Below are positions 1-64,000 of a stretch of DNA of 64,000 nucleotides, piece after piece (positions within the stretch are counted from its first letter, which is position 1; each line of letters opens with the position of its first letter). The stretch is from Pseudohalioglobus sediminis (GTDB lineage Bacteria; Pseudomonadota; Gammaproteobacteria; Pseudomonadales; Halieaceae). Where the stretch lies: NCBI RefSeq assembly GCF_008370495.1, contig NZ_VTUX01000003.1, positions 248,001-312,000 of the forward strand. The letters run 5' to 3'. Under the pieces are notes generated by a model, which was not told where the DNA came from, made no database searches, and worked only from the letters and a program-made list of their open reading frames with translations. The position numbers and the translations under genes are program-made.

Positions 1-1233
1 CATGCCTCTGTTGCGGTTCCGGGCATGTTGCGCGCACTGGAGCTGGCGTGGCAGCGCCACGGCAGCCTGCCCTGGGCAGAGGTGTTGGCGCCGGCGGTGG
101 CCCTTGCACGCAGCGGCACCACTGCCAGCCAGACGCTGGACATGTGGCTGGGCATGGCCGGTCGCGCGGTATTTCACCAGCAACGTGAGAGTCGGGAGAC
201 GTTTTTCCCCGATGGCAGCACCCCGCTGCGCCAGGGCGATTTCTATAAACCGCCACACCTTGACCAGTCCCTCGAGCTGATTGCGCGGGAAGGGGCCGAC
301 GCCCTGTATTGCGGTGACCTGGGAGCGGCTTTCAGCAAGGAAATTCTCGGCAACAACGGCTACGTCACGCGCCAGGACCTGGCCGCGTACCGGGCCGAGG
401 TGCGCCAGCCGCTGCTGCTGCAGTCACACGGGTACCACCTCGCTCTCAACCCACCGCCCTCCATCGGCGGCGCTATGGCCGGTTCCATGGTCAATCTCTA
501 CGATGACCTGTGGCGGCAGGATATGAGCGAGGCAGAGCGCATCTTGCTGGTCGCGCGCATCCAGCGCACCATGTTCGACCTGCGTCACCGCGAAGGCTCA
601 GCACAGTGGAATGACGAGCGCGCGGCACACATTCTCGAGGCCGACTGGCTGCGCCGGTTTTTCCACAAGACGTTTTCACCAAACACCATGCATATGAGCG
701 TCGCCACGGGGGACGGTGCAGTGGTCGCCATCACCATGAGCAACGGCTACGGTTCCGGAATTTCCATTCCCGGCACTGGAATACCCACCAACAACAGCCT
801 GGGCGAGCCGGAGCTCAACCCGGCGGGTTACTTCCGCATACCCGCTGGCGGCAGGCTGGTGTCAAACATGTCACCCACCGTGGTCTGGCAGGACAATGGC
901 ATGGCGCTGGCCATGGGCTCGCCAGGGGCCAGCCGTATCACCACGACCATCCTGCAGGGCTGGATTCGACTCGGCTTTGAAGGCATGAGCTTCGAAGATA
1001 TGGTGCGGGCGCCGCGGCTGCACGTGGAGCGGATCAACGACGAATTCGTGGTGCAGCATGAGCCAGGGCTCGATGTCAGCCTGGCCGCACGGCACTTTCG
1101 CCTGCGCGCATTCGACCAGCCCGACATGTATTTCGGCGCCCTGAACGTCGCCGGAAGCGATGCCGATGGGCGCCTTCACGCACTCGCTGACACCCGTCGC
1201 CACGGCGCCCAATTCGTCTCCGAGCAGGCGTGA
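1..1233 (+). CDS. ggt: Gamma-glutamyltransferase, 5' truncated by the window edge
   Basis: The frame is open from base 1, so the start and roughly the first hundred residues (with any signal peptide) lie outside. The fragment opens with the family's VAVPG segment. The enzyme is an Ntn hydrolase that self-cleaves and transfers or hydrolyses gamma-glutamyl groups (glutathione and relatives) in the periplasm. The likely self-processing nucleophile is the Thr codon at 685-687 in NTMHMSV, giving a small subunit of about 182 residues, near the usual length. NMSPTVV matches the conserved SMSPT loop. The glycine-rich segment GTGIPTNNSLG departs from the usual GTGFLLNNEM, so substrate preference may differ. 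A serine hydrolase follows 58 bp downstream on the same strand. Confidence 0.88.
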   Translation, partial: HASVAVPGMLRALELAWQRHGSLPWAEVLAPAVALARSGTTASQTLDMWLGMAGRAVFHQQRESRETFFPDGSTPLRQGDFYKPPHLDQSLELIAREGADALYCGDLGAAFSKEILGNNGYVTRQDLAAYRAEVRQPLLLQSHGYHLALNPPPSIGGAMAGSMVNLYDDLWRQDMSEAERILLVARIQRTMFDLRHREGSAQWNDERAAHILEADWLRRFFHKTFSPNTMHMSVATGDGAVVAITMSNGYGSGISIPGTGIPTNNSLGEPELNPAGYFRIPAGGRLVSNMSPTVVWQDNGMALAMGSPGASRITTTILQGWIRLGFEGMSFEDMVRAPRLHVERINDEFVVQHEPGLDVSLAARHFRLRAFDQPDMYFGALNVAGSDADGRLHALADTRRHGAQFVSEQA

Positions 1234-1291
1234 TGCACAGGCGCCGCGAGTAAACTAGACTGCGCACTACACTTTCACGGAGCGCGCCGCC

Positions 1292-2506
1292 ATGCCCAGC
1301 ACCAGGACACACTACCTGCTTACCGTCATCGCCCTGTTATTCAGCCTGCAGGCATCCGGCCAGGGCGTGACCATTGGCGGTACGCCTGCCGATGGCGAGG
1401 CGGTAGGGCTGACCGCGATGTTTGCCGGTGATCGCTTTGAAAACTTCCGCCACATGGAGCGCTTTGTTCCGACCTCAGTAATGACGCCCTCTCCCATTCC
1501 CTGGGATCTGGGCGAGAACTACAACACCCTCGAGTACAGTGGCCCTTTCCTGGGGCAACCCACCAGCCTTGCCCGGTTCATGACCCTGTCTGCCACCTCG
1601 GCCCTGCTGGTGATAAAAGATGGTCGTATTATTCATGAGCAGTACGCCCATGGTGATTCCCGCGACAGCCTGCATGTCTCGTTTTCAGTCGCCAAGTCGT
1701 TTACTTCGGCGCTGCTGGGCATTGCCCTCGGGGAAGGCAGACTGGACAGCCTCGATGATCCGATCCGCAAGTATCTGCCCGAACTCACCAGCAAAACCTT
1801 CGACGGCGTGACCGTCGCGCACGTTCTGCAGATGTCATCCGGCGTACGCTTCAACGAGACCTACACCGACCCGGAGGCGGACATCAACAAGATGACCACC
1901 ATGGTCCCGCCGATGACCTACCTGGAGTACATCAATACGCTCGAGCGTGAACACCCCCCGGGCACTTTCAACCATTACGCCAGCATCAACACCCAGTTAT
2001 TGGGCATCCTGCTGGTAAAAGTTGCCGGTGAGTCCCTCACCAGCTATATGACCAGCCGACTGTGGCATCCGCTGGGCATGGAGCAAAAAGGCTTGTGGAC
2101 ACTCGACGAGCAGGGTTTCGAACTGGCCATGGGCGGCCTCGCGGCGTCGGCGCGCGACTACGCCAAGCTGGGGCTGCTCTATCTCCACAACGGCATGCGC
2201 GGCGATCAGCGCATTCTGCCCGAGGGCTGGGTCAAGGCCTCGGTGACGCCAAATGAAGCGCACCTCATGCCGGGAGACAACCCGGCCTCATCCAATGTTT
2301 CAGGCTATCAATACCAGTGGTGGACACCACGAGACTGGGACGGTGATTTCCTCGCCCGCGGCATCTGGGGGCAAAACATCTATGTGCATCCACGCAACCG
2401 CGTGGTGATTGTCAAACTGGCCGCCGACCAGAAAAACTTTGATCCGCGCTACAAACTGGCCTACGTGGACTACCTGCAGGACCTGGCCCAGTCGCTTGGC
2501 GAGTAA
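1292..2506 (+). CDS. Secreted serine hydrolase of the beta-lactamase class C / esterase family
   Basis: 404 residues with an N-terminal signal peptide (hydrophobic run around residues 8-20 ending near ASG), so the product is probably periplasmic. The catalytic SxxK is SVAK at residues 132-135 and the second-motif tyrosine is in NHYAS near residue 229. This is the layout of PBP-like esterases and 6-aminohexanoate-dimer hydrolase (NylB) relatives rather than of true cephalosporinases. Family members hydrolyse esters, amides or D-peptides; the substrate cannot be read from sequence. A GGAG lies about 10 nt before the ATG. The gene follows the gamma-glutamyltransferase and converges with msrA 9 bp downstream. 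Confidence 0.82.
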   Translation: MPSTRTHYLLTVIALLFSLQASGQGVTIGGTPADGEAVGLTAMFAGDRFENFRHMERFVPTSVMTPSPIPWDLGENYNTLEYSGPFLGQPTSLARFMTLSATSALLVIKDGRIIHEQYAHGDSRDSLHVSFSVAKSFTSALLGIALGEGRLDSLDDPIRKYLPELTSKTFDGVTVAHVLQMSSGVRFNETYTDPEADINKMTTMVPPMTYLEYINTLEREHPPGTFNHYASINTQLLGILLVKVAGESLTSYMTSRLWHPLGMEQKGLWTLDEQGFELAMGGLAASARDYAKLGLLYLHNGMRGDQRILPEGWVKASVTPNEAHLMPGDNPASSNVSGYQYQWWTPRDWDGDFLARGIWGQNIYVHPRNRVVIVKLAADQKNFDPRYKLAYVDYLQDLAQSLGE

Positions 2507-2515
2507 AGCCGGCGA

Positions 2516-3094
2516 TCAGTGTGCCGCGGCCTCGCCCCAGATTTCCTTGGTACGCTGGTCGCGGCCACAGTTCCAGCGGTAGTAGTTGTAGCGCACGGGG
2601 TTCTTCAGGTAGTAATCCTGGTGGTATTCCTCCACCGGCCAGAACTCCGTGACGTCACGAATTTCGGTGTGTACAGTCTGCCCCGGAAAACGCTCAACCA
2701 CCCGTTGCTTTGATTGCTCGGCCAGGGCCCGCTGCCCGGTGTCAGCAGGAAAAATGGCGCTGCGGTAACTGAAACCCTTGTCGCAGAACTGCCCTGCATT
2801 GTCGAAGGGATCGATACTCACCCAGAACAGGTCCAGCAACTCGCGGTAGCTGATCACCTCCGGGTTGAAGGTGACCTTTATCGCCTCGAAGTGCCCCTCG
2901 TGATTACCCTTGTAGGTCGGGTTGGCGAGCGTGCCCCCGGTGAACCCCGAGACCACATCGAGCACGCCGTCCTGCTCCTGGTAGTTTGACTCCATGCACC
3001 AGAAACAACCACCTGCGAAGTAAGCCACTTCCGTATCGGCTCTCGCGCCGGACGCAAGTATCACGAAAAAAGTCAAAAACAGGGCCTTGTACAT
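2516..3094 (-). CDS. msrA: Peptide-methionine (S)-S-oxide reductase, exported form
   Basis: 192 residues. The first ~19 form a signal peptide (hydrophobic core then SGARAD), indicating a periplasmic enzyme instead of the usual cytosolic one. The MsrA signature FAGGCFWCMES at about residues 26-36 holds the nucleophilic Cys30; a later Cys in RWNCGRD is a candidate resolving cysteine. GGTLANPTYKG and the HEGHFEAIKV segment are typical of the family. It reduces methionine-S-sulfoxide in proteins, here repairing oxidised envelope proteins. No MsrB is adjacent. It converges with the upstream hydrolase. Confidence 0.93.
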   Translation of the reverse strand: MYKALFLTFFVILASGARADTEVAYFAGGCFWCMESNYQEQDGVLDVVSGFTGGTLANPTYKGNHEGHFEAIKVTFNPEVISYRELLDLFWVSIDPFDNAGQFCDKGFSYRSAIFPADTGQRALAEQSKQRVVERFPGQTVHTEIRDVTEFWPVEEYHQDYYLKNPVRYNYYRWNCGRDQRTKEIWGEAAAH

Positions 3095-3236
3095 GGTTTG
3101 CTCCGAAGATCAGTGGTCCATGCATTGACCACAGTATGGCGAGGCAGTTCAATATCTGCGGGTACGGACTTTTCTTCACCGGTAATTCAAGGATAATGCA
3201 GGCCCGTCGCCCTGTTGCAAAGAGAGCACCCCGGCA

Positions 3237-4091
3237 TTGACCACATCATCCGACTATAAGGTCTCGCACGCTGACGAGCCTGCACAAGACTTGCGCGAGC
3301 GCTTCGCCGAGGACGGTTACCTGTTCCTCAAGCGCGCGGTCGCAGCGGACGACTGCGATGCCCTGCGCACGGCGATGCTGGATGTGTTGCACCCGCATGT
3401 CACTTGGGACCCGGTGCAGGCCAAGCCGCTGCTCACGGGCCAGCCCTTTTACGAGACCGATGCCATCTGGGACCAGGTATACCCGAGGATACAGCGGCTG
3501 GAAGCGTTCCACCGGTTTTTCCACAGCCCTGCCATGCTGCGATTGATGGAACGCATACAGGGCCGCAGGCCATGGGTATACCCCATCAAGATGGCTCGCG
3601 TGGCCACGCCGCGCATGCTGGGCTATGAGACCCCGCCGCACCAGGATGCTTACTCTCACCATGCCGGGCCCACCATGGCCGGCATCTGGGTGGCCCTGCA
3701 CGATGTCGATGCCTCCATGGGGCGCGTGACCGTCCTGCCCGGCTCGCACAAGGGTGGCGTGAGAGACGTGTTCCAGGCGCAGGGAGTTGGCGGTGTACAG
3801 TGCGAAATCTACGAACACGAAACGCACTGGCACGTCTCCGATTTCGAGAAAGGTGATGTGCTGATTTTCAATTCGGCTACCGTGCATCGCGCGGAACCGA
3901 ATACGGCCGCAGACAAGGTGCGTATCAGCGTGGACACCCGCTTTTGTGACTACGGCGCCCCCGTATTCTCCACCAACCTGGAACCACATCACGGCTGGCG
4001 GATAGAGGGGCTTGACTGGGAAAATATCTACGCTGGCTGGAAAAGCCGTGATGAGCAGTATTACTGGGAGTCCTACCCCAATACATTCTAG
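3237..4091 (+). CDS. Phytanoyl-CoA dioxygenase (PhyH) family protein
   Basis: 284 residues, starting at TTG (3237) with a purine-rich AAGAGAG about 10 nt upstream; no ATG is available before conserved sequence. The Fe(II) facial triad is visible: HQD in PHQDAYSHH and the distal His in TVHRAEPN, followed by the arginine that binds 2-oxoglutarate (VRISVDTRF). PGSHKGG is the usual PhyH loop. Members hydroxylate acyl-CoAs or small molecules in the cytoplasm using 2-oxoglutarate and O2. It precedes a biotin-dependent carboxyltransferase by 53 bp, so the two may be co-transcribed. The substrate is unknown. Confidence 0.82.
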   Translation: MTTSSDYKVSHADEPAQDLRERFAEDGYLFLKRAVAADDCDALRTAMLDVLHPHVTWDPVQAKPLLTGQPFYETDAIWDQVYPRIQRLEAFHRFFHSPAMLRLMERIQGRRPWVYPIKMARVATPRMLGYETPPHQDAYSHHAGPTMAGIWVALHDVDASMGRVTVLPGSHKGGVRDVFQAQGVGGVQCEIYEHETHWHVSDFEKGDVLIFNSATVHRAEPNTAADKVRISVDTRFCDYGAPVFSTNLEPHHGWRIEGLDWENIYAGWKSRDEQYYWESYPNTF

Positions 4092-4144
4092 CGAGTGCAG
4101 CCCAGAGCTGCATTCGAGCCGACAACTACTTCGCAGGCGCAGCT

Positions 4145-5929
4145 ATGCACGAAACCCCTACCCCTGTCTTTCCTCCCATGGCCGCCGCTATCGTCAGTAT
4201 TGATGTCGCGGTCGGGGATACCGTGGTCGCGGGCCAACGCCTCGCCACGGTGGAATCAATGAAGCTGCAATCACCGGTCATGTCACCCACGGCCGGCACC
4301 GTAAACGAGATCCGCGTGCAGGTCGGGCAGACGGTACAGGTCGATGCCGTGCTCATGGAACTACTGCCCGCCAGCGGAGGCACCGATGTCGATACCGGCG
4401 GTGCTGCGCCAGACGCGATTGGCAGCAACCTGCAGGCGCTGCAGGATTTCCAGCACCAACAGGCGATGACCCTGGATGCCGCCCGCCCGCAGGCGGCAGA
4501 AAAGCGGCACGCCAAAGGCTATCGCACCGCTCGCGAAAACCTGGCAGACCTCGTCGACGCCGGTTCATTTGTTGAGTACGGGCAACTGGCGGTTGCCGCA
4601 CAACGGGGTAGGCGCGATATCCAGGACCTGCGCGAGAACACACCGGCGGACGGCGTCATTACCGGACTGGCCTCCATCAACGCTGACCTCTTCGACCGGG
4701 AGAACAGCGCCGCGGCGGTCATAGTCAACGACTACTCCGTGTTGGCCGGCACGCAGGGTTTCTACCATCACCTCAAACTGGACCGGATCATCGGCATTGC
4801 GCGCGCCAGGCAGTTACCGGCGATCATGTACACAGAGGGTGGCGGTGGCAGGCCCGGCGACACCGATGTACAGATCGGCGGCGGTGGCCTGGATGTGAAT
4901 TCCTTTGTTGAGTGGGCACGCCTGAGCGAGGAGGTGCTCACCATCGCCGTCAACAACGGCTACTGCTTCGCCGGCAATGCCGCCCTGTTCGGCTGCGCTG
5001 ATATACGCATTGCCACACGCAAGTCCTGGATAGGCATGGCCGGCCCCGCCATGATTGAAGGTGGCGGACTGGGCACCTACGCGCCCACTGAAATCGGCCC
5101 TATCGACGTGCAGCAACGCAACGCCGTTGTCGATATCGTGGCCGCGGACGAAGCAGAAGCCACGGCACTGGCCCGCAGGGTGCTGGGCTATGCCCAGGGG
5201 ACGCTGCAGGAATGGCGCTGCGCCGACCAGGACGCCCTGCGCACGGCGCTGCCTGCAGATCGCCGCTTTGCCTATGACGTGCGTGACATCATCCGCGTGG
5301 TGGCAGACAGCGACAGCTTCCTCGAATTGACGCCGGGTTTCGGCAGCGCCCTGGTCAGCGGATTCATACGCATCGAGGGCAGGCCCATGGGTCTGATCGC
5401 AAACGATTGCCGCTTCCTGGGCGGCGCCCTTGACTGCGAGGCTGCCGATAAGGCGGCGCGATTCTTCAGCCTGTGTAGCAAACTCGGCCTGCCAGTGGTG
5501 TCGCTATGTGATACGCCCGGGTTTATGGTGGGACCGGAGAGCGAGGAGCAAGGCGCCGCGCGACGCATGGGCAAGCTGTTCCGGGCCGGTGCCAAACTGC
5601 GGATACCGGTGATTACCATTATTTTACGCAAAGCCTATGGACTGGGCGCAATGGCAATGGCCGGCGGCAGTTTCAAGGTGCCGGTGATCACCGCGGCCTG
5701 GCCCAGCGGCGAAACCGGGCCCATGGGTCTTGAGGGCGCGGTCAAGTTGGGCTTCAAGAAAGAATTGCAGGCGGCGCAGGACGACGCAGCCAGGGAGGCA
5801 CTTTTAAACCGCCTGCTCGACAGCCTGTACGAAAAAGGCAAGGCCACAGAGTCGGCCGCTGCCACTGAACTGGATGCCGTCATCGACCCGGCGCAGACCC
5901 GCCAGGTAATACTGAACGCAATCGGTTGA
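4145..5929 (+). CDS. Biotinyl domain-carboxyltransferase fusion of an acyl-CoA carboxylase
   Basis: 594 residues. Residues 1-75 form a biotinyl (BCCP) domain with the biotin-accepting lysine in VESMKLQSP at about K40; the rest is a full carboxyltransferase of the propionyl-/acetyl-CoA carboxylase beta type, including the oxyanion-hole glycine segments GGGGRPGD, GMAGPAMIEGGGLG and RKAYGLGAMAM. It should carry CO2 on biotin and transfer it to an acyl-CoA. The biotin carboxylase subunit is absent from the whole window, and an N-terminal BCCP directly on the transferase is an uncommon order. It follows the PhyH gene at short distance. Alternative substrates (propionyl-, methylcrotonyl- or longer acyl-CoA) cannot be separated from sequence. 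Confidence 0.85.
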   Translation: MHETPTPVFPPMAAAIVSIDVAVGDTVVAGQRLATVESMKLQSPVMSPTAGTVNEIRVQVGQTVQVDAVLMELLPASGGTDVDTGGAAPDAIGSNLQALQDFQHQQAMTLDAARPQAAEKRHAKGYRTARENLADLVDAGSFVEYGQLAVAAQRGRRDIQDLRENTPADGVITGLASINADLFDRENSAAAVIVNDYSVLAGTQGFYHHLKLDRIIGIARARQLPAIMYTEGGGGRPGDTDVQIGGGGLDVNSFVEWARLSEEVLTIAVNNGYCFAGNAALFGCADIRIATRKSWIGMAGPAMIEGGGLGTYAPTEIGPIDVQQRNAVVDIVAADEAEATALARRVLGYAQGTLQEWRCADQDALRTALPADRRFAYDVRDIIRVVADSDSFLELTPGFGSALVSGFIRIEGRPMGLIANDCRFLGGALDCEAADKAARFFSLCSKLGLPVVSLCDTPGFMVGPESEEQGAARRMGKLFRAGAKLRIPVITIILRKAYGLGAMAMAGGSFKVPVITAAWPSGETGPMGLEGAVKLGFKKELQAAQDDAAREALLNRLLDSLYEKGKATESAAATELDAVIDPAQTRQVILNAIG

Positions 5930-6048
5930 ATCGCTGGTCACGCTCGCCGGCAGCTTGCCGCTGCAAAACCACGGCAAACGGCCGCACGACTTGCGTCCGG
6001 AGGCACGACGCAGAATTGGCGACGGAAAGCTAACTTTTGCGACACGAT

Positions 6049-6076
6049 TTGCATTCCCCCGACCATGGTCTATAAA
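6049..6076 (+). promoter_or_regulatory. Candidate sigma-70 promoter for the small gene at 6106
   Basis: TTGCAT (6049-6054) and TATAAA (6071-6076) are separated by 16 bases in an otherwise featureless gap, about 30 bases before the start of the small protein. Pattern match only; no operator is evident. Confidence 0.4.
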
Positions 6077-6105
6077 TAGCTTTTGCGAGCAGGGAGGCGC
6101 ACGCA

Positions 6106-6306
6106 ATGGAACTGATTGATCACACGCCGGAAAGCGTGGATATTCATCTGGACAGGCATGAACTGGACACCCTGTTGGTGCTGGTCGAAGAAGGCAGGTT
6201 GTCTCTAAACAGGCAGGAGCCGACAAGTCAGGCCCTGGATGAACTGTTGCGCACTGCCCTGGCCATGATGAACCACTCAAACAAGCAAGACGCTACGCAT
6301 CACTAG
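6106..6306 (+). CDS. Small acidic hypothetical protein
   Basis: 66 residues, no family recognised. The start has a good ribosome site (AGGGAG 8-13 bases upstream) and a plausible promoter, which argues for expression. The sequence is hydrophilic, with a predicted helix around residues 18-30 (ELDTLLVLVEEGRL) and another around 44-55, a two-helix layout often seen in small regulators or adaptors. It sits alone between the carboxylase gene and the wax-ester block, with about 130 bp to the next start. No function is assigned. Confidence 0.55.
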   Translation: MELIDHTPESVDIHLDRHELDTLLVLVEEGRLSLNRQEPTSQALDELLRTALAMMNHSNKQDATHH

Positions 6307-6440
6307 CGCCCCACTTCCAGACAGGGTCACTTGCAGGGGGACCCGGTCGCGCCCAACCAGACCGTTTTTTTCGCTTTCGATCAAGCCTCTGTGCGCAGTT
6401 TCGCGTATTCTTGTCATTTTACCCGCGCGGAGATCTGCTT

Positions 6441-8750
6441 ATGAAACGCGTCGTCAGTATCAGTCTGGGACCCGGTGACCTGGATGTAAGCTTCAGGAAC
6501 CGCTTTCTCGGCGAGACCTTTGCAGTAACGCGTATCGGCACGGACAAGGACCAGGACCGGGCGGCCACCCTGGTGCAAGAACATCGCGATCGCGTTGACG
6601 CCCTCGGCCTGGGCATGGTCCGCGAGCACTACACCGTGGGTACGGATCGTTTCATCCAGCCGGCAACAAGGAAACTGGAAGCCCTTGCCGGGCAGACATC
6701 CATCACCACAGGCGCGAGGCTGCGCGAGATCGTGCAGGAATGGACCCTGCGCTCGGCCATGCTGGAACTGGGCAATATCTTTAACAACGCCAAGGTGCTG
6801 TTTCTCTCCGGCACACTCAATTACCGTCTCGCCTCGGTGCTGGCCGAATACACGGACAACCTCACTTTCGCCGACCCGGTAGCGCAGTTTGGCCTGCCCA
6901 ACCTGCTGCACTCACTGCGTGCGCTGGAGCGCTACGCCAGCGGCAGCCATCCGATTTTGCGCCTGGATGGCGGCAAGGACCGCATTCCCTCAGTGGCGCC
7001 TTTCACGTTCTTCAATCACCTCGTGTTACGCCGGGCAGTCAGGGACGCGCACGTCGTGGTCGCCCCCTACGAGCAGCTGCAGCACTACGGTAAACGCGAA
7101 CTTGAGGGCAAGACCGTTATCACCTCCACGGTGTCTGATGAACGCCTGGCGGAATTGCGCGACAAAGGCGTCAGGCTGGTACTGGACTGCAGCATACAGC
7201 CGTTCAAACACACTGTCGGGCTGAACGTCATTGATGCCATGATCATCGCAGCGCTGGACAAACCGGCTACAGAGATCAGTCATGACGACTACCTGGAGAT
7301 TTTCACTGACCTGGAACTGAAACCGCGATTGCTTTACCCCACACCGGGGCGCAAGCACATCAATCGCTTTGCCTTTGTCATCCATCCCCTGTCGCAGCAA
7401 TATCTAAAGCATCTCAAGCCCCTGGAAATGCTGTCGCGGGTGTCGCCGCAGCCGGTAATGGACCTGGTGGAAAAGGCCGTTGCCTACACCCCGCCGTTCG
7501 TCTACAGCAAAGTTGAGGGCATTCGCTCACCCGATGGGGTGGAAGCCGAAGGCTGGCTCATCATCGTGGGCGGCACGCCAAAGGAAATCATGAGCCACAC
7601 GCCGGAGTTCACCTACCGTCGCCTGCTGGCTGCTGCGGACATCGCCAAGGATCTCGGTGCACAGATAATGGGTCTGGGCGCCTTTACCAAGGTGGTTGGC
7701 GATGCCGGCGTTACCGTGGCCAAGCGCGCGCCGCTGCCGATCACCACGGGTAACAGTTACAGCGCCTCCGGGGCACTGTGGGCCGCGCATGACGCGGTAC
7801 AGCGCCTTGGCCTGGTGAAACTGGAAAAGGGCAAGAAAGTGCAGGGCAAGGCCATGGTGGTTGGCGCCACCGGAGCCATTGGCGCGGCCTGTGCCCGACT
7901 GCTGGCCAGGACCGCGGAGGAACTGCACCTGGTATCACCGGAGGCGGCCAAACTGTTGATACTGGAGAAGTCGATTCTGCGGGAATCTCCCGGCGTGAAG
8001 CTGGTGCTGTCTTCCTACGCCGATTCCGATGCCAGTATCGGCGACATGGACATGATCGTCACCGCCACCTCCGGTGCGGGCAAGAAAATTCTCGACATCA
8101 TGCAGGTCAAGCCGGGCTGCGTCATCACAGATGTGGCCCGCCCTCTCGACCTCTCCCCCGAGGACGTGGCCAAGCGCCCGGATGTACTGGTTATAGAGTC
8201 CGGCGAAATCGCGCTGCCGGGTGACATCAATATGAAGTCAATCGGCTTCGACGACCGCAATGTGGTCTACGCCTGCCTGGCCGAGACCATTGTGCTTGCC
8301 CTCGAGGGCCGTTTCGAGAACTTTACCCTGGGTCGCAACCTGGAGTGGGAAAAAGTACACGAAATATACAAACTGGGACTCAAGCACGGCATGCAGCTGG
8401 CCGCGATCTCCGGCGTCAATGGCGTTTACTCGGACGCCGATATCGCCGCCGTACGCAAACGTGCCCTGACAGCGCGCAAGCAAATTGCATCAACTGACAA
8501 AGCTTCCGGGAAAACCAGCTCACGGTCGGGCAAATCGCGCAAAGGCAAGTCCCAGCCCGGCAAGTCCGCGGCGCGCAGATCCCCAGCCGGGAAGTCTCGC
8601 ACCACCGATTCAAAGCGAGGTAAAAGCGCAGGCAGAAAAGGCGGGGCAAGTCAGTCGTCCACGCGGTCGTCTTCCCAGCGCAAGTCCGGCACAGGCGCAT
8701 CACCAAAAAAAGCCTCTCGCGGCTCCCGCTCCGGAGGCAAGACGCGCTGA
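6441..8750 (+). CDS. Acyl-ACP-reductase-like dehydrogenase with novel N-terminal domain and Lys/Ser-rich tail
   Basis: 769 residues from the ATG at 6441, chosen over an upstream TTG at 6411 because GGAG lies 8 bases before it. Residues ~380-690 resemble cyanobacterial long-chain acyl-ACP reductase: a Rossmann motif VVGATGAIG (475-481), ITTGNSYSA, a Cys at 612 in the VYACLAETI context that matches the acyl-thioester cysteine of that enzyme, and NFTLGRN near the end. Residues 1-~370 match nothing I recognise. Residues ~695-769 are a low-complexity tail of repeated GKS/SRS units. It lies before a fatty acyl-CoA reductase and wax synthases, so fatty aldehyde formation for wax esters is the best inference. 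Confidence 0.72.
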   Translation: MKRVVSISLGPGDLDVSFRNRFLGETFAVTRIGTDKDQDRAATLVQEHRDRVDALGLGMVREHYTVGTDRFIQPATRKLEALAGQTSITTGARLREIVQEWTLRSAMLELGNIFNNAKVLFLSGTLNYRLASVLAEYTDNLTFADPVAQFGLPNLLHSLRALERYASGSHPILRLDGGKDRIPSVAPFTFFNHLVLRRAVRDAHVVVAPYEQLQHYGKRELEGKTVITSTVSDERLAELRDKGVRLVLDCSIQPFKHTVGLNVIDAMIIAALDKPATEISHDDYLEIFTDLELKPRLLYPTPGRKHINRFAFVIHPLSQQYLKHLKPLEMLSRVSPQPVMDLVEKAVAYTPPFVYSKVEGIRSPDGVEAEGWLIIVGGTPKEIMSHTPEFTYRRLLAAADIAKDLGAQIMGLGAFTKVVGDAGVTVAKRAPLPITTGNSYSASGALWAAHDAVQRLGLVKLEKGKKVQGKAMVVGATGAIGAACARLLARTAEELHLVSPEAAKLLILEKSILRESPGVKLVLSSYADSDASIGDMDMIVTATSGAGKKILDIMQVKPGCVITDVARPLDLSPEDVAKRPDVLVIESGEIALPGDINMKSIGFDDRNVVYACLAETIVLALEGRFENFTLGRNLEWEKVHEIYKLGLKHGMQLAAISGVNGVYSDADIAAVRKRALTARKQIASTDKASGKTSSRSGKSRKGKSQPGKSAARRSPAGKSRTTDSKRGKSAGRKGGASQSSTRSSSQRKSGTGASPKKASRGSRSGGKTR

Positions 8751-8776
8751 AATATGCTGTACTAAGCTAACCTTTC

Positions 8777-8795
8777 GGCGCTACATTGTAGCGCC
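8777..8795 (+). other. Intercistronic hairpin
   Basis: Perfect 8-bp arms GGCGCTAC and GTAGCGCC around a 3-base loop, between the reductase-like gene and the fatty acyl-CoA reductase. There is no long T-run, so it may act as an mRNA-processing or attenuating stem rather than a full terminator. Confidence 0.45.
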
Positions 8796-8827
8796 ATGCT
8801 TTCTTGAACCTGCATACGAGGATAACA

Positions 8828-10888
8828 ATGAAATACTTCGTCACTGGCGGCACCGGCTTCATAGGCCGTTTCCTGGTCCCCAAACTGCTCGATCGCGGCG
8901 GCACGGTCTATTTGCTGGTGAGACCCAGCTCAATGGCCAAGGTGGACGGTTTGCGCGAACTCTGGGGCGCAGACCGGCGCCAGGTCGTGGCCGTGGAGGG
9001 CGACCTCAGTAAAAACAAGCTGGGTGTGAAGCCTTCATGGATCAAGCAACACGCGGGCAAGATTGATCATTTCTTCCACCTCGCCGCCATCTACGACATG
9101 AAGGCCGACGCCGAAAGCCAGCGCATCAGCAACGTCAATGGCACTGCCCAGGCCATCGCCCTGTCGAAGGCGCTCAAGGCCGGCTGTTTTCACCAGGTCT
9201 CTTCCATCGCGGCCGCCGGGCTGTACAAGGGCACATTCACGGAAGACATGTTCGAGGAAGCGGGTGACATGGAACACCCCTACTTCCTGACCAAGCACGA
9301 ATCCGAGGGCCTGGTACGCAAGGAAAAGCGCATGAAGTGGCGCATCTATCGGCCGGGAATGGTCGTTGGCCACTCCGAGACCGGCGAGATGGATAAGGTC
9401 GACGGCCCCTATTACTTCTTCGACATGCTGAAGAATCTCAGCTCGGTCACTCCCCGGGGCTTTCCGCTACTGTTGAACAAGGCCGGCCTGCTCAATATCG
9501 TGCCCGTGGACTACGTGGTCGATGCTATCGACTATCTCGCCCACCTGCCCGAGCAGGACAACGAGTGCTTTTTCATCACCGACCCCGATGGCATCCGCGT
9601 TGGCGACCTGCTGCGCATCATGATGCGCGTTGCCGGCGGCCCGAATCTCAAGGCAATCGACGTTGGGGTACTGGATACCGCCACACAACTCGCCGGGGAA
9701 GGCATCAGCCGGGTGCCACCGCTGAAATCGCTGGGCGAAAAAGCCATTTCCCGCCTCGGCATACCACCCCAGGTGGTCGGCTATATCAATTACCCAACCC
9801 GTTTTGACTCCACCAAGACACGCAAACTGCTTGCCGGCGGTGACATAGCCTGCCCGCCGTTTGAGGACTACGCCGAGGTCCTGTGGGACTACTGGCTGAA
9901 CTTCCTGCGCCCGGACAAGGATAACCTGATACGCGAGGTGGACGGTCTGTTCAATGAGATGATCGGGCGCCCGAAGCTGTCGGCGCTGCGCCGCAAGGTG
10001 CGCGGCAAGGTGGCGGTGGTTACCGGAGCCACCAGCGGCATCGGTAAAGAGGTGGCGTTACGCCTGGCGCGCGCTGATGCAACCGTAATCCTGGTCGCAA
10101 GAACCGTGGAAAAGCTCGACGAGACGCTGGCGGAAATTGCCGAAAACGGTGGCAAGGCGCAGGCCTACTCCTGTGACGTGTCGCAGGAAAAGGACTGCCA
10201 CAAACTGGTCCGGGATGTGCTCAAGGATCACGGCCGTGTCGATATCCTGATCAACAATGCCGGGCGCTCCATCCGCCGCTCGGTGCGCTACAGTTACGAC
10301 CGCTTCCATGATTTCGAACGCACCATGGAACTCAACTACTACGGCGCACTGCGATTGATCCTGGGCTTCCTCCCCCCCATGGAAGAGCAGGAGGGTGGAC
10401 ATATCATCAATATTTCGTCCATCGGCGTGCTCACCAGCCCGCCGAGATTCTCCGCCTACGTGGCCTCCAAGGCCGCCCTGGATGCATTCAGCCTCTGTGC
10501 CGCACCGGAGTTCGCCGCGCAGAACGTGTCCTTCACCACGATCCATATGCCACTGGTGCGCACCCCCATGATTGCCCCCACCAGCCTGTACAAGGCATTC
10601 CCCACGCTGTCGCCGGAGCAGGCTCGCGACCTGGTAATGAAGGCTATCATTGCCAAACCCAAGCGCCTCTCGACCGGGTTAGGCGTGACCGGTGCAGTAG
10701 CGCAGGCAACCATTCCCAGTGTGACCGAGGCGTTCCTGGCGCAGGCCTACGACCTGTTCCCGGACTCCGCTGCAGCCAGGGGACTGAGCGAGGCCGAGGC
10801 GGCGAAGGAGCGGGAAAACGTACCCTCCTCCAAACTGGCCCTGGCACAACGCATGTTCGCGCAGATTATGCGTGGCGTGCACTGGTAA
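8828..10888 (+). CDS. Alcohol-forming fatty acyl-CoA reductase (two-domain)
   Basis: 686 residues from ATG 8828 (GAGG 6 bases upstream; a TTG at 8804 is less likely). The N-terminal reductase begins with GGTGFIGRFL (residues 7-16) and reduces acyl-CoA to aldehyde; a second SDR domain starts at about residue 390 with TGATSGIG (399-406), NNAGRSIRR and the catalytic YVASK (Y544/K548), reducing aldehyde to alcohol. Order, length and motifs such as GHSETGEMDKVDGPYYFF and the IMRGVHW end match the Marinobacter enzyme that makes fatty alcohols directly. It supplies alcohol to the wax synthase encoded 28 bp downstream and probably shares its transcript. Confidence 0.93.
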   Translation: MKYFVTGGTGFIGRFLVPKLLDRGGTVYLLVRPSSMAKVDGLRELWGADRRQVVAVEGDLSKNKLGVKPSWIKQHAGKIDHFFHLAAIYDMKADAESQRISNVNGTAQAIALSKALKAGCFHQVSSIAAAGLYKGTFTEDMFEEAGDMEHPYFLTKHESEGLVRKEKRMKWRIYRPGMVVGHSETGEMDKVDGPYYFFDMLKNLSSVTPRGFPLLLNKAGLLNIVPVDYVVDAIDYLAHLPEQDNECFFITDPDGIRVGDLLRIMMRVAGGPNLKAIDVGVLDTATQLAGEGISRVPPLKSLGEKAISRLGIPPQVVGYINYPTRFDSTKTRKLLAGGDIACPPFEDYAEVLWDYWLNFLRPDKDNLIREVDGLFNEMIGRPKLSALRRKVRGKVAVVTGATSGIGKEVALRLARADATVILVARTVEKLDETLAEIAENGGKAQAYSCDVSQEKDCHKLVRDVLKDHGRVDILINNAGRSIRRSVRYSYDRFHDFERTMELNYYGALRLILGFLPPMEEQEGGHIINISSIGVLTSPPRFSAYVASKAALDAFSLCAAPEFAAQNVSFTTIHMPLVRTPMIAPTSLYKAFPTLSPEQARDLVMKAIIAKPKRLSTGLGVTGAVAQATIPSVTEAFLAQAYDLFPDSAAARGLSEAEAAKERENVPSSKLALAQRMFAQIMRGVHW

Positions 10889-10916
10889 CACTGGTGGCAC
10901 CGGCCGGGAGCAAGCT

Positions 10917-12506
10917 ATGCGACAGCTAGGCGTTCTGGACAAGGGGTTCCTGATCGCGGAGAAGCGGGAGACGCCGATGCACGTGGGGGGCGTCAGCCTC
11001 TACACGCTGCCCGATGGCGCCGACGAACAGGCCTTTCTGCATGACCTGGCAGCCAACCTGCGGAATGCAGACACCCTGTTGCCGCCGTTCGGCGATCGCC
11101 TGAAAACCGGCCTCCTCGGCCTGACCGGGGCGACGTACTGGGAACCAGACCCGTCGCTGGACCTGGATTACCATGTGCGTCACTCCGCCCTGCCGAAGCC
11201 GGGCCGCTACCGGGAACTGTTCACGCTGGTCTCCCGCCTGCACGGCACCCTGCTGGACCGGCAACGCCCGCTGTGGGAAATACACCTGATCGAGGGTCTG
11301 GGCAATAGGCAGTTTGCGGTCTACACCAAAACCCACCACGCCGCCGTCGACGGCGCGCGATCTGTACATGTCTCCCGTTGCATGCTGTCAACTGACCCCG
11401 GTTTCGTGCGCGAGGAGTCGCCTCTGTCGCTGCAGGCCTGGAATGCCTACAAGGCGGGATTGAAAAGCGCCCCGGCCACGCCTCAACCCCGGTACAGTGA
11501 TACCAACCTGCGCAGGGTAAGCGACGCCATCAAGTTCAGTTTTGACAGTGGTGGCAGCATCGTCCATACAGTCAGCGGCCTGGCCCGGGCGCTGACCGGT
11601 CGCGACGAGCACCTCTACCTGCCTCACCTGTCGGTACCACGCACCTCAATCAACACCTCAGTCGATGGCGCACGCCGCTTTGTGGCGCAGTCCTGGCCCT
11701 TCGCTCGCATCAAGGCCGTCGCCGTGGCCTACGATGGCACGTTCAATGATGCGATTCTGGCCATGTGTTCCGGCGCACTGCGCAAGTACCTGCAGTTGCA
11801 TGCGGAACTGCCGGAAACGTCACTGAAAGCCATGGTGCCGGTGTCGCTGCGCCGGGAGGGTGATGTCGAAGCCGGCAATGCCGTCACTGCAATCAGCGCA
11901 GACCTCGCCACCCATATCCCGGACCCCGGTCGCCGTTTCAGCGCCATCAAGGCATCCATGCGCGCAGGCAAGGAATATTTCGGCGCCATGTCACCCAGGG
12001 AAGCGGAACTGTTTACCCTGTTGATGCAGACGCCGTCCTTACTGATGCAGCCCCTCGGGCTGATCTCCCGACTGCCACCCTATAACACGGTAATCTCCAA
12101 TGTCCCCGGCATGAGCGAAACCATGTACTGGAATGGTGCGCGCATGGACGGTTCTTATCCGATGTCCATCGTCACAGACGGTATCTCGCTGAATATCACC
12201 CTGGTGACCTACGCCGAGAACGTCGACTTTGGCATTATCGCCTGCCGACGTTCCGTGCCACAGGTGCAGCGGATGATCGACTATATGGAAGATGCGCTGG
12301 TCGAATTGGAAGACGCTGCCGGTCTCAGCACCCCGGCGGCAACACGGACTGGCAGTAAACGCCGCAAGGTTGCGCCTGCGAAGCCAAAGAAAAGCGGCGC
12401 AGCCGGCACGAATGCCGGCACAAAGCCAAAACCAAGAACTAAATCAAAAGCCAAAACCAAAGCCAGGCCGAAAGCGAAGCCGGCAACAACTGGCAGGAAA
12501 CGCTAG
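10917..12506 (+). CDS. Wax ester synthase / diacylglycerol acyltransferase with basic C-terminal tail
   Basis: 529 residues from ATG 10917 (GGGAG 6 bases before). The catalytic HHxxxDG is HHAAVDG at residues 140-146; PLWEIHLIEGL and the later NVPG segment are family hallmarks. It esterifies fatty alcohol (from the upstream reductase) or diacylglycerol with acyl-CoA at the membrane or lipid-body surface. The last ~50 residues are an unusual Lys/Pro/Thr/Ala-rich tail, not part of the usual ~460-residue enzyme, resembling in composition the tail of the protein at 6441. Its stop TAG shares the palindrome CTAG with the stop of the convergent second wax synthase. Confidence 0.92.
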   Translation: MRQLGVLDKGFLIAEKRETPMHVGGVSLYTLPDGADEQAFLHDLAANLRNADTLLPPFGDRLKTGLLGLTGATYWEPDPSLDLDYHVRHSALPKPGRYRELFTLVSRLHGTLLDRQRPLWEIHLIEGLGNRQFAVYTKTHHAAVDGARSVHVSRCMLSTDPGFVREESPLSLQAWNAYKAGLKSAPATPQPRYSDTNLRRVSDAIKFSFDSGGSIVHTVSGLARALTGRDEHLYLPHLSVPRTSINTSVDGARRFVAQSWPFARIKAVAVAYDGTFNDAILAMCSGALRKYLQLHAELPETSLKAMVPVSLRREGDVEAGNAVTAISADLATHIPDPGRRFSAIKASMRAGKEYFGAMSPREAELFTLLMQTPSLLMQPLGLISRLPPYNTVISNVPGMSETMYWNGARMDGSYPMSIVTDGISLNITLVTYAENVDFGIIACRRSVPQVQRMIDYMEDALVELEDAAGLSTPAATRTGSKRRKVAPAKPKKSGAAGTNAGTKPKPRTKSKAKTKARPKAKPATTGRKR

Positions 12507-13873
12507 GCACTCGCTCCTACCGCGTCACGCACCTCGGCGTAACTGGACTTGATCAGCGCACCGAGACTCTCGATACCGGGCTGGTCCCGAGGGCAACTGG
12601 CAATGGCGAAACACAGCTTGTTGACGTGACTGACCACCGTGATATTCAAACCCATCGCGTCGGTAACGATGGACAACGGGTACAGCGCTTCCAGCTCTGC
12701 GCCCTCGAGATACAGCTTGCGCGGTGAGCCGGGAACATTGGAAAAAATCGCGTTGGTGGCCGGCCGCACCCGGGTGGCATTACCGGTCATGGTAAGCAGT
12801 ATGGTCGGCGCCATAATCAGCGCGTAGAAATCCTCCGCAGCAGTTACCGACACGCTGTTCAACTCTTTCTTGGCCGACGAGGTAACCTTGATGATACGCC
12901 GCAACCGTTTCAGGGCATCGGGCTCCTGGGTAAAAAACGGGCACATGATATAACTGAGCTTGTTGCCCAGATCATCGTCCGAGGACTTCAGTGACACCGG
13001 CATCCCTGCTACCAGGGAGGCCCGCGGCAGGGCATCGTGCTCTTGCAGGTAGTGACGCAGCGCTCCGCCACAGACTGCGAGCAAAACATCATTAACCGAG
13101 CCACCCGCCACGGCGGCAATTCTCTTCACCTGACGCAAAGGCAGATCACAGATCACCAGTGAACGCCGCGAATCCAGCTCCGTGTTGAACAGGGATCTGG
13201 GAGAGGTAAATGGCAAACGCATGGCGTCGCCCTTGCCGCGCAGTGCGTCCATGCCCATATGCGCCATCAGGCGCGACAGCTCCGGTATCGCCCGGTACTG
13301 CCTGGCCAGGCCCTGGCCCATGTCACCGATGCGAGCGAGCAGGCTGTGGCTATGACTACGGTGCAGGGGGAGATCGTTATCAAACGTAAGTCGTCCCCCG
13401 GGTGTTTCGCAAAATAAACCCTGCAACATTTTCATGGCGCCCACGCCATCCACCAGCGCGTGGTGAACCTTGCAGTAGATGGCGAAACGATCGCGCGGCA
13501 GGCCCTCAATAAGATGAATTTCCCACAGCGGACGGCCTCGATCGAGGGGCCGCTCGTGTGCTCGGGTCACCAGTTGCATCAGGTCGCTCATGCGGCCCGG
13601 CGCCGGTAAAGCATAGTGGTACACATGGCGCTCAGGGACATAGTCACTTGCAGCCACCCAACCGGCATCACCGATATTTTCCGGCTCGCTGAGCTGTTTA
13701 TTGAATACGGGCCAGAGTTCATTCAGGCGCCCGCACTTTTCTACCAGCCTGCGCATGTAATTGCGCGGTGCGTCATCCGGGAGTTTCAAAATCATCAGGC
13801 CGGCCACGTGGAACGGGCAATGGGGAGACTCGAGCTTGAGAAAACCCGCATCCTGGGAACTCAGTTTTTCCAT
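12503..13873 (-). CDS. Second wax ester synthase / diacylglycerol acyltransferase
   Basis: 456 residues from the ATG at 13873; AAGGAG lies 6 bases before it, and an in-frame TTG two codons earlier is less well placed. HHALVDG at residues 137-143 is the active site, PLWEIHLIEGL precedes it and SNVPGSPRKLYL follows near residue 360. It has normal family length and no basic tail. It is a diverged paralog of the convergent enzyme at 10917; the two coding regions overlap by 4 bases at their stops. The pair may divide wax-ester and triacylglycerol synthesis, but specificity is not readable from the sequence. Confidence 0.92.
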   Translation of the reverse strand: MEKLSSQDAGFLKLESPHCPFHVAGLMILKLPDDAPRNYMRRLVEKCGRLNELWPVFNKQLSEPENIGDAGWVAASDYVPERHVYHYALPAPGRMSDLMQLVTRAHERPLDRGRPLWEIHLIEGLPRDRFAIYCKVHHALVDGVGAMKMLQGLFCETPGGRLTFDNDLPLHRSHSHSLLARIGDMGQGLARQYRAIPELSRLMAHMGMDALRGKGDAMRLPFTSPRSLFNTELDSRRSLVICDLPLRQVKRIAAVAGGSVNDVLLAVCGGALRHYLQEHDALPRASLVAGMPVSLKSSDDDLGNKLSYIMCPFFTQEPDALKRLRRIIKVTSSAKKELNSVSVTAAEDFYALIMAPTILLTMTGNATRVRPATNAIFSNVPGSPRKLYLEGAELEALYPLSIVTDAMGLNITVVSHVNKLCFAIASCPRDQPGIESLGALIKSSYAEVRDAVGASA

Positions 13874-13956
13874 CGTCAACTCCTTTCTGCTGGCAGCAAA
13901 CCTAACGCTATCTGGCGCCAGGGTGTAGCGAATGGATCAAGATTCAAGCAACAAAA

Positions 13957-15951
13957 TCACCCTCTGCGCACCCAGATCGGTGAACTCCAGGCACGTTCCT
14001 GCAGGGTCCTGGGCAGGTCCGCGCGCGGTGCCACACCTGCGCGCAAGGCGTCCCACGTGGACCAGCGGCAGGACGGATTTTCCAGCGCGCGAACATAATA
14101 GAAAGCATCGATTTCCGGGTTATATTCCGGGTCCTGCCAGCGTGTCAGCAGCTCTGCATCGCCGTGGCCGGAGCTGACCGCACAGGTGGCGAGATCGACG
14201 CTGGCGCCATTGTCGGGGCAGCGATGTGTCGCCGGGTCAGGAGACAGGCCGTCTGAGCAGGCAACATCAAATACGCGCTCTCGCGGTTCTCCGTCCTGCA
14301 CGTAACCTTTGATAACCTGCAGCCGCTGCAGCGGTGTACCGCGTGGGTCGGCCGCCGCCCAGACCAGGAACGTCGGTGCCAGCCCACCCGTTCGCAGTTC
14401 GCCGCCCATGGCAACGCCGCGAGCGTACGCCTGCGATGCCAGGCTCCCGGACTGCAAAATTCCCGGCGCAAAATCGGTACCGGCAAAAAAGCGCACCTTG
14501 ATACGCGGACCGGTGGTAGCAAAGGTCTCCTTGCGGCGGAAGGCATCATAGATAGCCTCGCGAGTGTTTTCTTCCGCCCAGACGCCGGCAATGCCCGCAG
14601 CGCTCCAGGTCTCGAAACCGCCACCTGCCATGTACGTCCTGCCCTCTACCTCTACCAGGTTTTCCGGTGCAAGCAGGCGCACCACCGCGCCATAAAGCAG
14701 CCCCACGGGTACCGAGCCGCGACCCAGGGCTTCGCCATCGAGTATGCCGGCCTTGGAGAAGAAGGTGGCTTCGTCATCACTGCTGGCAGCCACATGCGTA
14801 TCGCTGGCCGCTACCAGGCCGAACTGATAAGGATTTTTCAGGCCGCGCGCCTCGAGCGCCATGCCGAGTTGCAACGCCTGGCGCACATAACTGCCGTTGG
14901 GCTCGCTGGGCAGATTGGTGCCCACGCGCAAGGGGTAGATCTCAAAATCGGCCCATTCATCATTGGGAGACAGCAGCGGGTGCGTGTCAGAGGTGCCCTT
15001 GATCTGGGTGATCTCCACCAGCGGCTCATTGCGCAAACGTCGCTCACTGTATGTGTCGTCAATCGGGTCACCGGCCCAGTCCACCAGTTTGAACATCTGG
15101 CCGTTGGAACCATTGGAGTTGTGCGGTATCGCCAGGCTTTCGACGCCCTGCTCCCGCAGGCTGTCCATCCAGTCCCACAGGCCCTCGGGATTCTGCGAGT
15201 TCAGGCGCGAGAAAGGCACCGCCGGCAGTTTGTCGCTGCCGCGGAAGATAACATTGCGGTGCAGGTTGCCGCGTGCGTCGGTCGCCGTGGTGTACTCGTA
15301 GCCAACAAATGTTGTGAAGCGGCCCGGGTCATTAAACTGATCCGCCGCCTCGATAGTGTCCAGCCAGGCACGGCGAGTCACGTCCGTGGCGAGTTCACCG
15401 TCAATGGTTCCATCCTGGATACCCTGCAGCGTATCCGGCACGAAGTTACCGAAATTGCCTACACGCTGGATGAGACTTCCTGTACCGAGGTTGTCCGGGG
15501 CGTTGATATTGTGGATGGGCTGGGCGACATCGTAACGGGAGAACTCAGTGGATGTATCCGCCGCCTCCTTGACCAGGCCGAGAAACATCGCGTGATCGGT
15601 GACCGCATAGAAATCCAGTGGCGTGCGCAGTTGTACTTCATAACCGCTGGGATGCTGTATGGCCTCGCCCCTGGCATAACGGTAGGCATCATAGGGCGTG
15701 GCCGTGGTGCCGAAATTGTAGGCGTCGAATGAATACTCGGTGTGCACGTGCAGGTCACCAAAATAGGCGTTGCGCTCGGGGTTGGGTGGCGGCGGGCTGC
15801 GATCCAGTAAATCCGTGACCGGCTGCAACTGGGTGTTGGGCCCGCCCCCACGGCCACCGAAGTCATTGGCCTGTTCGGAAAGTGAGCGACCGTCACTGCA
15901 GGCCATTGCCAAAAGACACAGAATGGGTGTAACAAGATACGTTCGAGTCAT
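13957..15951 (-). CDS. DUF3604 family lipoprotein
   Basis: 664 residues. The N-terminus is a lipoprotein signal (hydrophobic run then LLAMAC, Cys at about residue 18), followed by a Gly/Pro-rich linker, so the protein is probably membrane-anchored in the periplasm. The DUF3604 core opens with YFGDLHVHTEYSFDA, a PHP-like metal-binding DxHxH segment, and continues with VTDHAMFLG, IPHNSNGS and AASDTH. PHP-type proteins are metal-dependent phosphoesterases; the reaction of DUF3604 is not established. The gene is isolated between the wax-ester block and a long spacer. The start is the ATG at 15951. Confidence 0.85.
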   Translation of the reverse strand: MTRTYLVTPILCLLAMACSDGRSLSEQANDFGGRGGGPNTQLQPVTDLLDRSPPPPNPERNAYFGDLHVHTEYSFDAYNFGTTATPYDAYRYARGEAIQHPSGYEVQLRTPLDFYAVTDHAMFLGLVKEAADTSTEFSRYDVAQPIHNINAPDNLGTGSLIQRVGNFGNFVPDTLQGIQDGTIDGELATDVTRRAWLDTIEAADQFNDPGRFTTFVGYEYTTATDARGNLHRNVIFRGSDKLPAVPFSRLNSQNPEGLWDWMDSLREQGVESLAIPHNSNGSNGQMFKLVDWAGDPIDDTYSERRLRNEPLVEITQIKGTSDTHPLLSPNDEWADFEIYPLRVGTNLPSEPNGSYVRQALQLGMALEARGLKNPYQFGLVAASDTHVAASSDDEATFFSKAGILDGEALGRGSVPVGLLYGAVVRLLAPENLVEVEGRTYMAGGGFETWSAAGIAGVWAEENTREAIYDAFRRKETFATTGPRIKVRFFAGTDFAPGILQSGSLASQAYARGVAMGGELRTGGLAPTFLVWAAADPRGTPLQRLQVIKGYVQDGEPRERVFDVACSDGLSPDPATHRCPDNGASVDLATCAVSSGHGDAELLTRWQDPEYNPEIDAFYYVRALENPSCRWSTWDALRAGVAPRADLPRTLQERAWSSPIWVRRG

Positions 15952-16458
15952 GGCTTATACCGGTTTATTATGAAAAAAATTCTACACTGCATGGCTGCTA
16001 CTTTACCCGAGTTCCGGCAAGGGTTCATCGCCGCCGCAGGCTTGCTTCTAAAGATTTCTCGCTGCACGACTTGCGCCAATAAACAAGTGAGCCGACTCCA
16101 TCGAATACGATTGAATACCGCTCTTTTCGACGCACTATAGCGTCATATCGCAACAACTTCGCTAAAGCTTCGCCATTTGAACGAAACCAGGGGCAGAGTC
16201 TGGAGCCGATTCGCAAGCTGTCTTCGGCTAGCGCACTCTGTGACGGCGAATGGCATCAGGACAAGGCCCCGGCCGCTGGACAGCGGTGCTCTTGCTGGCA
16301 CGAACAAGCGGCATTAGACGCGATTTTTCTTCGCTTTTTAAGCATCTAAGATCGTTTTACCGGGTTTAGACGTATACCCTTTTGAGTCATAAACCAGTAT
16401 TGCACCTGCTAACGGCTAATTGATACAAGGATGTATCTATCGGAAAAGGCATCAAACA
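15952..16458. other. Long intergenic stretch, no gene seen
   Basis: About 500 bases, richer in A+T than its flanks, between the DUF3604 lipoprotein and the unknown gene on the opposite strand. No open frame has a ribosome site or family resemblance, and no clear hairpin terminator was found. It probably holds the promoters of both divergent genes and may be acquired sequence. Confidence 0.5.
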
Positions 16459-17466
16459 GTGAACACGGTTAAAGCGGGCGCCGCCCACACAGCAGTGACC
16501 AGCATCGCGCCTGTGCCTGGCTCGCGTCGTGCCGTGTCTGATCACTTTCGCGAACACTTCAGCGCGATGTTCGATGAATATCCCATAGACAGCTACATAC
16601 GGCTTCTCGACGAGACAGGCAGCGACAAGTCAATGTACTACTCTGCTCCCGAAGTACGGGCACACTGGCAGAGCATTGTGGCGAAGTGGGGGGACGAAGC
16701 ACTGGAAATATACCATCGCGTCACGATGTTGGAGCTGATGCAAGGATTCGAAGCTCGTGCAGTGAAGCACAACTACCCCAACAGCATTATCCAACTGTTT
16801 CACCAGAACTTCGCTCGCATAGAAAAAAACATAGCAACCGGGCCTGTAGGAACCTATCCTCACCATGGCGATAACTTCATAAAGGATTTTTCACTGTGCC
16901 GGCAGACCGCTTTTCCCGGCGGTGGTGCGTGGGTCGTAGATCATGCTGGAGGGTTCAGTCGCAAATTCATGTTTCAGGGCGGACTGGGTCAGTTCCTGCG
17001 CATGGCCCGGCTCTACCTCTTCGCTACACGCGGTCATCGTCCATTGTACTCCATGCACATACACAACGAACTGTCCCAGGGGCATACCCTGGAAGAGCGG
17101 CAGGCCTGTCATTTGCGCATTGTCGAGATGATGGCACGGCACCCGGAGATCAAGGGCATGTATGGTATCAGTTGGCTCACGGACCCGCTGATACCAAAGG
17201 TGAGCCCCAGGCTGCGTTGGGTCAGGGAGATCCCCGAAGCCAATGGCTGTGAGTACTTCCGTGTGGGTATCGACATCGAAGGTGGAGCTCTCACCCGTTC
17301 GACGACCCGTCGCAGGTTGTTCGAGGAAGGCAAATATATGCCGACCAAGTACCTCAGTATCTGGCCCCGCAAAAAAATGATGGCATGGGCACGACGCGTT
17401 ACCAGCCAGCCTTATGCCCCCCCAAGGGTAAAGCACCACATTGCGCCCACCTCGGTGGCGAAGTAA
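16459..17466 (+). CDS. Unknown protein, first of two distant paralogs in this window
   Basis: About 335 residues using GTG 16459 (AAAAGG nearby); a TTG at 16420 would add 13 residues. I do not recognise the family. It is soluble, with a helical N-terminal half and a C-terminal half containing FPGGGAWVVD, LEERQACHLRI, GMYGISWLTDP and EIPEANG. The protein encoded at 36792 shares this skeleton in the same order (LPVGGAWIVE, SERQLRGAYLNI, LYRSSWFLDP, TPVSNG), so they are remote homologs. Base composition and the use of ATA codons differ from neighbours, hinting at transfer. An M14-type deacylase follows 150 bp downstream on the same strand. Function unknown. Confidence 0.7.
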   Translation: MNTVKAGAAHTAVTSIAPVPGSRRAVSDHFREHFSAMFDEYPIDSYIRLLDETGSDKSMYYSAPEVRAHWQSIVAKWGDEALEIYHRVTMLELMQGFEARAVKHNYPNSIIQLFHQNFARIEKNIATGPVGTYPHHGDNFIKDFSLCRQTAFPGGGAWVVDHAGGFSRKFMFQGGLGQFLRMARLYLFATRGHRPLYSMHIHNELSQGHTLEERQACHLRIVEMMARHPEIKGMYGISWLTDPLIPKVSPRLRWVREIPEANGCEYFRVGIDIEGGALTRSTTRRRLFEEGKYMPTKYLSIWPRKKMMAWARRVTSQPYAPPRVKHHIAPTSVAK

Positions 17467-17616
17467 CTCATCCGCTTGCTCCAGACCCCCAGGGCCACTC
17501 TTCCCGGGGCCCATCGCCAGGGCGTCAGAAACCTTTCTATTTACAAATCCCGGCAAGACATTCTCGATATAATTCAGTAAACTAGGGCACAGAACTACGA
17601 AACGACTATAAGTCGT

Positions 17617-19017
17617 GTGGGTAACGTGTTGTACAACCCGGGGCATACAGCTCGCGCCGCTGGCGGGGGCACAGCGATAATCTCGCGGCAGCTGGTCGCA
17701 GCTGTCTTCCTGTTGGCTTGCCTGGCCTTTAGGCCCGGCGTCGCACTGGCTGACAGCGCCAGCGACGCAACTGCAAATTCGCCAGAGACCATTCCCGAAG
17801 CGCAAAGCGTCGACCTGAACGAACCGGTGTCTCCGGAAACGCTGCTTGAATCGGCAACCAACCAGCGCCCGGCCAGTTCCACGCCACCGGAGCTGCAGTC
17901 CGACGCCGTGTACGGCCCGGCTTTCCTGGAAAGTGAGGTCATATATCCCGAGTCACTGCCCGAACTCGACCAGGCACACCCCCTGCTGCTGCTGGGCGCG
18001 CGCGTACCCCCTGGAACCGCCACCCGGCTGGCCTGGTCACCCAGCCAGTCTTTTGAAGGCATTGCTGTGCCGACGCCGGTACTGGTGGTCAACGGCGCGC
18101 AGGACGGCCCTACCCTGTGCCTCACGGCAGCCGTTCATGGAGATGAATTGAACGGCATCGAAATTGTACGGCGGGTGCTCTACAACCTTGACCCGAATGA
18201 GCTCGCCGGCGCCGTTATCGGTGTCCCTATCGTCAATTTGCAGGGCTTCCGTCGCGGTTCACGCTATCTCACCGATCGACGCGACCTGAATCGTCATTTC
18301 CCCGGCAACGCCACAGGCAGCTCGGCATCGCGCATCGCGCATTCATTCTTCAGTGATGTCGTAGCCCACTGTGATGCCCTGGTCGACCTGCACACCGGAT
18401 CCTTCCATCGCACCAACCTGCCCCAGTTGCGCGCCAACCTCAAAGACCCGGCTATCCTCGAGCTCACGCACGGCTTTGGCACCACGGTGGTACTGCAAAG
18501 CGAAGGCAGCCCGGGCACACTGCGGCGGGCGGCAGCAGAGCACGGCATTCCCACCGTCACCCTTGAGGCCGGCGCGCCAATGCGCCTGGACGAAGACAGT
18601 GTCAACGAGGGCGTGCGCGGGATTGAAACGCTGCTGGGACACATGAAAATGGTCAAGCGCTTCCGCTTCTGGGGTAACCCTGAACCCGTTTATTACCAGT
18701 CCAACTGGGTACGGGCAGACCGCGGCGGCATCCTGCTCAACTCGGTGGACCTGGGACAGACGGTTGCCATTGGTGAACTGCTGGGCACGGTAACGGACCC
18801 GATAACCAATGTGCGCGTGGACATTCGCGCTCCGCACGCGGGCAGGATCCTGGGCATGGCACTGAACCAGGTCGTGCTTCCCGGTTTTGCCGCGTATCGC
18901 ATCGGCGTGGAAACCAGCGATGACCCTGACACCCTGCTGGACAATGATCACCTGTCTGCGGATGATGACGTGGCGGAGCAGGAATCAGCCGAGGAAAGCG
19001 ACCCTCTCGCCGAATGA
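17617..19017 (+). CDS. Succinylglutamate desuccinylase/aspartoacylase (M14-like) family protein, exported
   Basis: About 466 residues if GTG 17617 is used; no ATG or strong ribosome site exists, and GTG 17626 or TTG 17629 are alternatives. A signal peptide (hydrophobic core ending GVALADS) puts it in the periplasm, followed by an acidic, Pro-rich linker of ~100 residues. Zinc ligands are in HGDE (AAVHGDELNG) and the His of DLHTGS; NLQGFRRGSR and DLNRHFPG are the usual family segments, and TVTLEAG contains the catalytic-Glu region. Such enzymes cleave N-acyl amino acids or related amides. An acidic tail closes the protein. Possible link to the unknown gene upstream. Confidence 0.8.
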   Translation: MGNVLYNPGHTARAAGGGTAIISRQLVAAVFLLACLAFRPGVALADSASDATANSPETIPEAQSVDLNEPVSPETLLESATNQRPASSTPPELQSDAVYGPAFLESEVIYPESLPELDQAHPLLLLGARVPPGTATRLAWSPSQSFEGIAVPTPVLVVNGAQDGPTLCLTAAVHGDELNGIEIVRRVLYNLDPNELAGAVIGVPIVNLQGFRRGSRYLTDRRDLNRHFPGNATGSSASRIAHSFFSDVVAHCDALVDLHTGSFHRTNLPQLRANLKDPAILELTHGFGTTVVLQSEGSPGTLRRAAAEHGIPTVTLEAGAPMRLDEDSVNEGVRGIETLLGHMKMVKRFRFWGNPEPVYYQSNWVRADRGGILLNSVDLGQTVAIGELLGTVTDPITNVRVDIRAPHAGRILGMALNQVVLPGFAAYRIGVETSDDPDTLLDNDHLSADDDVAEQESAEESDPLAE

Positions 19018-19028
19018 CCACCGCGGTC

Positions 19029-19565
19029 TCATGAACCGCCCTCCTGGCCTTCCTGTCCTGCTTCCGTACCCGGCAGGGGCAGTTTGTCAGCCCCCGTCAG
19101 TTTGACCACCGCCTTCTGCAAAATAAGCGTGTTCGGATAGGTGATGAGGTTCTCACCCTGCCTGATCAATACGTGAAACAGGGTGATTTCTTCAATGACC
19201 CCGGATATGTCGTCGTCCTTGTCGACCACTTTGACAGCATCACCGACCCGGTAGGGAAAGCTGAAGAAGATAATCAGGCTCGCCGTGATATTACTCAGGA
19301 TCGACCACTGTGCGAACAGGGCGACACCGATAACCGCAAACATGGACGAGAGAAACACCGACAACTGGGAATACTCGATGCCCAGCAACATCAACAGGAC
19401 AATCAGGAAAAACGCGGTTATAGAGAGATTAAGCGTTTTGCTGATGTACTTTATGCGGTAGGTATTGACCGACTTGTTGGCACCGATTTTCTCGATGGTG
19501 CGCGCAACAAAGCCCAGCATCAGAAAGTAGGCAATAACAACTGACAGCGTAATAAGAAACTTCAC
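19029..19565 (-). CDS. Short MscS-type mechanosensitive channel protein
   Basis: 178 residues, GTG start overlapping the stop of the upstream DUF1003 gene (GTGA), so translation is probably coupled. Three hydrophobic segments lie at about residues 3-20, 48-68 and 72-100; the last resembles the MscS pore helix (FAVIGVALFAQWSILSNITA). A beta domain follows (PYRVGDAVKV, GVIEEITLFHV, ITYPNTLILQ). The protein stops after the beta domain and lacks the large C-terminal alpha/beta domain of MscS. It should relieve osmotic stress at the inner membrane, possibly with its DUF1003 partner. Confidence 0.85.
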   Translation of the reverse strand: MKFLITLSVVIAYFLMLGFVARTIEKIGANKSVNTYRIKYISKTLNLSITAFFLIVLLMLLGIEYSQLSVFLSSMFAVIGVALFAQWSILSNITASLIIFFSFPYRVGDAVKVVDKDDDISGVIEEITLFHVLIRQGENLITYPNTLILQKAVVKLTGADKLPLPGTEAGQEGQEGGS

Positions 19566-20050
19566 GACGAGCTATCTCCTTCGCGCAGGGCGTCGAGCTT
19601 TTCATGCACGCGCATCATCTGCAATTCCAGTTTCAGGTTGATCTCGAAGGCCGCGTCCTGCTTGATGCGGTCCTTGGCGGCCTGCCGGTTCTGCGACATC
19701 ATGATGATTGGCGCCTGGAAAGCCGCCAGTGTTGAAAGACCCAGGTTCAACAGTATGTAGGGGTACGGGTCGAAAGCAGTCCCGGTGATCAACCAGTGCG
19801 TGTTGATCAGTATCCAGATGACAATAAAAGCGAAAAACAGCCCGATAAATTTCCACGAGCCGCCAAACCTGGCAACCATATCTGCCAGTCGCTGGCCAAC
19901 CGAGAGTGAATCAGAGAAGGTGGTGTTGACGTTCTCTGCCACCGTGGTGTGCTCGGCAATGCTGTCTATCACTTTTTGCTCTGCGGGCTGTAAGTCACCG
20001 TATGGTTGCCCCAGCAATGCCCTGGCCAGATTCTCAAAATACTTCTTCAT
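19562..20050 (-). CDS. DUF1003 membrane protein
   Basis: 162 residues from the ATG at 20050, preceded by a GGGGGGA tract; a more distal start would lack this. Two transmembrane segments (about residues 73-93, with WKFIGLFFAFIVIWILI, and 106-125, containing ILLNLGLSTLAAFQAPIIMM) and a C-terminal coiled helix with the family's SQNRQAAKDR segment identify DUF1003. Function is unknown; family members often sit beside channel or transport genes. It overlaps the downstream MscS-type gene by 4 bases, making a two-gene operon. Confidence 0.88.
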   Translation of the reverse strand: MKKYFENLARALLGQPYGDLQPAEQKVIDSIAEHTTVAENVNTTFSDSLSVGQRLADMVARFGGSWKFIGLFFAFIVIWILINTHWLITGTAFDPYPYILLNLGLSTLAAFQAPIIMMSQNRQAAKDRIKQDAAFEINLKLELQMMRVHEKLDALREGDSSS

Positions 20051-20212
20051 CTTTTGATCCCCCCGGACCTGCGATGGCGAAAAGTGCATAGCATAGGGGT
20101 CAGTGCGCGAATTCTCCAGAGCCGTTTCCCTGCTATCCGCGACATTGGTATGCAGGGGCGAAAAATTGCCTTATTCTCTTTGGCTACCGCATTGACCAGA
20201 GGCCCCCTCATT

Positions 20213-20569
20213 ATGGCAACAATCAGCAGGCTGACCGCCGCCCTCGCACTACTGACGCTGCTGGCGGGCTGCGCCCAGTATGATAACCAACGCGGCGTTG
20301 ACGTCTCCTGGCAGCCGGCAGTGCTGGACACGCTCGAGGCAGGCAAGACCACGCGCGGTGACGTGCTGGAGATACTGGGGCCGCCATCGCAGATTATCGC
20401 CCTGGGTGATGAGACCGTGCTGTATTACCTGTTTGAACGCACCGAGGGCAACGGCCTGATACTGGTTGCCTACAACCGGTTTGTCACCCGCACCCACTAC
20501 GATCGCGCCGTGTTCTTTTTTGATGATGCAGAACGCCTGACCGACTATGCCACGTATCTCAAGCAATAG
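20213..20569 (+). CDS. Small lipoprotein with SmpA/OmlA-like segment
   Basis: 118 residues from ATG 20213. The lipobox LLAGC places the acylated Cys at about residue 19. The mature part contains KTTRGDVLEILGPPSQI, the helix-turn pattern also found in BamE/SmpA-type lipoproteins, followed by beta strands (TVLYYLFER). Too short and diverged to be called BamE. The 3' end overlaps the next lipoprotein gene by 23 bases, so the two are co-translated. Likely an outer- or inner-membrane-anchored periplasmic protein of unknown role. Confidence 0.72.
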   Translation: MATISRLTAALALLTLLAGCAQYDNQRGVDVSWQPAVLDTLEAGKTTRGDVLEILGPPSQIIALGDETVLYYLFERTEGNGLILVAYNRFVTRTHYDRAVFFFDDAERLTDYATYLKQ

Positions 20570-21155
20570 TTCGAGAGGCCTGCTCTGCCTGTGCCTGCTG
20601 ACGCTGCTATCCGCTTGCAGCCAGTGGCGACATGAACTGGGACCGGAACTCAGTGAGGCCCTGACCCCGACGCCCGCGCTGACACCGTCGTTGTCGTCTG
20701 TTATGGACCGCCTAGGGCCACCGATGCGAATCTCCGCCACCGCAGACGGCTACGTGATGGCCTGGGAGCACTGGCGGGTCAGGGAAGATGCCATAGGCAT
20801 CAGCCTCGGTGTACTCGGCGCCGATATGTTATCCCTGGACTGGGGCGATGCGCGCATGCAGGGCGAGTACATCGTCGCCACCTTCAATCACCAGCATGAG
20901 TTAACTGCAGCGGCCTACTCGACCTGGGACTCCGGAGCGGGCGGCGGCAGCGCGTTGCAACCGTTTATCGGCGTGTCGCTGGTAGAGGTGGACGATCTCC
21001 TCGAAAAAATGCCCCAGCACCGCTGGGGTGGCGCAAACCTGGAAACCCTGCCCAGGGCATTGAACACGCCCTCCCGGCCCGATATGGGCCAGGGCGGCAT
21101 ACAGCAGCGCGGCACACCCACGGGCATCGGACAACAAACGCTGGAAATGGACTGA
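20547..21155 (+). CDS. Lipoprotein of unknown function, partner of the preceding gene
   Basis: 202 residues. A signal sequence with lipobox LLSAC (Cys at about residue 24) marks a lipoprotein. The segment SSVMDRLGPPMRI echoes ILGPPSQI of the previous protein, so both may share a diverged SmpA-like fold; the rest is Gly/Pro-rich and ends in a low-complexity Gln/Gly/Thr tail. It overlaps the preceding gene by 23 bases. No specific function can be given. Confidence 0.68.
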   Translation: MPRISSNSSRGLLCLCLLTLLSACSQWRHELGPELSEALTPTPALTPSLSSVMDRLGPPMRISATADGYVMAWEHWRVREDAIGISLGVLGADMLSLDWGDARMQGEYIVATFNHQHELTAAAYSTWDSGAGGGSALQPFIGVSLVEVDDLLEKMPQHRWGGANLETLPRALNTPSRPDMGQGGIQQRGTPTGIGQQTLEMD

Positions 21156-21275
21156 GCGTAAGCAGCTTGTGAGCCACCCGCAGTCATTGCATAACCCCAG
21201 CGACAGGATCAGCTCACCCGTTAAAGAGCGGTGTCGCGGTTGGCGTGATGCCGGCAACGGTGCTACTTTAAAGCC

Positions 21276-21650
21276 ATGATCGGTTTCGTACTCAGAACAG
21301 TAATTATCGGGCTCGGGATATGGCTCGCGGCTTACCTGGTGCCGGGCGTCAGCGCCCAGTCCACCGGCGCGCTGGTTTGGGCGGCCATCGCCCTTGGCCT
21401 CATCAATGCATTCGTGCGCCCGGTACTGGTTGTGCTTACCCTGCCCTTTACCATCCTGACGCTGGGATTGTTCCTGCTGATCCTTAACGCGGGCATGCTG
21501 AATCTGGCAGGCTGGTTTGTTGACGGCTTCGACGTGACCGGGTTCTGGAGCGCGGTGTTCGGCGCAATCATTGTCAGCCTGGTGAGCTGGCTCTGCTCCA
21601 GCTTTATCGGCCCGAAGGGGCGCTACGAAGTGCTCGTGGTCAAACGCTGA
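21276..21650 (+). CDS. YvlD / phage holin 4-2 superfamily membrane protein
   Basis: 124 residues with four hydrophobic helices (about residues 3-22, 30-48, 52-76 and 85-110). The pattern GLINAFVRPVLVVLTLPFTILTLG is the signature of this superfamily, which despite its name is mostly chromosomal and not lytic. Role in the inner membrane is unknown. It converges with the EamA transporter, whose stop is 2 bases away. Confidence 0.85.
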   Translation: MIGFVLRTVIIGLGIWLAAYLVPGVSAQSTGALVWAAIALGLINAFVRPVLVVLTLPFTILTLGLFLLILNAGMLNLAGWFVDGFDVTGFWSAVFGAIIVSLVSWLCSSFIGPKGRYEVLVVKR

Positions 21651-21652
21651 AG

Positions 21653-22558
21653 CTAATCGGCGAAGCGCCCCACAGTGCGCCTGCGTGACTGTGACAGGGC
21701 TATTCCGGCAAAGATCACCAGCAAGCCGATAAACTGGTAAGGCTGTGCCGACTCCCCCAGAAACACCGCGCCTGCTGCAAAAGCGATCGCCGGGATCAGG
21801 TAGTTGATCACCGATAGAAAACTCGGCCCACAATCCGAAACCACCTTGAAATAGACCCAGGTGGCCAGGCCGGTGGCGAACACCCCCAGAGAGATGGACG
21901 CGACCCAGGCATCCAGGCCCGGCTCCAGCGTCCAGGGCCTGTCAACGACCAGGACCAGGGGCAACAGCACCAACGCACCGGCCAGTAGCGAGCCGGCTGC
22001 GACCACGAGAGTCTCTATCGGCGGCAAGCGCTTGGTGTAGACCGAGTTCACAGCGTAGGACAAGGTGGCGGCGAGCACTGCGAACTGCGCCAGCAACTGG
22101 CCGCCGCCAAGACCGCTGAGCACATCTGTGCCCACCAGGATGGTCACTCCCAGGAATCCCACCACCACGCCAAACAGCTTGCGTGTGGTGAGTTGTTCGT
22201 GAGCGACGTAGAAATGCGCCAGCAGCACAGTACTGAGTGGCATCAGTGCCATGAGTAGCCCCGCCTGGCCGCTGCTGATACGCGTTTCCGCCCAGGTAAT
22301 GAGCGTAAAGGGCAACAGGTTGCCACACAGCGACAGCAACACGAAGCGGCCCCACCAGCCCAGGTCGCCGGGCAGACGCCCGCCCTGCCAGCGCATGAAC
22401 AGGTACAGCACCGCCGCGCCCACCGCCAGGCGCAGCCAGACGATGGTCAATGGAGGGAAGCCGCGCAGCGCGACGGCAATAAGGTAGAAGGCGAGCCCCC
22501 AGAACAGGCTCAGGTACAGCAGCATCAGCCAGTGTACCGGCCTTGGCGATTGCATCAC
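21653..22558 (-). CDS. EamA/DMT family transporter
   Basis: 301 residues, about ten transmembrane helices in two EamA repeats, the first starting LLYLSLFWGLAFYLI and the second around residue 150. Members export or import small metabolites such as amino acids; the substrate is not predictable. The protein ends in a short basic tail (SRRRTVGRF). It is followed upstream by an LLM-type oxidoreductase 40 bp away on the same strand. Confidence 0.87.
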   Translation of the reverse strand: MMQSPRPVHWLMLLYLSLFWGLAFYLIAVALRGFPPLTIVWLRLAVGAAVLYLFMRWQGGRLPGDLGWWGRFVLLSLCGNLLPFTLITWAETRISSGQAGLLMALMPLSTVLLAHFYVAHEQLTTRKLFGVVVGFLGVTILVGTDVLSGLGGGQLLAQFAVLAATLSYAVNSVYTKRLPPIETLVVAAGSLLAGALVLLPLVLVVDRPWTLEPGLDAWVASISLGVFATGLATWVYFKVVSDCGPSFLSVINYLIPAIAFAAGAVFLGESAQPYQFIGLLVIFAGIALSQSRRRTVGRFAD

Positions 22559-22598
22559 GACATGGCGTCTCGCAACGGCGCGTTAGTCACGCGCGCGT

Positions 22599-23480
22599 TC
22601 AACCTTCACGGTGAGGGCGAATGACGTTTTCGGCATACCAGTTGATCATGCCGATTTTCTCTTCGACACTCTGGGTGTCGGGCTCTGCGTCATAGGGATT
22701 GCGAAACGCGATGATCACTTCGGTGACCCCGGCATCAGCCAGGTCAGCCAGCCCCTCTACCGAGTAGGCGGCTTCGGTCATGGCGTGGTATTCAAAGGGG
22801 GCGTTTTCGCGCCCGAAGTCCTTCTTGAATGCCTCGATCTGGGCGATCATATCCCGCAGTTCCTGTAAGGAAGAGCCGGCGGACACCCAGCCGTCGCCCA
22901 GCTTCGCGGCCCGGCGCAGGGCCGGCTTGGCGTGGCCACCCACCAGCAGCGGAATATGGTGCTCCGGTACCGGGCAGAGCTTGATCGGATCGATCTGGAA
23001 AATCTCGCCCTGGTAGCCAAAATAGTCACCGCTCATCAGCCCGTTGACGATTTCCATCATCTCGTCCATGCGCTTGCCGCGCTTTTCCCACGGTACCTGG
23101 CAGGCCAGGAAATCCTCGGGCCAGGGGCTGATGCCGACGCCGAAGCCGAAGCGATCCCCGATCATGACACCCAGGGTCGACAGCTGCTTCGCGACCACCA
23201 CGGGTTGGCGCACGGCCAGCTTGACCACGGACGTGGTAAACCTGAGCTTCTCAGTGCGCGCGGCGAGATAAGGGATAGCGACAAAGGGCTCGAGGAACGG
23301 CACCCCATCGAGAAAGTCGCGGGTGCCGTCGTCGTTGTAGGGGTACACATCCGAGCCTTCCTTGGGGTAGCAGATGCTGTCGGGGAAGGTGAAGGTGTCA
23401 AAGCCCGCCTCCTCTGCCGCGATTGCCAGGGGCAGGTACTGTTCGGGTGGGCACATGGTTGCGTGGTAGGCAAATTTCAT
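22599..23480 (-). CDS. LLM class (F420-type) oxidoreductase
   Basis: 293 residues, a luciferase-like TIM barrel. LAIAAEEAGFDTFTFPDS, FGFGVGISPWPEDF and LLVGGHAKPALRRAAKLGDGWV are typical of the family branch usually annotated as F420-dependent. It would oxidise or reduce a small molecule with F420 or FMN in the cytoplasm. F420 synthesis genes are not in the window, so cofactor use is unproven. It lies directly downstream of a DmdC-like acyl-CoA dehydrogenase on the same strand (92 bp), suggesting a shared catabolic role. Confidence 0.83.
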   Translation of the reverse strand: MKFAYHATMCPPEQYLPLAIAAEEAGFDTFTFPDSICYPKEGSDVYPYNDDGTRDFLDGVPFLEPFVAIPYLAARTEKLRFTTSVVKLAVRQPVVVAKQLSTLGVMIGDRFGFGVGISPWPEDFLACQVPWEKRGKRMDEMMEIVNGLMSGDYFGYQGEIFQIDPIKLCPVPEHHIPLLVGGHAKPALRRAAKLGDGWVSAGSSLQELRDMIAQIEAFKKDFGRENAPFEYHAMTEAAYSVEGLADLADAGVTEVIIAFRNPYDAEPDTQSVEEKIGMINWYAENVIRPHREG

Positions 23481-23572
23481 AAGCGGTTTCGCTCTGGTTT
23501 TTCTTTTAGGAAGCCAGCATCTTACGCCTGTAGATGGCCAGCGTGAAGCGACTCAGTAAACTGCGGCGGCGC

Positions 23573-25345
23573 TCAGGCCGCCCAGTATTCTTCCTGCATC
23601 GCCATCATGCTTTCCTTGCCGCTGGTAATGTCGCGCAGCAACCACTCGGCCTCGGGAAGCAGCTTCTCGAAGTAATAGCGGGCCGATACCAGCTTGCCGT
23701 TCAACATGGCCTCGTTGCCCTCTCCACGATCCAGTTTTTCCTGCGCCGTGGCAGCCATCCGTGACCACAGATAGGCAAGCATGACCAGCGCCACCAGCCG
23801 CAGGTAGGGTGAGGCGGCGGCCGCGGCCTGGTCCGGATCGGGGATACCCTGCTCCGCTATCCAGCCGGTGGCGTGCTCCAGTGCCTGTATGCTCGATGTC
23901 AGCTGGTCAGCATAGGGCGCAGACTCTGCTCCGGCCCAGGCCTTGAGCAGGGCAAACAGTCGCACCACCAGCCTGCCTCCCGCCATACCGAGCTTGCGGC
24001 CAACAAGGTCCAGCGCCTGGATACCGTTGGTGCCCTCGTAGATGCGTGCGATACGGCAATCTCGCACCAGTTGCTCCAGCGGCCAGTCGGTAGTAAAGCC
24101 GGCGCCACCCAGCACCTGCAGGCCGACGTTGGCGTTGTTGAAGCCCTCATCGGTAAGAAACGCCTTCACCACAGGCGTGAGCAACTGCACGAGGTCGTCG
24201 GCCTCCTCTCGCACTGTGGCGTCCGGATGCGCAACCGACAGGTCGAGCTGGTGCCCGGTGAAAAGGGCCAGGGCACGCATACCCTCGTTCAAGACTTTCT
24301 GGCGCATGAGCATGCGCCGCACGTCGGGATGCACAATGATCGGGTCTGCCGGTCCGTCCGGGTTGGCGGCGCCGGTCAACGCCCTGCCCTGCAGCCGTTC
24401 ACGGGCAAAGCCGAGACTTTCCTGGTACGCCATCTCGGCAATCCCCAGTCCCTGCATGCCCACCATGAGGCGAGCTTCGTTCATCATCGTGAACATCGCA
24501 CGCATGCCGTCGTTAGCCTCACCAACCAGCCAGCCGCGCGCAGATTCGAAATTCATGACGCAGGTCGCCGAACCCTTGATACCCATCTTGTGCTCGAGGC
24601 CGCCACAGTACACGGGATTGCGCTCGCCGCTGTCGGGCAGGACCTTGGGCACCAGGAACAGTGAAATCCCCTTGGTGGTATCAGGCGCACCGGGCAGTTT
24701 GGCCAGGACCAGGTGCACGATGTTGTCGGCGAGGTCGTGCTCGCCGCCAGTGATCCATATCTTGGTACCCTCGATGAGGTAGGTGCCGTCGTCCTGCGGT
24801 GTAGCCCGGGTACGAATCAGGCCGAGGTCGGTGCCGCACTGCGGCTCGGTAAGACACATGGTGCCGCTCCACTCCCCGCTGACCAGCTTGGCCAGGTAGG
24901 TCTCCTTGAGTTCGTCTGCGCCGTGTGCGTGCAAGGCGCTGATCGCACCGTGAGTCAGGCCCGGATACATACCCAGTGACAGGTTGGTGGAGCAGACCAT
25001 CTCGTCCACCACGAACTTGAGCACATGGGGCAGGCCCTGACCGCCCCACTCCACCGGTGCGTCCAGTGCCGTCCACCCGGCCTCAACAAACTGCTTGTAG
25101 GCTGCCTTGAAGCCTTCCGGTGTGGTGACCACGTGAGTCTCCGGATCGTACTGGCAGCCCTGCTGGTCACCAGCCTTGTTTATTGGATGCAGGACCTCGG
25201 CGGAAAACTTGCCCATCTCGTCGAGGATGGTCACGATCAGTTCCGGTGACGCATCGGTGTACTTGTCGAACTGGCTGAGGTTGCCGACGCCGAGTACGTC
25301 GAGCAACACAAACTGCATGTCATTCAGGGGGGCCTGGTAGTTCAT
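23573..25345 (-). CDS. Acyl-CoA dehydrogenase, DmdC-like long form
   Basis: 590 residues, the length of the 3-methylmercaptopropionyl-CoA dehydrogenase (DmdC)/FadE-type branch with an extra C-terminal domain. FAD-binding signatures include MCLTEPQCGTDLGLI and IWITGGEHD; the catalytic glutamate is in RIYEGTNGIQALDL. It introduces a 2,3-double bond into an acyl-CoA. N-terminal MNYQAPLNDMQFVLLDVL is typical of this subgroup. The promoter region carries a perfect 9-bp inverted repeat 48 bp upstream. DmdC function itself is not implied without DmdB/DmdD, which are absent here. Confidence 0.9.
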   Translation of the reverse strand: MNYQAPLNDMQFVLLDVLGVGNLSQFDKYTDASPELIVTILDEMGKFSAEVLHPINKAGDQQGCQYDPETHVVTTPEGFKAAYKQFVEAGWTALDAPVEWGGQGLPHVLKFVVDEMVCSTNLSLGMYPGLTHGAISALHAHGADELKETYLAKLVSGEWSGTMCLTEPQCGTDLGLIRTRATPQDDGTYLIEGTKIWITGGEHDLADNIVHLVLAKLPGAPDTTKGISLFLVPKVLPDSGERNPVYCGGLEHKMGIKGSATCVMNFESARGWLVGEANDGMRAMFTMMNEARLMVGMQGLGIAEMAYQESLGFARERLQGRALTGAANPDGPADPIIVHPDVRRMLMRQKVLNEGMRALALFTGHQLDLSVAHPDATVREEADDLVQLLTPVVKAFLTDEGFNNANVGLQVLGGAGFTTDWPLEQLVRDCRIARIYEGTNGIQALDLVGRKLGMAGGRLVVRLFALLKAWAGAESAPYADQLTSSIQALEHATGWIAEQGIPDPDQAAAAASPYLRLVALVMLAYLWSRMAATAQEKLDRGEGNEAMLNGKLVSARYYFEKLLPEAEWLLRDITSGKESMMAMQEEYWAA

Positions 25346-25392
25346 CGCTGCCTCTGTGTCTCCATCTCACTGGCCGACACCCGTTGCCGGCC

Positions 25393-25415
25393 ACCATATT
25401 GAATCGCAATATGGT
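25393..25415. promoter_or_regulatory. Perfect inverted repeat upstream of the DmdC-like gene
   Basis: Arms ACCATATTG and CAATATGGT around a 5-base centre, 48 bases before the acyl-CoA dehydrogenase start. Size and position suit a TetR- or MarR-type operator. No regulator gene is adjacent. Confidence 0.5.
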
Positions 25416-25472
25416 CTCTGTGAGATTACGACAGCAGCAGGCGCCCAGATCACCCGACGGGTTGCCGCCTCA

Positions 25473-26552
25473 TCATGGCGCGCTGCCGAAGTCAGGGACT
25501 GAAATCAGCCTGTCGCCGACAAATGACCCCAGGTAGACACGCCCTCCCTGGGGTACAGCCACGGTCGCAGCGCCCATGGGTGCACCCCGGTGCGCGAACA
25601 CCGTCTCATGCGCCATCGTTTCGGGATCAATGGCAACCACCTCAAAGCCGGCTCCGCAGGGGCGTTCCTGGGCAGAGAAACAGGACAACAGGTTGACCAT
25701 GCTGTCCCTGTGCACCACCACCCACAACCTGCCGTCACTGCCCCAGGCGTTGTTGTCACCGCTGGCCACCGGTGCAGTGGCTACTACTTCGCCCGTATCT
25801 GCGTCCACTTTCCAGACCTCGCCGGTAAAGTACATGTTGGCAAAGACGTAACGCTCATCAGGCGAAATTTCGATACCGTTGGGCTGGTTTGCCTCGGTAC
25901 CCGGCAAAACACGCAATCCGCTGTCGCGATTCCAGCGCCATAGATCCCCCGTGTTCCTGCCAAGGGCACTGAGCAATTTTTCTGTCATGCCCTCGGTATG
26001 CAGCATGCGCGTGTAGATCAGGTCGCCATTCTTCAGCCCTACTACATCGTTAATGAAAGTCTCGGGGGCGGCCTGCACACAACCGCGCCATGCCAGCTCT
26101 GTGGTCTCACCCTGCCCCGTGACTTCGAACAGCTCTATGGTCTCCGGACCACCATGGTTGACCACGAGGTAGCGCAGGCGGCCATCGGTCAGGCGGTGCA
26201 GGTGTGTGCCGTGCGGGCTGAATACTTCAGCAACAGGCGGCGCACAGTCCGGCTCGCCCCAGAGTTCCTCCACCACCGCGGGCACAGCACCGGCTGGCGG
26301 AAACAGGCGCCTGGAATTTTCGCTCTGTGTATCAAACAGGGACAGTGTGCCGGTGCCGCCATGCATGCCGCCAAAATTCGCCAATAACAAGTGACGCCCA
26401 TCCGGCAGCGCAGCAATGTCTTCCGGTGACTGCATCCCGCAAACAGGCCGGATATCACCGGCGCTGGCGCAATCCTGGATGTGCATTGCGTCATCGACGC
26501 AGCCGGCCAGGATCAGCGTGGCGCCGAGCAGCGTAGCTTTGATTGAATTCAT
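25473..26552 (-). CDS. SMP-30/strictosidine-synthase-like beta-propeller lipoprotein
   Basis: 359 residues from the ATG at 26552 (GGAG 6 bases before). The lipobox LILAGC marks membrane anchoring in the periplasm. The mature part has six repeated beta-sheet blades (LLLANFGG, YLVVNHGG, IEISPDERYVFANMYFTGEVWKVD, GRLWVVVHRD, VYLGSFVGDR), the SMP-30/arylesterase pattern, with metal-ligand-like Asn/Asp at blade starts. Several cysteines in the N-terminal region may form disulphides. Likely a lactonase or esterase, but no catalytic assignment is possible. It lies upstream of the acyl-CoA dehydrogenase on the same strand. Confidence 0.72.
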   Translation of the reverse strand: MNSIKATLLGATLILAGCVDDAMHIQDCASAGDIRPVCGMQSPEDIAALPDGRHLLLANFGGMHGGTGTLSLFDTQSENSRRLFPPAGAVPAVVEELWGEPDCAPPVAEVFSPHGTHLHRLTDGRLRYLVVNHGGPETIELFEVTGQGETTELAWRGCVQAAPETFINDVVGLKNGDLIYTRMLHTEGMTEKLLSALGRNTGDLWRWNRDSGLRVLPGTEANQPNGIEISPDERYVFANMYFTGEVWKVDADTGEVVATAPVASGDNNAWGSDGRLWVVVHRDSMVNLLSCFSAQERPCGAGFEVVAIDPETMAHETVFAHRGAPMGAATVAVPQGGRVYLGSFVGDRLISVPDFGSAP

Positions 26553-26838
26553 AGGTTCTCCACCTGCAGGTTTCCAGTTATCTATTCTTTGGCAAAGTCT
26601 ACACCAACCCTGTTGTTGCTCGCGCCCGCAAGCCCCGCGCCCGGTCAGCGCCCGCACCATTGTCGACCCAGGCACGGCTGACGGGTGAGCATTGCAGCGG
26701 ACGCAGATATCAATGTCATCGGTCTTTCCCGTCCTAGGCCGGCAACCGGGTAGCGGGCATCATAGCTTCCATAGTAGCGCTACCTGCACCGGCAAGCGTG
26801 GCCGGCGCCCCAGCGCGCACCTGTTGAGGAGAAAGAGT

Positions 26839-27633
26839 ATGGAATGGCTGATGTCTGCCGAGGTTTACCACTACGTGTTGCTGGCCAGCTTTGTCTATGC
26901 CGCCGCGATCCTCGTCGGCGCGTTCATAGCCAAGGCACCTTATGGCAAACTCGGCTCCGAACGACGCGGCATCAACCTGTCGCCGCGGCTGGGCTGGTTT
27001 TTGATGGAACTCCCCGCCACGTTGAGCTTCCTCTGGTTTTACCTGCACGGCCAGAATGCCGGGCAGGTGGTACCGATGATTTTTCTCGGCATCTGGTTAC
27101 TGCACTACGGTAACCGTGGTTTTATCTTCCCACTCCTCATGCGCGTACCGCGCGGCGCCAAAGGCACTTTTTCTCTCGTCGTCGTGGTCTCCGGGATCTT
27201 CGTTACCACACTGCACGGCTACCTCAACGCCGTTTTCATCTCACATCTCAGCACCCATATGACGCCGGAGTGGCTGACCGACCCGCGTTTCCTGCTGGGC
27301 ATGAGCATCTACTTCACCGGCTTCATCCTCAATATCCACTCCGATGCCATCATCCGCAATCTACGCAGCAAGGAAGAAGTAGAGCGTGGCGACAAGGTTT
27401 ACCGGATTCCTGCAGGCGGCCTGTTTCGTTACGTCACCAACCCGAGCTATTTCACCGAGCTGTTATCATTTACCGGTTTCGCCATTGCCACCTGGTCGCC
27501 GGGCGCACTGTTCGTACTGCTGGTAAGTGCCGCCAACCTCGTACCCCGCGCTTTCCAGGTGCACGCCTGGTACAGGAAAAAGTTTGCGGACTATCCACAG
27601 GAGCGCAAAGTACTCATTCCGTTTCTGCTGTAA
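26839..27633 (+). CDS. 3-oxo-5-alpha-steroid 4-dehydrogenase (steroid 5-alpha-reductase) family membrane protein
   Basis: 264 residues from ATG 26839, directly after a strong GAGGAGAAAG site. Six or seven transmembrane helices. The C-terminal signature matches the family: IHSDAIIRNLR, YRIPAGGLFRYVTNPSYFTELLSFTGFAIAT and ARAFQVHAWYRKKF-like sequence (here PRAFQVHAWYRKKF), the region that binds NADPH. Eukaryotic relatives reduce the 4,5 double bond of 3-oxo-4-ene steroids or of trans-enoyl-CoA and polyprenols. Bacterial members are scattered and little studied. An MFS transporter follows on the same strand. The substrate could be a steroid, polyprenol or enoyl lipid. Confidence 0.8.
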   Translation: MEWLMSAEVYHYVLLASFVYAAAILVGAFIAKAPYGKLGSERRGINLSPRLGWFLMELPATLSFLWFYLHGQNAGQVVPMIFLGIWLLHYGNRGFIFPLLMRVPRGAKGTFSLVVVVSGIFVTTLHGYLNAVFISHLSTHMTPEWLTDPRFLLGMSIYFTGFILNIHSDAIIRNLRSKEEVERGDKVYRIPAGGLFRYVTNPSYFTELLSFTGFAIATWSPGALFVLLVSAANLVPRAFQVHAWYRKKFADYPQERKVLIPFLL

Positions 27634-27777
27634 GGGTAGCGCCACCCACAAGACCGGCTACACGCGAGGCAAGAAGAGGCTGACCCGGGACTGCCGCGGC
27701 ATCCACTGTTTGCCACGGTGACACCTGAAAAAGTCGCGGTGGGCCAATCGCCCATCTTCGGCGTATCATTGAGCGCC

Positions 27778-29103
27778 ATGAGCAAAGACCCTTCGGAAAC
27801 TATTTACACCCTACTGGTTGAGGATGAAGACGCGCGCGTTTGCCGGGACATTCCGGATGACGCCTGTTCTGAGCAACCCTCAGCCTTCGTGCGGCAACTG
27901 CTGGCGCAGACACTGACCAAGATCGGCGATGCGCTCACCTCCAGCCGCCTGGTGCTGGCCTGGATGCTATCGAGCATCGGCTCGCCACCTGTTTTCATCT
28001 CCCTGCTGGTACCCCTGCGCGAATCGCTGTCGCTGCTACCGCAGCTGTTCATCGCCCAGTGGATCAGGGAACATGCTGTGCGCAAGTGGTTCTGGGTGGC
28101 TGGCAGCGTCGGCCAGGCGCTCGCGCTCATCGCCATGGTCGTGGCGCTACTGACCTTACCTGGCAACATCGCCGCGCCGACTATTGTCTTCCTGCTGGCA
28201 TTGTTCAGCCTGTCGCGGGGTGTCTGCTCAGTAGCGGCCAAGGACGTATTGGGTAAAACCATCTCCAAGTCCCGGCGCGGCAGGCTGACAGGAATGGCCG
28301 CCTCCTCGGCAGGGATGGTGACGCTTGGGGTAGCGATCACCCTGCTGGTTTTCTCCTCGAGCGGCAGCGCCCCGGCCGACCAGGCTGACACCTGGCTGTT
28401 TGCGCTGCTCCTGGGCAGCGCCGCCCTGCTCTGGCTGGCCGCAGCGGCGATCTACGCGGGCATCCCGGAAGTGCCCGGCGCCACTGAGGGCGGCGGCAAC
28501 GCCTTCTCCGAGGCGATCAAGAGCCTCACTCTGCTCACGACAGACAGGGACCTGCTGCACTTTGTACTGGCAAGAATGCTGCTGGTGGCGACGGCTTTCG
28601 CCATTCCCTATATCGTGGTGATCATCCAGCAGGGAGGCAATGGCGGCGTCAGCAAGCTCATGTGGTTGTTGCTGGCTGAAGGCGCGGCCGGCCTGCTGTC
28701 AGGCTCGCTGTGGGGACGCTGGTCCGACAGTTCATCACACCATGTCATGGCAGCGGCGGCGGGTCTTTGCGCCCTGGTCATCGCCGCAGCGTTGCTGTGC
28801 ATATGGCTGGCACCTGACGCCCTGTCGCAGGCGGTTGTGGCGGGTGGGCTCATTTTCACTGCCGCTGTGGCGCACCAGGGCGCCCGTGTTGGCCGGAAAA
28901 CCTACCTCGTCGACCTGGCCACTGCGGAGAACCGATCCAGTTATACCGCCGTCAGCAATACCGTGATCGGCCTGTTCCTGTTGAGCGGAGGCCTGCTGGG
29001 CGTTGTCGATACGCTGTACGGCGTGAGTACCGTACTCATGCTGCTGTTGGGGACCTGCCTGGCGGCGATTGCCCTGTGCCTGTCGCTGAAACCGGTAGAT
29101 TGA
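27778..29103 (+). CDS. MFS transporter
   Basis: 441 residues from ATG 27778 (an earlier in-frame ATG at 27718 would add 20). A ~45-residue acidic cytoplasmic N-terminus precedes about twelve hydrophobic segments, with a basic loop KSRRGRLTG between helices as in MFS proteins. It is atypical in having no clear GxxxDRxGRR motif; the substrate is unknown. It follows the 5-alpha-reductase-like gene and converges with a nitronate monooxygenase 24 bp away. Confidence 0.75.
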   Translation: MSKDPSETIYTLLVEDEDARVCRDIPDDACSEQPSAFVRQLLAQTLTKIGDALTSSRLVLAWMLSSIGSPPVFISLLVPLRESLSLLPQLFIAQWIREHAVRKWFWVAGSVGQALALIAMVVALLTLPGNIAAPTIVFLLALFSLSRGVCSVAAKDVLGKTISKSRRGRLTGMAASSAGMVTLGVAITLLVFSSSGSAPADQADTWLFALLLGSAALLWLAAAAIYAGIPEVPGATEGGGNAFSEAIKSLTLLTTDRDLLHFVLARMLLVATAFAIPYIVVIIQQGGNGGVSKLMWLLLAEGAAGLLSGSLWGRWSDSSSHHVMAAAAGLCALVIAAALLCIWLAPDALSQAVVAGGLIFTAAVAHQGARVGRKTYLVDLATAENRSSYTAVSNTVIGLFLLSGGLLGVVDTLYGVSTVLMLLLGTCLAAIALCLSLKPVD

Positions 29104-29127
29104 TACCAGCGCCCGAACGCCCCCGCG

Positions 29128-30075
29128 CTATGCGCCGTAACGCGCTGCCATTGCGTTCACCGCGTCATAAAAACCAGTGACCGTGTCCTGCACGATCTGC
29201 TCTGCCGTCCTGACCTCATCGATGCGTCCCACCACCTGGCCGGACAGCGGAATGGCTGCCTCCATGTCGCCGCCGAAATACAGCTCGTTGACGCCCGCGA
29301 AATGCTCCATGGCATTGAACGCCCCGAGGGGCAGGAGTTCAGCCGTGCGTGCTGTACGCAAGGCGCGCAGCGCCGGCCGCGACGCCTGGTTGAGAAAGAC
29401 GGTATCGGTTTCCCGGGCACTGACCACAGCCTGCTTCCAGTTGTCATGTACCGGCGACTCCGCACAGCTGAGCATGCGTGTGCCCATCTGCACGCCCTCG
29501 GCGCCCATGGCAAAGGCACCCGCCATTGACAGGCCGTCGCACATACCCCCGGCAGCAATAATCGGCACGTCGGTGCGGGACCGGACCAAGGGCAGCAGCA
29601 CCATGGAGGATACCGGGCTCGGGTTTTTGAAACCGCCGCCTTCTCCACCTTCGACCACCAGGCCATCCACGCCACAGTCAAGGGCTTTCAACGCCATCTC
29701 CAGCGTGGGCACCACGTGAAACACGGTGATACCGGCCTCCTGGAACAGACGCGTACAGACGTTCGGGCTGCCCGAGGAGGTGGTGACGAACTTGATGCCC
29801 TGCTCGATCACGAAGTCGATAATGTTGCTGCCCTTGACGTACGACAGCGCCACGTTCATGCCGAAGGGCTTGTCAGTCAGGTCGCGCATCTTCGCCACTT
29901 CATTGCGGATGTTATCAAACTCACCGGATGCGGTTTCGATGATACCCATGCCGCCTGCGTTACTCACCGCCGAGGCAAGCTGCGCGCGGGCTATCCAGCC
30001 CATCGGGGCCTGGATGATCGGGTAATCAGTACCCGTCATTTCGGTAACACGATTTTTGATCGGACGCGCCGTCAT
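29128..30075 (-). CDS. Nitronate monooxygenase family flavoprotein (first copy)
   Basis: 315 residues, FMN-dependent TIM barrel. IQAPMGWIARAQLASAVSNAGGMGII at the N-terminus, VVEGGEGGG around residue 140 and the phosphate-binding segment IIAAGGMCDG with GTRML are diagnostic. Enzymes of this family oxidise nitronates such as propionate-3-nitronate; many paralogs, including this one, have no proven substrate and some act on enoyl compounds. It precedes an MDR-type reductase on the same strand. A second copy lies at 56892. Confidence 0.88.
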   Translation of the reverse strand: MTARPIKNRVTEMTGTDYPIIQAPMGWIARAQLASAVSNAGGMGIIETASGEFDNIRNEVAKMRDLTDKPFGMNVALSYVKGSNIIDFVIEQGIKFVTTSSGSPNVCTRLFQEAGITVFHVVPTLEMALKALDCGVDGLVVEGGEGGGFKNPSPVSSMVLLPLVRSRTDVPIIAAGGMCDGLSMAGAFAMGAEGVQMGTRMLSCAESPVHDNWKQAVVSARETDTVFLNQASRPALRALRTARTAELLPLGAFNAMEHFAGVNELYFGGDMEAAIPLSGQVVGRIDEVRTAEQIVQDTVTGFYDAVNAMAARYGA

Positions 30076-30234
30076 TGATTGACTCCTCTGTTAGCGGGTT
30101 TTCTGCACGGGCTGGGTAAAACAGCGGTGCCGCACCACTGCGACCCTACGCGGCACCCAACGCCGCCACGTGCCCCGTTACGGACACACGGCGGCATGAC
30201 ATTGCCTTTGGGGTGAACTGGTGCGTTGGCGCAC

Positions 30235-31341
30235 TCAGGCTTGCGGTGTTACCAGGTATTTCTCGCCGGTTTTCATCAGGCGGTAATCCAGCACTGCTTC
30301 CCGGGTCAGCATTTCCTCCAGCGACACGCTGCGCTTGTAGGAGCTGGCAAAGGTCGAGGTGAGCCCGTCGAGCACACGTTGGCGCATGCGTATCACCGTC
30401 TCCATGCCCGCATTTTGCAGGAAGGGTGTCAGCAGCCAGCCCGACAGCGTCCAGCCAAAGCCGTAGGCCGGTGTGAGGATGGTCGGCCCCATGTCCAACC
30501 TGCCGTAGATATACATCTTCTTGGGCTGATCGGAGCCGTAGCGCGAATACTCGCTCATCTTCTTCACTGCAACCTGTTCCATTGCCCGGAAGCAGGTATC
30601 GGCCAGCTTGCCGCCGCCAATCGGGTCAAAGCCAAAATAGGCGCCGGTGGCATCGATCTGCCCGCATAGTTGATCAAAGAAATCGTCTTCGGCGGAGTTG
30701 ACGATGTGCTTCGCATCCAGGCCGGAGAGCAAATCGACATGCTCCTGCTTGCGCACAATATTGACCAGGGGAATATCGTCCTCCTGGCAGATTTTGATCA
30801 GCATTTGTCCGAGGTTTGACGCCCCCACAGTATGGATGATCGCGCCCTGCCCTTCCTTCCTTGCAGTTTCCACGAAGCCCAGCGCGGTCATCGGGTTGAC
30901 GAACGCCGAGGCGCCATCCTGTGACGAGATATCACCCAGCGGGAGGCACATCGCTGCGTCGGCGATGCAGTACTGCGAGTAAGCGTTGCCCGGTACACAC
31001 GCGACACGCTGACCGACCAGTGCCTGTGCAGATTCGCTGTCACCTGCCGCCACCACGGTGCCGGCGCCCTCATTACCCACCGGTAAGCGCAGGCCGTGGC
31101 GACCTTTTTGCGCGCTGTTGAACGGTTCCGGCATGCTGGCAACAAACTTGCCTGGCGAATACTCCGCATTTTCCAAATCTGCGGCGCTGGTCAGCAGCGC
31201 CAGGTCAGAAGGATTGATGGGAGCGGCTTCCATCCGGACCAGCACCTGGTTACCGCTGGGATCTGCAAACTCGGTTTCTGTCACCTCTACTGTGAGTTTG
31301 CCATCTGCAAGCGTGCTGAATAGCTGTTTTCCTGTGGTCAT
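30235..31341 (-). CDS. Zinc-type MDR alcohol dehydrogenase/quinone reductase family protein
   Basis: 368 residues, medium-chain reductase fold. GNEGAGTVVAAGD and a Rossmann segment (IHTVGASNLGQMLIKIC, residues ~175-192) bind NAD(P)H. Structural zinc cysteines are absent, typical of quinone-oxidoreductase or 2-enoyl-CoA-reductase-like members. The C-terminal part (WTLSGWLLTPFLQNAG, then TLSSFASSYKR-like helices) is shared by a subgroup frequent in lipid-degrading marine bacteria. It is probably cytoplasmic. The substrate is unresolved. Confidence 0.83.
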   Translation of the reverse strand: MTTGKQLFSTLADGKLTVEVTETEFADPSGNQVLVRMEAAPINPSDLALLTSAADLENAEYSPGKFVASMPEPFNSAQKGRHGLRLPVGNEGAGTVVAAGDSESAQALVGQRVACVPGNAYSQYCIADAAMCLPLGDISSQDGASAFVNPMTALGFVETARKEGQGAIIHTVGASNLGQMLIKICQEDDIPLVNIVRKQEHVDLLSGLDAKHIVNSAEDDFFDQLCGQIDATGAYFGFDPIGGGKLADTCFRAMEQVAVKKMSEYSRYGSDQPKKMYIYGRLDMGPTILTPAYGFGWTLSGWLLTPFLQNAGMETVIRMRQRVLDGLTSTFASSYKRSVSLEEMLTREAVLDYRLMKTGEKYLVTPQA

Positions 31342-31597
31342 TTTGTGCTCTCCTGCTGTCGGTATAAGGCCCCGGTGAAATGCCGCCCGTGTGACGGGGA
31401 ATCAACGCTGGTATATAGTTTCACTCAGTGTAGACGCTTTATTACTCTAATACTCCAGGGCGGGCGCATTATGCTACAGCCGGGCGCGTCCGGGGCAAAC
31501 TTTAACGCAATTCGCGGCTGATGACTGGTTTATGGCACAAATTGCGCCACCATCTCTCAGCGTACAAGACATAACACCAGAGACACCGGGGCAGACC

Positions 31598-32671
31598 ATG
31601 AAAAGACGCTTGCTCATCCTGACGCTTACTCTCACTTTCGCCTTTATCATCCTCTATTACCAGCGAGCTAATATCGCCGCGATATTGCTGGAAAGAGGCA
31701 TGGCATCGCGCCTGGCGGCAGATACGATCGCGGAGCTCGAAGACGGCCTCCACCTGGCCCTGTGTGGAGCGGGCGGTCCTATGCCGGGCCCCAGGGCGTC
31801 GGGTCCTTGCGTTATCGTTGTTGCCGGCAAGAACCTGTTTGTCGTGGACGCCGGCACAGACGGTCCACGCAACCTGTTACGCCTTGGCTACCAACCCGGA
31901 GCAATACAGGCCGTTTTCCTCACCCACTTTCACTCGGATCACATCGACGGGCTAGGCGAAATGAGCACCCTGCGCTGGGCCGGCGGCGCCAACACAGCGC
32001 CCCTGCCCGTGTATGGCCCCAGCGGAGTGGAACGCGTGGTAGACGGTTTCAATGCGGCCTACGCCCAGGATTTCATCTATCGCAACGAACACCATGGTGA
32101 CCTTGTCGCGCCGTTGAGTGGTGCCGGCATGCGAGCTGTGCCCTTTACCACGCCCGCCACAGGCGAACTGGCCCTGGTTTATCAGGATGATGGTCTCCAG
32201 GTCGAAGCACTGGCCGTGGATCATTCCCCTGTAGAGCCTGCGGTGGGATATCGATTTAGCTACAAGGGCCGCAGCTTGCTGATCACCGGCGACACCGTGA
32301 AACTCGCCAACATTGAAGCGTTTGCCAGGGGGGTCGACCTGTTGGTGCACGAGGCTCTCGCGCCCAATCTTGTCAAATTGATGCAGGACAGTGCTGAAAG
32401 CCTGGGCAACTCCACCATGGCCAAAATCAGCAGTGACATTCCCGATTACCACGCCAGCCCGGTCGATGCCGCGGAAACCGCCCGCGCTGCTGGAGTCGGC
32501 CACCTGCTTTACTATCATATCGTGCCGCCACTGGTACTCCCGGGACAGGACCTGCTCTACCTCAATGGCGCAGAGAAGATTTTCCCCGATTACACCCTCG
32601 GGGAAGACGGGGTCAGCTTTTCGCTGCCGGCCAACAGTACTGAAATAAGGCTTACCCGCAAAGGGATGTAG
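31598..32671 (+). CDS. MBL-fold metallo-hydrolase, membrane anchored or exported
   Basis: 357 residues from ATG 31598; 22 residues further upstream are possible but would put charged residues before the signal. A hydrophobic segment at residues 5-20 with KRR before it is a signal anchor. The metal motif is THFHSDHIDG (HxHxDH), with the later ligands in AVDHSPVEP and LLITGDT, LLVHEA. It resembles arylsulfatase/ribonuclease-Z-type members (AtsA). It hydrolyses an unknown ester, sulfate or phosphodiester outside the cytoplasm. It converges with a DsbA-like gene. Confidence 0.8.
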   Translation: MKRRLLILTLTLTFAFIILYYQRANIAAILLERGMASRLAADTIAELEDGLHLALCGAGGPMPGPRASGPCVIVVAGKNLFVVDAGTDGPRNLLRLGYQPGAIQAVFLTHFHSDHIDGLGEMSTLRWAGGANTAPLPVYGPSGVERVVDGFNAAYAQDFIYRNEHHGDLVAPLSGAGMRAVPFTTPATGELALVYQDDGLQVEALAVDHSPVEPAVGYRFSYKGRSLLITGDTVKLANIEAFARGVDLLVHEALAPNLVKLMQDSAESLGNSTMAKISSDIPDYHASPVDAAETARAAGVGHLLYYHIVPPLVLPGQDLLYLNGAEKIFPDYTLGEDGVSFSLPANSTEIRLTRKGM

Positions 32672-32701
32672 GCGTATGACCCGGCCCGCACCCGGCTGCA
32701 C

Positions 32702-34081
32702 CTAGGTGTCCTGGCGAGCGGCCAACTGACGCTGTATTTCACGGGCTATCAGCCATAAGCGATCCTGGCCCCAGAGAGCCAGCAGCTGCTCGCCGGCTGC
32801 GCTTAACAACCGGAAACTGGGCACACCCCAAAGGCCGGCGTCGTACATGGCGAGGCGATTGCTCTCCAGTATCTCCTCCCAACCCGATTCACTGAGGTGC
32901 TGCCTGGCCTCGCTCCAGTCAAGGCCGGCCGCCTCCACCACCTTGCGTAGCCCGCGATCACTGTTGGTATTTATCCCGCGTGCAAAGGCGGCACTCAAGA
33001 AACTGGACAACAGTTCATTGCCACGGCCCTGCTCGCATGCCCACGGATACAGTGAATAGCATCGGCGCACGGGGTTGCCGATGGGGTCGTAGAAATTACC
33101 GAACAGCACACCGGCCTCGCGGGCCTCACGGGCCGTATCGGACAATATATAAAAACTCTTTTCACGGGTCAGGGAGACCCCTCGCATCACCATGGGCAAT
33201 ACCGGATGCACGGTCAGGTTGACGCCGCTCTCTTTTGCCAGCTCCAGCACACGATCAAAGACAATCGCGGTGTAGGGGCTACGCAGGGAGGGGTATACCT
33301 CGAGGGTCAGGCTGCCGTCATCACGCAGTGGGCCAGCCTCTGCGGCCGGGCGGGGCACCAGCATGGGCTCACCGGGCTCTCGGTCTGCGCCCAACTCCGC
33401 CAGGCGTTTTTCCAGGTGATACAGGCGGTCCACTCCCCAGTACCACTCGCCGGCATAGTAAAACATGGCCCCTGAGTAGTGTTTGAGTTTGGACCGGCGC
33501 TCCGTTCCCGCCTGCAGTCGCGCGGAACAATCCTCCTGGCTCGCACTACCGAGACTGTCAGCAAGGCCCTGCAGCCGCCCGGCATCCCGCGACCACAATG
33601 CATCGCCCACGTAGGCTGCACACTCGATAAAATCGGCATCCTCCTGCGCCGCCAGCACCCTGGTCGCCAGTTCGACCAGCGCATGGTCGGGAGCATCGGT
33701 ATGCTCGGGAAATTGCAGGCCGTACTCGGGGGCCACGTGGCTGGCGTCGTAGCGTGACAAACGCAGCAGCAGATCGGGTTCGGCCGAGTTCCCTCCCTGC
33801 GGGCCATGCACCAGGTGACACTTCAGTTCGATGTCATAGCGCTGGCCAAGCTGCTGCAGGACCTGCGCCGTCAGGTGGCTATAGCCGTCGTCAACCTGGT
33901 GAAAATACTCCACCACGTGAGACTTGCCTGCGCTGATGCGCGCACGCTCCAGCTTCGCGCGTTGTTTTTCCAGTCGCTGTGGGCTGCAGGCACGCCGGAC
34001 CACTGTAGAGGTGAGCCAACGTGAAAACCCGCCCGGGTCCATCTTGGCAACGCCGCCCTGATCTTCGAATTCTTCAGCCAC
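32702..34081 (-). CDS. Tandem DsbA/HCCA-isomerase-like thioredoxin-fold protein
   Basis: 459 residues from GTG at 34081, with GGGAG 6-7 bases before it. Two thioredoxin-fold units of the 2-hydroxychromene-2-carboxylate isomerase/DsbA type are present: the first near residues 55-215 (VVEYFHQVDDGYSHLT) and the second near 245-450 (TLEVYPSLRSPYTAIVFDRVL, then YDPIGNPVRRCYSLY and GVPSFRLL). No CxxC motif is present, so it is not a classical disulphide oxidase; SPY and SH suggest a glutathione-using kappa-type transferase/isomerase. No signal peptide. Substrate unknown. Confidence 0.75.
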   Translation of the reverse strand: MAEEFEDQGGVAKMDPGGFSRWLTSTVVRRACSPQRLEKQRAKLERARISAGKSHVVEYFHQVDDGYSHLTAQVLQQLGQRYDIELKCHLVHGPQGGNSAEPDLLLRLSRYDASHVAPEYGLQFPEHTDAPDHALVELATRVLAAQEDADFIECAAYVGDALWSRDAGRLQGLADSLGSASQEDCSARLQAGTERRSKLKHYSGAMFYYAGEWYWGVDRLYHLEKRLAELGADREPGEPMLVPRPAAEAGPLRDDGSLTLEVYPSLRSPYTAIVFDRVLELAKESGVNLTVHPVLPMVMRGVSLTREKSFYILSDTAREAREAGVLFGNFYDPIGNPVRRCYSLYPWACEQGRGNELLSSFLSAAFARGINTNSDRGLRKVVEAAGLDWSEARQHLSESGWEEILESNRLAMYDAGLWGVPSFRLLSAAGEQLLALWGQDRLWLIAREIQRQLAARQDT

Positions 34082-34442
34082 AATAATCTCCCTCTTGTTA
34101 ACTCAGCCTTGCAACAATGAAGTAAGCACCGACGACCACGTCGCTGGCGGCTCGTTTGCCGAGGCCCTGGTGATAGCGCAGGCGATGCCACATCTCGATC
34201 GAGCAACAGCCTCCGCGGCTTCCTGCTGCGTTCACTGTGTGCGCGGCGACCACCCACGACGTTGGCATCGACAGGCTGGGACATAATATTCCTCTTGCTG
34301 CGGATGGGACAGGATAATTGGCACTGCTGGCGCTGCATTGCACCCGCCCGCGCTTGAACGTGGCCAATAACATGTTGAGGCACAGGCGCAAAAGCACCCA
34401 ATTTAAATGGATGGCAAGCATATTCCAGACTAAGCTGCACTC
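34082..34442. other. Intergenic region without convincing gene
   Basis: About 360 bases between the divergent DsbA-like and SDR genes. A minus-strand frame ending near 34098 has a protein-like end (RLRYHQGLGKRAASDVVVGAY) but no start with a ribosome site, so it may be a gene remnant. No palindromic operator stands out. Confidence 0.4.
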
Positions 34443-35240
34443 ATGAACAGAGAAATCGCACTGATTACCGGTGCCTCCTCAGGTATCGGCGAAGCCCTGG
34501 CCGCGGAATTTGCCGCGGACGGTTTCGACCTGGTGCTGGTCGCGCGCACGGAAGCGAAGCTGCAGCATCTGGCCCGTTTACTGGAGGCCGAGCACGGCAT
34601 CAAGGTCCGGGTGGAACCCACTGACCTCTCCAGGAAGGGAGCTGCCTCCCGGCTCGCGCGTTCACTGCAGCAGGCCGGGGTGTCGATTACGGCCCTGGTC
34701 AACAATGCCGGCGTGCTCGAACACGGCCGCTTCATCGACATCCCGACCACAAGGCATCAGCAGCTGGTGGACCTGAATATCAGCGGTCTGACTGGCATGT
34801 TGTCGGCATTTGTGCCACTCATGGTGGCCCACGGCAGTGGACGGGTGCTCAACGTTGCCTCGATCGCGGCATTTCAGGCGCTGCCTTCCCTGGCAACCTA
34901 CGCGGCTACCAAGGCTTTTGTGTTATCGCTGACAGAATCGTTGTCGGAAGAACTGAAGGGCACTGGCGTTACGGTAACCGCGCTCTGTCCGGGCGTGACC
35001 GACACCAATATGATGAGCCAGGCCCGGGCCAAAAGCGATCAACTCAATATCCCCGACTTCATGATCGGGGACGCCGCTGACGTGGCGCGGGCGGGCTACC
35101 AGGCCTGCAAGCAGGGAGACGTCATCTGTGTGCCAGGCAGGCTAAACCAGGTCTCGACCTTCACCACACGCAATACGCCGCGGTGGCTGCTGCGGAAAGT
35201 GACCGGGCTGGTTGGTCGCTACACCACGCGCGACGAGTGA
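34443..35240 (+). CDS. SDR family oxidoreductase
   Basis: 265 residues, classical short-chain dehydrogenase. GASSGIG near residue 10 (with an Arg-rich ARTEAKL after strand 2, suggesting NADP), NNAG, Ser in VASIAAF and the catalytic YAATK are all present. The C-terminal VTGLVGRYTTR is a basic tail typical of the DltE/YqjQ-like subgroup. It is transcribed alone. Reduces an unknown carbonyl. Confidence 0.86.
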   Translation: MNREIALITGASSGIGEALAAEFAADGFDLVLVARTEAKLQHLARLLEAEHGIKVRVEPTDLSRKGAASRLARSLQQAGVSITALVNNAGVLEHGRFIDIPTTRHQQLVDLNISGLTGMLSAFVPLMVAHGSGRVLNVASIAAFQALPSLATYAATKAFVLSLTESLSEELKGTGVTVTALCPGVTDTNMMSQARAKSDQLNIPDFMIGDAADVARAGYQACKQGDVICVPGRLNQVSTFTTRNTPRWLLRKVTGLVGRYTTRDE

Positions 35241-35301
35241 AGAGTACGTTCAGCCGCGCTTTACTCCCCACCCACCGGGACGTGCCAGGCGCCGCGCTGG
35301 T

Positions 35302-35721
35302 TCAAGGGTTACCGCGAGAGACACGGGTTCGCTGAAAGCTGTGCGGGCGCACCCACCACCAACACAGCACCACCAGCATGGCGAAAGCGGTATAGCATAG
35401 CGCAAACACCCACATCGGCGCGTCGTAGTAGAGCACTCTCTGCAACCAGTAACTGATAAAGGTGGTTTCGTAGGTCGACTGACCGCCACGCTCCCGCAGC
35501 ATCATTTCCCAGGTCGTCAGCGGGCAGATACGACCCAGCCAGGATTGCCCTACCACCACTGCAATGGCCCCGAGGTGAACCAGGCGAAACCAGGGGTTGC
35601 GTACCCAGTCCCAGCTGCGCAGCCCCCCAGCGACGATGCATAGCAGACCGATGAGCACGAAGGCAACAAACGCAACGTGCAGAACCAGGATCGCATCGGC
35701 AGCCAAAACGAAGACGTTCAT
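35302..35721 (-). CDS. DUF2784 membrane protein
   Basis: 139 residues, four hydrophobic helices (about 8-33, 48-62, 89-103 and 102-120). HVAFVAFVLIGLL, WFRLVHLGAIAVVVGQSWLGRICPLTTWE are the DUF2784 signature, with a Cys-Pro-Leu loop. Function unknown. It is separated by 82 bp from another small membrane protein upstream on the same strand. Confidence 0.83.
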   Translation of the reverse strand: MNVFVLAADAILVLHVAFVAFVLIGLLCIVAGGLRSWDWVRNPWFRLVHLGAIAVVVGQSWLGRICPLTTWEMMLRERGGQSTYETTFISYWLQRVLYYDAPMWVFALCYTAFAMLVVLCWWWVRPHSFQRTRVSRGNP

Positions 35722-35803
35722 GACGCTGCCAACAGCACGCCTGTCACCTCACGCACAGGTTGCGCTGCGCACAGGCAGGCATTCCCGCGCGACCTGCCCG
35801 ATT

Positions 35804-36109
35804 TCAGCCGGCTCGTATCCGCGTCCATAGCCTGCCGATTCCGTGGAAGATGATAATCGGGATAAAGAAGCAGGCCAGAAACAGCGGGCCGTTGAAATCC
35901 AGCTCTACAACGTACTGTGCCTGACCTGCTGACGAGGGTCTCTCGGGCTGCGCAATGATTTTCACATCCCGATGGATAAATGGACTGAGGATATCCTTCT
36001 TTAGTGGCTCCCGGTCCAGGCTACGCCATTCGATGATAGTGATGAAGCACAGCATGACACCCCATATGAGGCTGAAATGCGTGGCACGGTTAAATACTGT
36101 TGGATTCAT
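35804..36109 (-). CDS. Small hypothetical membrane protein
   Basis: 101 residues with two hydrophobic segments (about 9-26 and 73-93), likely both in the inner membrane, with a ~45-residue loop between them rich in charged residues. No family recognised. It lies upstream of the DUF2784 gene on the same strand and may be co-transcribed. Confidence 0.55.
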   Translation of the reverse strand: MNPTVFNRATHFSLIWGVMLCFITIIEWRSLDREPLKKDILSPFIHRDVKIIAQPERPSSAGQAQYVVELDFNGPLFLACFFIPIIIFHGIGRLWTRIRAG

Positions 36110-36312
36110 TGGCCTTGAGTAACTGTGTTACAAATCATTACCCTTGAGTATTGCCGCTTGTGCGCGCTTTTACCACCACCAGCCTGCCCCTCGTTCACAG
36201 AAAAACAAGCTATGTTCTGACTGCAGTCCACCGCCACGCGTATCGACAGCCATTGCAGAAGAACGAACCGACTGCTTCAATGGGCGCTTATCAGGTGTGA
36301 GGTTCGAGTTCC

Positions 36313-36726
36313 ATGGCAAACTGGAAGCTGTTCGGTAAAGTCCATCAGTTCGTATACCGTATAAGCAAGGGCAAGCTGGGCTCCAGCCTTGCGGGCATCG
36401 ACATGGTGGTCATCTACTGCATCGGACGTAAATCCGGTCGCACCAGGCCCACCCCTATTGCCTGCTATCCCTATGGCAACAATGTCGCCGTTGTCGCTTC
36501 CAACAATGGCAGCGACAAAGACCCTGCCTGGTGGCTGAACCTGAAAGCAAACCCGAGGGTAGAGGTACAACTGGGGGCGGAGATTTTCCCCGTGGTGGCG
36601 GAGGAAATCGTCGGTGACGAGCGCAAAAAGCTGTGGCCGGAAATTATCAAGCGTAATCCTGCGCAACGTCGCCACCAGGAACACACCGACAGAGTGCTGC
36701 CGGTAATCTATTTGCGCAGGGTGTAG
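36313..36726 (+). CDS. Deazaflavin (F420)-dependent nitroreductase-like protein (DUF385/Ddn family)
   Basis: 137 residues, split beta-barrel. IGRKSGRTRPTPI, VVASNNGSDKDPAWWLNLKANPRVEVQLG are the hallmark pattern of the Ddn/F420-dependent quinone reductase family, best known from actinobacteria. It could use F420H2 or another flavin to reduce quinones or nitro compounds. With the LLM protein at 22599 it is the second F420-type enzyme in the window, yet no F420 biosynthesis gene is present here. The ATG at 36313 is the natural start. Confidence 0.82.
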   Translation: MANWKLFGKVHQFVYRISKGKLGSSLAGIDMVVIYCIGRKSGRTRPTPIACYPYGNNVAVVASNNGSDKDPAWWLNLKANPRVEVQLGAEIFPVVAEEIVGDERKKLWPEIIKRNPAQRRHQEHTDRVLPVIYLRRV

Positions 36727-36791
36727 CCTGCTACCGAACACTAAAATTCAGCGTTGATCCGGAGTACGGTAACGTGTTCAGTTGTCAGTGA

Positions 36792-37844
36792 ATGAACAAC
36801 ACCAGAATGCTCAAGATTTCTAACTTACGTGAAACATTGATCCGTCAGGCAGCCACGCTGACGCAGCAACTGGAGAGCGTCAGCGACGTGCTTGCACTTT
36901 TCCCGTTGCAACACTACGTCCAGCTCTGCGAATACCACGACAGCACCAACTACGCCTGTGACCTGCCAAAGCCCCAGGTGAACTACTTGCACAGGGTCGA
37001 CGCGGCATACGATAGCGACACGGCGTGTGCATATAACCAGCTCGCACTGCTACAACTGTCATTAAACCTAGTGGATAAGACATGCTTCCTCGATCTCCCG
37101 ACTGAACTGCAACAGCTCACCCTCCAGTGGTTAGAGCGCGTGCTAGAGGATGTGGGCAAGCAGGAGACAGGGTACTACGATGCGCTGTCACCGGACGCAA
37201 GGCAACTTGACAACCTGAAGAGGGATTTTGCGGTTTGTGCGGGTCGGGCGCTTCCCGTTGGCGGTGCCTGGATCGTGGAGCGGCGCCACCTGGTTTATGA
37301 GAAATTATTCACCGATAGACGTCCATCTGCCATCTCCGTTCAAACCGCGACGTCAGGCCCCTATGCGAGGGTGAAGAGCCTTGTGCAGAAATGCGGAGCC
37401 CGGGACTTCCTTATCGCGATGCGCAAGAGATGGTATGCGCTGAATGGTCGCTATAAAAACTATCTTGTGATTCACACCGCAGACCGCTATCGGCGGCTAT
37501 TCTCGGAGCGCCAGCTTCGCGGGGCCTATCTGAATATCGCCCTGCTCCTCCAGTCTGAGGAGGACCTGGTCGGTCTCTATCGCAGTAGCTGGTTCCTTGA
37601 TCCGCAGGTCGTCGCAATGGAACCCAAGCTCGCGTTTCTCTCTGCCACGCCGGTGAGTAACGGCGCCAGGTACGGGCCCTGTAAGCCGATTACCGGCAAG
37701 GATGTCGATGCCTTATTAAGTCGATCTCGTGTTCGCGCGGCGGCTTACGAACGCGGCGACTACCAACCCTGGGCCTGGGCATACCTGTGGCGCCGTGCCG
37801 AACTCCTGGCCTGGGCAGAGCGGGAAACACAGCCGCATACATAG
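36792..37844 (+). CDS. Unknown protein, second distant paralog of the 16459 gene
   Basis: 350 residues, no family recognised. The N-terminal ~90 residues are helical and Leu-rich. The C-terminal half shares an ordered set of segments with the protein at 16459: LPVGGAWIVE, YLVIH, ERQLRGAYLNI, LVGLYRSSWFLDP and TPVSNG. Identity looks low, so these are old paralogs or separate acquisitions. Base composition is less GC-rich than the surroundings. It converges, 25 bp apart, with a dioxygenase fused to a carrier domain, which suggests a link to carrier-bound substrates; this is inference. Codes for a soluble protein without signal peptide. Confidence 0.72.
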   Translation: MNNTRMLKISNLRETLIRQAATLTQQLESVSDVLALFPLQHYVQLCEYHDSTNYACDLPKPQVNYLHRVDAAYDSDTACAYNQLALLQLSLNLVDKTCFLDLPTELQQLTLQWLERVLEDVGKQETGYYDALSPDARQLDNLKRDFAVCAGRALPVGGAWIVERRHLVYEKLFTDRRPSAISVQTATSGPYARVKSLVQKCGARDFLIAMRKRWYALNGRYKNYLVIHTADRYRRLFSERQLRGAYLNIALLLQSEEDLVGLYRSSWFLDPQVVAMEPKLAFLSATPVSNGARYGPCKPITGKDVDALLSRSRVRAAAYERGDYQPWAWAYLWRRAELLAWAERETQPHT

Positions 37845-37869
37845 TCCAGCATTGGATACCTGCTCAGGA

Positions 37870-39165
37870 TCAATTCGCCTCTAGCTCAGCCCGCAATGCA
37901 GCCAGGATTGCATCCAGCGTCTCCGCTGACAGGAATACGTCAAGATCAATCTCGACGCCAAATTTTTCACAGGAATCCTCCAGCAGCGCCACGGCCGACA
38001 GTGAATCACCGCCCATATCCACAAAATTATCCGCCCCCTGGACGGATGCAAGCTGCAGTTCGCGCGCGACCGCATCCAGGAACCAATCCTCTAATGCCGA
38101 CACCGTCTCCTGGTTCTGAACTGCCGTTGCTAAACCACTCGCGTTTACATTGACGCTGGTCAACGGCTCACTTTTCGGCAGTTCGAGTGCGTACCCGCAA
38201 GCAGACCAGGAACCCGGGTCCGCCATCGCGGCAAACACCTTGCGCTCTCCAGAGTAGGCCTCCCTGCCGTGAGCATAGAGCAGGTTGTCCAGCATCAACA
38301 CATCGCCCGCCTGCCATTCGAACAGGGTGGTTGCGCCCTCGTAGGCTTGCCGGATGCTGCCCATGGTGTCATCGTCAATAGGCTGCCCATTGCCATAGTA
38401 GGTATTGTGCGGCAGGTTTTCTTCGCCGTGCTGGCGCAACAGTACATCCCGGAGGGACTGATCCAGGGAACTCACGTGCAGCGCCATGGCGTGGTTAAAC
38501 CAGACTGTTTCATTGGTCAGCGGGTGCCGCAGGCTAGCCGGGCGGGTCTGGATGGTTCTCAGGCGGTCCTGGTCCAGCCAGGTAAACTGTATCGCGGCCT
38601 CGGTACAGTATTGCTCGAGCTCCTCCCTGGTCTCGACCTGGAAGACATCTCGCCAATCCATGCCCACGCCCTCCCCGAAGTTGCGGACGTACATCACCCC
38701 ATGCTCTTCGAAGGGTGCGCGCAGTTCCGCTGGCAGGGTCTGGTAAATCTTGCGGCTGTCGGCAATCGGGGTACGCCCGCCCTGTGCAGCCGCTTTCTGG
38801 CAATAGAAGAATATCTTTCCCGGCCATCTCGAGGTGAAGGAGCTCTCGTTATGCAGCTGGATCCTGAACCCACTCGGCGTGTCCGTGGAGGTATAAACCT
38901 TACCTGCCACCAGGCTGCGCTTACTCGCCCGATCCTTGTAATCCATCCACTTCTCAACCAACGCACCGGTAAAGGCTTCAAAATCCTGCGCACTGCGTAT
39001 CGCAAAGCCACGAAAAAGAATGGCCCCGTGTGCAGACAGTTCCTGCAGCAGTTCTTCCCGATTCGCCGCCAGCAGTTCATGCCATTCCTGACCAGCAGCG
39101 GGGCACACCTGCAGTGGTCCCCCCGGCGTGGCCGTGTCCAGCGCGCACATATTCAGATCACTCAT
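37870..39165 (-). CDS. TauD/TfdA-type dioxygenase fused to an acyl/peptidyl carrier domain
   Basis: 431 residues. Residues ~20-325 form a clavaminate-synthase-like TauD domain: metal ligands HNE (H105, E107) in QLHNESSF and His299 in LLYAHGREAY, plus RWPGKIFFYC. Residues ~352-431 are a carrier domain with the phosphopantetheine site GGDSLS (Ser388). The dioxygenase domain resembles free-standing hydroxylases such as SyrP that act on carrier-bound amino acids, so here the substrate may be tethered to its own carrier. No adenylation or condensation gene is in the window. It reads toward the unknown gene at 36792. Confidence 0.85.
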   Translation of the reverse strand: MSDLNMCALDTATPGGPLQVCPAAGQEWHELLAANREELLQELSAHGAILFRGFAIRSAQDFEAFTGALVEKWMDYKDRASKRSLVAGKVYTSTDTPSGFRIQLHNESSFTSRWPGKIFFYCQKAAAQGGRTPIADSRKIYQTLPAELRAPFEEHGVMYVRNFGEGVGMDWRDVFQVETREELEQYCTEAAIQFTWLDQDRLRTIQTRPASLRHPLTNETVWFNHAMALHVSSLDQSLRDVLLRQHGEENLPHNTYYGNGQPIDDDTMGSIRQAYEGATTLFEWQAGDVLMLDNLLYAHGREAYSGERKVFAAMADPGSWSACGYALELPKSEPLTSVNVNASGLATAVQNQETVSALEDWFLDAVARELQLASVQGADNFVDMGGDSLSAVALLEDSCEKFGVEIDLDVFLSAETLDAILAALRAELEAN

Positions 39166-39496
39166 TTATCAAGCACCTGCTATTTCGCCAGTCACTCTGG
39201 CTCCGTTCGTTGTCTTTCTACAATTACCATACATGACAAGGCAGTCCAGACTTTTCTGGACTTGGCAGCAGTTAACGACGTGCTACGCTGGACACCGTGG
39301 TTCCGCGATTGCGGTACTGATGCGAAAATTCACCACCTGGCTCCGTGAGCCAATATACTCTGGCGTCTAGCCCGGGCTTTGCCGGTCGCGGTGACCGTCG
39401 AATTTGGATCCGCTGCGCGTCAAGCCCTGCACGAAACGAGACAGTTTCAAACGGCACAATGGCGGAACCAGATACGCAGCAAGGGGTTGTAGACAC
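39166..39496. other. Divergent promoter region
   Basis: About 330 bases between the dioxygenase-carrier gene (minus) and an acyl-CoA dehydrogenase (plus). It contains one notable 8-bp inverted repeat (see 39243-39262) and no open frame with family resemblance. Confidence 0.5.
39243..39262. promoter_or_regulatory. Inverted repeat in the divergent promoter
   Basis: AGTCCAGA and TCTGGACT separated by CTTT, perfect over 8 bases, about 80 bases before the carrier-dioxygenase start. Candidate operator. Confidence 0.4.
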
Positions 39497-40762
39497 ATGA
39501 ACTTTGATATTCCAAAAGACATCAGCAATTTCCTGAACGAGCTCGACGCCTTTATCGAGGCGAAGATAAAACCCCTGGAACAGGCGGACGATAACATCCG
39601 TTTCTTCGATCATCGCCGCGAGGATGCCCGCACGGACTGGGAGCGGGACGGGCTGCCCAATGAGCAGTGGGAGCAACTGCTGCAACAGGCCAAGCAGCTG
39701 GCAATCGAGGCAGGCATCTACAGCTACCCCTTCCCCGCCGAGCACGGCGGACGCGACGGCAGCAACCTGGGCATGGCCATTATTCGTGAACATCTGGCTT
39801 GCAAAGGTCTCGGCCTGCACAACGACCTGCAGAACGAGCACTCCGTGGTGGGCAATAATGTGGGCCTGCTACTCATGCTGGAGTACGGCACCGATGAACA
39901 GAAAGCCGAGTGGGTGGACGGCCTGAAAAACGCGACCCGTGGTTTCGCTTTCGGCATTACCGAACCCGAACACGGCTCGGATGCCACCTGGATGGAAACC
40001 GGCGCGGTCAGGGACGGGGATCACTGGGTCATCAACGGCGAAAAAACCTGGAACACGGGCGTGCATATCGCGCACAGCGACATGGTAATGGCCCGCACCT
40101 CAGGCAAACCGGGCGACGCCACCGGCATCACTGCCTTCCTGGTGCCCATGGATGCGCCGGGGCTCAAGGTCGAGGAGTACCTGTGGACCTTCAACATGCC
40201 CTCCGACCACGCCCGCGTGTCCTTGACGGATGTACGTGTGCCCGACTCGGCGATCTTCGGCGGCGAGGGCAAGGGCCTGCAGGTTGTGCAGCATTTCTTT
40301 AACGAGAATCGCATCCGCCAGGCCGCTTCAAGTCTTGGCGCGGCACAGTATTGCGTGAACGAGGCGGTGAAGTACGCGCGGGAACGGCAACCCTTCGGCA
40401 AGCCACTGGCGAGCAACCAGGCCATCCAGTTCCCACTGGTCGACCTTCAGGCTCGCTGCGAAATGTTGCGGGCGCTGATTCACAAGACGGCCTGGCTGAT
40501 GGACCGTGACGGCGCCTTTTCGGTATCCGACAAGGTATCGATCTGCAACTACCAGGCCAACCGCCTGTGCTGTGAAGCGGCGGACACCGCCATGCAGGTC
40601 CACGGTGGGCTGGGTTATTCCCGTTACAAACCCTTCGAGCACATTTACCGCCACCACCGGCGCTACCGCATCACCGAGGGCGCCGATGAAATACAGATGC
40701 GCCGGGTGGCCGGTTACCTGTTCGGCTTTATGCAACAACAAAAACCCAAAGGGGTGGATTAG
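39497..40762 (+). CDS. Acyl-CoA dehydrogenase
   Basis: 421 residues from ATG 39497 (an earlier in-frame start at 39404 would add 31 unconserved residues). Standard ACAD fold: ITEPEHGSDATWMETGA, the FAD segment WVINGEKTWNTG, and QMRRVAGYLFG at the end. Length is slightly longer than the usual 380-400. It immediately precedes the APH-like gene (5-bp gap), a pairing found for ACAD10/11-type systems where the kinase-like protein may phosphorylate 4-hydroxyacyl-CoA. It dehydrogenates an acyl-CoA in the cytoplasm. Confidence 0.9.
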   Translation: MNFDIPKDISNFLNELDAFIEAKIKPLEQADDNIRFFDHRREDARTDWERDGLPNEQWEQLLQQAKQLAIEAGIYSYPFPAEHGGRDGSNLGMAIIREHLACKGLGLHNDLQNEHSVVGNNVGLLLMLEYGTDEQKAEWVDGLKNATRGFAFGITEPEHGSDATWMETGAVRDGDHWVINGEKTWNTGVHIAHSDMVMARTSGKPGDATGITAFLVPMDAPGLKVEEYLWTFNMPSDHARVSLTDVRVPDSAIFGGEGKGLQVVQHFFNENRIRQAASSLGAAQYCVNEAVKYARERQPFGKPLASNQAIQFPLVDLQARCEMLRALIHKTAWLMDRDGAFSVSDKVSICNYQANRLCCEAADTAMQVHGGLGYSRYKPFEHIYRHHRRYRITEGADEIQMRRVAGYLFGFMQQQKPKGVD

Positions 40763-40767
40763 TCGCC

Positions 40768-42168
40768 ATGGATTCGACTTTTCTCGCTGCGCTGAAGGCA
40801 GTGCTTAAACGTCAGGTCACCGGTTTCCGGGAGTTAAGGGAGTGCCAGCAACTCACTGCCGGCGCCAGCCAGGAAACCTATCGCCTGCTGGTGGCAACCG
40901 ACAGGGGCGAACTGCGCTACGCGTTTCGCCGCAACCAGGCCGCCGGCAAGGATGCGTCGAACCTGGGCACCGTTGGCCTGGCCACGGAGGCAGAATTACT
41001 GCAGTTGGCCGCAGAGGCCGGCATCCCGGTACCCGAGGTTATCTACCTGCTGGAGGAGCGTGACAAGCTCGGTGAGGGCTTCCTGATGCAGTGGCTCGAA
41101 GGCGAGACCTTGGGCCAGCGTATTGTGCGCTCCGAGTCACTGGCGGACGTCCGGCCGCGATTGGCCAGGCAGTGCGGCGAGGTGCTGGCGCGGCTGCATG
41201 CCATCGCAATCGATGACGATGCGCTAGCCGGGCTCCCTGCCGTCACGCCGGCCGCACTGGTGCAAGAGACATGGGATTCCTACCAGGCCCTGGATATACC
41301 GGCGCCCATGATCGACTTCACCGCGCGCTGGTTGCTCGATAACCTGCCGGTGAATTCACGGCGTACCCTGGTGCACGGTGACTTCCGCAACGGCAACCTG
41401 ATGGTCGACGAGTCCGGGGTTGTCGCGGTACTGGACTGGGAGCTGGCCCAGATCGGCGACCCCGTGCGCGACCTGGGCTGGCTGTGCGTGAACTCATGGC
41501 GCTTTGGCATCAGCGATCTGCCGGTGGGTGGCTTTGGCACGATTGACGAGCTGTTGGCGGGATACCAGGAGCAATCCGGCATTGCCGTCAGTAAGGAAGC
41601 ACTGCATTTCTGGCAGGTATTCGGTTCATTCTGGTGGTCTGTGGCCACGCTTAACATGGCTGCCTCCTGGCGCAGTGGCGAGACCCCCAGCCTGGAGCGG
41701 CCGGTGATCGGCAGGCGCTCTTCCGAAGCACAGATGGACTGCGTCAACCTGATCATCCCGGGTGACTTTGACCCGCCAGACCCGATCGAACTGGACCAGG
41801 GCACGCAGTTGCCGATGCCCGCTGAACTGCTGGAAGGCGTGCGCAACTTTTTGCAAGACGAGGTCGCGGCCGCCGACAGCCAGCGTTTCGGGTTCCTGGC
41901 AAAAGTCGCTGCCAACTCGCTGGGCATCGCCCAGCGCGAATTCCTGTACGGCCCGGCACTTGCCCTGGAAGAACAGGAACGACTTGCCGCCTTGCTGGGT
42001 AAAGGATCACTGCAGCGACTGCGCAGGCAGCTCAGCTGCCAGTTGCGCGACGGAATGGCCCTGGATAGTGACGGGCTGGCCGAGCACCTACGGCGCACCA
42101 TCGCCGGCCAGTTGAGTATCGACCAGCCCGGCTACTCTGCACTGCGTTTTTCCCGAGCGAACCCGTAG
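40768..42168 (+). CDS. APH-type phosphotransferase family protein paired with acyl-CoA dehydrogenase
   Basis: 466 residues. Aminoglycoside-phosphotransferase fold: LVHGDFRNGNLMVDE (catalytic Asp/Asn) and VLDWELAQIGDPVRDLGW (metal Asp). The start is ATG 40768, 5 bases after the dehydrogenase stop, so the two genes form an operon. Relatives (ACAD10/11) phosphorylate 4-hydroxyacyl-CoA to let beta-oxidation proceed. A ~100-residue C-terminal extension lies beyond the kinase core. The TAG stop lies inside a short inverted repeat (42165-42233). Confidence 0.85.
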   Translation: MDSTFLAALKAVLKRQVTGFRELRECQQLTAGASQETYRLLVATDRGELRYAFRRNQAAGKDASNLGTVGLATEAELLQLAAEAGIPVPEVIYLLEERDKLGEGFLMQWLEGETLGQRIVRSESLADVRPRLARQCGEVLARLHAIAIDDDALAGLPAVTPAALVQETWDSYQALDIPAPMIDFTARWLLDNLPVNSRRTLVHGDFRNGNLMVDESGVVAVLDWELAQIGDPVRDLGWLCVNSWRFGISDLPVGGFGTIDELLAGYQEQSGIAVSKEALHFWQVFGSFWWSVATLNMAASWRSGETPSLERPVIGRRSSEAQMDCVNLIIPGDFDPPDPIELDQGTQLPMPAELLEGVRNFLQDEVAAADSQRFGFLAKVAANSLGIAQREFLYGPALALEEQERLAALLGKGSLQRLRRQLSCQLRDGMALDSDGLAEHLRRTIAGQLSIDQPGYSALRFSRANP

Positions 42169-42233
42169 GAGCGGCTACAGCCGCGATTCATTTGGGTCCT
42201 GGATCGCTTATACGCTGCTGTAGCCGCTCCTAC
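42165..42233. repeat. REP-like inverted repeat
   Basis: Arms GTAGGAGCGGCTACAGC (42165-42181) and its reverse complement (42217-42233), 35 bases apart. This resembles the widespread GTAGGAGCGGCT REP consensus of Pseudomonas and relatives. The first arm supplies the stop codon of the preceding gene. Only this copy was seen in the window. Confidence 0.7.
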
Positions 42234-42243
42234 AGCGCTCTAG

Positions 42244-43029
42244 CTAGGTCAGTTCCACCCCGCCCGCAACGGGCACCACCGTGCCGGTCATGTAGGCGCC
42301 CGCGGTACTGCACAAAAAGATGGCCAGCCCGCCAATATCCGCAGGCTCCCCGAGCCTGCCCAGGGGGATGTGTGAGATGACCATGTCCTTCACGCCCTCA
42401 TCACTGACCAGGTGTTTGGTCATCTTGCTGGGGAAGAAGCCCGGAGCGATGGCATTCACCGTGATGTGCTTGCCGGCGAGGTCCCTGGCCAGACCCTTGG
42501 TGAGGTGCAGAATGGCAGCCTTGCTGGCCATATAGGAGTATGCGCTCTGGCTTTCCGTGAGCAGCCCAGCCACTGAACCAATATTGATAATGCGCGCAGG
42601 CGCCGCCTCTGCAGCGCCCGCCTGTAACAGTGGCACCAGCTTCTGAACCAGGTAAAAGGGCGACTTCACATTGAGATCCATCACCTTGTCCCAACCGGAC
42701 TCCGGGAACGCCTCCAGTGGCGCGCCCCAGGTGGCACCGGAGTTATTGACCAGGATATCCAGGCCATTACCCGCCTGCTCTATATCCGCCGCCAGCGCCG
42801 CGATGTTGTCCACCGTGGACAAATCGTAGGGGAATGCCCTGCACTCCCCGTACCGGGCCATCTCACTGACTGCCGCTTCACAATCCTCCGCCGAGCGCGA
42901 CGAAATATAGACCCGCGCACCAGCCTGCAACAGGCTTTCGGAAATCATGCGGCCGATACCCTTGGCGCCACCGGTGACCAGGGCGGACTTACCGCTGAGA
43001 CTGAACAGTGAATCAAGATAATCTGACAT
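42244..43029 (-). CDS. SDR family oxidoreductase, RhlG/FabG-like
   Basis: 261 residues. GGAKGIG near residue 21, then SSRSAEDCE (a basic residue that favours NADP), NNSG, IINIGSVAG with Ser and the catalytic YSYMASK. MTGTVVPVAGGVELT ends as in RhlG and many beta-ketoacyl reductases. It may reduce 3-ketoacyl intermediates or related carbonyls. It lies just after the REP-like repeat and downstream of the HMG-CoA reductase gene on the same strand. Confidence 0.86.
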   Translation of the reverse strand: MSDYLDSLFSLSGKSALVTGGAKGIGRMISESLLQAGARVYISSRSAEDCEAAVSEMARYGECRAFPYDLSTVDNIAALAADIEQAGNGLDILVNNSGATWGAPLEAFPESGWDKVMDLNVKSPFYLVQKLVPLLQAGAAEAAPARIINIGSVAGLLTESQSAYSYMASKAAILHLTKGLARDLAGKHITVNAIAPGFFPSKMTKHLVSDEGVKDMVISHIPLGRLGEPADIGGLAIFLCSTAGAYMTGTVVPVAGGVELT

Positions 43030-43123
43030 GCTTGCTGTGTTTCCTATTTGTTAATGGATTTAAACGACCCCGCTGGCGATGGCGACAGGCTACAGCCCTG
43101 CGCCCTACGCGGCAGTATTCGGC

Positions 43124-44308
43124 TCAGCGATTACGCCCCAGGGTCTCGTGGGCGTCAACCCATTCATTTTTGCCGGTGTCCTTGTCACGCCGTGTGGCAG
43201 CACCCAGTGACAGCTCTCCGGCAACGACTGTGGCCGCGGCAATCTCCAGCAACTTGTAGGCTTTGCCCTTGCCGTAGCAACCCATCAGTTCCAGGCACTC
43301 GCGCTGGGTTGCCAGGCCAGTACCGCCGCCGTAGGTCGCCATGACCAGTGCCGGCAGGGTGATGGAGAAGTAGAGGTCGCCTCGGCGGTCGACATAGGAG
43401 TAAACAGTGCTCTGGGCCGCTTCGCCCACGCAGGCCGCATCCTGGCCAGTGGCAATATACAGGGCCGCCAGGCCGTTGACCGGGTGTGCGGCGTTGCTGG
43501 AAGAACCGGCAATATAGGAACTCATCAGGCTGATGGTCTGCCCGTACGCCATTTGCTTGGGGGTGATTCGCAGCAGGTTTTGCAGCACATCACTGGGTAT
43601 GGTCAGCTCGGCGGTAACACGGCGCCCCCGGGTACCGAGTGAATTGACCGCAGAGGGTTTCTTTTCGGTATCGAAATTACTGGACAGCATGTAGTGCCGC
43701 AGCTGGGGGTATTGCTGGCTGATCCACTCACAGGCGACATAGGTCGCGCGCCCGGTCATATTCTGGCCGGCAGCGTCGCCGGTGGTGTAGTTGAACCGGG
43801 TGTTCACCCAGTTGTGATATACGTAGCTCTCTATGTCGACCAGCTTGCCCACCGAGGTAGTGGCTTCTGCCTGGGCCTTGATCTCGGCAAAGTGCTCCTT
43901 CAGCCACAGTGAAAAATCACGCGCCTCCCGACCGGAGCGGAACACAAACGCCGGGGCCCGCTGCATCGCTTCGCCACAGACGGTGGTGGTAACACCGCCG
44001 CTCTCGCGGATCACCCGCATACCGCGGTTGTAGCTGGCGATCAATGTGCCCTCGATGGTCGCCATGGGCACATAGAACTCACCCTGGGCGTGCTCGCCGT
44101 TCACCAGCAGCGGGCCGGCCACACCAATGGGCACCTGGGCCACGCCAAACAGGTGCTCGCAGTTGCCGTCCATACTGGCAGGGTCAAAGCTGTATTGACG
44201 GATGTGTTCCAGGGTGGCGCCCGTCTTTTCCTCCAGGAACTGCTGGCGCTGGCCAATGATGTCGGCGCTGTAGTCGTTTTCGTTACTGCGGGGAATTTTA
44301 TTGCTCAT
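43124..44308 (-). CDS. Hydroxymethylglutaryl-CoA reductase
   Basis: 394 residues. Catalytic residues are visible: Glu86 in ATIEGTLIAS, Lys216/217 in DTEKKPSAVN, Asp290 in GQDAACVGEA, and His387 near the C-terminus in DAHETLGRNR; LELMGCYGKGKAYKLLEI and VAGELSLGAA are class-wide. The enzyme interconverts HMG-CoA and mevalonate with NAD(P)H. HMG-CoA reductase is rare in gammaproteobacteria, which use the MEP isoprenoid route. No other mevalonate gene is visible, so a catabolic role or a special isoprenoid role is possible. An SDR gene lies downstream on the same strand. Confidence 0.9.
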   Translation of the reverse strand: MSNKIPRSNENDYSADIIGQRQQFLEEKTGATLEHIRQYSFDPASMDGNCEHLFGVAQVPIGVAGPLLVNGEHAQGEFYVPMATIEGTLIASYNRGMRVIRESGGVTTTVCGEAMQRAPAFVFRSGREARDFSLWLKEHFAEIKAQAEATTSVGKLVDIESYVYHNWVNTRFNYTTGDAAGQNMTGRATYVACEWISQQYPQLRHYMLSSNFDTEKKPSAVNSLGTRGRRVTAELTIPSDVLQNLLRITPKQMAYGQTISLMSSYIAGSSSNAAHPVNGLAALYIATGQDAACVGEAAQSTVYSYVDRRGDLYFSITLPALVMATYGGGTGLATQRECLELMGCYGKGKAYKLLEIAAATVVAGELSLGAATRRDKDTGKNEWVDAHETLGRNR

Positions 44309-44517
44309 GAAATTTTTATCCTTCTACCATCAAGCTATATACGCCATACTTTAACACCGCGACAGGCCAGGTTGTTAGCCAGAGAGCGCGGCCCGGAAAG
44401 GGCCTGCGCTCTGCCCCGACTCAACAGGCCGCCGCCCTGCCCCAGCCGACATGCCGGCAAACCTTGCGGGCGGATGCCCATGGTACTATCGGCCGCTCAC
44501 ACGATCAGGAGTGCACT

Positions 44518-45753
44518 GTGTCCATCGACTGCCGTACCCGACGTCATTGCGAGCGCAAGCCCCTGGAGCGGGACGAAATCTTCGATTCGCTTATTCCCCG
44601 GGTCCTGGTGCGCAATGCCGCAATCGCCGCCAGGGGGCTGCGGTACAAGAAACTCCCTGCCCTCTCAATCAGTGTCGCGGGCCGCAGCGTCACCTTGCGC
44701 GACCAGGGCGGCGAACTCCGCCTCGAGGCGGGCGACGCAGCCGATAGCGTTCGCGCACAACTGGACAGCGATGCATTGTCGGATCTCGTCCAGGACTGGG
44801 CAACGACCATGGGGCTGGCCATGAATTCGCGCGTCAGGATCGTCCGCGGCAGCTTCGAACACTGGCTTGGCTGGGAACCGGTGCTCCGTGCCCTGTTCGA
44901 CGGACGCCCTGTACATGAAGCTGGGGCGATCACCATGACTGGCCTGGACGGCAGTGAACTCGACCTCAGTCGAGGCTTCGAACTCGATGATGATCATGTC
45001 GAGATTTCTCACTTTTTACACCAGGCAGGGTTCCTCCATGTACGCGGCGTATTTACCGAGGACGAGATGGCGGCTGTGTCCGCAGATCTCGACGCGGCCC
45101 TGGCACGCGCCCGGCCCGATGATGGTGCCTCCTGGTGGGCGGGAGATTCGAAGGGAGTGCAGCAAGCGGTGCGCGTACTGTTTTTCCATGAACAATCTAC
45201 CGCACTACGCAGACTGATGGAGGACGAACGCATCGGCTGGCTGGCCAATATTACCGGCGACAAACTCGTTGGCAGCGTAGAGGGCTCGGGCAAGCTGGGC
45301 GCGGAAGGCCTGATCAAACCACTCGACATCAGGACGGGGCTGTCAGACCTGCCCTGGCACAAGGACTGTGGCCAGGGGCGCCACTCTTACCTGTGCAACG
45401 GCCTGACTGTGGGCATTTCCATAACCGGGGCGGACGAACGCAGCGGCGCCCTCGGGGTGGTACCCGGCTCCCACCGCGCCAATGTACAAAGCGCGGGCAA
45501 AGACGACAGTCTCGATCTGCCGGCAATCAAACTGGTCACGCAAACCGGGGACATTACCGTGCATTGCAGTGATACGCTCCACCGCGCCTACCCTCCGATC
45601 GAACGTCCACGCAAGGTCGTCTACACCAGCTTGCAGCAACCGCTTATGCCGGGCGACGTGATCGACGACGTTCCCGCGGAAAAACAGCGTGCGGCCAGGG
45701 CAAAGCTGACCAATGTGCAGGAGCGCATTGCCGACACAGAATCGCCAACCTGA
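44518..45753 (+). CDS. Phytanoyl-CoA dioxygenase family protein with extra N-terminal domain
   Basis: 411 residues from GTG 44518, with AGGAG 7 bases before it. Residues ~1-150 form an unusual domain whose strand pattern (LVRNAAIAARGL, RVRIVRGSFEHWLGW, LRALFDGRPVH) suggests an SCP2-like lipid carrier fold, though this is uncertain. Residues ~165-400 are PhyH-type: PWHKDCGQG (HxD), VVPGSHRAN, and distal His in DTLHRAYPP with Arg/Lys after it. It probably hydroxylates a lipid held by the N-terminal domain. It is convergent with a SulP gene. Confidence 0.78.
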   Translation: MSIDCRTRRHCERKPLERDEIFDSLIPRVLVRNAAIAARGLRYKKLPALSISVAGRSVTLRDQGGELRLEAGDAADSVRAQLDSDALSDLVQDWATTMGLAMNSRVRIVRGSFEHWLGWEPVLRALFDGRPVHEAGAITMTGLDGSELDLSRGFELDDDHVEISHFLHQAGFLHVRGVFTEDEMAAVSADLDAALARARPDDGASWWAGDSKGVQQAVRVLFFHEQSTALRRLMEDERIGWLANITGDKLVGSVEGSGKLGAEGLIKPLDIRTGLSDLPWHKDCGQGRHSYLCNGLTVGISITGADERSGALGVVPGSHRANVQSAGKDDSLDLPAIKLVTQTGDITVHCSDTLHRAYPPIERPRKVVYTSLQQPLMPGDVIDDVPAEKQRAARAKLTNVQERIADTESPT

Positions 45754-45819
45754 GGCTGCGTTATCTCGCAGATGGCGACGACCCGCATTTCATTGGGCGA
45801 AGGTGATGCAGCGCCTGCA

Positions 45820-47496
45820 CTAGACCCGCCCTTGAGTGGGCGCATCCATCGCCTGCAAATTGGATATCGCTTTCTCGAGCGCCTCTTCACGGGTCTCAGC
45901 CAGTTGCGCCCCGGGGATTAATTCGAAGACGCCCAGGCGTTCCAGCGTCGTCTTGACCTGGTCACGCGGTTTGACGATGAACACCCTGCGCTCCTGACCC
46001 ACCGCATCCCTGATGGTGTTTTCGATCGCCAGGGAAATGGTGGTATCGATCAATGGCACTTCCTTGAGATCCAGCACAATCGACTGATACCTCTGGATGT
46101 TGTTATGCTCCCTGGCAATCGCCTTTGACATACCGAAGATCATCGGGCCACTGAAATACACCAGCAGGACTTTGCCGGCAGCGCTGTCAAGCAGTTGCTT
46201 TTCTTTGGGTGTAAGCGGTACTGCATCATCCGCATCACTCATGGCCTTGATACTGTTGTTCTGCACGGCGCTGAGGCGCTCGATGGTGATGATGTTGGCG
46301 ATAAAGACGCCCAGGCCAACCGCTACGATCAGATCGATAAACACTGTAAGCAGCATCACCCCATACATGATCAGTGTCGCGTGCAGCGACACCCTGTGCG
46401 CCCGTTTCACAAAGCTCCAGTCGAGAATATTCAGGCCCACTTTCAGCGCAATGCCAGCCAGCACGGCCAGGGGGATGGTTTTTGTCAGTTCAGCCGCACC
46501 CAAAACCACTACCACCAGTACCAGTGCCCTGACGACACCGGATAGGGCCGAGCGTGCCCCTGTCTGAATATTCACCACGGTTCCCATGGTGGCACCTGCT
46601 CCGGGCAGGCCTCCGAACAAGCCGGCCATGAGGTTTCCCACGCCCTGACCAACGAGTTCTTTATCGGACTTGTGTTCCTGTCGCGTGAGACTGTCGGAGA
46701 TAACCGAGGTCAACAGCGCATCGATGCAACCAAGGGTGCCCAGCACCATGCCATCGAGCAACATGGACGTGACTTGTTCCGGTGTGAAGGTTGGCAGGAT
46801 GATACTGGGCAGACCGAGCGAGATCTCCCCTATCCTGCGAATATCCACGTCCGCCAATAGCGTGAGGGAAACAACGGTTCCCAGCACCAGTGCCAACAGT
46901 TGTGGCGGCAGGTAACGACCGATTTTCTCCGGCGTGAAGAACAGGATCGCGAGAGTGAAAACGCCCAAAAGCGTTTCCTGTGGTTTGATATTCGTCCACA
47001 AGTCCGGGAAGCTGGCCAAGGTGGCGGTCACTCCACCCGGTGGCGATGCCTGCCCGAGGAATGGCGCAATCTGCAACAGGATAAGGATCACCCCGATACC
47101 CGACATAAAACCGGATATCACGCTGTAAGGCATGAGGGTGATGTATTTCCCCAGTCTGAGTGTGCCAAGCAGGATCTGGAAAACGCCGGCAATCATCACC
47201 ACGGTGAACGCCATGGCCAGCCCATGCTCAGGTTCACTGGCAATCATGGTGGTAATGACGGCGGTCATCACCACCGTCATCGGGCCCGTGGGTTCTGAAA
47301 TCAGCGTGGGCGTGCCACCAAAAGTGGCCGCGAAAAATCCCACCAGGATGGCGCCGTACAACCCGGCTTCGGCGCCTGCACCAGAGGCCACACCAAACGC
47401 CAGGGCCATGGGCAGAGATACGATGGCAGCGGTGACACCCCCAGAGATATCGCCCCGTAGATTGTTGAACTCGAAGGTATTGAACACACTTTTCAT
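45820..47496 (-). CDS. SulP family anion transporter with STAS domain
   Basis: 558 residues. About eleven transmembrane helices begin at residue 20 (GGVTAAIVSLPMALAFGVASG), with the SulP core motif EPTGPM; a cytoplasmic STAS domain follows from about residue 435 (IVLDLKEVPLIDTTI). Relatives carry sulfate, bicarbonate or other anions coupled to Na+ or H+. No carbonic anhydrase is adjacent. The N-terminal MKSVFNTFEFNNLRGDI is short and cytoplasmic. Confidence 0.9.
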   Translation of the reverse strand: MKSVFNTFEFNNLRGDISGGVTAAIVSLPMALAFGVASGAGAEAGLYGAILVGFFAATFGGTPTLISEPTGPMTVVMTAVITTMIASEPEHGLAMAFTVVMIAGVFQILLGTLRLGKYITLMPYSVISGFMSGIGVILILLQIAPFLGQASPPGGVTATLASFPDLWTNIKPQETLLGVFTLAILFFTPEKIGRYLPPQLLALVLGTVVSLTLLADVDIRRIGEISLGLPSIILPTFTPEQVTSMLLDGMVLGTLGCIDALLTSVISDSLTRQEHKSDKELVGQGVGNLMAGLFGGLPGAGATMGTVVNIQTGARSALSGVVRALVLVVVVLGAAELTKTIPLAVLAGIALKVGLNILDWSFVKRAHRVSLHATLIMYGVMLLTVFIDLIVAVGLGVFIANIITIERLSAVQNNSIKAMSDADDAVPLTPKEKQLLDSAAGKVLLVYFSGPMIFGMSKAIAREHNNIQRYQSIVLDLKEVPLIDTTISLAIENTIRDAVGQERRVFIVKPRDQVKTTLERLGVFELIPGAQLAETREEALEKAISNLQAMDAPTQGRV

Positions 47497-47750
47497 GTAG
47501 GCAGCCGCAACTATCCGCTTGTTTGCTTCGTAAAGATCGCAGGTTTGCGCGCGAGAATAGCAAACCCTGCCTGCAACTGCATTGTCAGGGACAGCAACCT
47601 CAAATCACCACGAGCGAATTAGCCGTTCAGGTATGCACGAACAACCTGATTGCCGCGTCACACAGCGCGGCAAATATGCCCTATACTTTTGGCGCTTCGG
47701 GGCCCCAACCCTCGCGGCCCAGTTTGAGACCTTTGCAAGAGCAATGAGAA

Positions 47751-48770
47751 ATGCCCATACGACGACGCCAGTTTCTGCTCACCACGGCTCTACTCAGTTC
47801 CGGCCTCCTGCCCGCCGCGGCCAGGACGCCCACAGTGAAGTGGCGCGCCAGCGCTGCCCTGCCCATCCGCACACAGGAGATCTATCCCACAGTCCATAAC
47901 GGCAGGCTGGTAGTGGCCGGAGGCATTTCGCGCAGACTCGGTGCGCCCTGGTTCTCGGAACAGGCCTACTCCTACGATCCTGCGACGGACGCATGGACTG
48001 AACTCGCGGCATTACCCGAAGCTCTGCACCATGCCGCCCTAACCGTACACGATGGAGACGTCATCCTTGCGGGCGGTTTCAACGGCGCTTATAGCCACGT
48101 GTGGCGAATGCGTGGTGCAGTGTATCGCCTGCTCGAGGAAGGCTGGGTGAACGACGGCAACCTGCCACGGCCACGCGCCGAGGGTGTGCTGACCACCGGT
48201 CCCGGCGGCACCGTTCACCTGGTCACCGGCCAGTCGCCGCGCGGCGAGGACAACAGCCAGCGATCAGACCATGTGGAAGTGGTCGATCACTGGATTCGCG
48301 CCCCGGGCAGCCGCCGCTGGGAGTCACTCGCGCCCATACCGACCGCGCGCAACAGTGCCACCGGTGGCTGGGTAGGAGAACAACTGATCGTCAGCGGCGG
48401 TCGCACCGCCTCGGGCAACCTCGACACCACAGAGATTTACGACCTGCGAGAAGACCGATGGCGTTCGGCCGCGCCGCTACCCCTGGCCCAGGCCGGAACA
48501 GCCAGTGCCGTTGTCGATGACGGCCTGATCATTTTTGGCGGTGAGATCTTCCAGCCGGAAGCCGCGGTGTTTCCCAACGTCTGGCGTTACTCACTCAGCA
48601 ACGACAGGTGGACGGAACTGCCGCAGATGCCTACTCCGCGACACGGCATCGGTGCCGGCCGTATCGGCGACGAAGTGTTCGTCATCGGTGGCGCCACGGA
48701 ACCGGGTGGCAGCGGAACCAGTGATGTGAACGAGGTATTGGTGCTGCCAGTGGGCGGGAACGGCCAGTAG
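47751..48770 (+). CDS. Tat-exported kelch-repeat protein (N-acetylneuraminate-epimerase-like)
   Basis: 339 residues. The N-terminus RRRQFLLTTALLSSGLLPAAA is an apparent twin-arginine signal, so the protein folds in the cytoplasm and is exported. The mature part has about six kelch repeats, each with a Gly-Gly pair (VVAGG, ILAGGF, IVSGGRT, IIFGGE, FVIGGA) and a Trp before the next strand. Kelch proteins can be epimerases, galactose-oxidase-like or binding modules; none is proven here. It precedes a hairpin and converges with a tautomerase. Confidence 0.8.
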   Translation: MPIRRRQFLLTTALLSSGLLPAAARTPTVKWRASAALPIRTQEIYPTVHNGRLVVAGGISRRLGAPWFSEQAYSYDPATDAWTELAALPEALHHAALTVHDGDVILAGGFNGAYSHVWRMRGAVYRLLEEGWVNDGNLPRPRAEGVLTTGPGGTVHLVTGQSPRGEDNSQRSDHVEVVDHWIRAPGSRRWESLAPIPTARNSATGGWVGEQLIVSGGRTASGNLDTTEIYDLREDRWRSAAPLPLAQAGTASAVVDDGLIIFGGEIFQPEAAVFPNVWRYSLSNDRWTELPQMPTPRHGIGAGRIGDEVFVIGGATEPGGSGTSDVNEVLVLPVGGNGQ

Positions 48771-48809
48771 GCGGTCGATATTCGTTTAAAAGCTGAGCCC
48801 GGAAGCTGA

Positions 48810-48833
48810 CCGGCATCCAGGACAGGATGCCGG
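48810..48833. terminator. Bidirectional hairpin between convergent genes
   Basis: CCGGCATCC and GGATGCCGG, 9-bp perfect arms around AGGACA, between the kelch gene (ends 48770) and the tautomerase gene (ends 48849). It lacks a clear T-run, so strength is uncertain. Confidence 0.5.
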
Positions 48834-48848
48834 CCAGTGTGCCAGGCG

Positions 48849-49070
48849 CTAGGCAGCGTCGGCGGACATTGCCTGTACGTCACTGGCGGAAAGGCGCTTC
48901 CCGCCAATGGCCCAGTCACCCCCTTCGAACTCCTTGATTCTCACCCAGGTGACGGGGCGCATGGCTTCTCCTTCCACCGCGATCATCGCCTCAGTGACCT
49001 TCTCAATGAGTTGTTCTTTCTGCTCGGGGGTAAACACGTTCTTGATAACGTCAATGGTTACGAGCGGCAT
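48849..49070 (-). CDS. 4-oxalocrotonate tautomerase family protein
   Basis: 73 residues from the ATG at 49070, with AGGAG 7 bases before it; upstream in-frame sequence is not conserved. After Met removal Pro1 ([13 protein letters not shown]) is the catalytic base. The interior ([21 protein letters not shown]) and [19 protein letters not shown] are family-typical. It should ketonise enol acids or similar, and usually forms hexamers. It is divergent from the TPR regulator at 49237, which may control it. Confidence 0.85.
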
Positions 49071-49236
49071 GGTAGTTCTCCTTACAGTTGATTTGTCGTG
49101 GTCGGCAACAATCTCTTCGTTGCCAGTGATTGTATTGTGCGGGCGTCGGCGCCCCGGTGCTTGAAGATCCCATGAGGATTTCATGGGGAATTTATGGAGC
49201 TCTGAAAGTTTAATGGCAACAAAGGGTTAGCCGCCC

Positions 49237-50823
49237 ATGAAGCCCTCAACTACACTCCCGTACATGATCTACGCGTTCGACATGCTTGAACTCGACCTCG
49301 CCAGGGCGGAACTGCGCGCCAATGGCAAGCCCAGGCCAGTGGAGCCGCAGGTGTTCGCCCTGCTGGCTTACCTCGTCGAACACCGGGACCGACTGGTAAC
49401 GCGCGATGAACTGCTTGAGAAGCTGTGGCAGGGCCGTGTGGTCAGTGACGCGGCGCTCGCCAGCCGTATCAAGTCGGCGCGCAAGGCTGTCGATGACGAC
49501 GGTCAGCGACAGGCGGTCATTAAAACGGTTCACGGGCAGGGGCTCCGGTTTGTGGCGGCGGTAAGCGTGATGCCATCTATAAGTACCGTGGCGGCAGAAC
49601 CTGCAGCCAAGCCCATGGCAAACGAGGCCGCCCCGGTGGGCAGGCCGTCAATCGCCGTGTTGCCGTTTCGCACCCTCGGCGACACGGGCGGCCTGACCGC
49701 CATTGCCGATGGCCTGCCCCATGAACTGATCACCGAACTGGCAAGGCTGCGTTGGCTGTTTGTGGTTGCAAGGGGTTCATCCTTCAGGCTCCGGGGTGAT
49801 GAACTGGATCCGCGCACCGTGGGCGAATTGCTGGGGGTGCGCTATTGCCTTTCAGGGACGGTGGAGCTGCGCGGAGAAGCGTTGACCGTTACCGCCGAAC
49901 TGTCCGACACCCGGGGCGGCGAGGTGGTCTGGTCTGAACGCTACCAGGACAACCTGAATGAACTGCATAGTATGCGCGCAGATATCCGCAGCAGCACGCT
50001 GGCTGCCCTGGAGATACAGATACCACTGCACGAAGCGGCTGGCGCAAGGCTCGCGGTGCCGGAGAGCCTTGATGCGTGGTCGGCCTATCACCTCGGGCTG
50101 CAACATATTTATCGATTCAGCCGTGCGGATAACTCGCTGGCCGCTGACTTGTTCACCCGGGCGGTGGAGCAGGACCCGGGCTTCTCCCGCGCGCACGCGG
50201 GCCTGTCCTTTGTGCATTTCCAGACGGCTTTCCTCAGGCACACCGACGATGTTGCCGGCGCCACCGCCCTGGCCCGAGAGCTGGCGCTGCGTGCGGTCGA
50301 TCTCGACCCACTGGACCCCTTCGTCAATTTCACCATGGGTCGCACCTACTGGCTGGAAGGCGACCTGGACCGGGCGCTGTCGTGGCTGGAACGGGCCACC
50401 GACCTCAGTCCCAATTATGCGCAGGGCTTCTATGCCCGGGCCTGGACAGAGACCATGGCCGGGAACGCCGGTACCAGCCGCGAACACCTCGACCTCGCGA
50501 TGCGTCTCAGTCCGCTGGATCCGCTGTACTATGCGATGCTGGCGGCCCGGGGGCTGACCCATATCGCCGCCGGCGACTATCGCGAAGCGGCCGAGTGGAC
50601 CGACCGCGGTGCCCGCTCGCCGGGTGCCCATGCGCTGATTGCAATGATTGCCGCCGCCGCACACGTGCTTGCCGGCGACACGCAGCGTGCACAGTACTGG
50701 GCCGGCGAGGCCCGCAAGATCAACCCTGCCCTGACCCGGACCGAATTTTTCGGGGCGTTCCCCATGCGCTCACCTGCGCTGCATCGCGCGCTGAACACCG
50801 CGCTCCAATCGCTGGGCTTCTAG
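49237..50823 (+). CDS. OmpR-type winged-helix regulator with TPR effector domain
   Basis: 528 residues. Residues ~10-107 form a DNA-binding winged helix of the Trans_reg_C type (VEPQVFALLAYLVEHRDRLVTRDELLEKLWQGRVV, ending KTVHGQGLRF). There is no transmembrane segment, unlike CadC/ToxR. Residues ~138-250 resemble a TolB-N/adenylate-cyclase-associated fold (IAVLPF, ADGLPHELITELARL) and TPR helices fill the C-terminal half (about residues 290-520). It is expected to bind DNA and sense a protein or ligand via TPRs. It is divergent from the tautomerase gene, its likely target. Confidence 0.83.
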   Translation: MKPSTTLPYMIYAFDMLELDLARAELRANGKPRPVEPQVFALLAYLVEHRDRLVTRDELLEKLWQGRVVSDAALASRIKSARKAVDDDGQRQAVIKTVHGQGLRFVAAVSVMPSISTVAAEPAAKPMANEAAPVGRPSIAVLPFRTLGDTGGLTAIADGLPHELITELARLRWLFVVARGSSFRLRGDELDPRTVGELLGVRYCLSGTVELRGEALTVTAELSDTRGGEVVWSERYQDNLNELHSMRADIRSSTLAALEIQIPLHEAAGARLAVPESLDAWSAYHLGLQHIYRFSRADNSLAADLFTRAVEQDPGFSRAHAGLSFVHFQTAFLRHTDDVAGATALARELALRAVDLDPLDPFVNFTMGRTYWLEGDLDRALSWLERATDLSPNYAQGFYARAWTETMAGNAGTSREHLDLAMRLSPLDPLYYAMLAARGLTHIAAGDYREAAEWTDRGARSPGAHALIAMIAAAAHVLAGDTQRAQYWAGEARKINPALTRTEFFGAFPMRSPALHRALNTALQSLGF

Positions 50824-50856
50824 GGGCGCTGGCGGCAGGCCTTGTGTGTTTATGGG

Positions 50857-50875
50857 TGGTGGAGAGCGAGGGATT
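50857..50875 (-). other. Degenerate tRNA-Ser 3'-end copy
   Basis: Read on the minus strand the segment gives AATCCCTCGCTCTCCACCA. It differs from the segment at 51104 by one base over 19. It may be one flank of an old attachment site; the discriminator is A here instead of G. Confidence 0.45.
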
Positions 50876-51058
50876 GGGCGGTATAGCAACCTCGCGGACG
50901 AAACTGAAAATCGGCTTTGTTATAAGGTTCCGCGCGAGGGATTGATCAGAACAGCCTTGGGGCTGCTCTGACCCTGCGGGCGCCTGCGGCGTCTAAATTC
51001 GCCTCCAAGGCGAATTTGTCGAACCGGAGGTTTGAACCAAGTCCTCGCTCAACGCCGC

Positions 51059-51101
51059 TAACGAAAAAGGGCTGCCTTTTGAGGGCAGCCCTTTTTCGTT
51101 A
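51059..51101 (-). terminator. Strong Rho-independent-type terminator
   Basis: TAACGAAAAAGGGCTGCC and its exact reverse complement, 18-bp arms around a 7-base loop. Read on the minus strand it ends in a T-rich run (CCTTTTTCGTTA) directly after the tRNA-Ser 3' fragment, the normal place for a tRNA terminator. Confidence 0.75.
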
Positions 51102-51103
51102 GA

Positions 51104-51126
51104 TGGCGGAGAGCGAGGGATTCGAA
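51104..51126 (-). pseudogene. tRNA-Ser 3' fragment including CCA, body missing
   Basis: On the minus strand the segment reads TTCGAAT (T-loop), CCCTC (T-stem), GCTCTCC (acceptor), G discriminator, CCA. This is exactly a tRNA-Ser 3' end. The bases that should form the 5' T-stem and the rest of the tRNA (at higher coordinates) are unrelated. Tyrosine recombinases commonly use such 3' ends as attachment cores. Confidence 0.65.
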
Positions 51127-51527
51127 ACTTCACAGAGTGAAATTGACGCCTACGAATGCCCTTCAATGCCCTCAAAATCAAAGGGTTAGAAAAACGGGGT
51201 TGGCATTGGATGGCATTTGAGGGCGGGGGCGTGGTCCCAAGGTGGTCCCATGAGCCCTGTATCGTGGGCAATAGTATGGATTCCTTCTCACTAGAATATT
51301 TTGACGTCTATGCGCCAGAATGGTGAATGGTACCCAACCAATCATAGAATGAGGTACCGTCGCCCTCATTGCCAAAATGCTATGAAACGTTCTTGTTTTA
51401 AATCAATTGTCGTTATGCGCACGACCCCAGTATTGATGGGCTTGGATTCATTGTGGCGACGCTTAAAGATATAACGATAGCGGATGACCGCCGAGGATTT
51501 GCAACAATCACCACAACAAATCGCTCA

Positions 51528-52196
51528 CTAACTCAATCCACGTACAGGCACCAGCGCACCGTGCACCGCCCTGGCAGCCGGAGAAAGCAGGAAGCAGATA
51601 ACGCTGGCCAGGTCGTCTGGTGACACCCAATCGGCAGGGTCGCTGGCGGGCATTGCAGCTCGGTTAGCGGGCGTATCAATGACCGTAGGCAGCACGGCAT
51701 TGACATTGACACGCCTGGTTTTTAGTTCCTCTGCCAGCGTCTCGGTGAGACGCATCACCACACTCTTGGACGCACAGTAGGCCCCCATCAAACCCTGCCC
51801 TTCACGCGCGCCAAAAGCGCCGACATTGACGATACTTCCCGAGGGCTGTTCCAGCAGCACAGGAACAGCGGCCTTGATGGCATTGCGCATGGTAGCCACA
51901 TTCAGACTGAACATGAGGCCCCACTGCTCGTCATCCGAGTCCCAGCTCTCGGTACCCATGGCAAAGCCGCCGGCGAGATTGACCAGGCTGTCGAAAGGTC
52001 CGAGACTCTGTATCAACTCGCGTGTGGCATCGGCATTGGTGAGATCGACCGCATGACAATCAGGAAGACTCTCGTCGCGGGCAATATCCAAACGAATAAC
52101 ACGAGCGCCCTGGGATTCAGCGACTGCGCATACAGCTCTGCCCAGCCCGCCCAGTGCACCAGTGATTACAACTGTGCGATTTTCCAATGGTTTCAC
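51528..52196 (-). CDS. SDR family oxidoreductase
   Basis: 222 residues from GTG at 52196 (GGAG 7 bases before). GALGGLG near residue 13, DIARDES (Asp, favouring NAD), NLAGG, VNVGAFG with an unusual Ala for the usual Ser, and the catalytic YCASK. It is short for the family and lacks a long C-terminal substrate loop. It is the last gene of a minus-strand run that starts at the ferredoxin gene (54761), probably one operon in the catabolic region. Confidence 0.8.
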   Translation of the reverse strand: MKPLENRTVVITGALGGLGRAVCAVAESQGARVIRLDIARDESLPDCHAVDLTNADATRELIQSLGPFDSLVNLAGGFAMGTESWDSDDEQWGLMFSLNVATMRNAIKAAVPVLLEQPSGSIVNVGAFGAREGQGLMGAYCASKSVVMRLTETLAEELKTRRVNVNAVLPTVIDTPANRAAMPASDPADWVSPDDLASVICFLLSPAARAVHGALVPVRGLS

Positions 52197-52247
52197 TATT
52201 TGACTCCAAAATTGTTAAGAGCAGCCCCTCGGATGCTATCGGGAATT

Positions 52248-53117
52248 TCAAGCACTTCCACATGAAGAGGCGAGGAACTCTCGGATGATCGCGTTAAACT
52301 CGTCATTCTGATCGCCAGCAACCATGTGCCCCGCCGCGGCAACATCTACATAGCCAGCGTGGGGTATCAGTTCCGCCAGGTGCGCCACCCCCTCCGGACT
52401 CACCACGCGGCTCTGTCCTCCCCGCACCACCAGGGTAGGAACATCGATTAGCCTGGCAGCCTCTTCCATTCGCCGTGCCATGGCCTCGATGTAATCGGGT
52501 GAGCCTGCACCGTTGTGGACCGCAGGATCCCAGTGCCAATAGTAGCGCCCATCGCTGCGTTGCCTCAGGTTCTTGAGCAGGCCATCATTGCTGGAACGCC
52601 GAGAGCGATGCGGCAGATACTGCGCAACTGCATCGGCCGCAGCTTCAATCGACACAAATCCACCGGGGTTGGTGGACATGAAATCAATCACTTCCTGTAC
52701 GCCAGCCGTCTCCATGCGCGGTACAACATCGACCAGCACGAGTGCCCGCGCGCGGGGCAGCCGCTGTTCACCCTGACCAATTAGCGAGACCACGCCACCC
52801 AATGAGGCGCCCACCAATACCGGCGCCGAAGGCAAGGTGGCCACGATGAGCCCCAGATCGGCAATATAGTCATCCAAGGTGTAACGGCCAAGGGGGCACC
52901 ATTGGCTCTCCCCATGTCCTCGCAAATCAGGAGATATCACCCTGTATCCCGCTGCCACCAATTCAAAGACGGCCTTGCTCCAGGAATGGCGCGTCTGGCC
53001 TCCCCCGTGTAGCAGGATAACTGGCTGACCTGTCTCGGGCCCGCCGATATCTGCCGCGAGCGTCAGTCCGCTCGCGGTTTCGAACCTTGTCTCCTGCAAG
53101 TGATCAGTCAAATTCAA
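52248..53117 (-). CDS. Alpha/beta hydrolase
   Basis: 289 residues if TTG at 53117 is used; no ATG precedes the core, and another TTG sits at 53111. LLHGGGQTRHSW forms the oxyanion hole, the nucleophile Ser is in VGASLGGV, Asp in LVVRGGQSRVVSPEG and His in AAGHMVAGDQ. It cleaves an ester, epoxide or C-C bond. The start lies a few bases after the [2Fe-2S] ferredoxin stop, so they share a transcript. Confidence 0.85.
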   Translation of the reverse strand: MNLTDHLQETRFETASGLTLAADIGGPETGQPVILLHGGGQTRHSWSKAVFELVAAGYRVISPDLRGHGESQWCPLGRYTLDDYIADLGLIVATLPSAPVLVGASLGGVVSLIGQGEQRLPRARALVLVDVVPRMETAGVQEVIDFMSTNPGGFVSIEAAADAVAQYLPHRSRRSSNDGLLKNLRQRSDGRYYWHWDPAVHNGAGSPDYIEAMARRMEEAARLIDVPTLVVRGGQSRVVSPEGVAHLAELIPHAGYVDVAAAGHMVAGDQNDEFNAIIREFLASSCGSA

Positions 53118-53119
53118 AC

Positions 53120-53443
53120 TTACAGATACTCGACGGGGGGAATTGTCACCACCAGCCCGTCCAGCTCGGCGTTCAAATCAATCTGACAGGCCAGCCGACT
53201 CTGCTCGGAGACATTCAGCAATTCGTTGAGCATCATGGCTTCGATGGGGCCGGGCCCTCCCAGGGTATCGCTGTAGCTGGCATCCAACTGGCAGTGGCAA
53301 GTCGCGCAAACACAGGCGCCGCCACAATCGGCCAGCACACCTTCAACATCGTGCGCCACGGCCAGTTCCATCAGTGTCGTTTCACCAGTCACGGTGGCCT
53401 CCACTTTGCGACCACTGGCCTCAATAAAGGTGATGGTTGTCAT
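53120..53443 (-). CDS. [2Fe-2S] ferredoxin, adrenodoxin/putidaredoxin type
   Basis: 107 residues from the ATG at 53443. Cluster cysteines appear as CGGACVCATCH (C-x5-C-x2-C) plus a fourth Cys in SRLACQIDL near the C-terminus. This type shuttles electrons to P450s. It is the second ferredoxin in the region; a CxxHxxC-type ferredoxin is at 54570. Either could serve the P450 at 61465. A ferredoxin reductase is not visible in the window. Confidence 0.92.
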   Translation of the reverse strand: MTTITFIEASGRKVEATVTGETTLMELAVAHDVEGVLADCGGACVCATCHCQLDASYSDTLGGPGPIEAMMLNELLNVSEQSRLACQIDLNAELDGLVVTIPPVEYL

Positions 53444-53537
53444 GTCATACACTCCTAACCCAGGTGGGCAAGTATCTCACCCAGGCGGTGTTCACTGGAT
53501 ATTTCTTCCCGCTTTGGGGATATTTTCGGAAACCAGG

Positions 53538-54563
53538 CTAAGCATCAAAACCCTTCAGAACATTGACCACATTGACGCCTACTTCGTCGACGTCATAGCC
53601 ACCTTCCATCACGAACAGGGTGGGAATATCGAGCGCGCCGATCATCTGGCCGGTAGTCAGAAAATCGGGAGAGGTCAGCTTGAAGAAACTGATCGGATCG
53701 TTCTCAAAGGCATCCACGCCCAGGGAGACAACCAGGTACTGGGGTGAGAATTCGCCCACCCGGGCCAGGGCATCCGCCAGGGCCTCCCGCCATTGCGCAA
53801 ATGGCGTTCCCGGTGGCATGGGATAGTTGCGGTTATAACCGGTACCCAGCCCCGAGCCAGTCTCATCGGCATAACCGAGAAAGTGCGGGAAGGCATCCTC
53901 GGGATCCCCATGCAGGGAGCAGAACAGCACATCGTCACGCGCGTAGAAGATATCCTGGGTACCGTTACCGTGATGAAAATCGATATCGAGGATGGCAACG
54001 CGCTCGGCGCCGTGATCGCGCAGGTATTGTGCCGCGATGGCCGCATTATTTAGGAAACAATAGCCGCCATACATATCCAGCGCGGCGTGGTGACCGGGAG
54101 GGCGGCACAGGGAAAACACCCCGCGCTCCCCATCCAGCAGGGCTTTTGCACCCGTGAGCGCCACGTCCTTGGATGCCAATGCCGCCGCCCAGGTGCCCTC
54201 GGAGATTGAGGTTTCCGCCGCCATGGCATAGTAGCCGACCTTGCCATCGATAAACCTTGGCACCCGGGACTGCATACGCCTGGCCGGCCAGACACTGGCA
54301 ATCACCTCCCCCGCATAGCCCGCGTCCTGCCACTCCTGCCAGGCGGTCTCGAGAAAAGCGATGTAGTCGGCGTCGTGCACCGCCAGTACCGGTTCCAGCG
54401 AAAACGCCTCCGGGGGTGAAATTTCGCCGAGGCCCGACTCCCGCACCACCCTGAGCACGGTTTCCGCCCGGGACGGCTTCTCGAAGGGCTGCACCAGCTC
54501 CCCCCCGTAGAGCTCTGTCCTGGCATCCCGCAGGCGGTGCTGCTCACTGTAAATCGTTCTCAT
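53538..54563 (-). CDS. Histone deacetylase family / acetylpolyamine amidohydrolase-like protein
   Basis: 341 residues. Zinc-site and active-site segments are RPPGHHA (His pair), LDIDFHHGNGTQ (Asp and His ligands) and MEGGYDVDEVG. This layout fits class II HDAC-like bacterial amidohydrolases, which deacetylate acetylpolyamines or related amides. It sits 6 bp downstream of the [3Fe-4S]-type ferredoxin gene and about 95 bp before the [2Fe-2S] one, an odd position for a deacetylase that suggests a role in the same degradation route. Confidence 0.88.
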   Translation of the reverse strand: MRTIYSEQHRLRDARTELYGGELVQPFEKPSRAETVLRVVRESGLGEISPPEAFSLEPVLAVHDADYIAFLETAWQEWQDAGYAGEVIASVWPARRMQSRVPRFIDGKVGYYAMAAETSISEGTWAAALASKDVALTGAKALLDGERGVFSLCRPPGHHAALDMYGGYCFLNNAAIAAQYLRDHGAERVAILDIDFHHGNGTQDIFYARDDVLFCSLHGDPEDAFPHFLGYADETGSGLGTGYNRNYPMPPGTPFAQWREALADALARVGEFSPQYLVVSLGVDAFENDPISFFKLTSPDFLTTGQMIGALDIPTLFVMEGGYDVDEVGVNVVNVLKGFDA

Positions 54564-54569
54564 ACCGCA

Positions 54570-54761
54570 TTACTCTATCACTGTAATGGCGCCCTCGGGA
54601 CACCAGGAAGCGCCAAGCCTTGCTGCCTCCTCCTGCCCCTCGACGACAGTGAACTCACCCATGCTGTTATAACCGGTGTCGTCCAGTTCATAGATTTCCG
54701 GTGCTTGAGAGGCGCACATGGCGTGGCCCTGGCACTTATCGCAATCGACTACAATCTTCAT
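54570..54761 (-). CDS. P450-type single-cluster ferredoxin with CxxHxxC motif
   Basis: 63 residues, ATG at 54761 preceded by GGAG. The cluster motif is CQGHAMC followed later by CPEGAI; the middle position is His instead of Cys, as in the mycobacterial P450 ferredoxins that hold a [3Fe-4S] or unusual cluster. It transfers electrons to cytochromes P450. The start is 51 bp from the shared operator-like site at 54812, divergent from the ALDH gene. Confidence 0.88.
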   Translation of the reverse strand: MKIVVDCDKCQGHAMCASQAPEIYELDDTGYNSMGEFTVVEGQEEAARLGASWCPEGAITVIE

Positions 54762-54811
54762 TCCCTATCTCCAATTCCCGGCCAAAAAACACCGGCTAAC
54801 ACGGAATTTAT

Positions 54812-54831
54812 ACTATACACTTATGTAAAGC
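54812..54831. promoter_or_regulatory. Operator-like site 1 (ferredoxin / ALDH divergent promoter)
   Basis: ACTATACACTTATGTAAAGC. It matches ACTnnnCACnnnTGTAAAG, shared with sites at 57935 and 61369; half-sites CTATACA and TGTAAAG form an imperfect dyad with a 4-base centre. It is about 50 bp from both flanking start codons. Confidence 0.6.
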
Positions 54832-54880
54832 TTAATTATCATAAGGGTCGCTGTCAACGCGCCCACACAGGATACGAAGA

Positions 54881-56368
54881 ATGCCCCTCACAACACACTA
54901 CGAATCACTGTACATCGGTGGAAGCTGGGTAAAGCCTAAAGGCGGCGAAGCCTATACCGTGATTAACCCTGCCACCGAGGAAGCCGTCGGCGAGGTACCG
55001 GTTGGAACGGCCGCCGACGCCGATGCCGCCATTGCCGCTGCCAGGGAAGCGTTCGATCACGGCCCCTGGCCCAGGATGGATTGGCGCGAGCGCGCGGTGA
55101 TTCTGCAGCAATTCCACGATGTCCTGGTTGCCAGGAAGGACGAGATTGTCCAGCTCTGCGTTGCGGAAGCCGGGTCCATCATTCCCGTCGCCAGCATCAT
55201 GCAGTTTGATATGGCCCTGGACGGCCTGCAGTACTATATCGACCAGATTCAACGCCGCGAATTCGTCATACCCAGCTCCGTCTCGGCACACACCAACTGG
55301 GCCACAGGCGGCGAAACCCTCGGCAGCACCGTCAAGGTGTACGAGCCACTGGGTGTGTCCGTGGGCATTACCGCCTACAACTACCCGTTTTTCCTGAACC
55401 TGGCCAAGCTGGGCCCCGCCCTGGCGTCCGGCTGCACCTTTATTCTGAAGCCGGCGCCCCAGACGCCTCTGGAAGCGATGATTCTGGGCGAGATCGCAAG
55501 CGAAGTGGGCATTCCTCCCGGCGTCTTCAGTATTGTCACCGGTGGCGTAGACGTGGGCGAGAAACTGACCACGGATCCCAGGGTGGACCAGATATCCTTT
55601 ACCGGGTCGGACAAGGTCGGCGCGATAATCCAGGCCCAGGCAGCCCCCTCTCTCAAGCGAGTGGCCCTCGAACTGGGCGGCAAATCCGCCATGATCGTCT
55701 GCGAAGACGCCGACCTGGAACAGGCGGCCTTCGCCGGTGTGGTCAATTTCACTAACCAGTGCGGCCAGGGCTGTATTCTGCAAACACGGCAGCTAGTGCA
55801 CAATTCCATCAAGGATCAGTACATCGAGATGCTCAAGGCGATGGCAAGCCAGGTAAAAATGGGCGACCCCGCCGACCCCGATACCGGCATGGGGCCACTG
55901 ATCAGCGCCGCACAGCGCGAACGGGTGCTCGCCTATATCGAACAGGGCAAGTCCGATGGCAATTCGCTGGTCTACGGCGGCAGCATCCCACCGGGTCTGA
56001 ATCGCGGCTTTTTTGTCGAGCCTACGATTTTCGACTGCCCCAGCAACAGTACAGCGATTGCCCAGGAGGAAATTTTCGGCCCGGTAGTCTGCGTCATCGG
56101 CTTTGATACCGAAGACGAAGCCATTGCTATCGCCAACGACTCACAATACGGCCTGAGCGGCGGTGTCTTTTCACAGGACCCCGGCAGAGCCTACCGTATC
56201 GCCATGCAGATGCGCACCGGCGGCGTACTGATCAACGGGGGTGGCGGCCGGCTGAATCCCAGCGTACCCTTTGGAGGGTATAAACGGTCCGGCATTGGCC
56301 GCGAATACGGCGAAGAAGGCCTGAACGAGTACCTGGAAATCAAGGTCATCGATTTCCGGGCCGCCTGA
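54881..56368 (+). CDS. NAD(P)-dependent aldehyde dehydrogenase
   Basis: 495 residues. Catalytic Cys298 in TNQCGQGCIL, Glu264 in ALELGGKSA, and the cofactor segment ISFTGSDKVG are present. The extra Cys294 before the nucleophile differs from the common FxNQGQxC. It oxidises an aldehyde, perhaps one produced by P450 hydroxylation and SDR oxidation, to the acid. The start (ATG 54881) lies 50 bp after operator-like site 1. A DUF35 protein gene follows 56 bp downstream, likely in the same transcript. Confidence 0.92.
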   Translation: MPLTTHYESLYIGGSWVKPKGGEAYTVINPATEEAVGEVPVGTAADADAAIAAAREAFDHGPWPRMDWRERAVILQQFHDVLVARKDEIVQLCVAEAGSIIPVASIMQFDMALDGLQYYIDQIQRREFVIPSSVSAHTNWATGGETLGSTVKVYEPLGVSVGITAYNYPFFLNLAKLGPALASGCTFILKPAPQTPLEAMILGEIASEVGIPPGVFSIVTGGVDVGEKLTTDPRVDQISFTGSDKVGAIIQAQAAPSLKRVALELGGKSAMIVCEDADLEQAAFAGVVNFTNQCGQGCILQTRQLVHNSIKDQYIEMLKAMASQVKMGDPADPDTGMGPLISAAQRERVLAYIEQGKSDGNSLVYGGSIPPGLNRGFFVEPTIFDCPSNSTAIAQEEIFGPVVCVIGFDTEDEAIAIANDSQYGLSGGVFSQDPGRAYRIAMQMRTGGVLINGGGGRLNPSVPFGGYKRSGIGREYGEEGLNEYLEIKVIDFRAA

Positions 56369-56424
56369 ACCGCTCGTGCACCCAGGCGAAGACAGACAAC
56401 AGAATTCCGAGGAAGAGTGAATCA

Positions 56425-56835
56425 GTGGGAAATCCCGTACCAAGAACACTACCCGACGTTGAGCCGCACACCGAGGCATTCTGGACGGGGGGTAAGTCAG
56501 GCCATCTGATGATCAACCAGTGCCAGGCCTGCCAGCGCTATGTTCACCCCCCCGTGCCCATGTGCCCCTCCTGTCACAGCAGAGACGTCACCGCGGTAGC
56601 CGTGTCAGGCATGGCCACGGTGGCGTCCTATACCGTCAACCATATGCCCTGGGTGCCAGACCTGCCCGTGCCCTATGTGTTCGCCGCCGTGGAACTCGAC
56701 GAACAGCAGGGCCTGCACTTGAGCACCGAAATTATCAACATCGATCCCGAGGCGGTGTCCATCGGTATGCCGGTGCAGGTGGTATTCGAACAGCAGGAAG
56801 ATATTTACCTCCCCCTGTTTGAACCCCGGTCGTAA
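56425..56835 (+). CDS. DUF35 / OB-fold zinc-ribbon protein
   Basis: 136 residues from GTG 56425 (GAGGAAGAG just upstream). The zinc-ribbon cysteines are C33, C36, C47 and C50 (CQACQ and CPSC), followed by an OB-fold (VASYTVNHMPW, YVFAAVELDEQ). DUF35 proteins partner with thiolase-like enzymes; in steroid side-chain degradation a DUF35 protein binds the aldolase Ltp2. The thiolase-like protein at 60110 is the obvious partner here. The stop is followed at once by a palindromic repeat. Confidence 0.87.
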   Translation: MGNPVPRTLPDVEPHTEAFWTGGKSGHLMINQCQACQRYVHPPVPMCPSCHSRDVTAVAVSGMATVASYTVNHMPWVPDLPVPYVFAAVELDEQQGLHLSTEIINIDPEAVSIGMPVQVVFEQQEDIYLPLFEPRS

Positions 56836-56837
56836 AT

Positions 56838-56882
56838 GGGGGACAGACCACATTTAATGCCATTTAAAAGTGGTCTGTCCCC
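56838..56882. repeat. Palindromic repeat with GGGGACAGACCAC arms
   Basis: Left arm 56839-56851 and right arm 56870-56882 are exact reverse complements, with an A/T-rich imperfect stem between. The core resembles the GGGACAGACCAC element found near REP-associated Y1 transposases in many proteobacteria. It may also terminate transcription between two convergent genes. Confidence 0.6.
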
Positions 56883-56891
56883 AATAACTAT

Positions 56892-57884
56892 CTACCCGGC
56901 TAACTTACTCGGCAGGCCGCGCTCAACTATTTCAGCCGCCTCGGCAACAATGCGCTCCACCAGTTCACTACAGCTGGGAATATCGTCGATCAGGCCAACC
57001 ACCATACCGGTGGTAATCACCCCCCGATCCTTGTTGCCCTCCAGCCAGGCCTCTCGCTGTCGCGGCCCTGCCACCAGCTCGCGGACATCTTCAAACTGTA
57101 AATCCTGGCCTTTATCCCGCTCTATCTGCAGGACAGCTTCGGTTACCTCGTTCTTCAAGAACCGCGCCGTATTGCGCAGGGGGCGATAGAGCAAGCGGGT
57201 ATCCCGCTCAGACGACTCGACATAGGCGCGCTTGATATTGTCGTGGACAGGGGCTTCCCGGGTCGCAACAAACCGGGTACCCATATTGATGCCTTCGGCC
57301 CCGAGCGCCAGGGCCGCGACAAGTCCCTGCCCATTGCCAAATCCACCCGACGCTAACACCGGGATATCCAGTTGCCGGCTTGCTGCTGGCACCAGCACCA
57401 TATTGGAGACGTCGTCCTCACCCGGGTGCCCTGCGCACTCGAAGCCATCGATGCTGACGATATCCACGCCGATACGCTGCGCGGTCAGGGCATGGCGCAC
57501 GGACACCGCCTTGTGAATACAGACCAGACCCCCTTCCTTGAACTTCGGGATGTATTGCTCCGGGTTGCGGCCCGCCGTCTCGACAGCTGCCACCTTTGAG
57601 CTGGCAATAACATCGGCGTACTCATCGAAGGGCACCGGATTGATTGTGGGCAGAATGGTCAGGTTGATACCGAAGGGTTTGTCGGTCATTTCCCTCGTTC
57701 TGGCGATCTCAAGCTCCAGGTTTTCCGGAGAGCCGGTGGTCAGGGCCGTCACCATACCCAGCGCTCCGGCATTGGAAACCGCCGCAGCCAACTCAGCACG
57801 GCCTACCGTGGTCATTCCACCACACACTACCGGGTGGTCTATCCCCAGAAGCTCCGTGATTCGCGTTGTAAAGACCCGCTTCAT
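56892..57884 (-). CDS. Nitronate monooxygenase family flavoprotein (second copy)
   Basis: 330 residues. VVCGGMTTVGRAELAAAVSNAGALGMV, FECAGHPGEDD and VLASGGFGNGQGLVAAL are family-typical of FMN-binding TIM barrels. The active-site His region (VSIDGFECAGHPG) differs from the copy at 29128, which has VVEGGEGGG. In catabolic regulons of this type such proteins may act as enoyl or dienoyl reductases; its real substrate is not known. The start is 51 bp from operator-like site 2, divergent from the hydratase gene at 57993. Confidence 0.87.
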   Translation of the reverse strand: MKRVFTTRITELLGIDHPVVCGGMTTVGRAELAAAVSNAGALGMVTALTTGSPENLELEIARTREMTDKPFGINLTILPTINPVPFDEYADVIASSKVAAVETAGRNPEQYIPKFKEGGLVCIHKAVSVRHALTAQRIGVDIVSIDGFECAGHPGEDDVSNMVLVPAASRQLDIPVLASGGFGNGQGLVAALALGAEGINMGTRFVATREAPVHDNIKRAYVESSERDTRLLYRPLRNTARFLKNEVTEAVLQIERDKGQDLQFEDVRELVAGPRQREAWLEGNKDRGVITTGMVVGLIDDIPSCSELVERIVAEAAEIVERGLPSKLAG

Positions 57885-57934
57885 TCAAATGCACCTTCTA
57901 TCAGCCCAATAAAGAGATCGCCCACCCTACTATT

Positions 57935-57954
57935 ACTAGTCACTACTGTAAAGT
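57935..57954. promoter_or_regulatory. Operator-like site 2 (nitronate monooxygenase / hydratase divergent promoter)
   Basis: ACTAGTCACTACTGTAAAGT, matching ACTnnnCACnnnTGTAAAG. Its left half-site is the weakest of the three. It lies 51 bp before the minus-strand gene and about 40 bp before the hydratase start. Confidence 0.58.
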
Positions 57955-57992
57955 TAATATACAATGCCCCGTTATGCACAGGAGCCAGATTG

Positions 57993-59273
57993 ATGAGTGA
58001 AAGCAAAACCGAACAGTCCGACACCGGCAAAATCACAGATACCACGCTGCGCCGAATGCAGGAACGCGTTGGCGTAGAGGTACCGGAACCCCGACGCTAC
58101 CACAACGATGTGGTCACCCAGGATGGATCGCGCCACTTTTGCTGGGGCTATGGGGATGACAACCCGCTCTACTGCGATGCCAACTATGCCAAAGATACCC
58201 GCTGGGGCGGCCTGATCACCGCGCCCGGGTTTACCTACACCATGGGAGAGAATGACGTCCCTCCCCTGCCCCCGGAACTCAAGCAGAAGTTGAAGGGCGA
58301 TCCGCTCACTGGACTGGGCGCGTACCAGGCGGAAATGACTTTTGAGTGGTGGAAACCCTTACGCGAAGGCGATCGCTGCTACTTACGCAAGGCCCTGGTC
58401 GGCACCCGGCTGGCGGAGGGTCGCGTGGGCGGCAAGTCGATTCACGAAGTACGCGGGATCTTCCAGCGCAACCAGGATGGCGAGCCTGTAGCCGCACGGC
58501 GAGGCCTGTTTATCGCCAACGAGCGCAGCCAGGACAAGGGTGACAAAAAGACCGAGAAGAAAAAAAAGCCGATGTCGCTCCCTGAGCCCTATAGCGATGA
58601 GGAACTTGCTGAAATCGATGCCTGCTACGAAGCAGAGGACGGCATTCGCAGAGGAACAACCCCCCGCTACTGGGAAGATGTGGCAGTGGGTGACAGCCTG
58701 CCGAAGATGGTCAAGGGCCCCCTGAAACTCACCGACCTGATTCTCTGGCACATGGGCTGGGGCCTGCAGATCTCGCCCCCGGGGGCATTCAAGCTGACCT
58801 ACGACGTACGCAAGAAGGTACCCGGTCTGTTCCCCAAGGACCACCTCGGGGTGCCCGACACGGTGCAGCGCTGCCACTGGCAGGAGGACTGGGCACAGCA
58901 ACTGGGCTTCCCGGGGCCCTACGATTACGGCGGCCAGCGCGAGGTATGGCTCACGCACCTGCTGACCAACTGGATGGGTGATGACGGCTGGCTGTGGAAG
59001 TTCTCGGTGCAGCACCGCAAGTTCAACTTTCTCGGGGATACCTCCTGGCTGCATGGCGAGGTCACCGACAAGCGCGAGCAGGACGGCCGATTCGAGGTAC
59101 ACCTGGATGTGTGGTGCCTGAACCGTGCAGGTGAAAAATCCAGCCTGGGCAACGCCGTCGTACTGCTGCCCTCCAAAGAGCATGGCGAAGTTCTGCTACC
59201 GGAGCCGCCAGCGGACAATCTCACCGACCTGATTCAGTTCGAGGTCGAGAAATACAACCAGGAACACGCCTGA
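57993..59273 (+). CDS. Double-hotdog MaoC-type acyl dehydratase
   Basis: 426 residues from ATG 57993 (AGGAG 8 bases before). Two hotdog units: an N-terminal FAS1-dehydratase-like part (HFCWGYGDDNPLYCDANYAKD, GLITAPGFTY) and a C-terminal part (YWEDVAVGD, GGQREVWLTHLLTNWMGDDGWL), joined by a Lys-rich linker around residue 185. Such proteins hydrate enoyl-CoAs. It is transcribed with the SDR at 59313, giving consecutive hydratase and dehydrogenase activities for beta-oxidation. Confidence 0.85.
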   Translation: MSESKTEQSDTGKITDTTLRRMQERVGVEVPEPRRYHNDVVTQDGSRHFCWGYGDDNPLYCDANYAKDTRWGGLITAPGFTYTMGENDVPPLPPELKQKLKGDPLTGLGAYQAEMTFEWWKPLREGDRCYLRKALVGTRLAEGRVGGKSIHEVRGIFQRNQDGEPVAARRGLFIANERSQDKGDKKTEKKKKPMSLPEPYSDEELAEIDACYEAEDGIRRGTTPRYWEDVAVGDSLPKMVKGPLKLTDLILWHMGWGLQISPPGAFKLTYDVRKKVPGLFPKDHLGVPDTVQRCHWQEDWAQQLGFPGPYDYGGQREVWLTHLLTNWMGDDGWLWKFSVQHRKFNFLGDTSWLHGEVTDKREQDGRFEVHLDVWCLNRAGEKSSLGNAVVLLPSKEHGEVLLPEPPADNLTDLIQFEVEKYNQEHA

Positions 59274-59312
59274 TACCAGTCCGCGATCAGGCAGTAACTC
59301 ACGGAGAAAAAC

Positions 59313-60065
59313 ATGGATTTACAGAATAAAGTCGCCATCATCACTGGCGGCTCAGGTGGCCTGGGAATGGCAGCAGCGAAGGCGTATCTCGCCAAGGGTG
59401 CAAAGGTTGCAGTCTTTGACCTACAAGAGGGTGACGCCGGAGCATTGGCCGAGGCAAACCCGGGGCAGATAAAATATTACGAGACCAACGTCACCAGCGA
59501 AGAAAATGTCGCCGCCAATATCAACCAGGTTGTGGAAGATTTCGGCGCTATCGATGTCTGCATCAACTGCGCCGGCTTCGGCCCCAGCGCGAAGACCTAC
59601 AGCAGCCGCAAGGGTCCCCACCCGCTGGACCAGTTTCAGAACGTGATTAACGTCAACCTGGTGGGAACTTTCAACGTACTGCGTCTCGCCGTCGAGAAGA
59701 TGAGTGCCAACGAGGGTGAAGAAAAAGGCGTCATCATCAACACCGCCTCCGTGGCCTACATGGATGGCCAGAAGGGCCAGGCTGCCTATAGCGCCAGCAA
59801 GGCCGGCATTGTCGGCATGACCCTGCCGATCGCCCGGGATCTCGCGGAACTGGGCGTACGCATCAACGTGATTGCCCCGGGGCTGATGGGCACGCCCGCG
59901 ATGATGGCCATGCCAGAAGATTTTCGCCAGGGCCTGGAGCGCCTGGTGCAGTATCCGAAGCGCCTGGGACAGCCGGAAGAGTTCGCCCTGCTGGCCACCC
60001 AGATTGCGGAAAATCCCTATCTCAACGGTGAAACCATTCGCCTGGACGGCGCCATACGCATGTAA
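59313..60065 (+). CDS. SDR of the 3-hydroxyacyl-CoA / 17-beta-HSD10-like type
   Basis: 250 residues. GGSGGLG near residue 12, FDLQEGD (Asp, NAD preference), NCAG, INTASVAY and the catalytic YSASK. LGVRINVIAPGLMGTPAM and the C-terminal RLDGAIRM strongly resemble type-10 hydroxysteroid/3-hydroxyacyl-CoA dehydrogenases. It follows the hydratase 39 bp downstream with AGGAG-like sequence (CGGAGAAAA) before its ATG and would perform the third step of beta-oxidation. Confidence 0.88.
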   Translation: MDLQNKVAIITGGSGGLGMAAAKAYLAKGAKVAVFDLQEGDAGALAEANPGQIKYYETNVTSEENVAANINQVVEDFGAIDVCINCAGFGPSAKTYSSRKGPHPLDQFQNVINVNLVGTFNVLRLAVEKMSANEGEEKGVIINTASVAYMDGQKGQAAYSASKAGIVGMTLPIARDLAELGVRINVIAPGLMGTPAMMAMPEDFRQGLERLVQYPKRLGQPEEFALLATQIAENPYLNGETIRLDGAIRM

Positions 60066-60109
60066 AGCGTCTTGGGGCCGTGGCTATCGCCTGCCCGACC
60101 TGGCGGGCG

Positions 60110-61294
60110 CTAGTCTGTCCTGAGCAGGAAACAGGACCCGAGCGGCCCACCGCCGTTCGCCACCGCAGCAACCCGAGGTTGCCTGCCCAACTGGCGCTCA
60201 CCCGCCTCCCCCTTCAATTGCAGGATCGCCTCGTAAAAGTAGCCAAAGCCATGGGTGCGCCCCCCTGACAGCTGGCCGCCATTGGTATTCAGCGGCAACT
60301 GGCCATCCCGGGCTATATTGCCGCCGCCCTGCAGGAAATCCCTGGCCTCCCCCTTTTTACAAAAGCCGAGGGCCTCTATCCAGGATAAGGCCAACATGGA
60401 AAAACCATCGTAGAGCTGCGCTGTTTCGACATCTGCCGGCGTCAGCTCAGTTTGTGACCACATTGCAGACGCAGCATCGTGGGCAGCCATCTCGGTCAGG
60501 TCTGGTGAATAGTTGTCCCAGGAATCCTGGCCGTGAAGCGCGCAGCCCATCGCCTCGAGATAAATGGGGCTGGCAACATCCTTCGCTACCTCAGCACGGG
60601 ATACAATAATCGCCGTACTGGCATCCACCGGCACATCACAATCGAACAGGCACAGCGGTGAACTGATCATGCGTGCGTTGAGGTAATCCTCCATAATCAG
60701 CGGCTCAGTGAACACCGCCTTGGGGTTCAGTGCCGCATTACGCCTGTTGTTGGTGGCGATCTCTCCCAGCGTTTCACGGCTGGTGCCGTAGTCGTGAAAG
60801 TGTCGCTGGGCGTACAGTGCAACGCTATTTACGGCTGAATAACCGCGAAAGGGAACCATCCACTGAAACGGCCCGGAAATCCGCTCGCCGCCCGTCCCCG
60901 AGACACTGGCCTTGCGATCCGCTGTTACCGAAGATGCCTCCGTCACAGTGCGGAAAACCAGCACGTGGCGACACAAGCCACTGGCCACGGCGGCGCAGGC
61001 GTTGACGATCGCACCGGCCTGGGCCGGACCTTCCCAGCCCGCGGAATGCCAGCTCAACTTCAGCCCCAGTGCATTCTTGACGTCAGCCAGGGCTACGGGA
61101 CCGAATCCCGGTGAGATATCCTTGCGGACCCCAGGATAGGAGCAGAGACCGTCGATATCGGCAATATCCAGGCCGGCATGGGCGATCGCCTCCAGTGCGG
61201 CATCCAGCGTAAGGTCGATTGCCGACCGGTCGAGTTTGCGCCCGACCTGAGACTGGCCTACACCGCTGAAAACAACCTGTTTCGCATCAAACAT
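60110..61294 (-). CDS. Thiolase-like lipid-transfer protein without the nucleophilic cysteine (Ltp2/aldolase-like)
   Basis: 394 residues from the ATG at 61294. It has the SCP2-thiolase fold, but the region of the usual nucleophilic Cys reads SAGWEGPAQAG, and the C-terminal Cys-Gly motif is replaced by VANGGGPLG. A tyrosine is in AQLYDGFS, and NTNGGQLSGGRTHG is present. This matches thiolase-like retro-aldolases of the Ltp2 type, which release a short acyl-CoA with a DUF35 partner, better than true thiolases. Operator-like site 3 lies 74 bp upstream, divergent from the P450 gene. Confidence 0.82.
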   Translation of the reverse strand: MFDAKQVVFSGVGQSQVGRKLDRSAIDLTLDAALEAIAHAGLDIADIDGLCSYPGVRKDISPGFGPVALADVKNALGLKLSWHSAGWEGPAQAGAIVNACAAVASGLCRHVLVFRTVTEASSVTADRKASVSGTGGERISGPFQWMVPFRGYSAVNSVALYAQRHFHDYGTSRETLGEIATNNRRNAALNPKAVFTEPLIMEDYLNARMISSPLCLFDCDVPVDASTAIIVSRAEVAKDVASPIYLEAMGCALHGQDSWDNYSPDLTEMAAHDAASAMWSQTELTPADVETAQLYDGFSMLALSWIEALGFCKKGEARDFLQGGGNIARDGQLPLNTNGGQLSGGRTHGFGYFYEAILQLKGEAGERQLGRQPRVAAVANGGGPLGSCFLLRTD

Positions 61295-61368
61295 GCAGAT
61301 TTCCCGCTTCACATAAATACCAACGCGCCTGAAATTCAGTATACCGACAGGCAAGCTAACTGCATTTA

Positions 61369-61388
61369 TCTTTACAGATGTGTACAGT
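61369..61388. promoter_or_regulatory. Operator-like site 3 (thiolase-like / P450 divergent promoter)
   Basis: Read on the minus strand: ACTGTACACATCTGTAAAGA, matching ACTnnnCACnnnTGTAAAG with half-sites CTGTACA and TGTAAAG around CATC. It is about 75 bp from each flanking start. Confidence 0.6.
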
Positions 61389-61464
61389 TTATGTAATCTG
61401 ACGGCACATCACAACACCGGAATAGGCCGGCTCGGCCACGTCGCGAACTCACAGGCTATACCAT

Positions 61465-62682
61465 ATGACTACCATGTTCGATTACACGATACCTGATCAT
61501 ATTCCAGAAGAACTGATCTTTCCTCTGGATGGTGAGTCCCACCCGCAATTAAAGAAAAATCCGTTTGCGGTATTCGCTGATTTGCATAAAGAGGCACCGC
61601 CGATATTCTTCAATCCAGCGGCCTTTCAGGGAGCGGGAGGCTGGTCGATCTCCGATGGCGCGATCATAAAGGAAGTTCTGCAGAATCCCGAGCTGTTTTC
61701 CTCGAAAAACAACACGGGTTTTTCCTTCCTGTTGGGACGAGAACTGGACCTGATCCCGCTGGAGATCGACCCGCCCGAACACATGAAGTACCGGATCCAC
61801 TTCAACAAACCGCTGTCCCCCCGCTCAATAGCGCCCAGGGAAGAGTCGGTTCGATCCACGGCGATTTCACTATTGGAGAAGTTTCAATCCAGTGGCCAGT
61901 GTGAGTTCGTGGAGGACTTTGCTATTCATTTCCCGGTGCGCATTTTCATGGACCTGTTCGGCATGCCACCAGAGGATTTCGACCGAATCCTCGACTATGA
62001 AAACAAATTGCTGCACGTATCCAATACGATCGAAACTCGAAGCCAGGCAGCCCGGGATATCTATGACTACCTTGTCGACCTGCTTGCTGACAAGCGCGCC
62101 AACCCCAAGGACGACCTGGCCAGCGCCATACTGGGGTTCACCGTCGACGACCGTCAACTGACCGACAAGGAGATACTGGGTATGTATTTCCTGCTGTTCG
62201 TCGGCGGGCTGGACACGGTAGCCTCTTCACTGGGCTTCGCCTGGCGCTACCTGGCGGCCAATCCCAAGGCGCAGCAGCAGTTGCGGGAGAATCCGGACCT
62301 GATTCCCGGTGCGATCGAGGAGTTCTTCCGTATGCACTCAGTGGTGGAAGTACGGCGCAGCGTGACAAAGGATGTGGAATTTCACGGTGTACAGCTAAAA
62401 CAGGGCGACTTCGTCAACCTAATTACAGCGGTGGCCAGCCTCGACAGCAAGGAGTTCGAGAACCCCCTGGAAGCGGACTTTGAGCGCTCCCCCAATCGGC
62501 ACTGTGCGTTCGTGTTCGGGCCCCACCGCTGCATGGGATCCAACCTGGCGCGACTGGAGATGCGGGTGGCTCTGGAGGAATGGCTCAACCGGCTGCCTGA
62601 ATTCAGCATTGAGGAAGACGCAGAAATCGATGTCAACCTGGGCGCTGTTGTCTCCCTCGCCAGGCTTCCGCTGGTCTGGTAA
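61465..62682 (+). CDS. Cytochrome P450, CYP101/CYP111-like
   Basis: 405 residues, soluble. I-helix GGLDT at 247-251, ExxR as EFFR at 286-289, and haem ligand Cys356 in FVFGPHRCMG (F-x-x-G-x-x-x-C-x-G). The opening TIPDHIPEEL is like the terpene and camphor hydroxylases CYP101 and CYP111. It inserts oxygen into an unactivated C-H bond, using electrons from one of the two ferredoxins at 53120 and 54570. It is divergent from the thiolase-like gene, with an NTF2-like gene 44 bp downstream. Confidence 0.93.
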   Translation: MTTMFDYTIPDHIPEELIFPLDGESHPQLKKNPFAVFADLHKEAPPIFFNPAAFQGAGGWSISDGAIIKEVLQNPELFSSKNNTGFSFLLGRELDLIPLEIDPPEHMKYRIHFNKPLSPRSIAPREESVRSTAISLLEKFQSSGQCEFVEDFAIHFPVRIFMDLFGMPPEDFDRILDYENKLLHVSNTIETRSQAARDIYDYLVDLLADKRANPKDDLASAILGFTVDDRQLTDKEILGMYFLLFVGGLDTVASSLGFAWRYLAANPKAQQQLRENPDLIPGAIEEFFRMHSVVEVRRSVTKDVEFHGVQLKQGDFVNLITAVASLDSKEFENPLEADFERSPNRHCAFVFGPHRCMGSNLARLEMRVALEEWLNRLPEFSIEEDAEIDVNLGAVVSLARLPLVW

Positions 62683-62726
62683 AAGTACCGTAAACCCGCG
62701 AGACGATAACTAAATCAGGAGCTGAT

Positions 62727-63131
62727 ATGAGCAAGAGCGTTGAAGAGAAGGTCTACAGGGAATTTTCCGATGCTGTCAACAGCGGCGACCTGGAAGGTGC
62801 CTTTAAGAACACCACTGAGGACATAACTTTCAGGCCAATTGGCACCCATCAAGAACTGGGCCGTGAATTCAAAGGGATGCAGGACATCCTGGAAAATTGC
62901 TGGATGAAGGTTTTCCAGCATATCGATGAGAACGGCGTCGCAATCACCGTAAATGACATTGTGACAGCGGATGGTATCGCCTTTGTACAGTTCAACGGGA
63001 AAGCAAAGGGCCGGACAGGTATGCCTTACAACAACGAGTATGTGCACCTGCTCCGCTACCGAGACGACAAGATCTGCAGTATTACCGAGTTCCTGGACAC
63101 GAACCTGTTTTACAAGTTACTGGAACAATAG
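62727..63131 (+). CDS. NTF2-like (SnoaL-type) protein
   Basis: 134 residues from ATG 62727 with AGGAGCTGAT before it. Cone-shaped alpha+beta fold inferred from the N-terminal helix (KVYREFSDAVNSGDLEGAFKNTTED), ITFRPIG, and strands ending VHLLRYRDDKICSITEFLDTN. Family members include SnoaL-like cyclases, ketosteroid isomerase and hydratases. No ketosteroid-isomerase Asp/Tyr set can be assigned with confidence. It lies between the P450 and a flavoprotein in the same transcript and likely acts on the P450 pathway. Confidence 0.83.
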   Translation: MSKSVEEKVYREFSDAVNSGDLEGAFKNTTEDITFRPIGTHQELGREFKGMQDILENCWMKVFQHIDENGVAITVNDIVTADGIAFVQFNGKAKGRTGMPYNNEYVHLLRYRDDKICSITEFLDTNLFYKLLEQ

Positions 63132-63152
63132 AGCCCCCGACGGAGGAATAGC

Positions 63153-64000
63153 GTGGCCAAGCAAATCACACGAAGAGACTTTCTCAACGGCGTTACCATC
63201 AGCCTGGCCGGCGCGGCCATGGTCAGCCCACAGACAGCACTGGCGGAGGCGGTAAAGTCAGCATCGGGACACTCAGGCGATTACTACCCGCCGGCGTTGA
63301 CTGGTATTCGCGGCAATCATGACGGCGCATTTGAAGTGTCACATGCCCTGGCCTGGAACGGCGAAAAGCCTTCCAGTTACCAGGACCTGGATGAAGAGTA
63401 TGACCTGGTAGTGGTAGGCGCGGGCATCAGCGGCCTGGCTGCCGCCCTGTTCTACCAGCAGAAGGCTCGAAAAAATGCACGCATCCTGCTGCTGGATAAC
63501 CACGATGAATTTGGCGGCCACGCCAGGCGCAATGAATTTCATAGTCAGGGCCAGATGTTGCTCGGCCCCGGTGGCAGCGGTAACTTCCAGGATTCTCACC
63601 TCTATTCCCAGCAATCCAAAAATCTGATCAGTGATCTCGGCTTTGATCTGAACAAGGTGAGGGATGCCATGGCACCCGGCTGGGGCATGGCAGACGCAGA
63701 TGTTGAAGTTGGCCTGTATACCGACAGAAAACACTTCGGTGAGGACAAAATCGTCAACGGTCCCTGGATGGGCACCTGGTTCGGCATGGGCAACTACCGG
63801 GAGCTTATCCAATCCCTGACGGTACCCGCTTCCGAGCAAAAAAAACTCATCGCATTTGTGGAGGGCACCCTTGAGCTCCAGAAGGCAATACCAGAGAAGA
63901 ATATCAAGGGCTTCCTCAAGAGCACGAGTTACCAGGCGTTCCTGACAGATTACGTTGGACTGGCGGAACCCACCTCATCTCTGTGGAACACCATCATCGG
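63153..64000 (+). CDS. Tat-exported FAD-dependent oxidoreductase, 3' truncated
   Basis: At least 282 residues; the gene runs past the window end. GTG 63153 follows GGAGG by 6 bases. The signal peptide has TRRDFLNG (twin arginine) and ends at about TALAEA. The FAD motif GAGISGLAAAL appears at about residues 90-100, followed by FGGHARRNEF. GIRGNHDGAFEVSHALAW is typical of spermidine-dehydrogenase-like proteins (SpdH family). In this context the periplasmic substrate could be a lipid or polyamine; unknown. It is the third gene of the P450 transcript. Confidence 0.82.
   Translation, partial: MAKQITRRDFLNGVTISLAGAAMVSPQTALAEAVKSASGHSGDYYPPALTGIRGNHDGAFEVSHALAWNGEKPSSYQDLDEEYDLVVVGAGISGLAAALFYQQKARKNARILLLDNHDEFGGHARRNEFHSQGQMLLGPGGSGNFQDSHLYSQQSKNLISDLGFDLNKVRDAMAPGWGMADADVEVGLYTDRKHFGEDKIVNGPWMGTWFGMGNYRELIQSLTVPASEQKKLIAFVEGTLELQKAIPEKNIKGFLKSTSYQAFLTDYVGLAEPTSSLWNTII

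Follow-up and report, generated by a model that had tools for sequence, protein, structure and literature searches.

Hydroxylation of carrier-bound substrates is usually carried out by a separate enzyme that recognises an NRPS carrier, or by a domain located within the NRPS. A dedicated carrier can also be fused to an adenylation (A) domain, as in the A-T didomain units, e.g. NovH/NovI, where a P450 beta-hydroxylates an amino acid that is held outside a full NRPS. TauD enzymes hydroxylate aspartate while it is tethered to a T domain, and the SyrP-like TauD beta-hydroxylases and the TauD domains of siderophore NRPSs are discrete enzymes or domains in an NRPS that contains A and condensation (C) domains (PMC8949500; PMC7100376). 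Charging in trans of a T domain that lacks an A domain has been described as well: CmnI of capreomycin carries such a T domain and is a member of a complete NRPS pathway with a known loader (PMC12400406).

In the window, which is the complete 64-kb stretch of DNA analysed here, a single open reading frame with an ATG start (open reading frame listing) encodes a predicted TauD dioxygenase fused to a putative carrier (Table 1). The protein shares the fold, the HxE...H motif and the NRPS-associated lineage with the SyrP-like enzymes and the siderophore TauD domains, and action on a carrier-bound amino acid is expected as for these enzymes; however, its carrier comes without A or C domain. As in NovH/NovI, a dedicated carrier would hold the amino acid outside a full NRPS, but there it is joined to the A domain, whereas here it is joined to a 2-oxoglutarate oxygenase. 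Like CmnI the protein has a T domain unaccompanied by an A domain, but no NRPS surrounds it. On a plasmid of Streptomyces sp. NBC_00963 (L064), genes for a TauD protein, a phosphopantetheine-binding protein and an AMP-binding protein lie in a row, flanked by MbtH and P450 genes. TauD and carrier functions are found there side by side and in the same order as in the fusion, but they are encoded by separate genes followed directly by the adenylating enzyme, and the TauD protein (34% identical) falls outside the clade of the fused domains. This plasmid locus represents a split form of the fusion's logic and shows that such functions do occur together outside large NRPSs. Carrier-dependent TauD hydroxylases are known; new here are the fused-in carrier, without an assembly line, and the conserved unannotated partner that accompanies it.

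Table 1. Position in the window of the fusion gene, its two domains, the convergent partner gene and the partner paralogue.
Feature	Position	Strand	Basis
TauD dioxygenase with C-terminal carrier (predicted), fusion of 431 aa	37870..39165	-	Open reading frame, Pfam, full-length fused homologue in L019
TauD/TfdA domain, residues 26-311	38233..39090	-	Pfam, conservation across 34 homologues
Putative phosphopantetheine-binding carrier, residues 360-424, GGDSL with Ser388	37894..38088	-	Pfam, conserved Ser in L019
Unannotated partner, 350 aa	36792..37844	+	Convergent with the fusion, 25-bp gap; homologue placed alike in L019
Partner paralogue, 348 aa	16420..17466	+	Found by searching the genome with an alignment of the partner; similar to the partner in phmmer (E 2.5e-23)

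The first-pass annotation had described a dioxygenase followed by a complete carrier with Ser388 in GGDSL, and Pfam bears this out. The TauD profile PF02668 is matched over positions 17-264 of 267 (E 9.4e-47, 160.6 bits, cut-off 27) and the PP-binding profile PF00550 over its complete length (1-67 of 67, E 2.5e-10, 40.9 bits, cut-off 20.8). In the carrier search of the genome the fused carrier was located at C17:285894-286088. H105, E107 and H299, which we take to be the iron ligands, are kept in all 34 aligned homologues, and the presumed 2-oxoglutarate residues R308 and T132 are kept in 32 and 33 of them, respectively. The closest solved structures are At3g21360 (1y0z) and a TauD/TfdA-like protein (9yut), with E-values of about 1e-34. 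The N-terminal part is thus a predicted Fe(II)/2-oxoglutarate dioxygenase of the TauD/TfdA type (clavaminate-synthase-like), and the C-terminal part a putative phosphopantetheine carrier domain with Ser388 in a GGDS motif, which aligns with GGDSV in a fused homologue from a Pseudomonadales MAG (L019). The carrier matches NRPS-type models better than the fatty acid ACP, the match being weak. An AlphaFold2 model of the fusion calculated from two input sequences has a pLDDT of only 34.6 and shows no more than helices where those of a carrier are expected. The profile E-values and the conservation of the fusion in L019 exclude a chance origin. Two other readings of this stretch were discarded: a pair of overlapping genes in place of the fusion is ruled out by the single frame and the full-length homologue, and the antisense open reading frame 38269-39348 is ruled out as a real gene, since the profile matches and the homologue belong to the minus-strand frame.

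A second genome has the fusion: L019 contains the only close relative found when 84,980 species genomes were scanned with a few exact peptide patterns, a method that detects close relatives only. The L019 homologue (422 aa) is 46% identical over 394 positions spanning both domains, and Pfam shows the same architecture of TauD and PP-binding. A profile search with the fusion alignment against 369 genomes of the class returned TauD homologues only and no further stand-alone fusion, and no one-gene fused homologue was present among 72,556 plasmid records or in phages. One place in the plasmid records covers 80% of the fusion query, with TauD and carrier encoded there by two adjacent genes. Since L019 was found and the class and plasmid searches gave no other one-gene fusion, the TauD-carrier fusion is rare yet not unique. 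A stand-alone fusion of this type was not found in the literature searched, mostly papers available without subscription. Both the fusion and the partner gene are missing from seven genomes of the same genus (genome search), and in at least one of them (L103) the conserved flanking acyl-CoA dehydrogenase gene is preceded by a saccharopine-dehydrogenase-like gene where the window has the fusion. GC3 is 0.69 for the fusion and 0.67 for the partner, compared to 0.70-0.77 for most neighbours. The distribution in the genus and the lower GC3 suggest that the two genes are an accessory and probably acquired unit.

To place the dioxygenase part, 34 TauD domains were compared in a maximum-likelihood tree, which has long branches and does not include the characterised SyrP. 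The two fused TauD domains form a clade of their own (support 100/99), which is nested in a clade of 12 members (support 99/97). Eight of the ten other members of the larger clade lie beside or inside NRPS genes; a ninth (L043) has an adjoining adenylation-like gene, and its genome carries an NRPS-embedded TauD at a distance of about 11 kb. In L059 the TauD domain is located within an NRPS. The tree places the fused TauD domains in the NRPS-associated (SyrP-like) lineage, which directly supports a hydroxylase of building blocks bound to a carrier; the core of the first-pass interpretation is reasonable. Because the fused clade sits in an almost wholly NRPS-associated clade, the fusion is best read as a putative tailoring hydroxylase whose substrate is bound to a carrier and is probably aminoacyl.

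An unannotated gene lies tail-to-tail with the fusion in both genomes, an observation that was absent from the first-pass annotation. The homologue in L019 is also convergent with the fusion, with a gap of 40 bp (BLASTP E 7e-31), and the two partner proteins are 29-30% identical. No Pfam or NCBIfam model matched the partner family, Pfam giving chance-level matches at most for nine members; comparison of the partner with the PDB by profile and with viral predicted structures gave no match, and none was found on plasmids in the plasmid record search. The family is present in 9 of 391 genomes of the order, 2 of 369 of the class and 6 of 398 of the phylum; the window's own genome is part of all three counts. 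Since the family is rare and occupies the same position in both fusion genomes, adjacency by chance is unlikely.

An AlphaFold2 model of the partner calculated from three sequences has a mean pLDDT of 58.5, with the C-terminal part mostly at 70-90. The top 11 PDB structures matched by this moderate model in Foldseek are acyl- or acetyltransferases throughout, although insignificant (best E 0.38); the leading and likewise insignificant match is teicoplanin N-acyltransferase, a GNAT sugar N-acyltransferase that uses acyl-CoA. The R/QxxGxG/A pyrophosphate-binding motif is missing in eight of nine family members, the lone match being at an N-terminal position, and hhalign showed no similarity between the family and three GNAT proteins of the same genome. 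Conserved residues of the partner include H227, W266, D269 and R314. A GNAT-like acyltransferase is therefore a lead from modelling and not a result. Family members elsewhere are often located within surface-glycan or FkbH gene clusters. Polysaccharide deacetylase, sugar-transfer ATP-grasp, FkbH-type or glycosyltransferase genes accompany the family in L033, L034, L036, L037, L038 and L090. L036 also encodes an adjacent pair of 390-aa proteins (8705-9877 and 9917-11089) with an SGG/SGGVDS-like motif and without Pfam match, beside the sugar-transfer ATP-grasp gene. The paralogue in the window is 19 kb away from the partner, has a low GC content (0.55) and is not part of an obvious cluster; neither a TauD nor a carrier gene lies alongside.

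The first-pass annotation had also noted that adenylation and condensation genes are missing nearby. This is correct for the window, in which no AMP-binding gene and no adenylation domain linked to the fusion was found, so that at the fusion locus T is present alone, without A and C domains; condensation domains are missing from the whole genome. It does not extend to the other components: the genome contains 33 AMP-binding matches (on this contig the closest lies about 40 kb off, at C17:327055), six carrier domains and two PPTase candidates (C16:391008 and C19:103114, the latter adjoining two carrier genes). The genome search it had proposed thus recovered the PPTases and AMP-binding proteins, together with one adenylation domain, the only one above the amino-acid adenylation cut-off (TIGR01733), at C16:441467. 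This domain has Asp at position 235, and the neighbouring genes encode its own carrier, a luciferase-like monooxygenase, a formyltransferase and GNAT proteins. The set (L040 10227-15908, G000:C16 at about 440-446 kb), made up of a free-standing adenylation enzyme, an 81-aa carrier, the monooxygenase, the formyltransferase and two GNATs, looks like an NRPS initiation module of the formylating type that is split into separate genes and has no condensation domain. Its Stachelhaus code DLMFICLIAK, read against a GrsA fragment that gave the known GrsA code, indicates no clear substrate. Further along (L041 7916-10888, G000:C16 at about 570 kb), genes for a carrier, an AMP-ligase without the amino-binding Asp and a GNAT lie in a row. 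Both other free-standing PCP-like carriers are therefore located near a GNAT gene, which weakly fits a transferase role for the partner. The L019 genome encodes the fused carrier, a 93-aa carrier and two carriers on one contig. In this MAG, which may be incomplete, no adenylation domain scored above the cut-off; AMP-binding ligases number about 30 in each of the two genomes.

We consider it somewhat probable that fusion and partner form a two-gene accessory unit, in which the hydroxylase-carrier processes a tethered group and the partner acts on the same intermediate. The observations underlying this proposal are the two domains and their catalytic residues, the conserved fusion and partner orientation, the TauD lineage, the PPTases and the remote adenylation domain. 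The fusion would combine a non-heme Fe(II)/2-oxoglutarate hydroxylase from the SyrP-like lineage with a T/PCP carrier of its own. S388 would be primed by a PPTase, and a free-standing adenylating enzyme from another locus would load the carrier in trans. Hydroxylation of the tethered group would follow on the fused carrier, either in cis or between copies of the protein; the TauD lineage suggests that this group is most likely an amino acid. The partner would most likely be an acyl or aminoacyl transferase that off-loads the intermediate onto an amine or another carrier. Several findings speak against parts of this scheme: the genome's sole true adenylation domain has its own neighbouring carrier, the possibly incomplete L019 MAG has none above the cut-off, no operon joins the fusion to a loader, and the transferase role of the partner is drawn from a moderate model with insignificant Foldseek matches, in a family that lacks the R/QxxGxG/A motif. 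More speculative, and in our view doubtful, is an extension in which the two proteins are a minimal pathway without assembly line and the partner represents a new transferase family that takes the hydroxylated group off the carrier and passes it directly to an amino sugar at the cell surface or to some other amine.

Rather unlikely, but the best surviving alternative, is that the carrier holds an acyl group other than an amino acid (from a fatty, aryl or hydroxy acid), loaded by an acyl-AMP ligase or directly from acyl-CoA, hydroxylated by TauD and moved by the partner to an acceptor such as an amino sugar. The genome without condensation domain, the L019 genome without amino-acid adenylation domain above the cut-off and the abundant AMP-binding ligases in both genomes agree with such a unit, as do the frequent glycan or FkbH clusters around family members and the acyl-CoA-using sugar N-acyltransferase at the top of the Foldseek matches. 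However, the TauD lineage is NRPS-associated, and the GGDS carrier prefers, if weakly, NRPS-type models over the fatty acid ACP. That the partner is a mere neighbour, co-transferred and functionally unrelated, appears improbable to us. Convergent genes do not share an operon, and the paralogue in the window manages without TauD or carrier; against this, the divergence between the two partners points to an old association, and for a family found in a few per cent of the sampled genomes adjacency to the fusion in both genomes is hardly expected. Least probable is that TauD and T are what remained of an NRPS module after loss of A and C, now hydroxylating a free or CoA-bound substrate or decaying: the accessory nature of a fusion missing from seven same-genus genomes, the absence of NRPS genes from its surroundings and the known TauD domain inside the L059 NRPS would fit, but fusion, catalytic residues and carrier serine have been retained in two genomes at 46% identity, alongside the partner gene, which indicates selection on the whole unit.

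The conserved hydroxylase-carrier fusion offers a small expressible system for studying carrier recognition in cis, and its partner brings in a protein family that lacks annotation and for which a transferase role can be tested. Should the partner off-load the product, the two proteins would constitute an NRPS-free route by which another molecule receives a hydroxylated acyl or aminoacyl group. Elsewhere in the window, two convergent, overlapping wax ester synthase/DGAT genes (10872-12506 on the plus strand and 12503-13879 on the minus strand) adjoin the gene at 8804-10888, which encodes a fusion of fatty acyl-CoA reductase-like and SDR parts.
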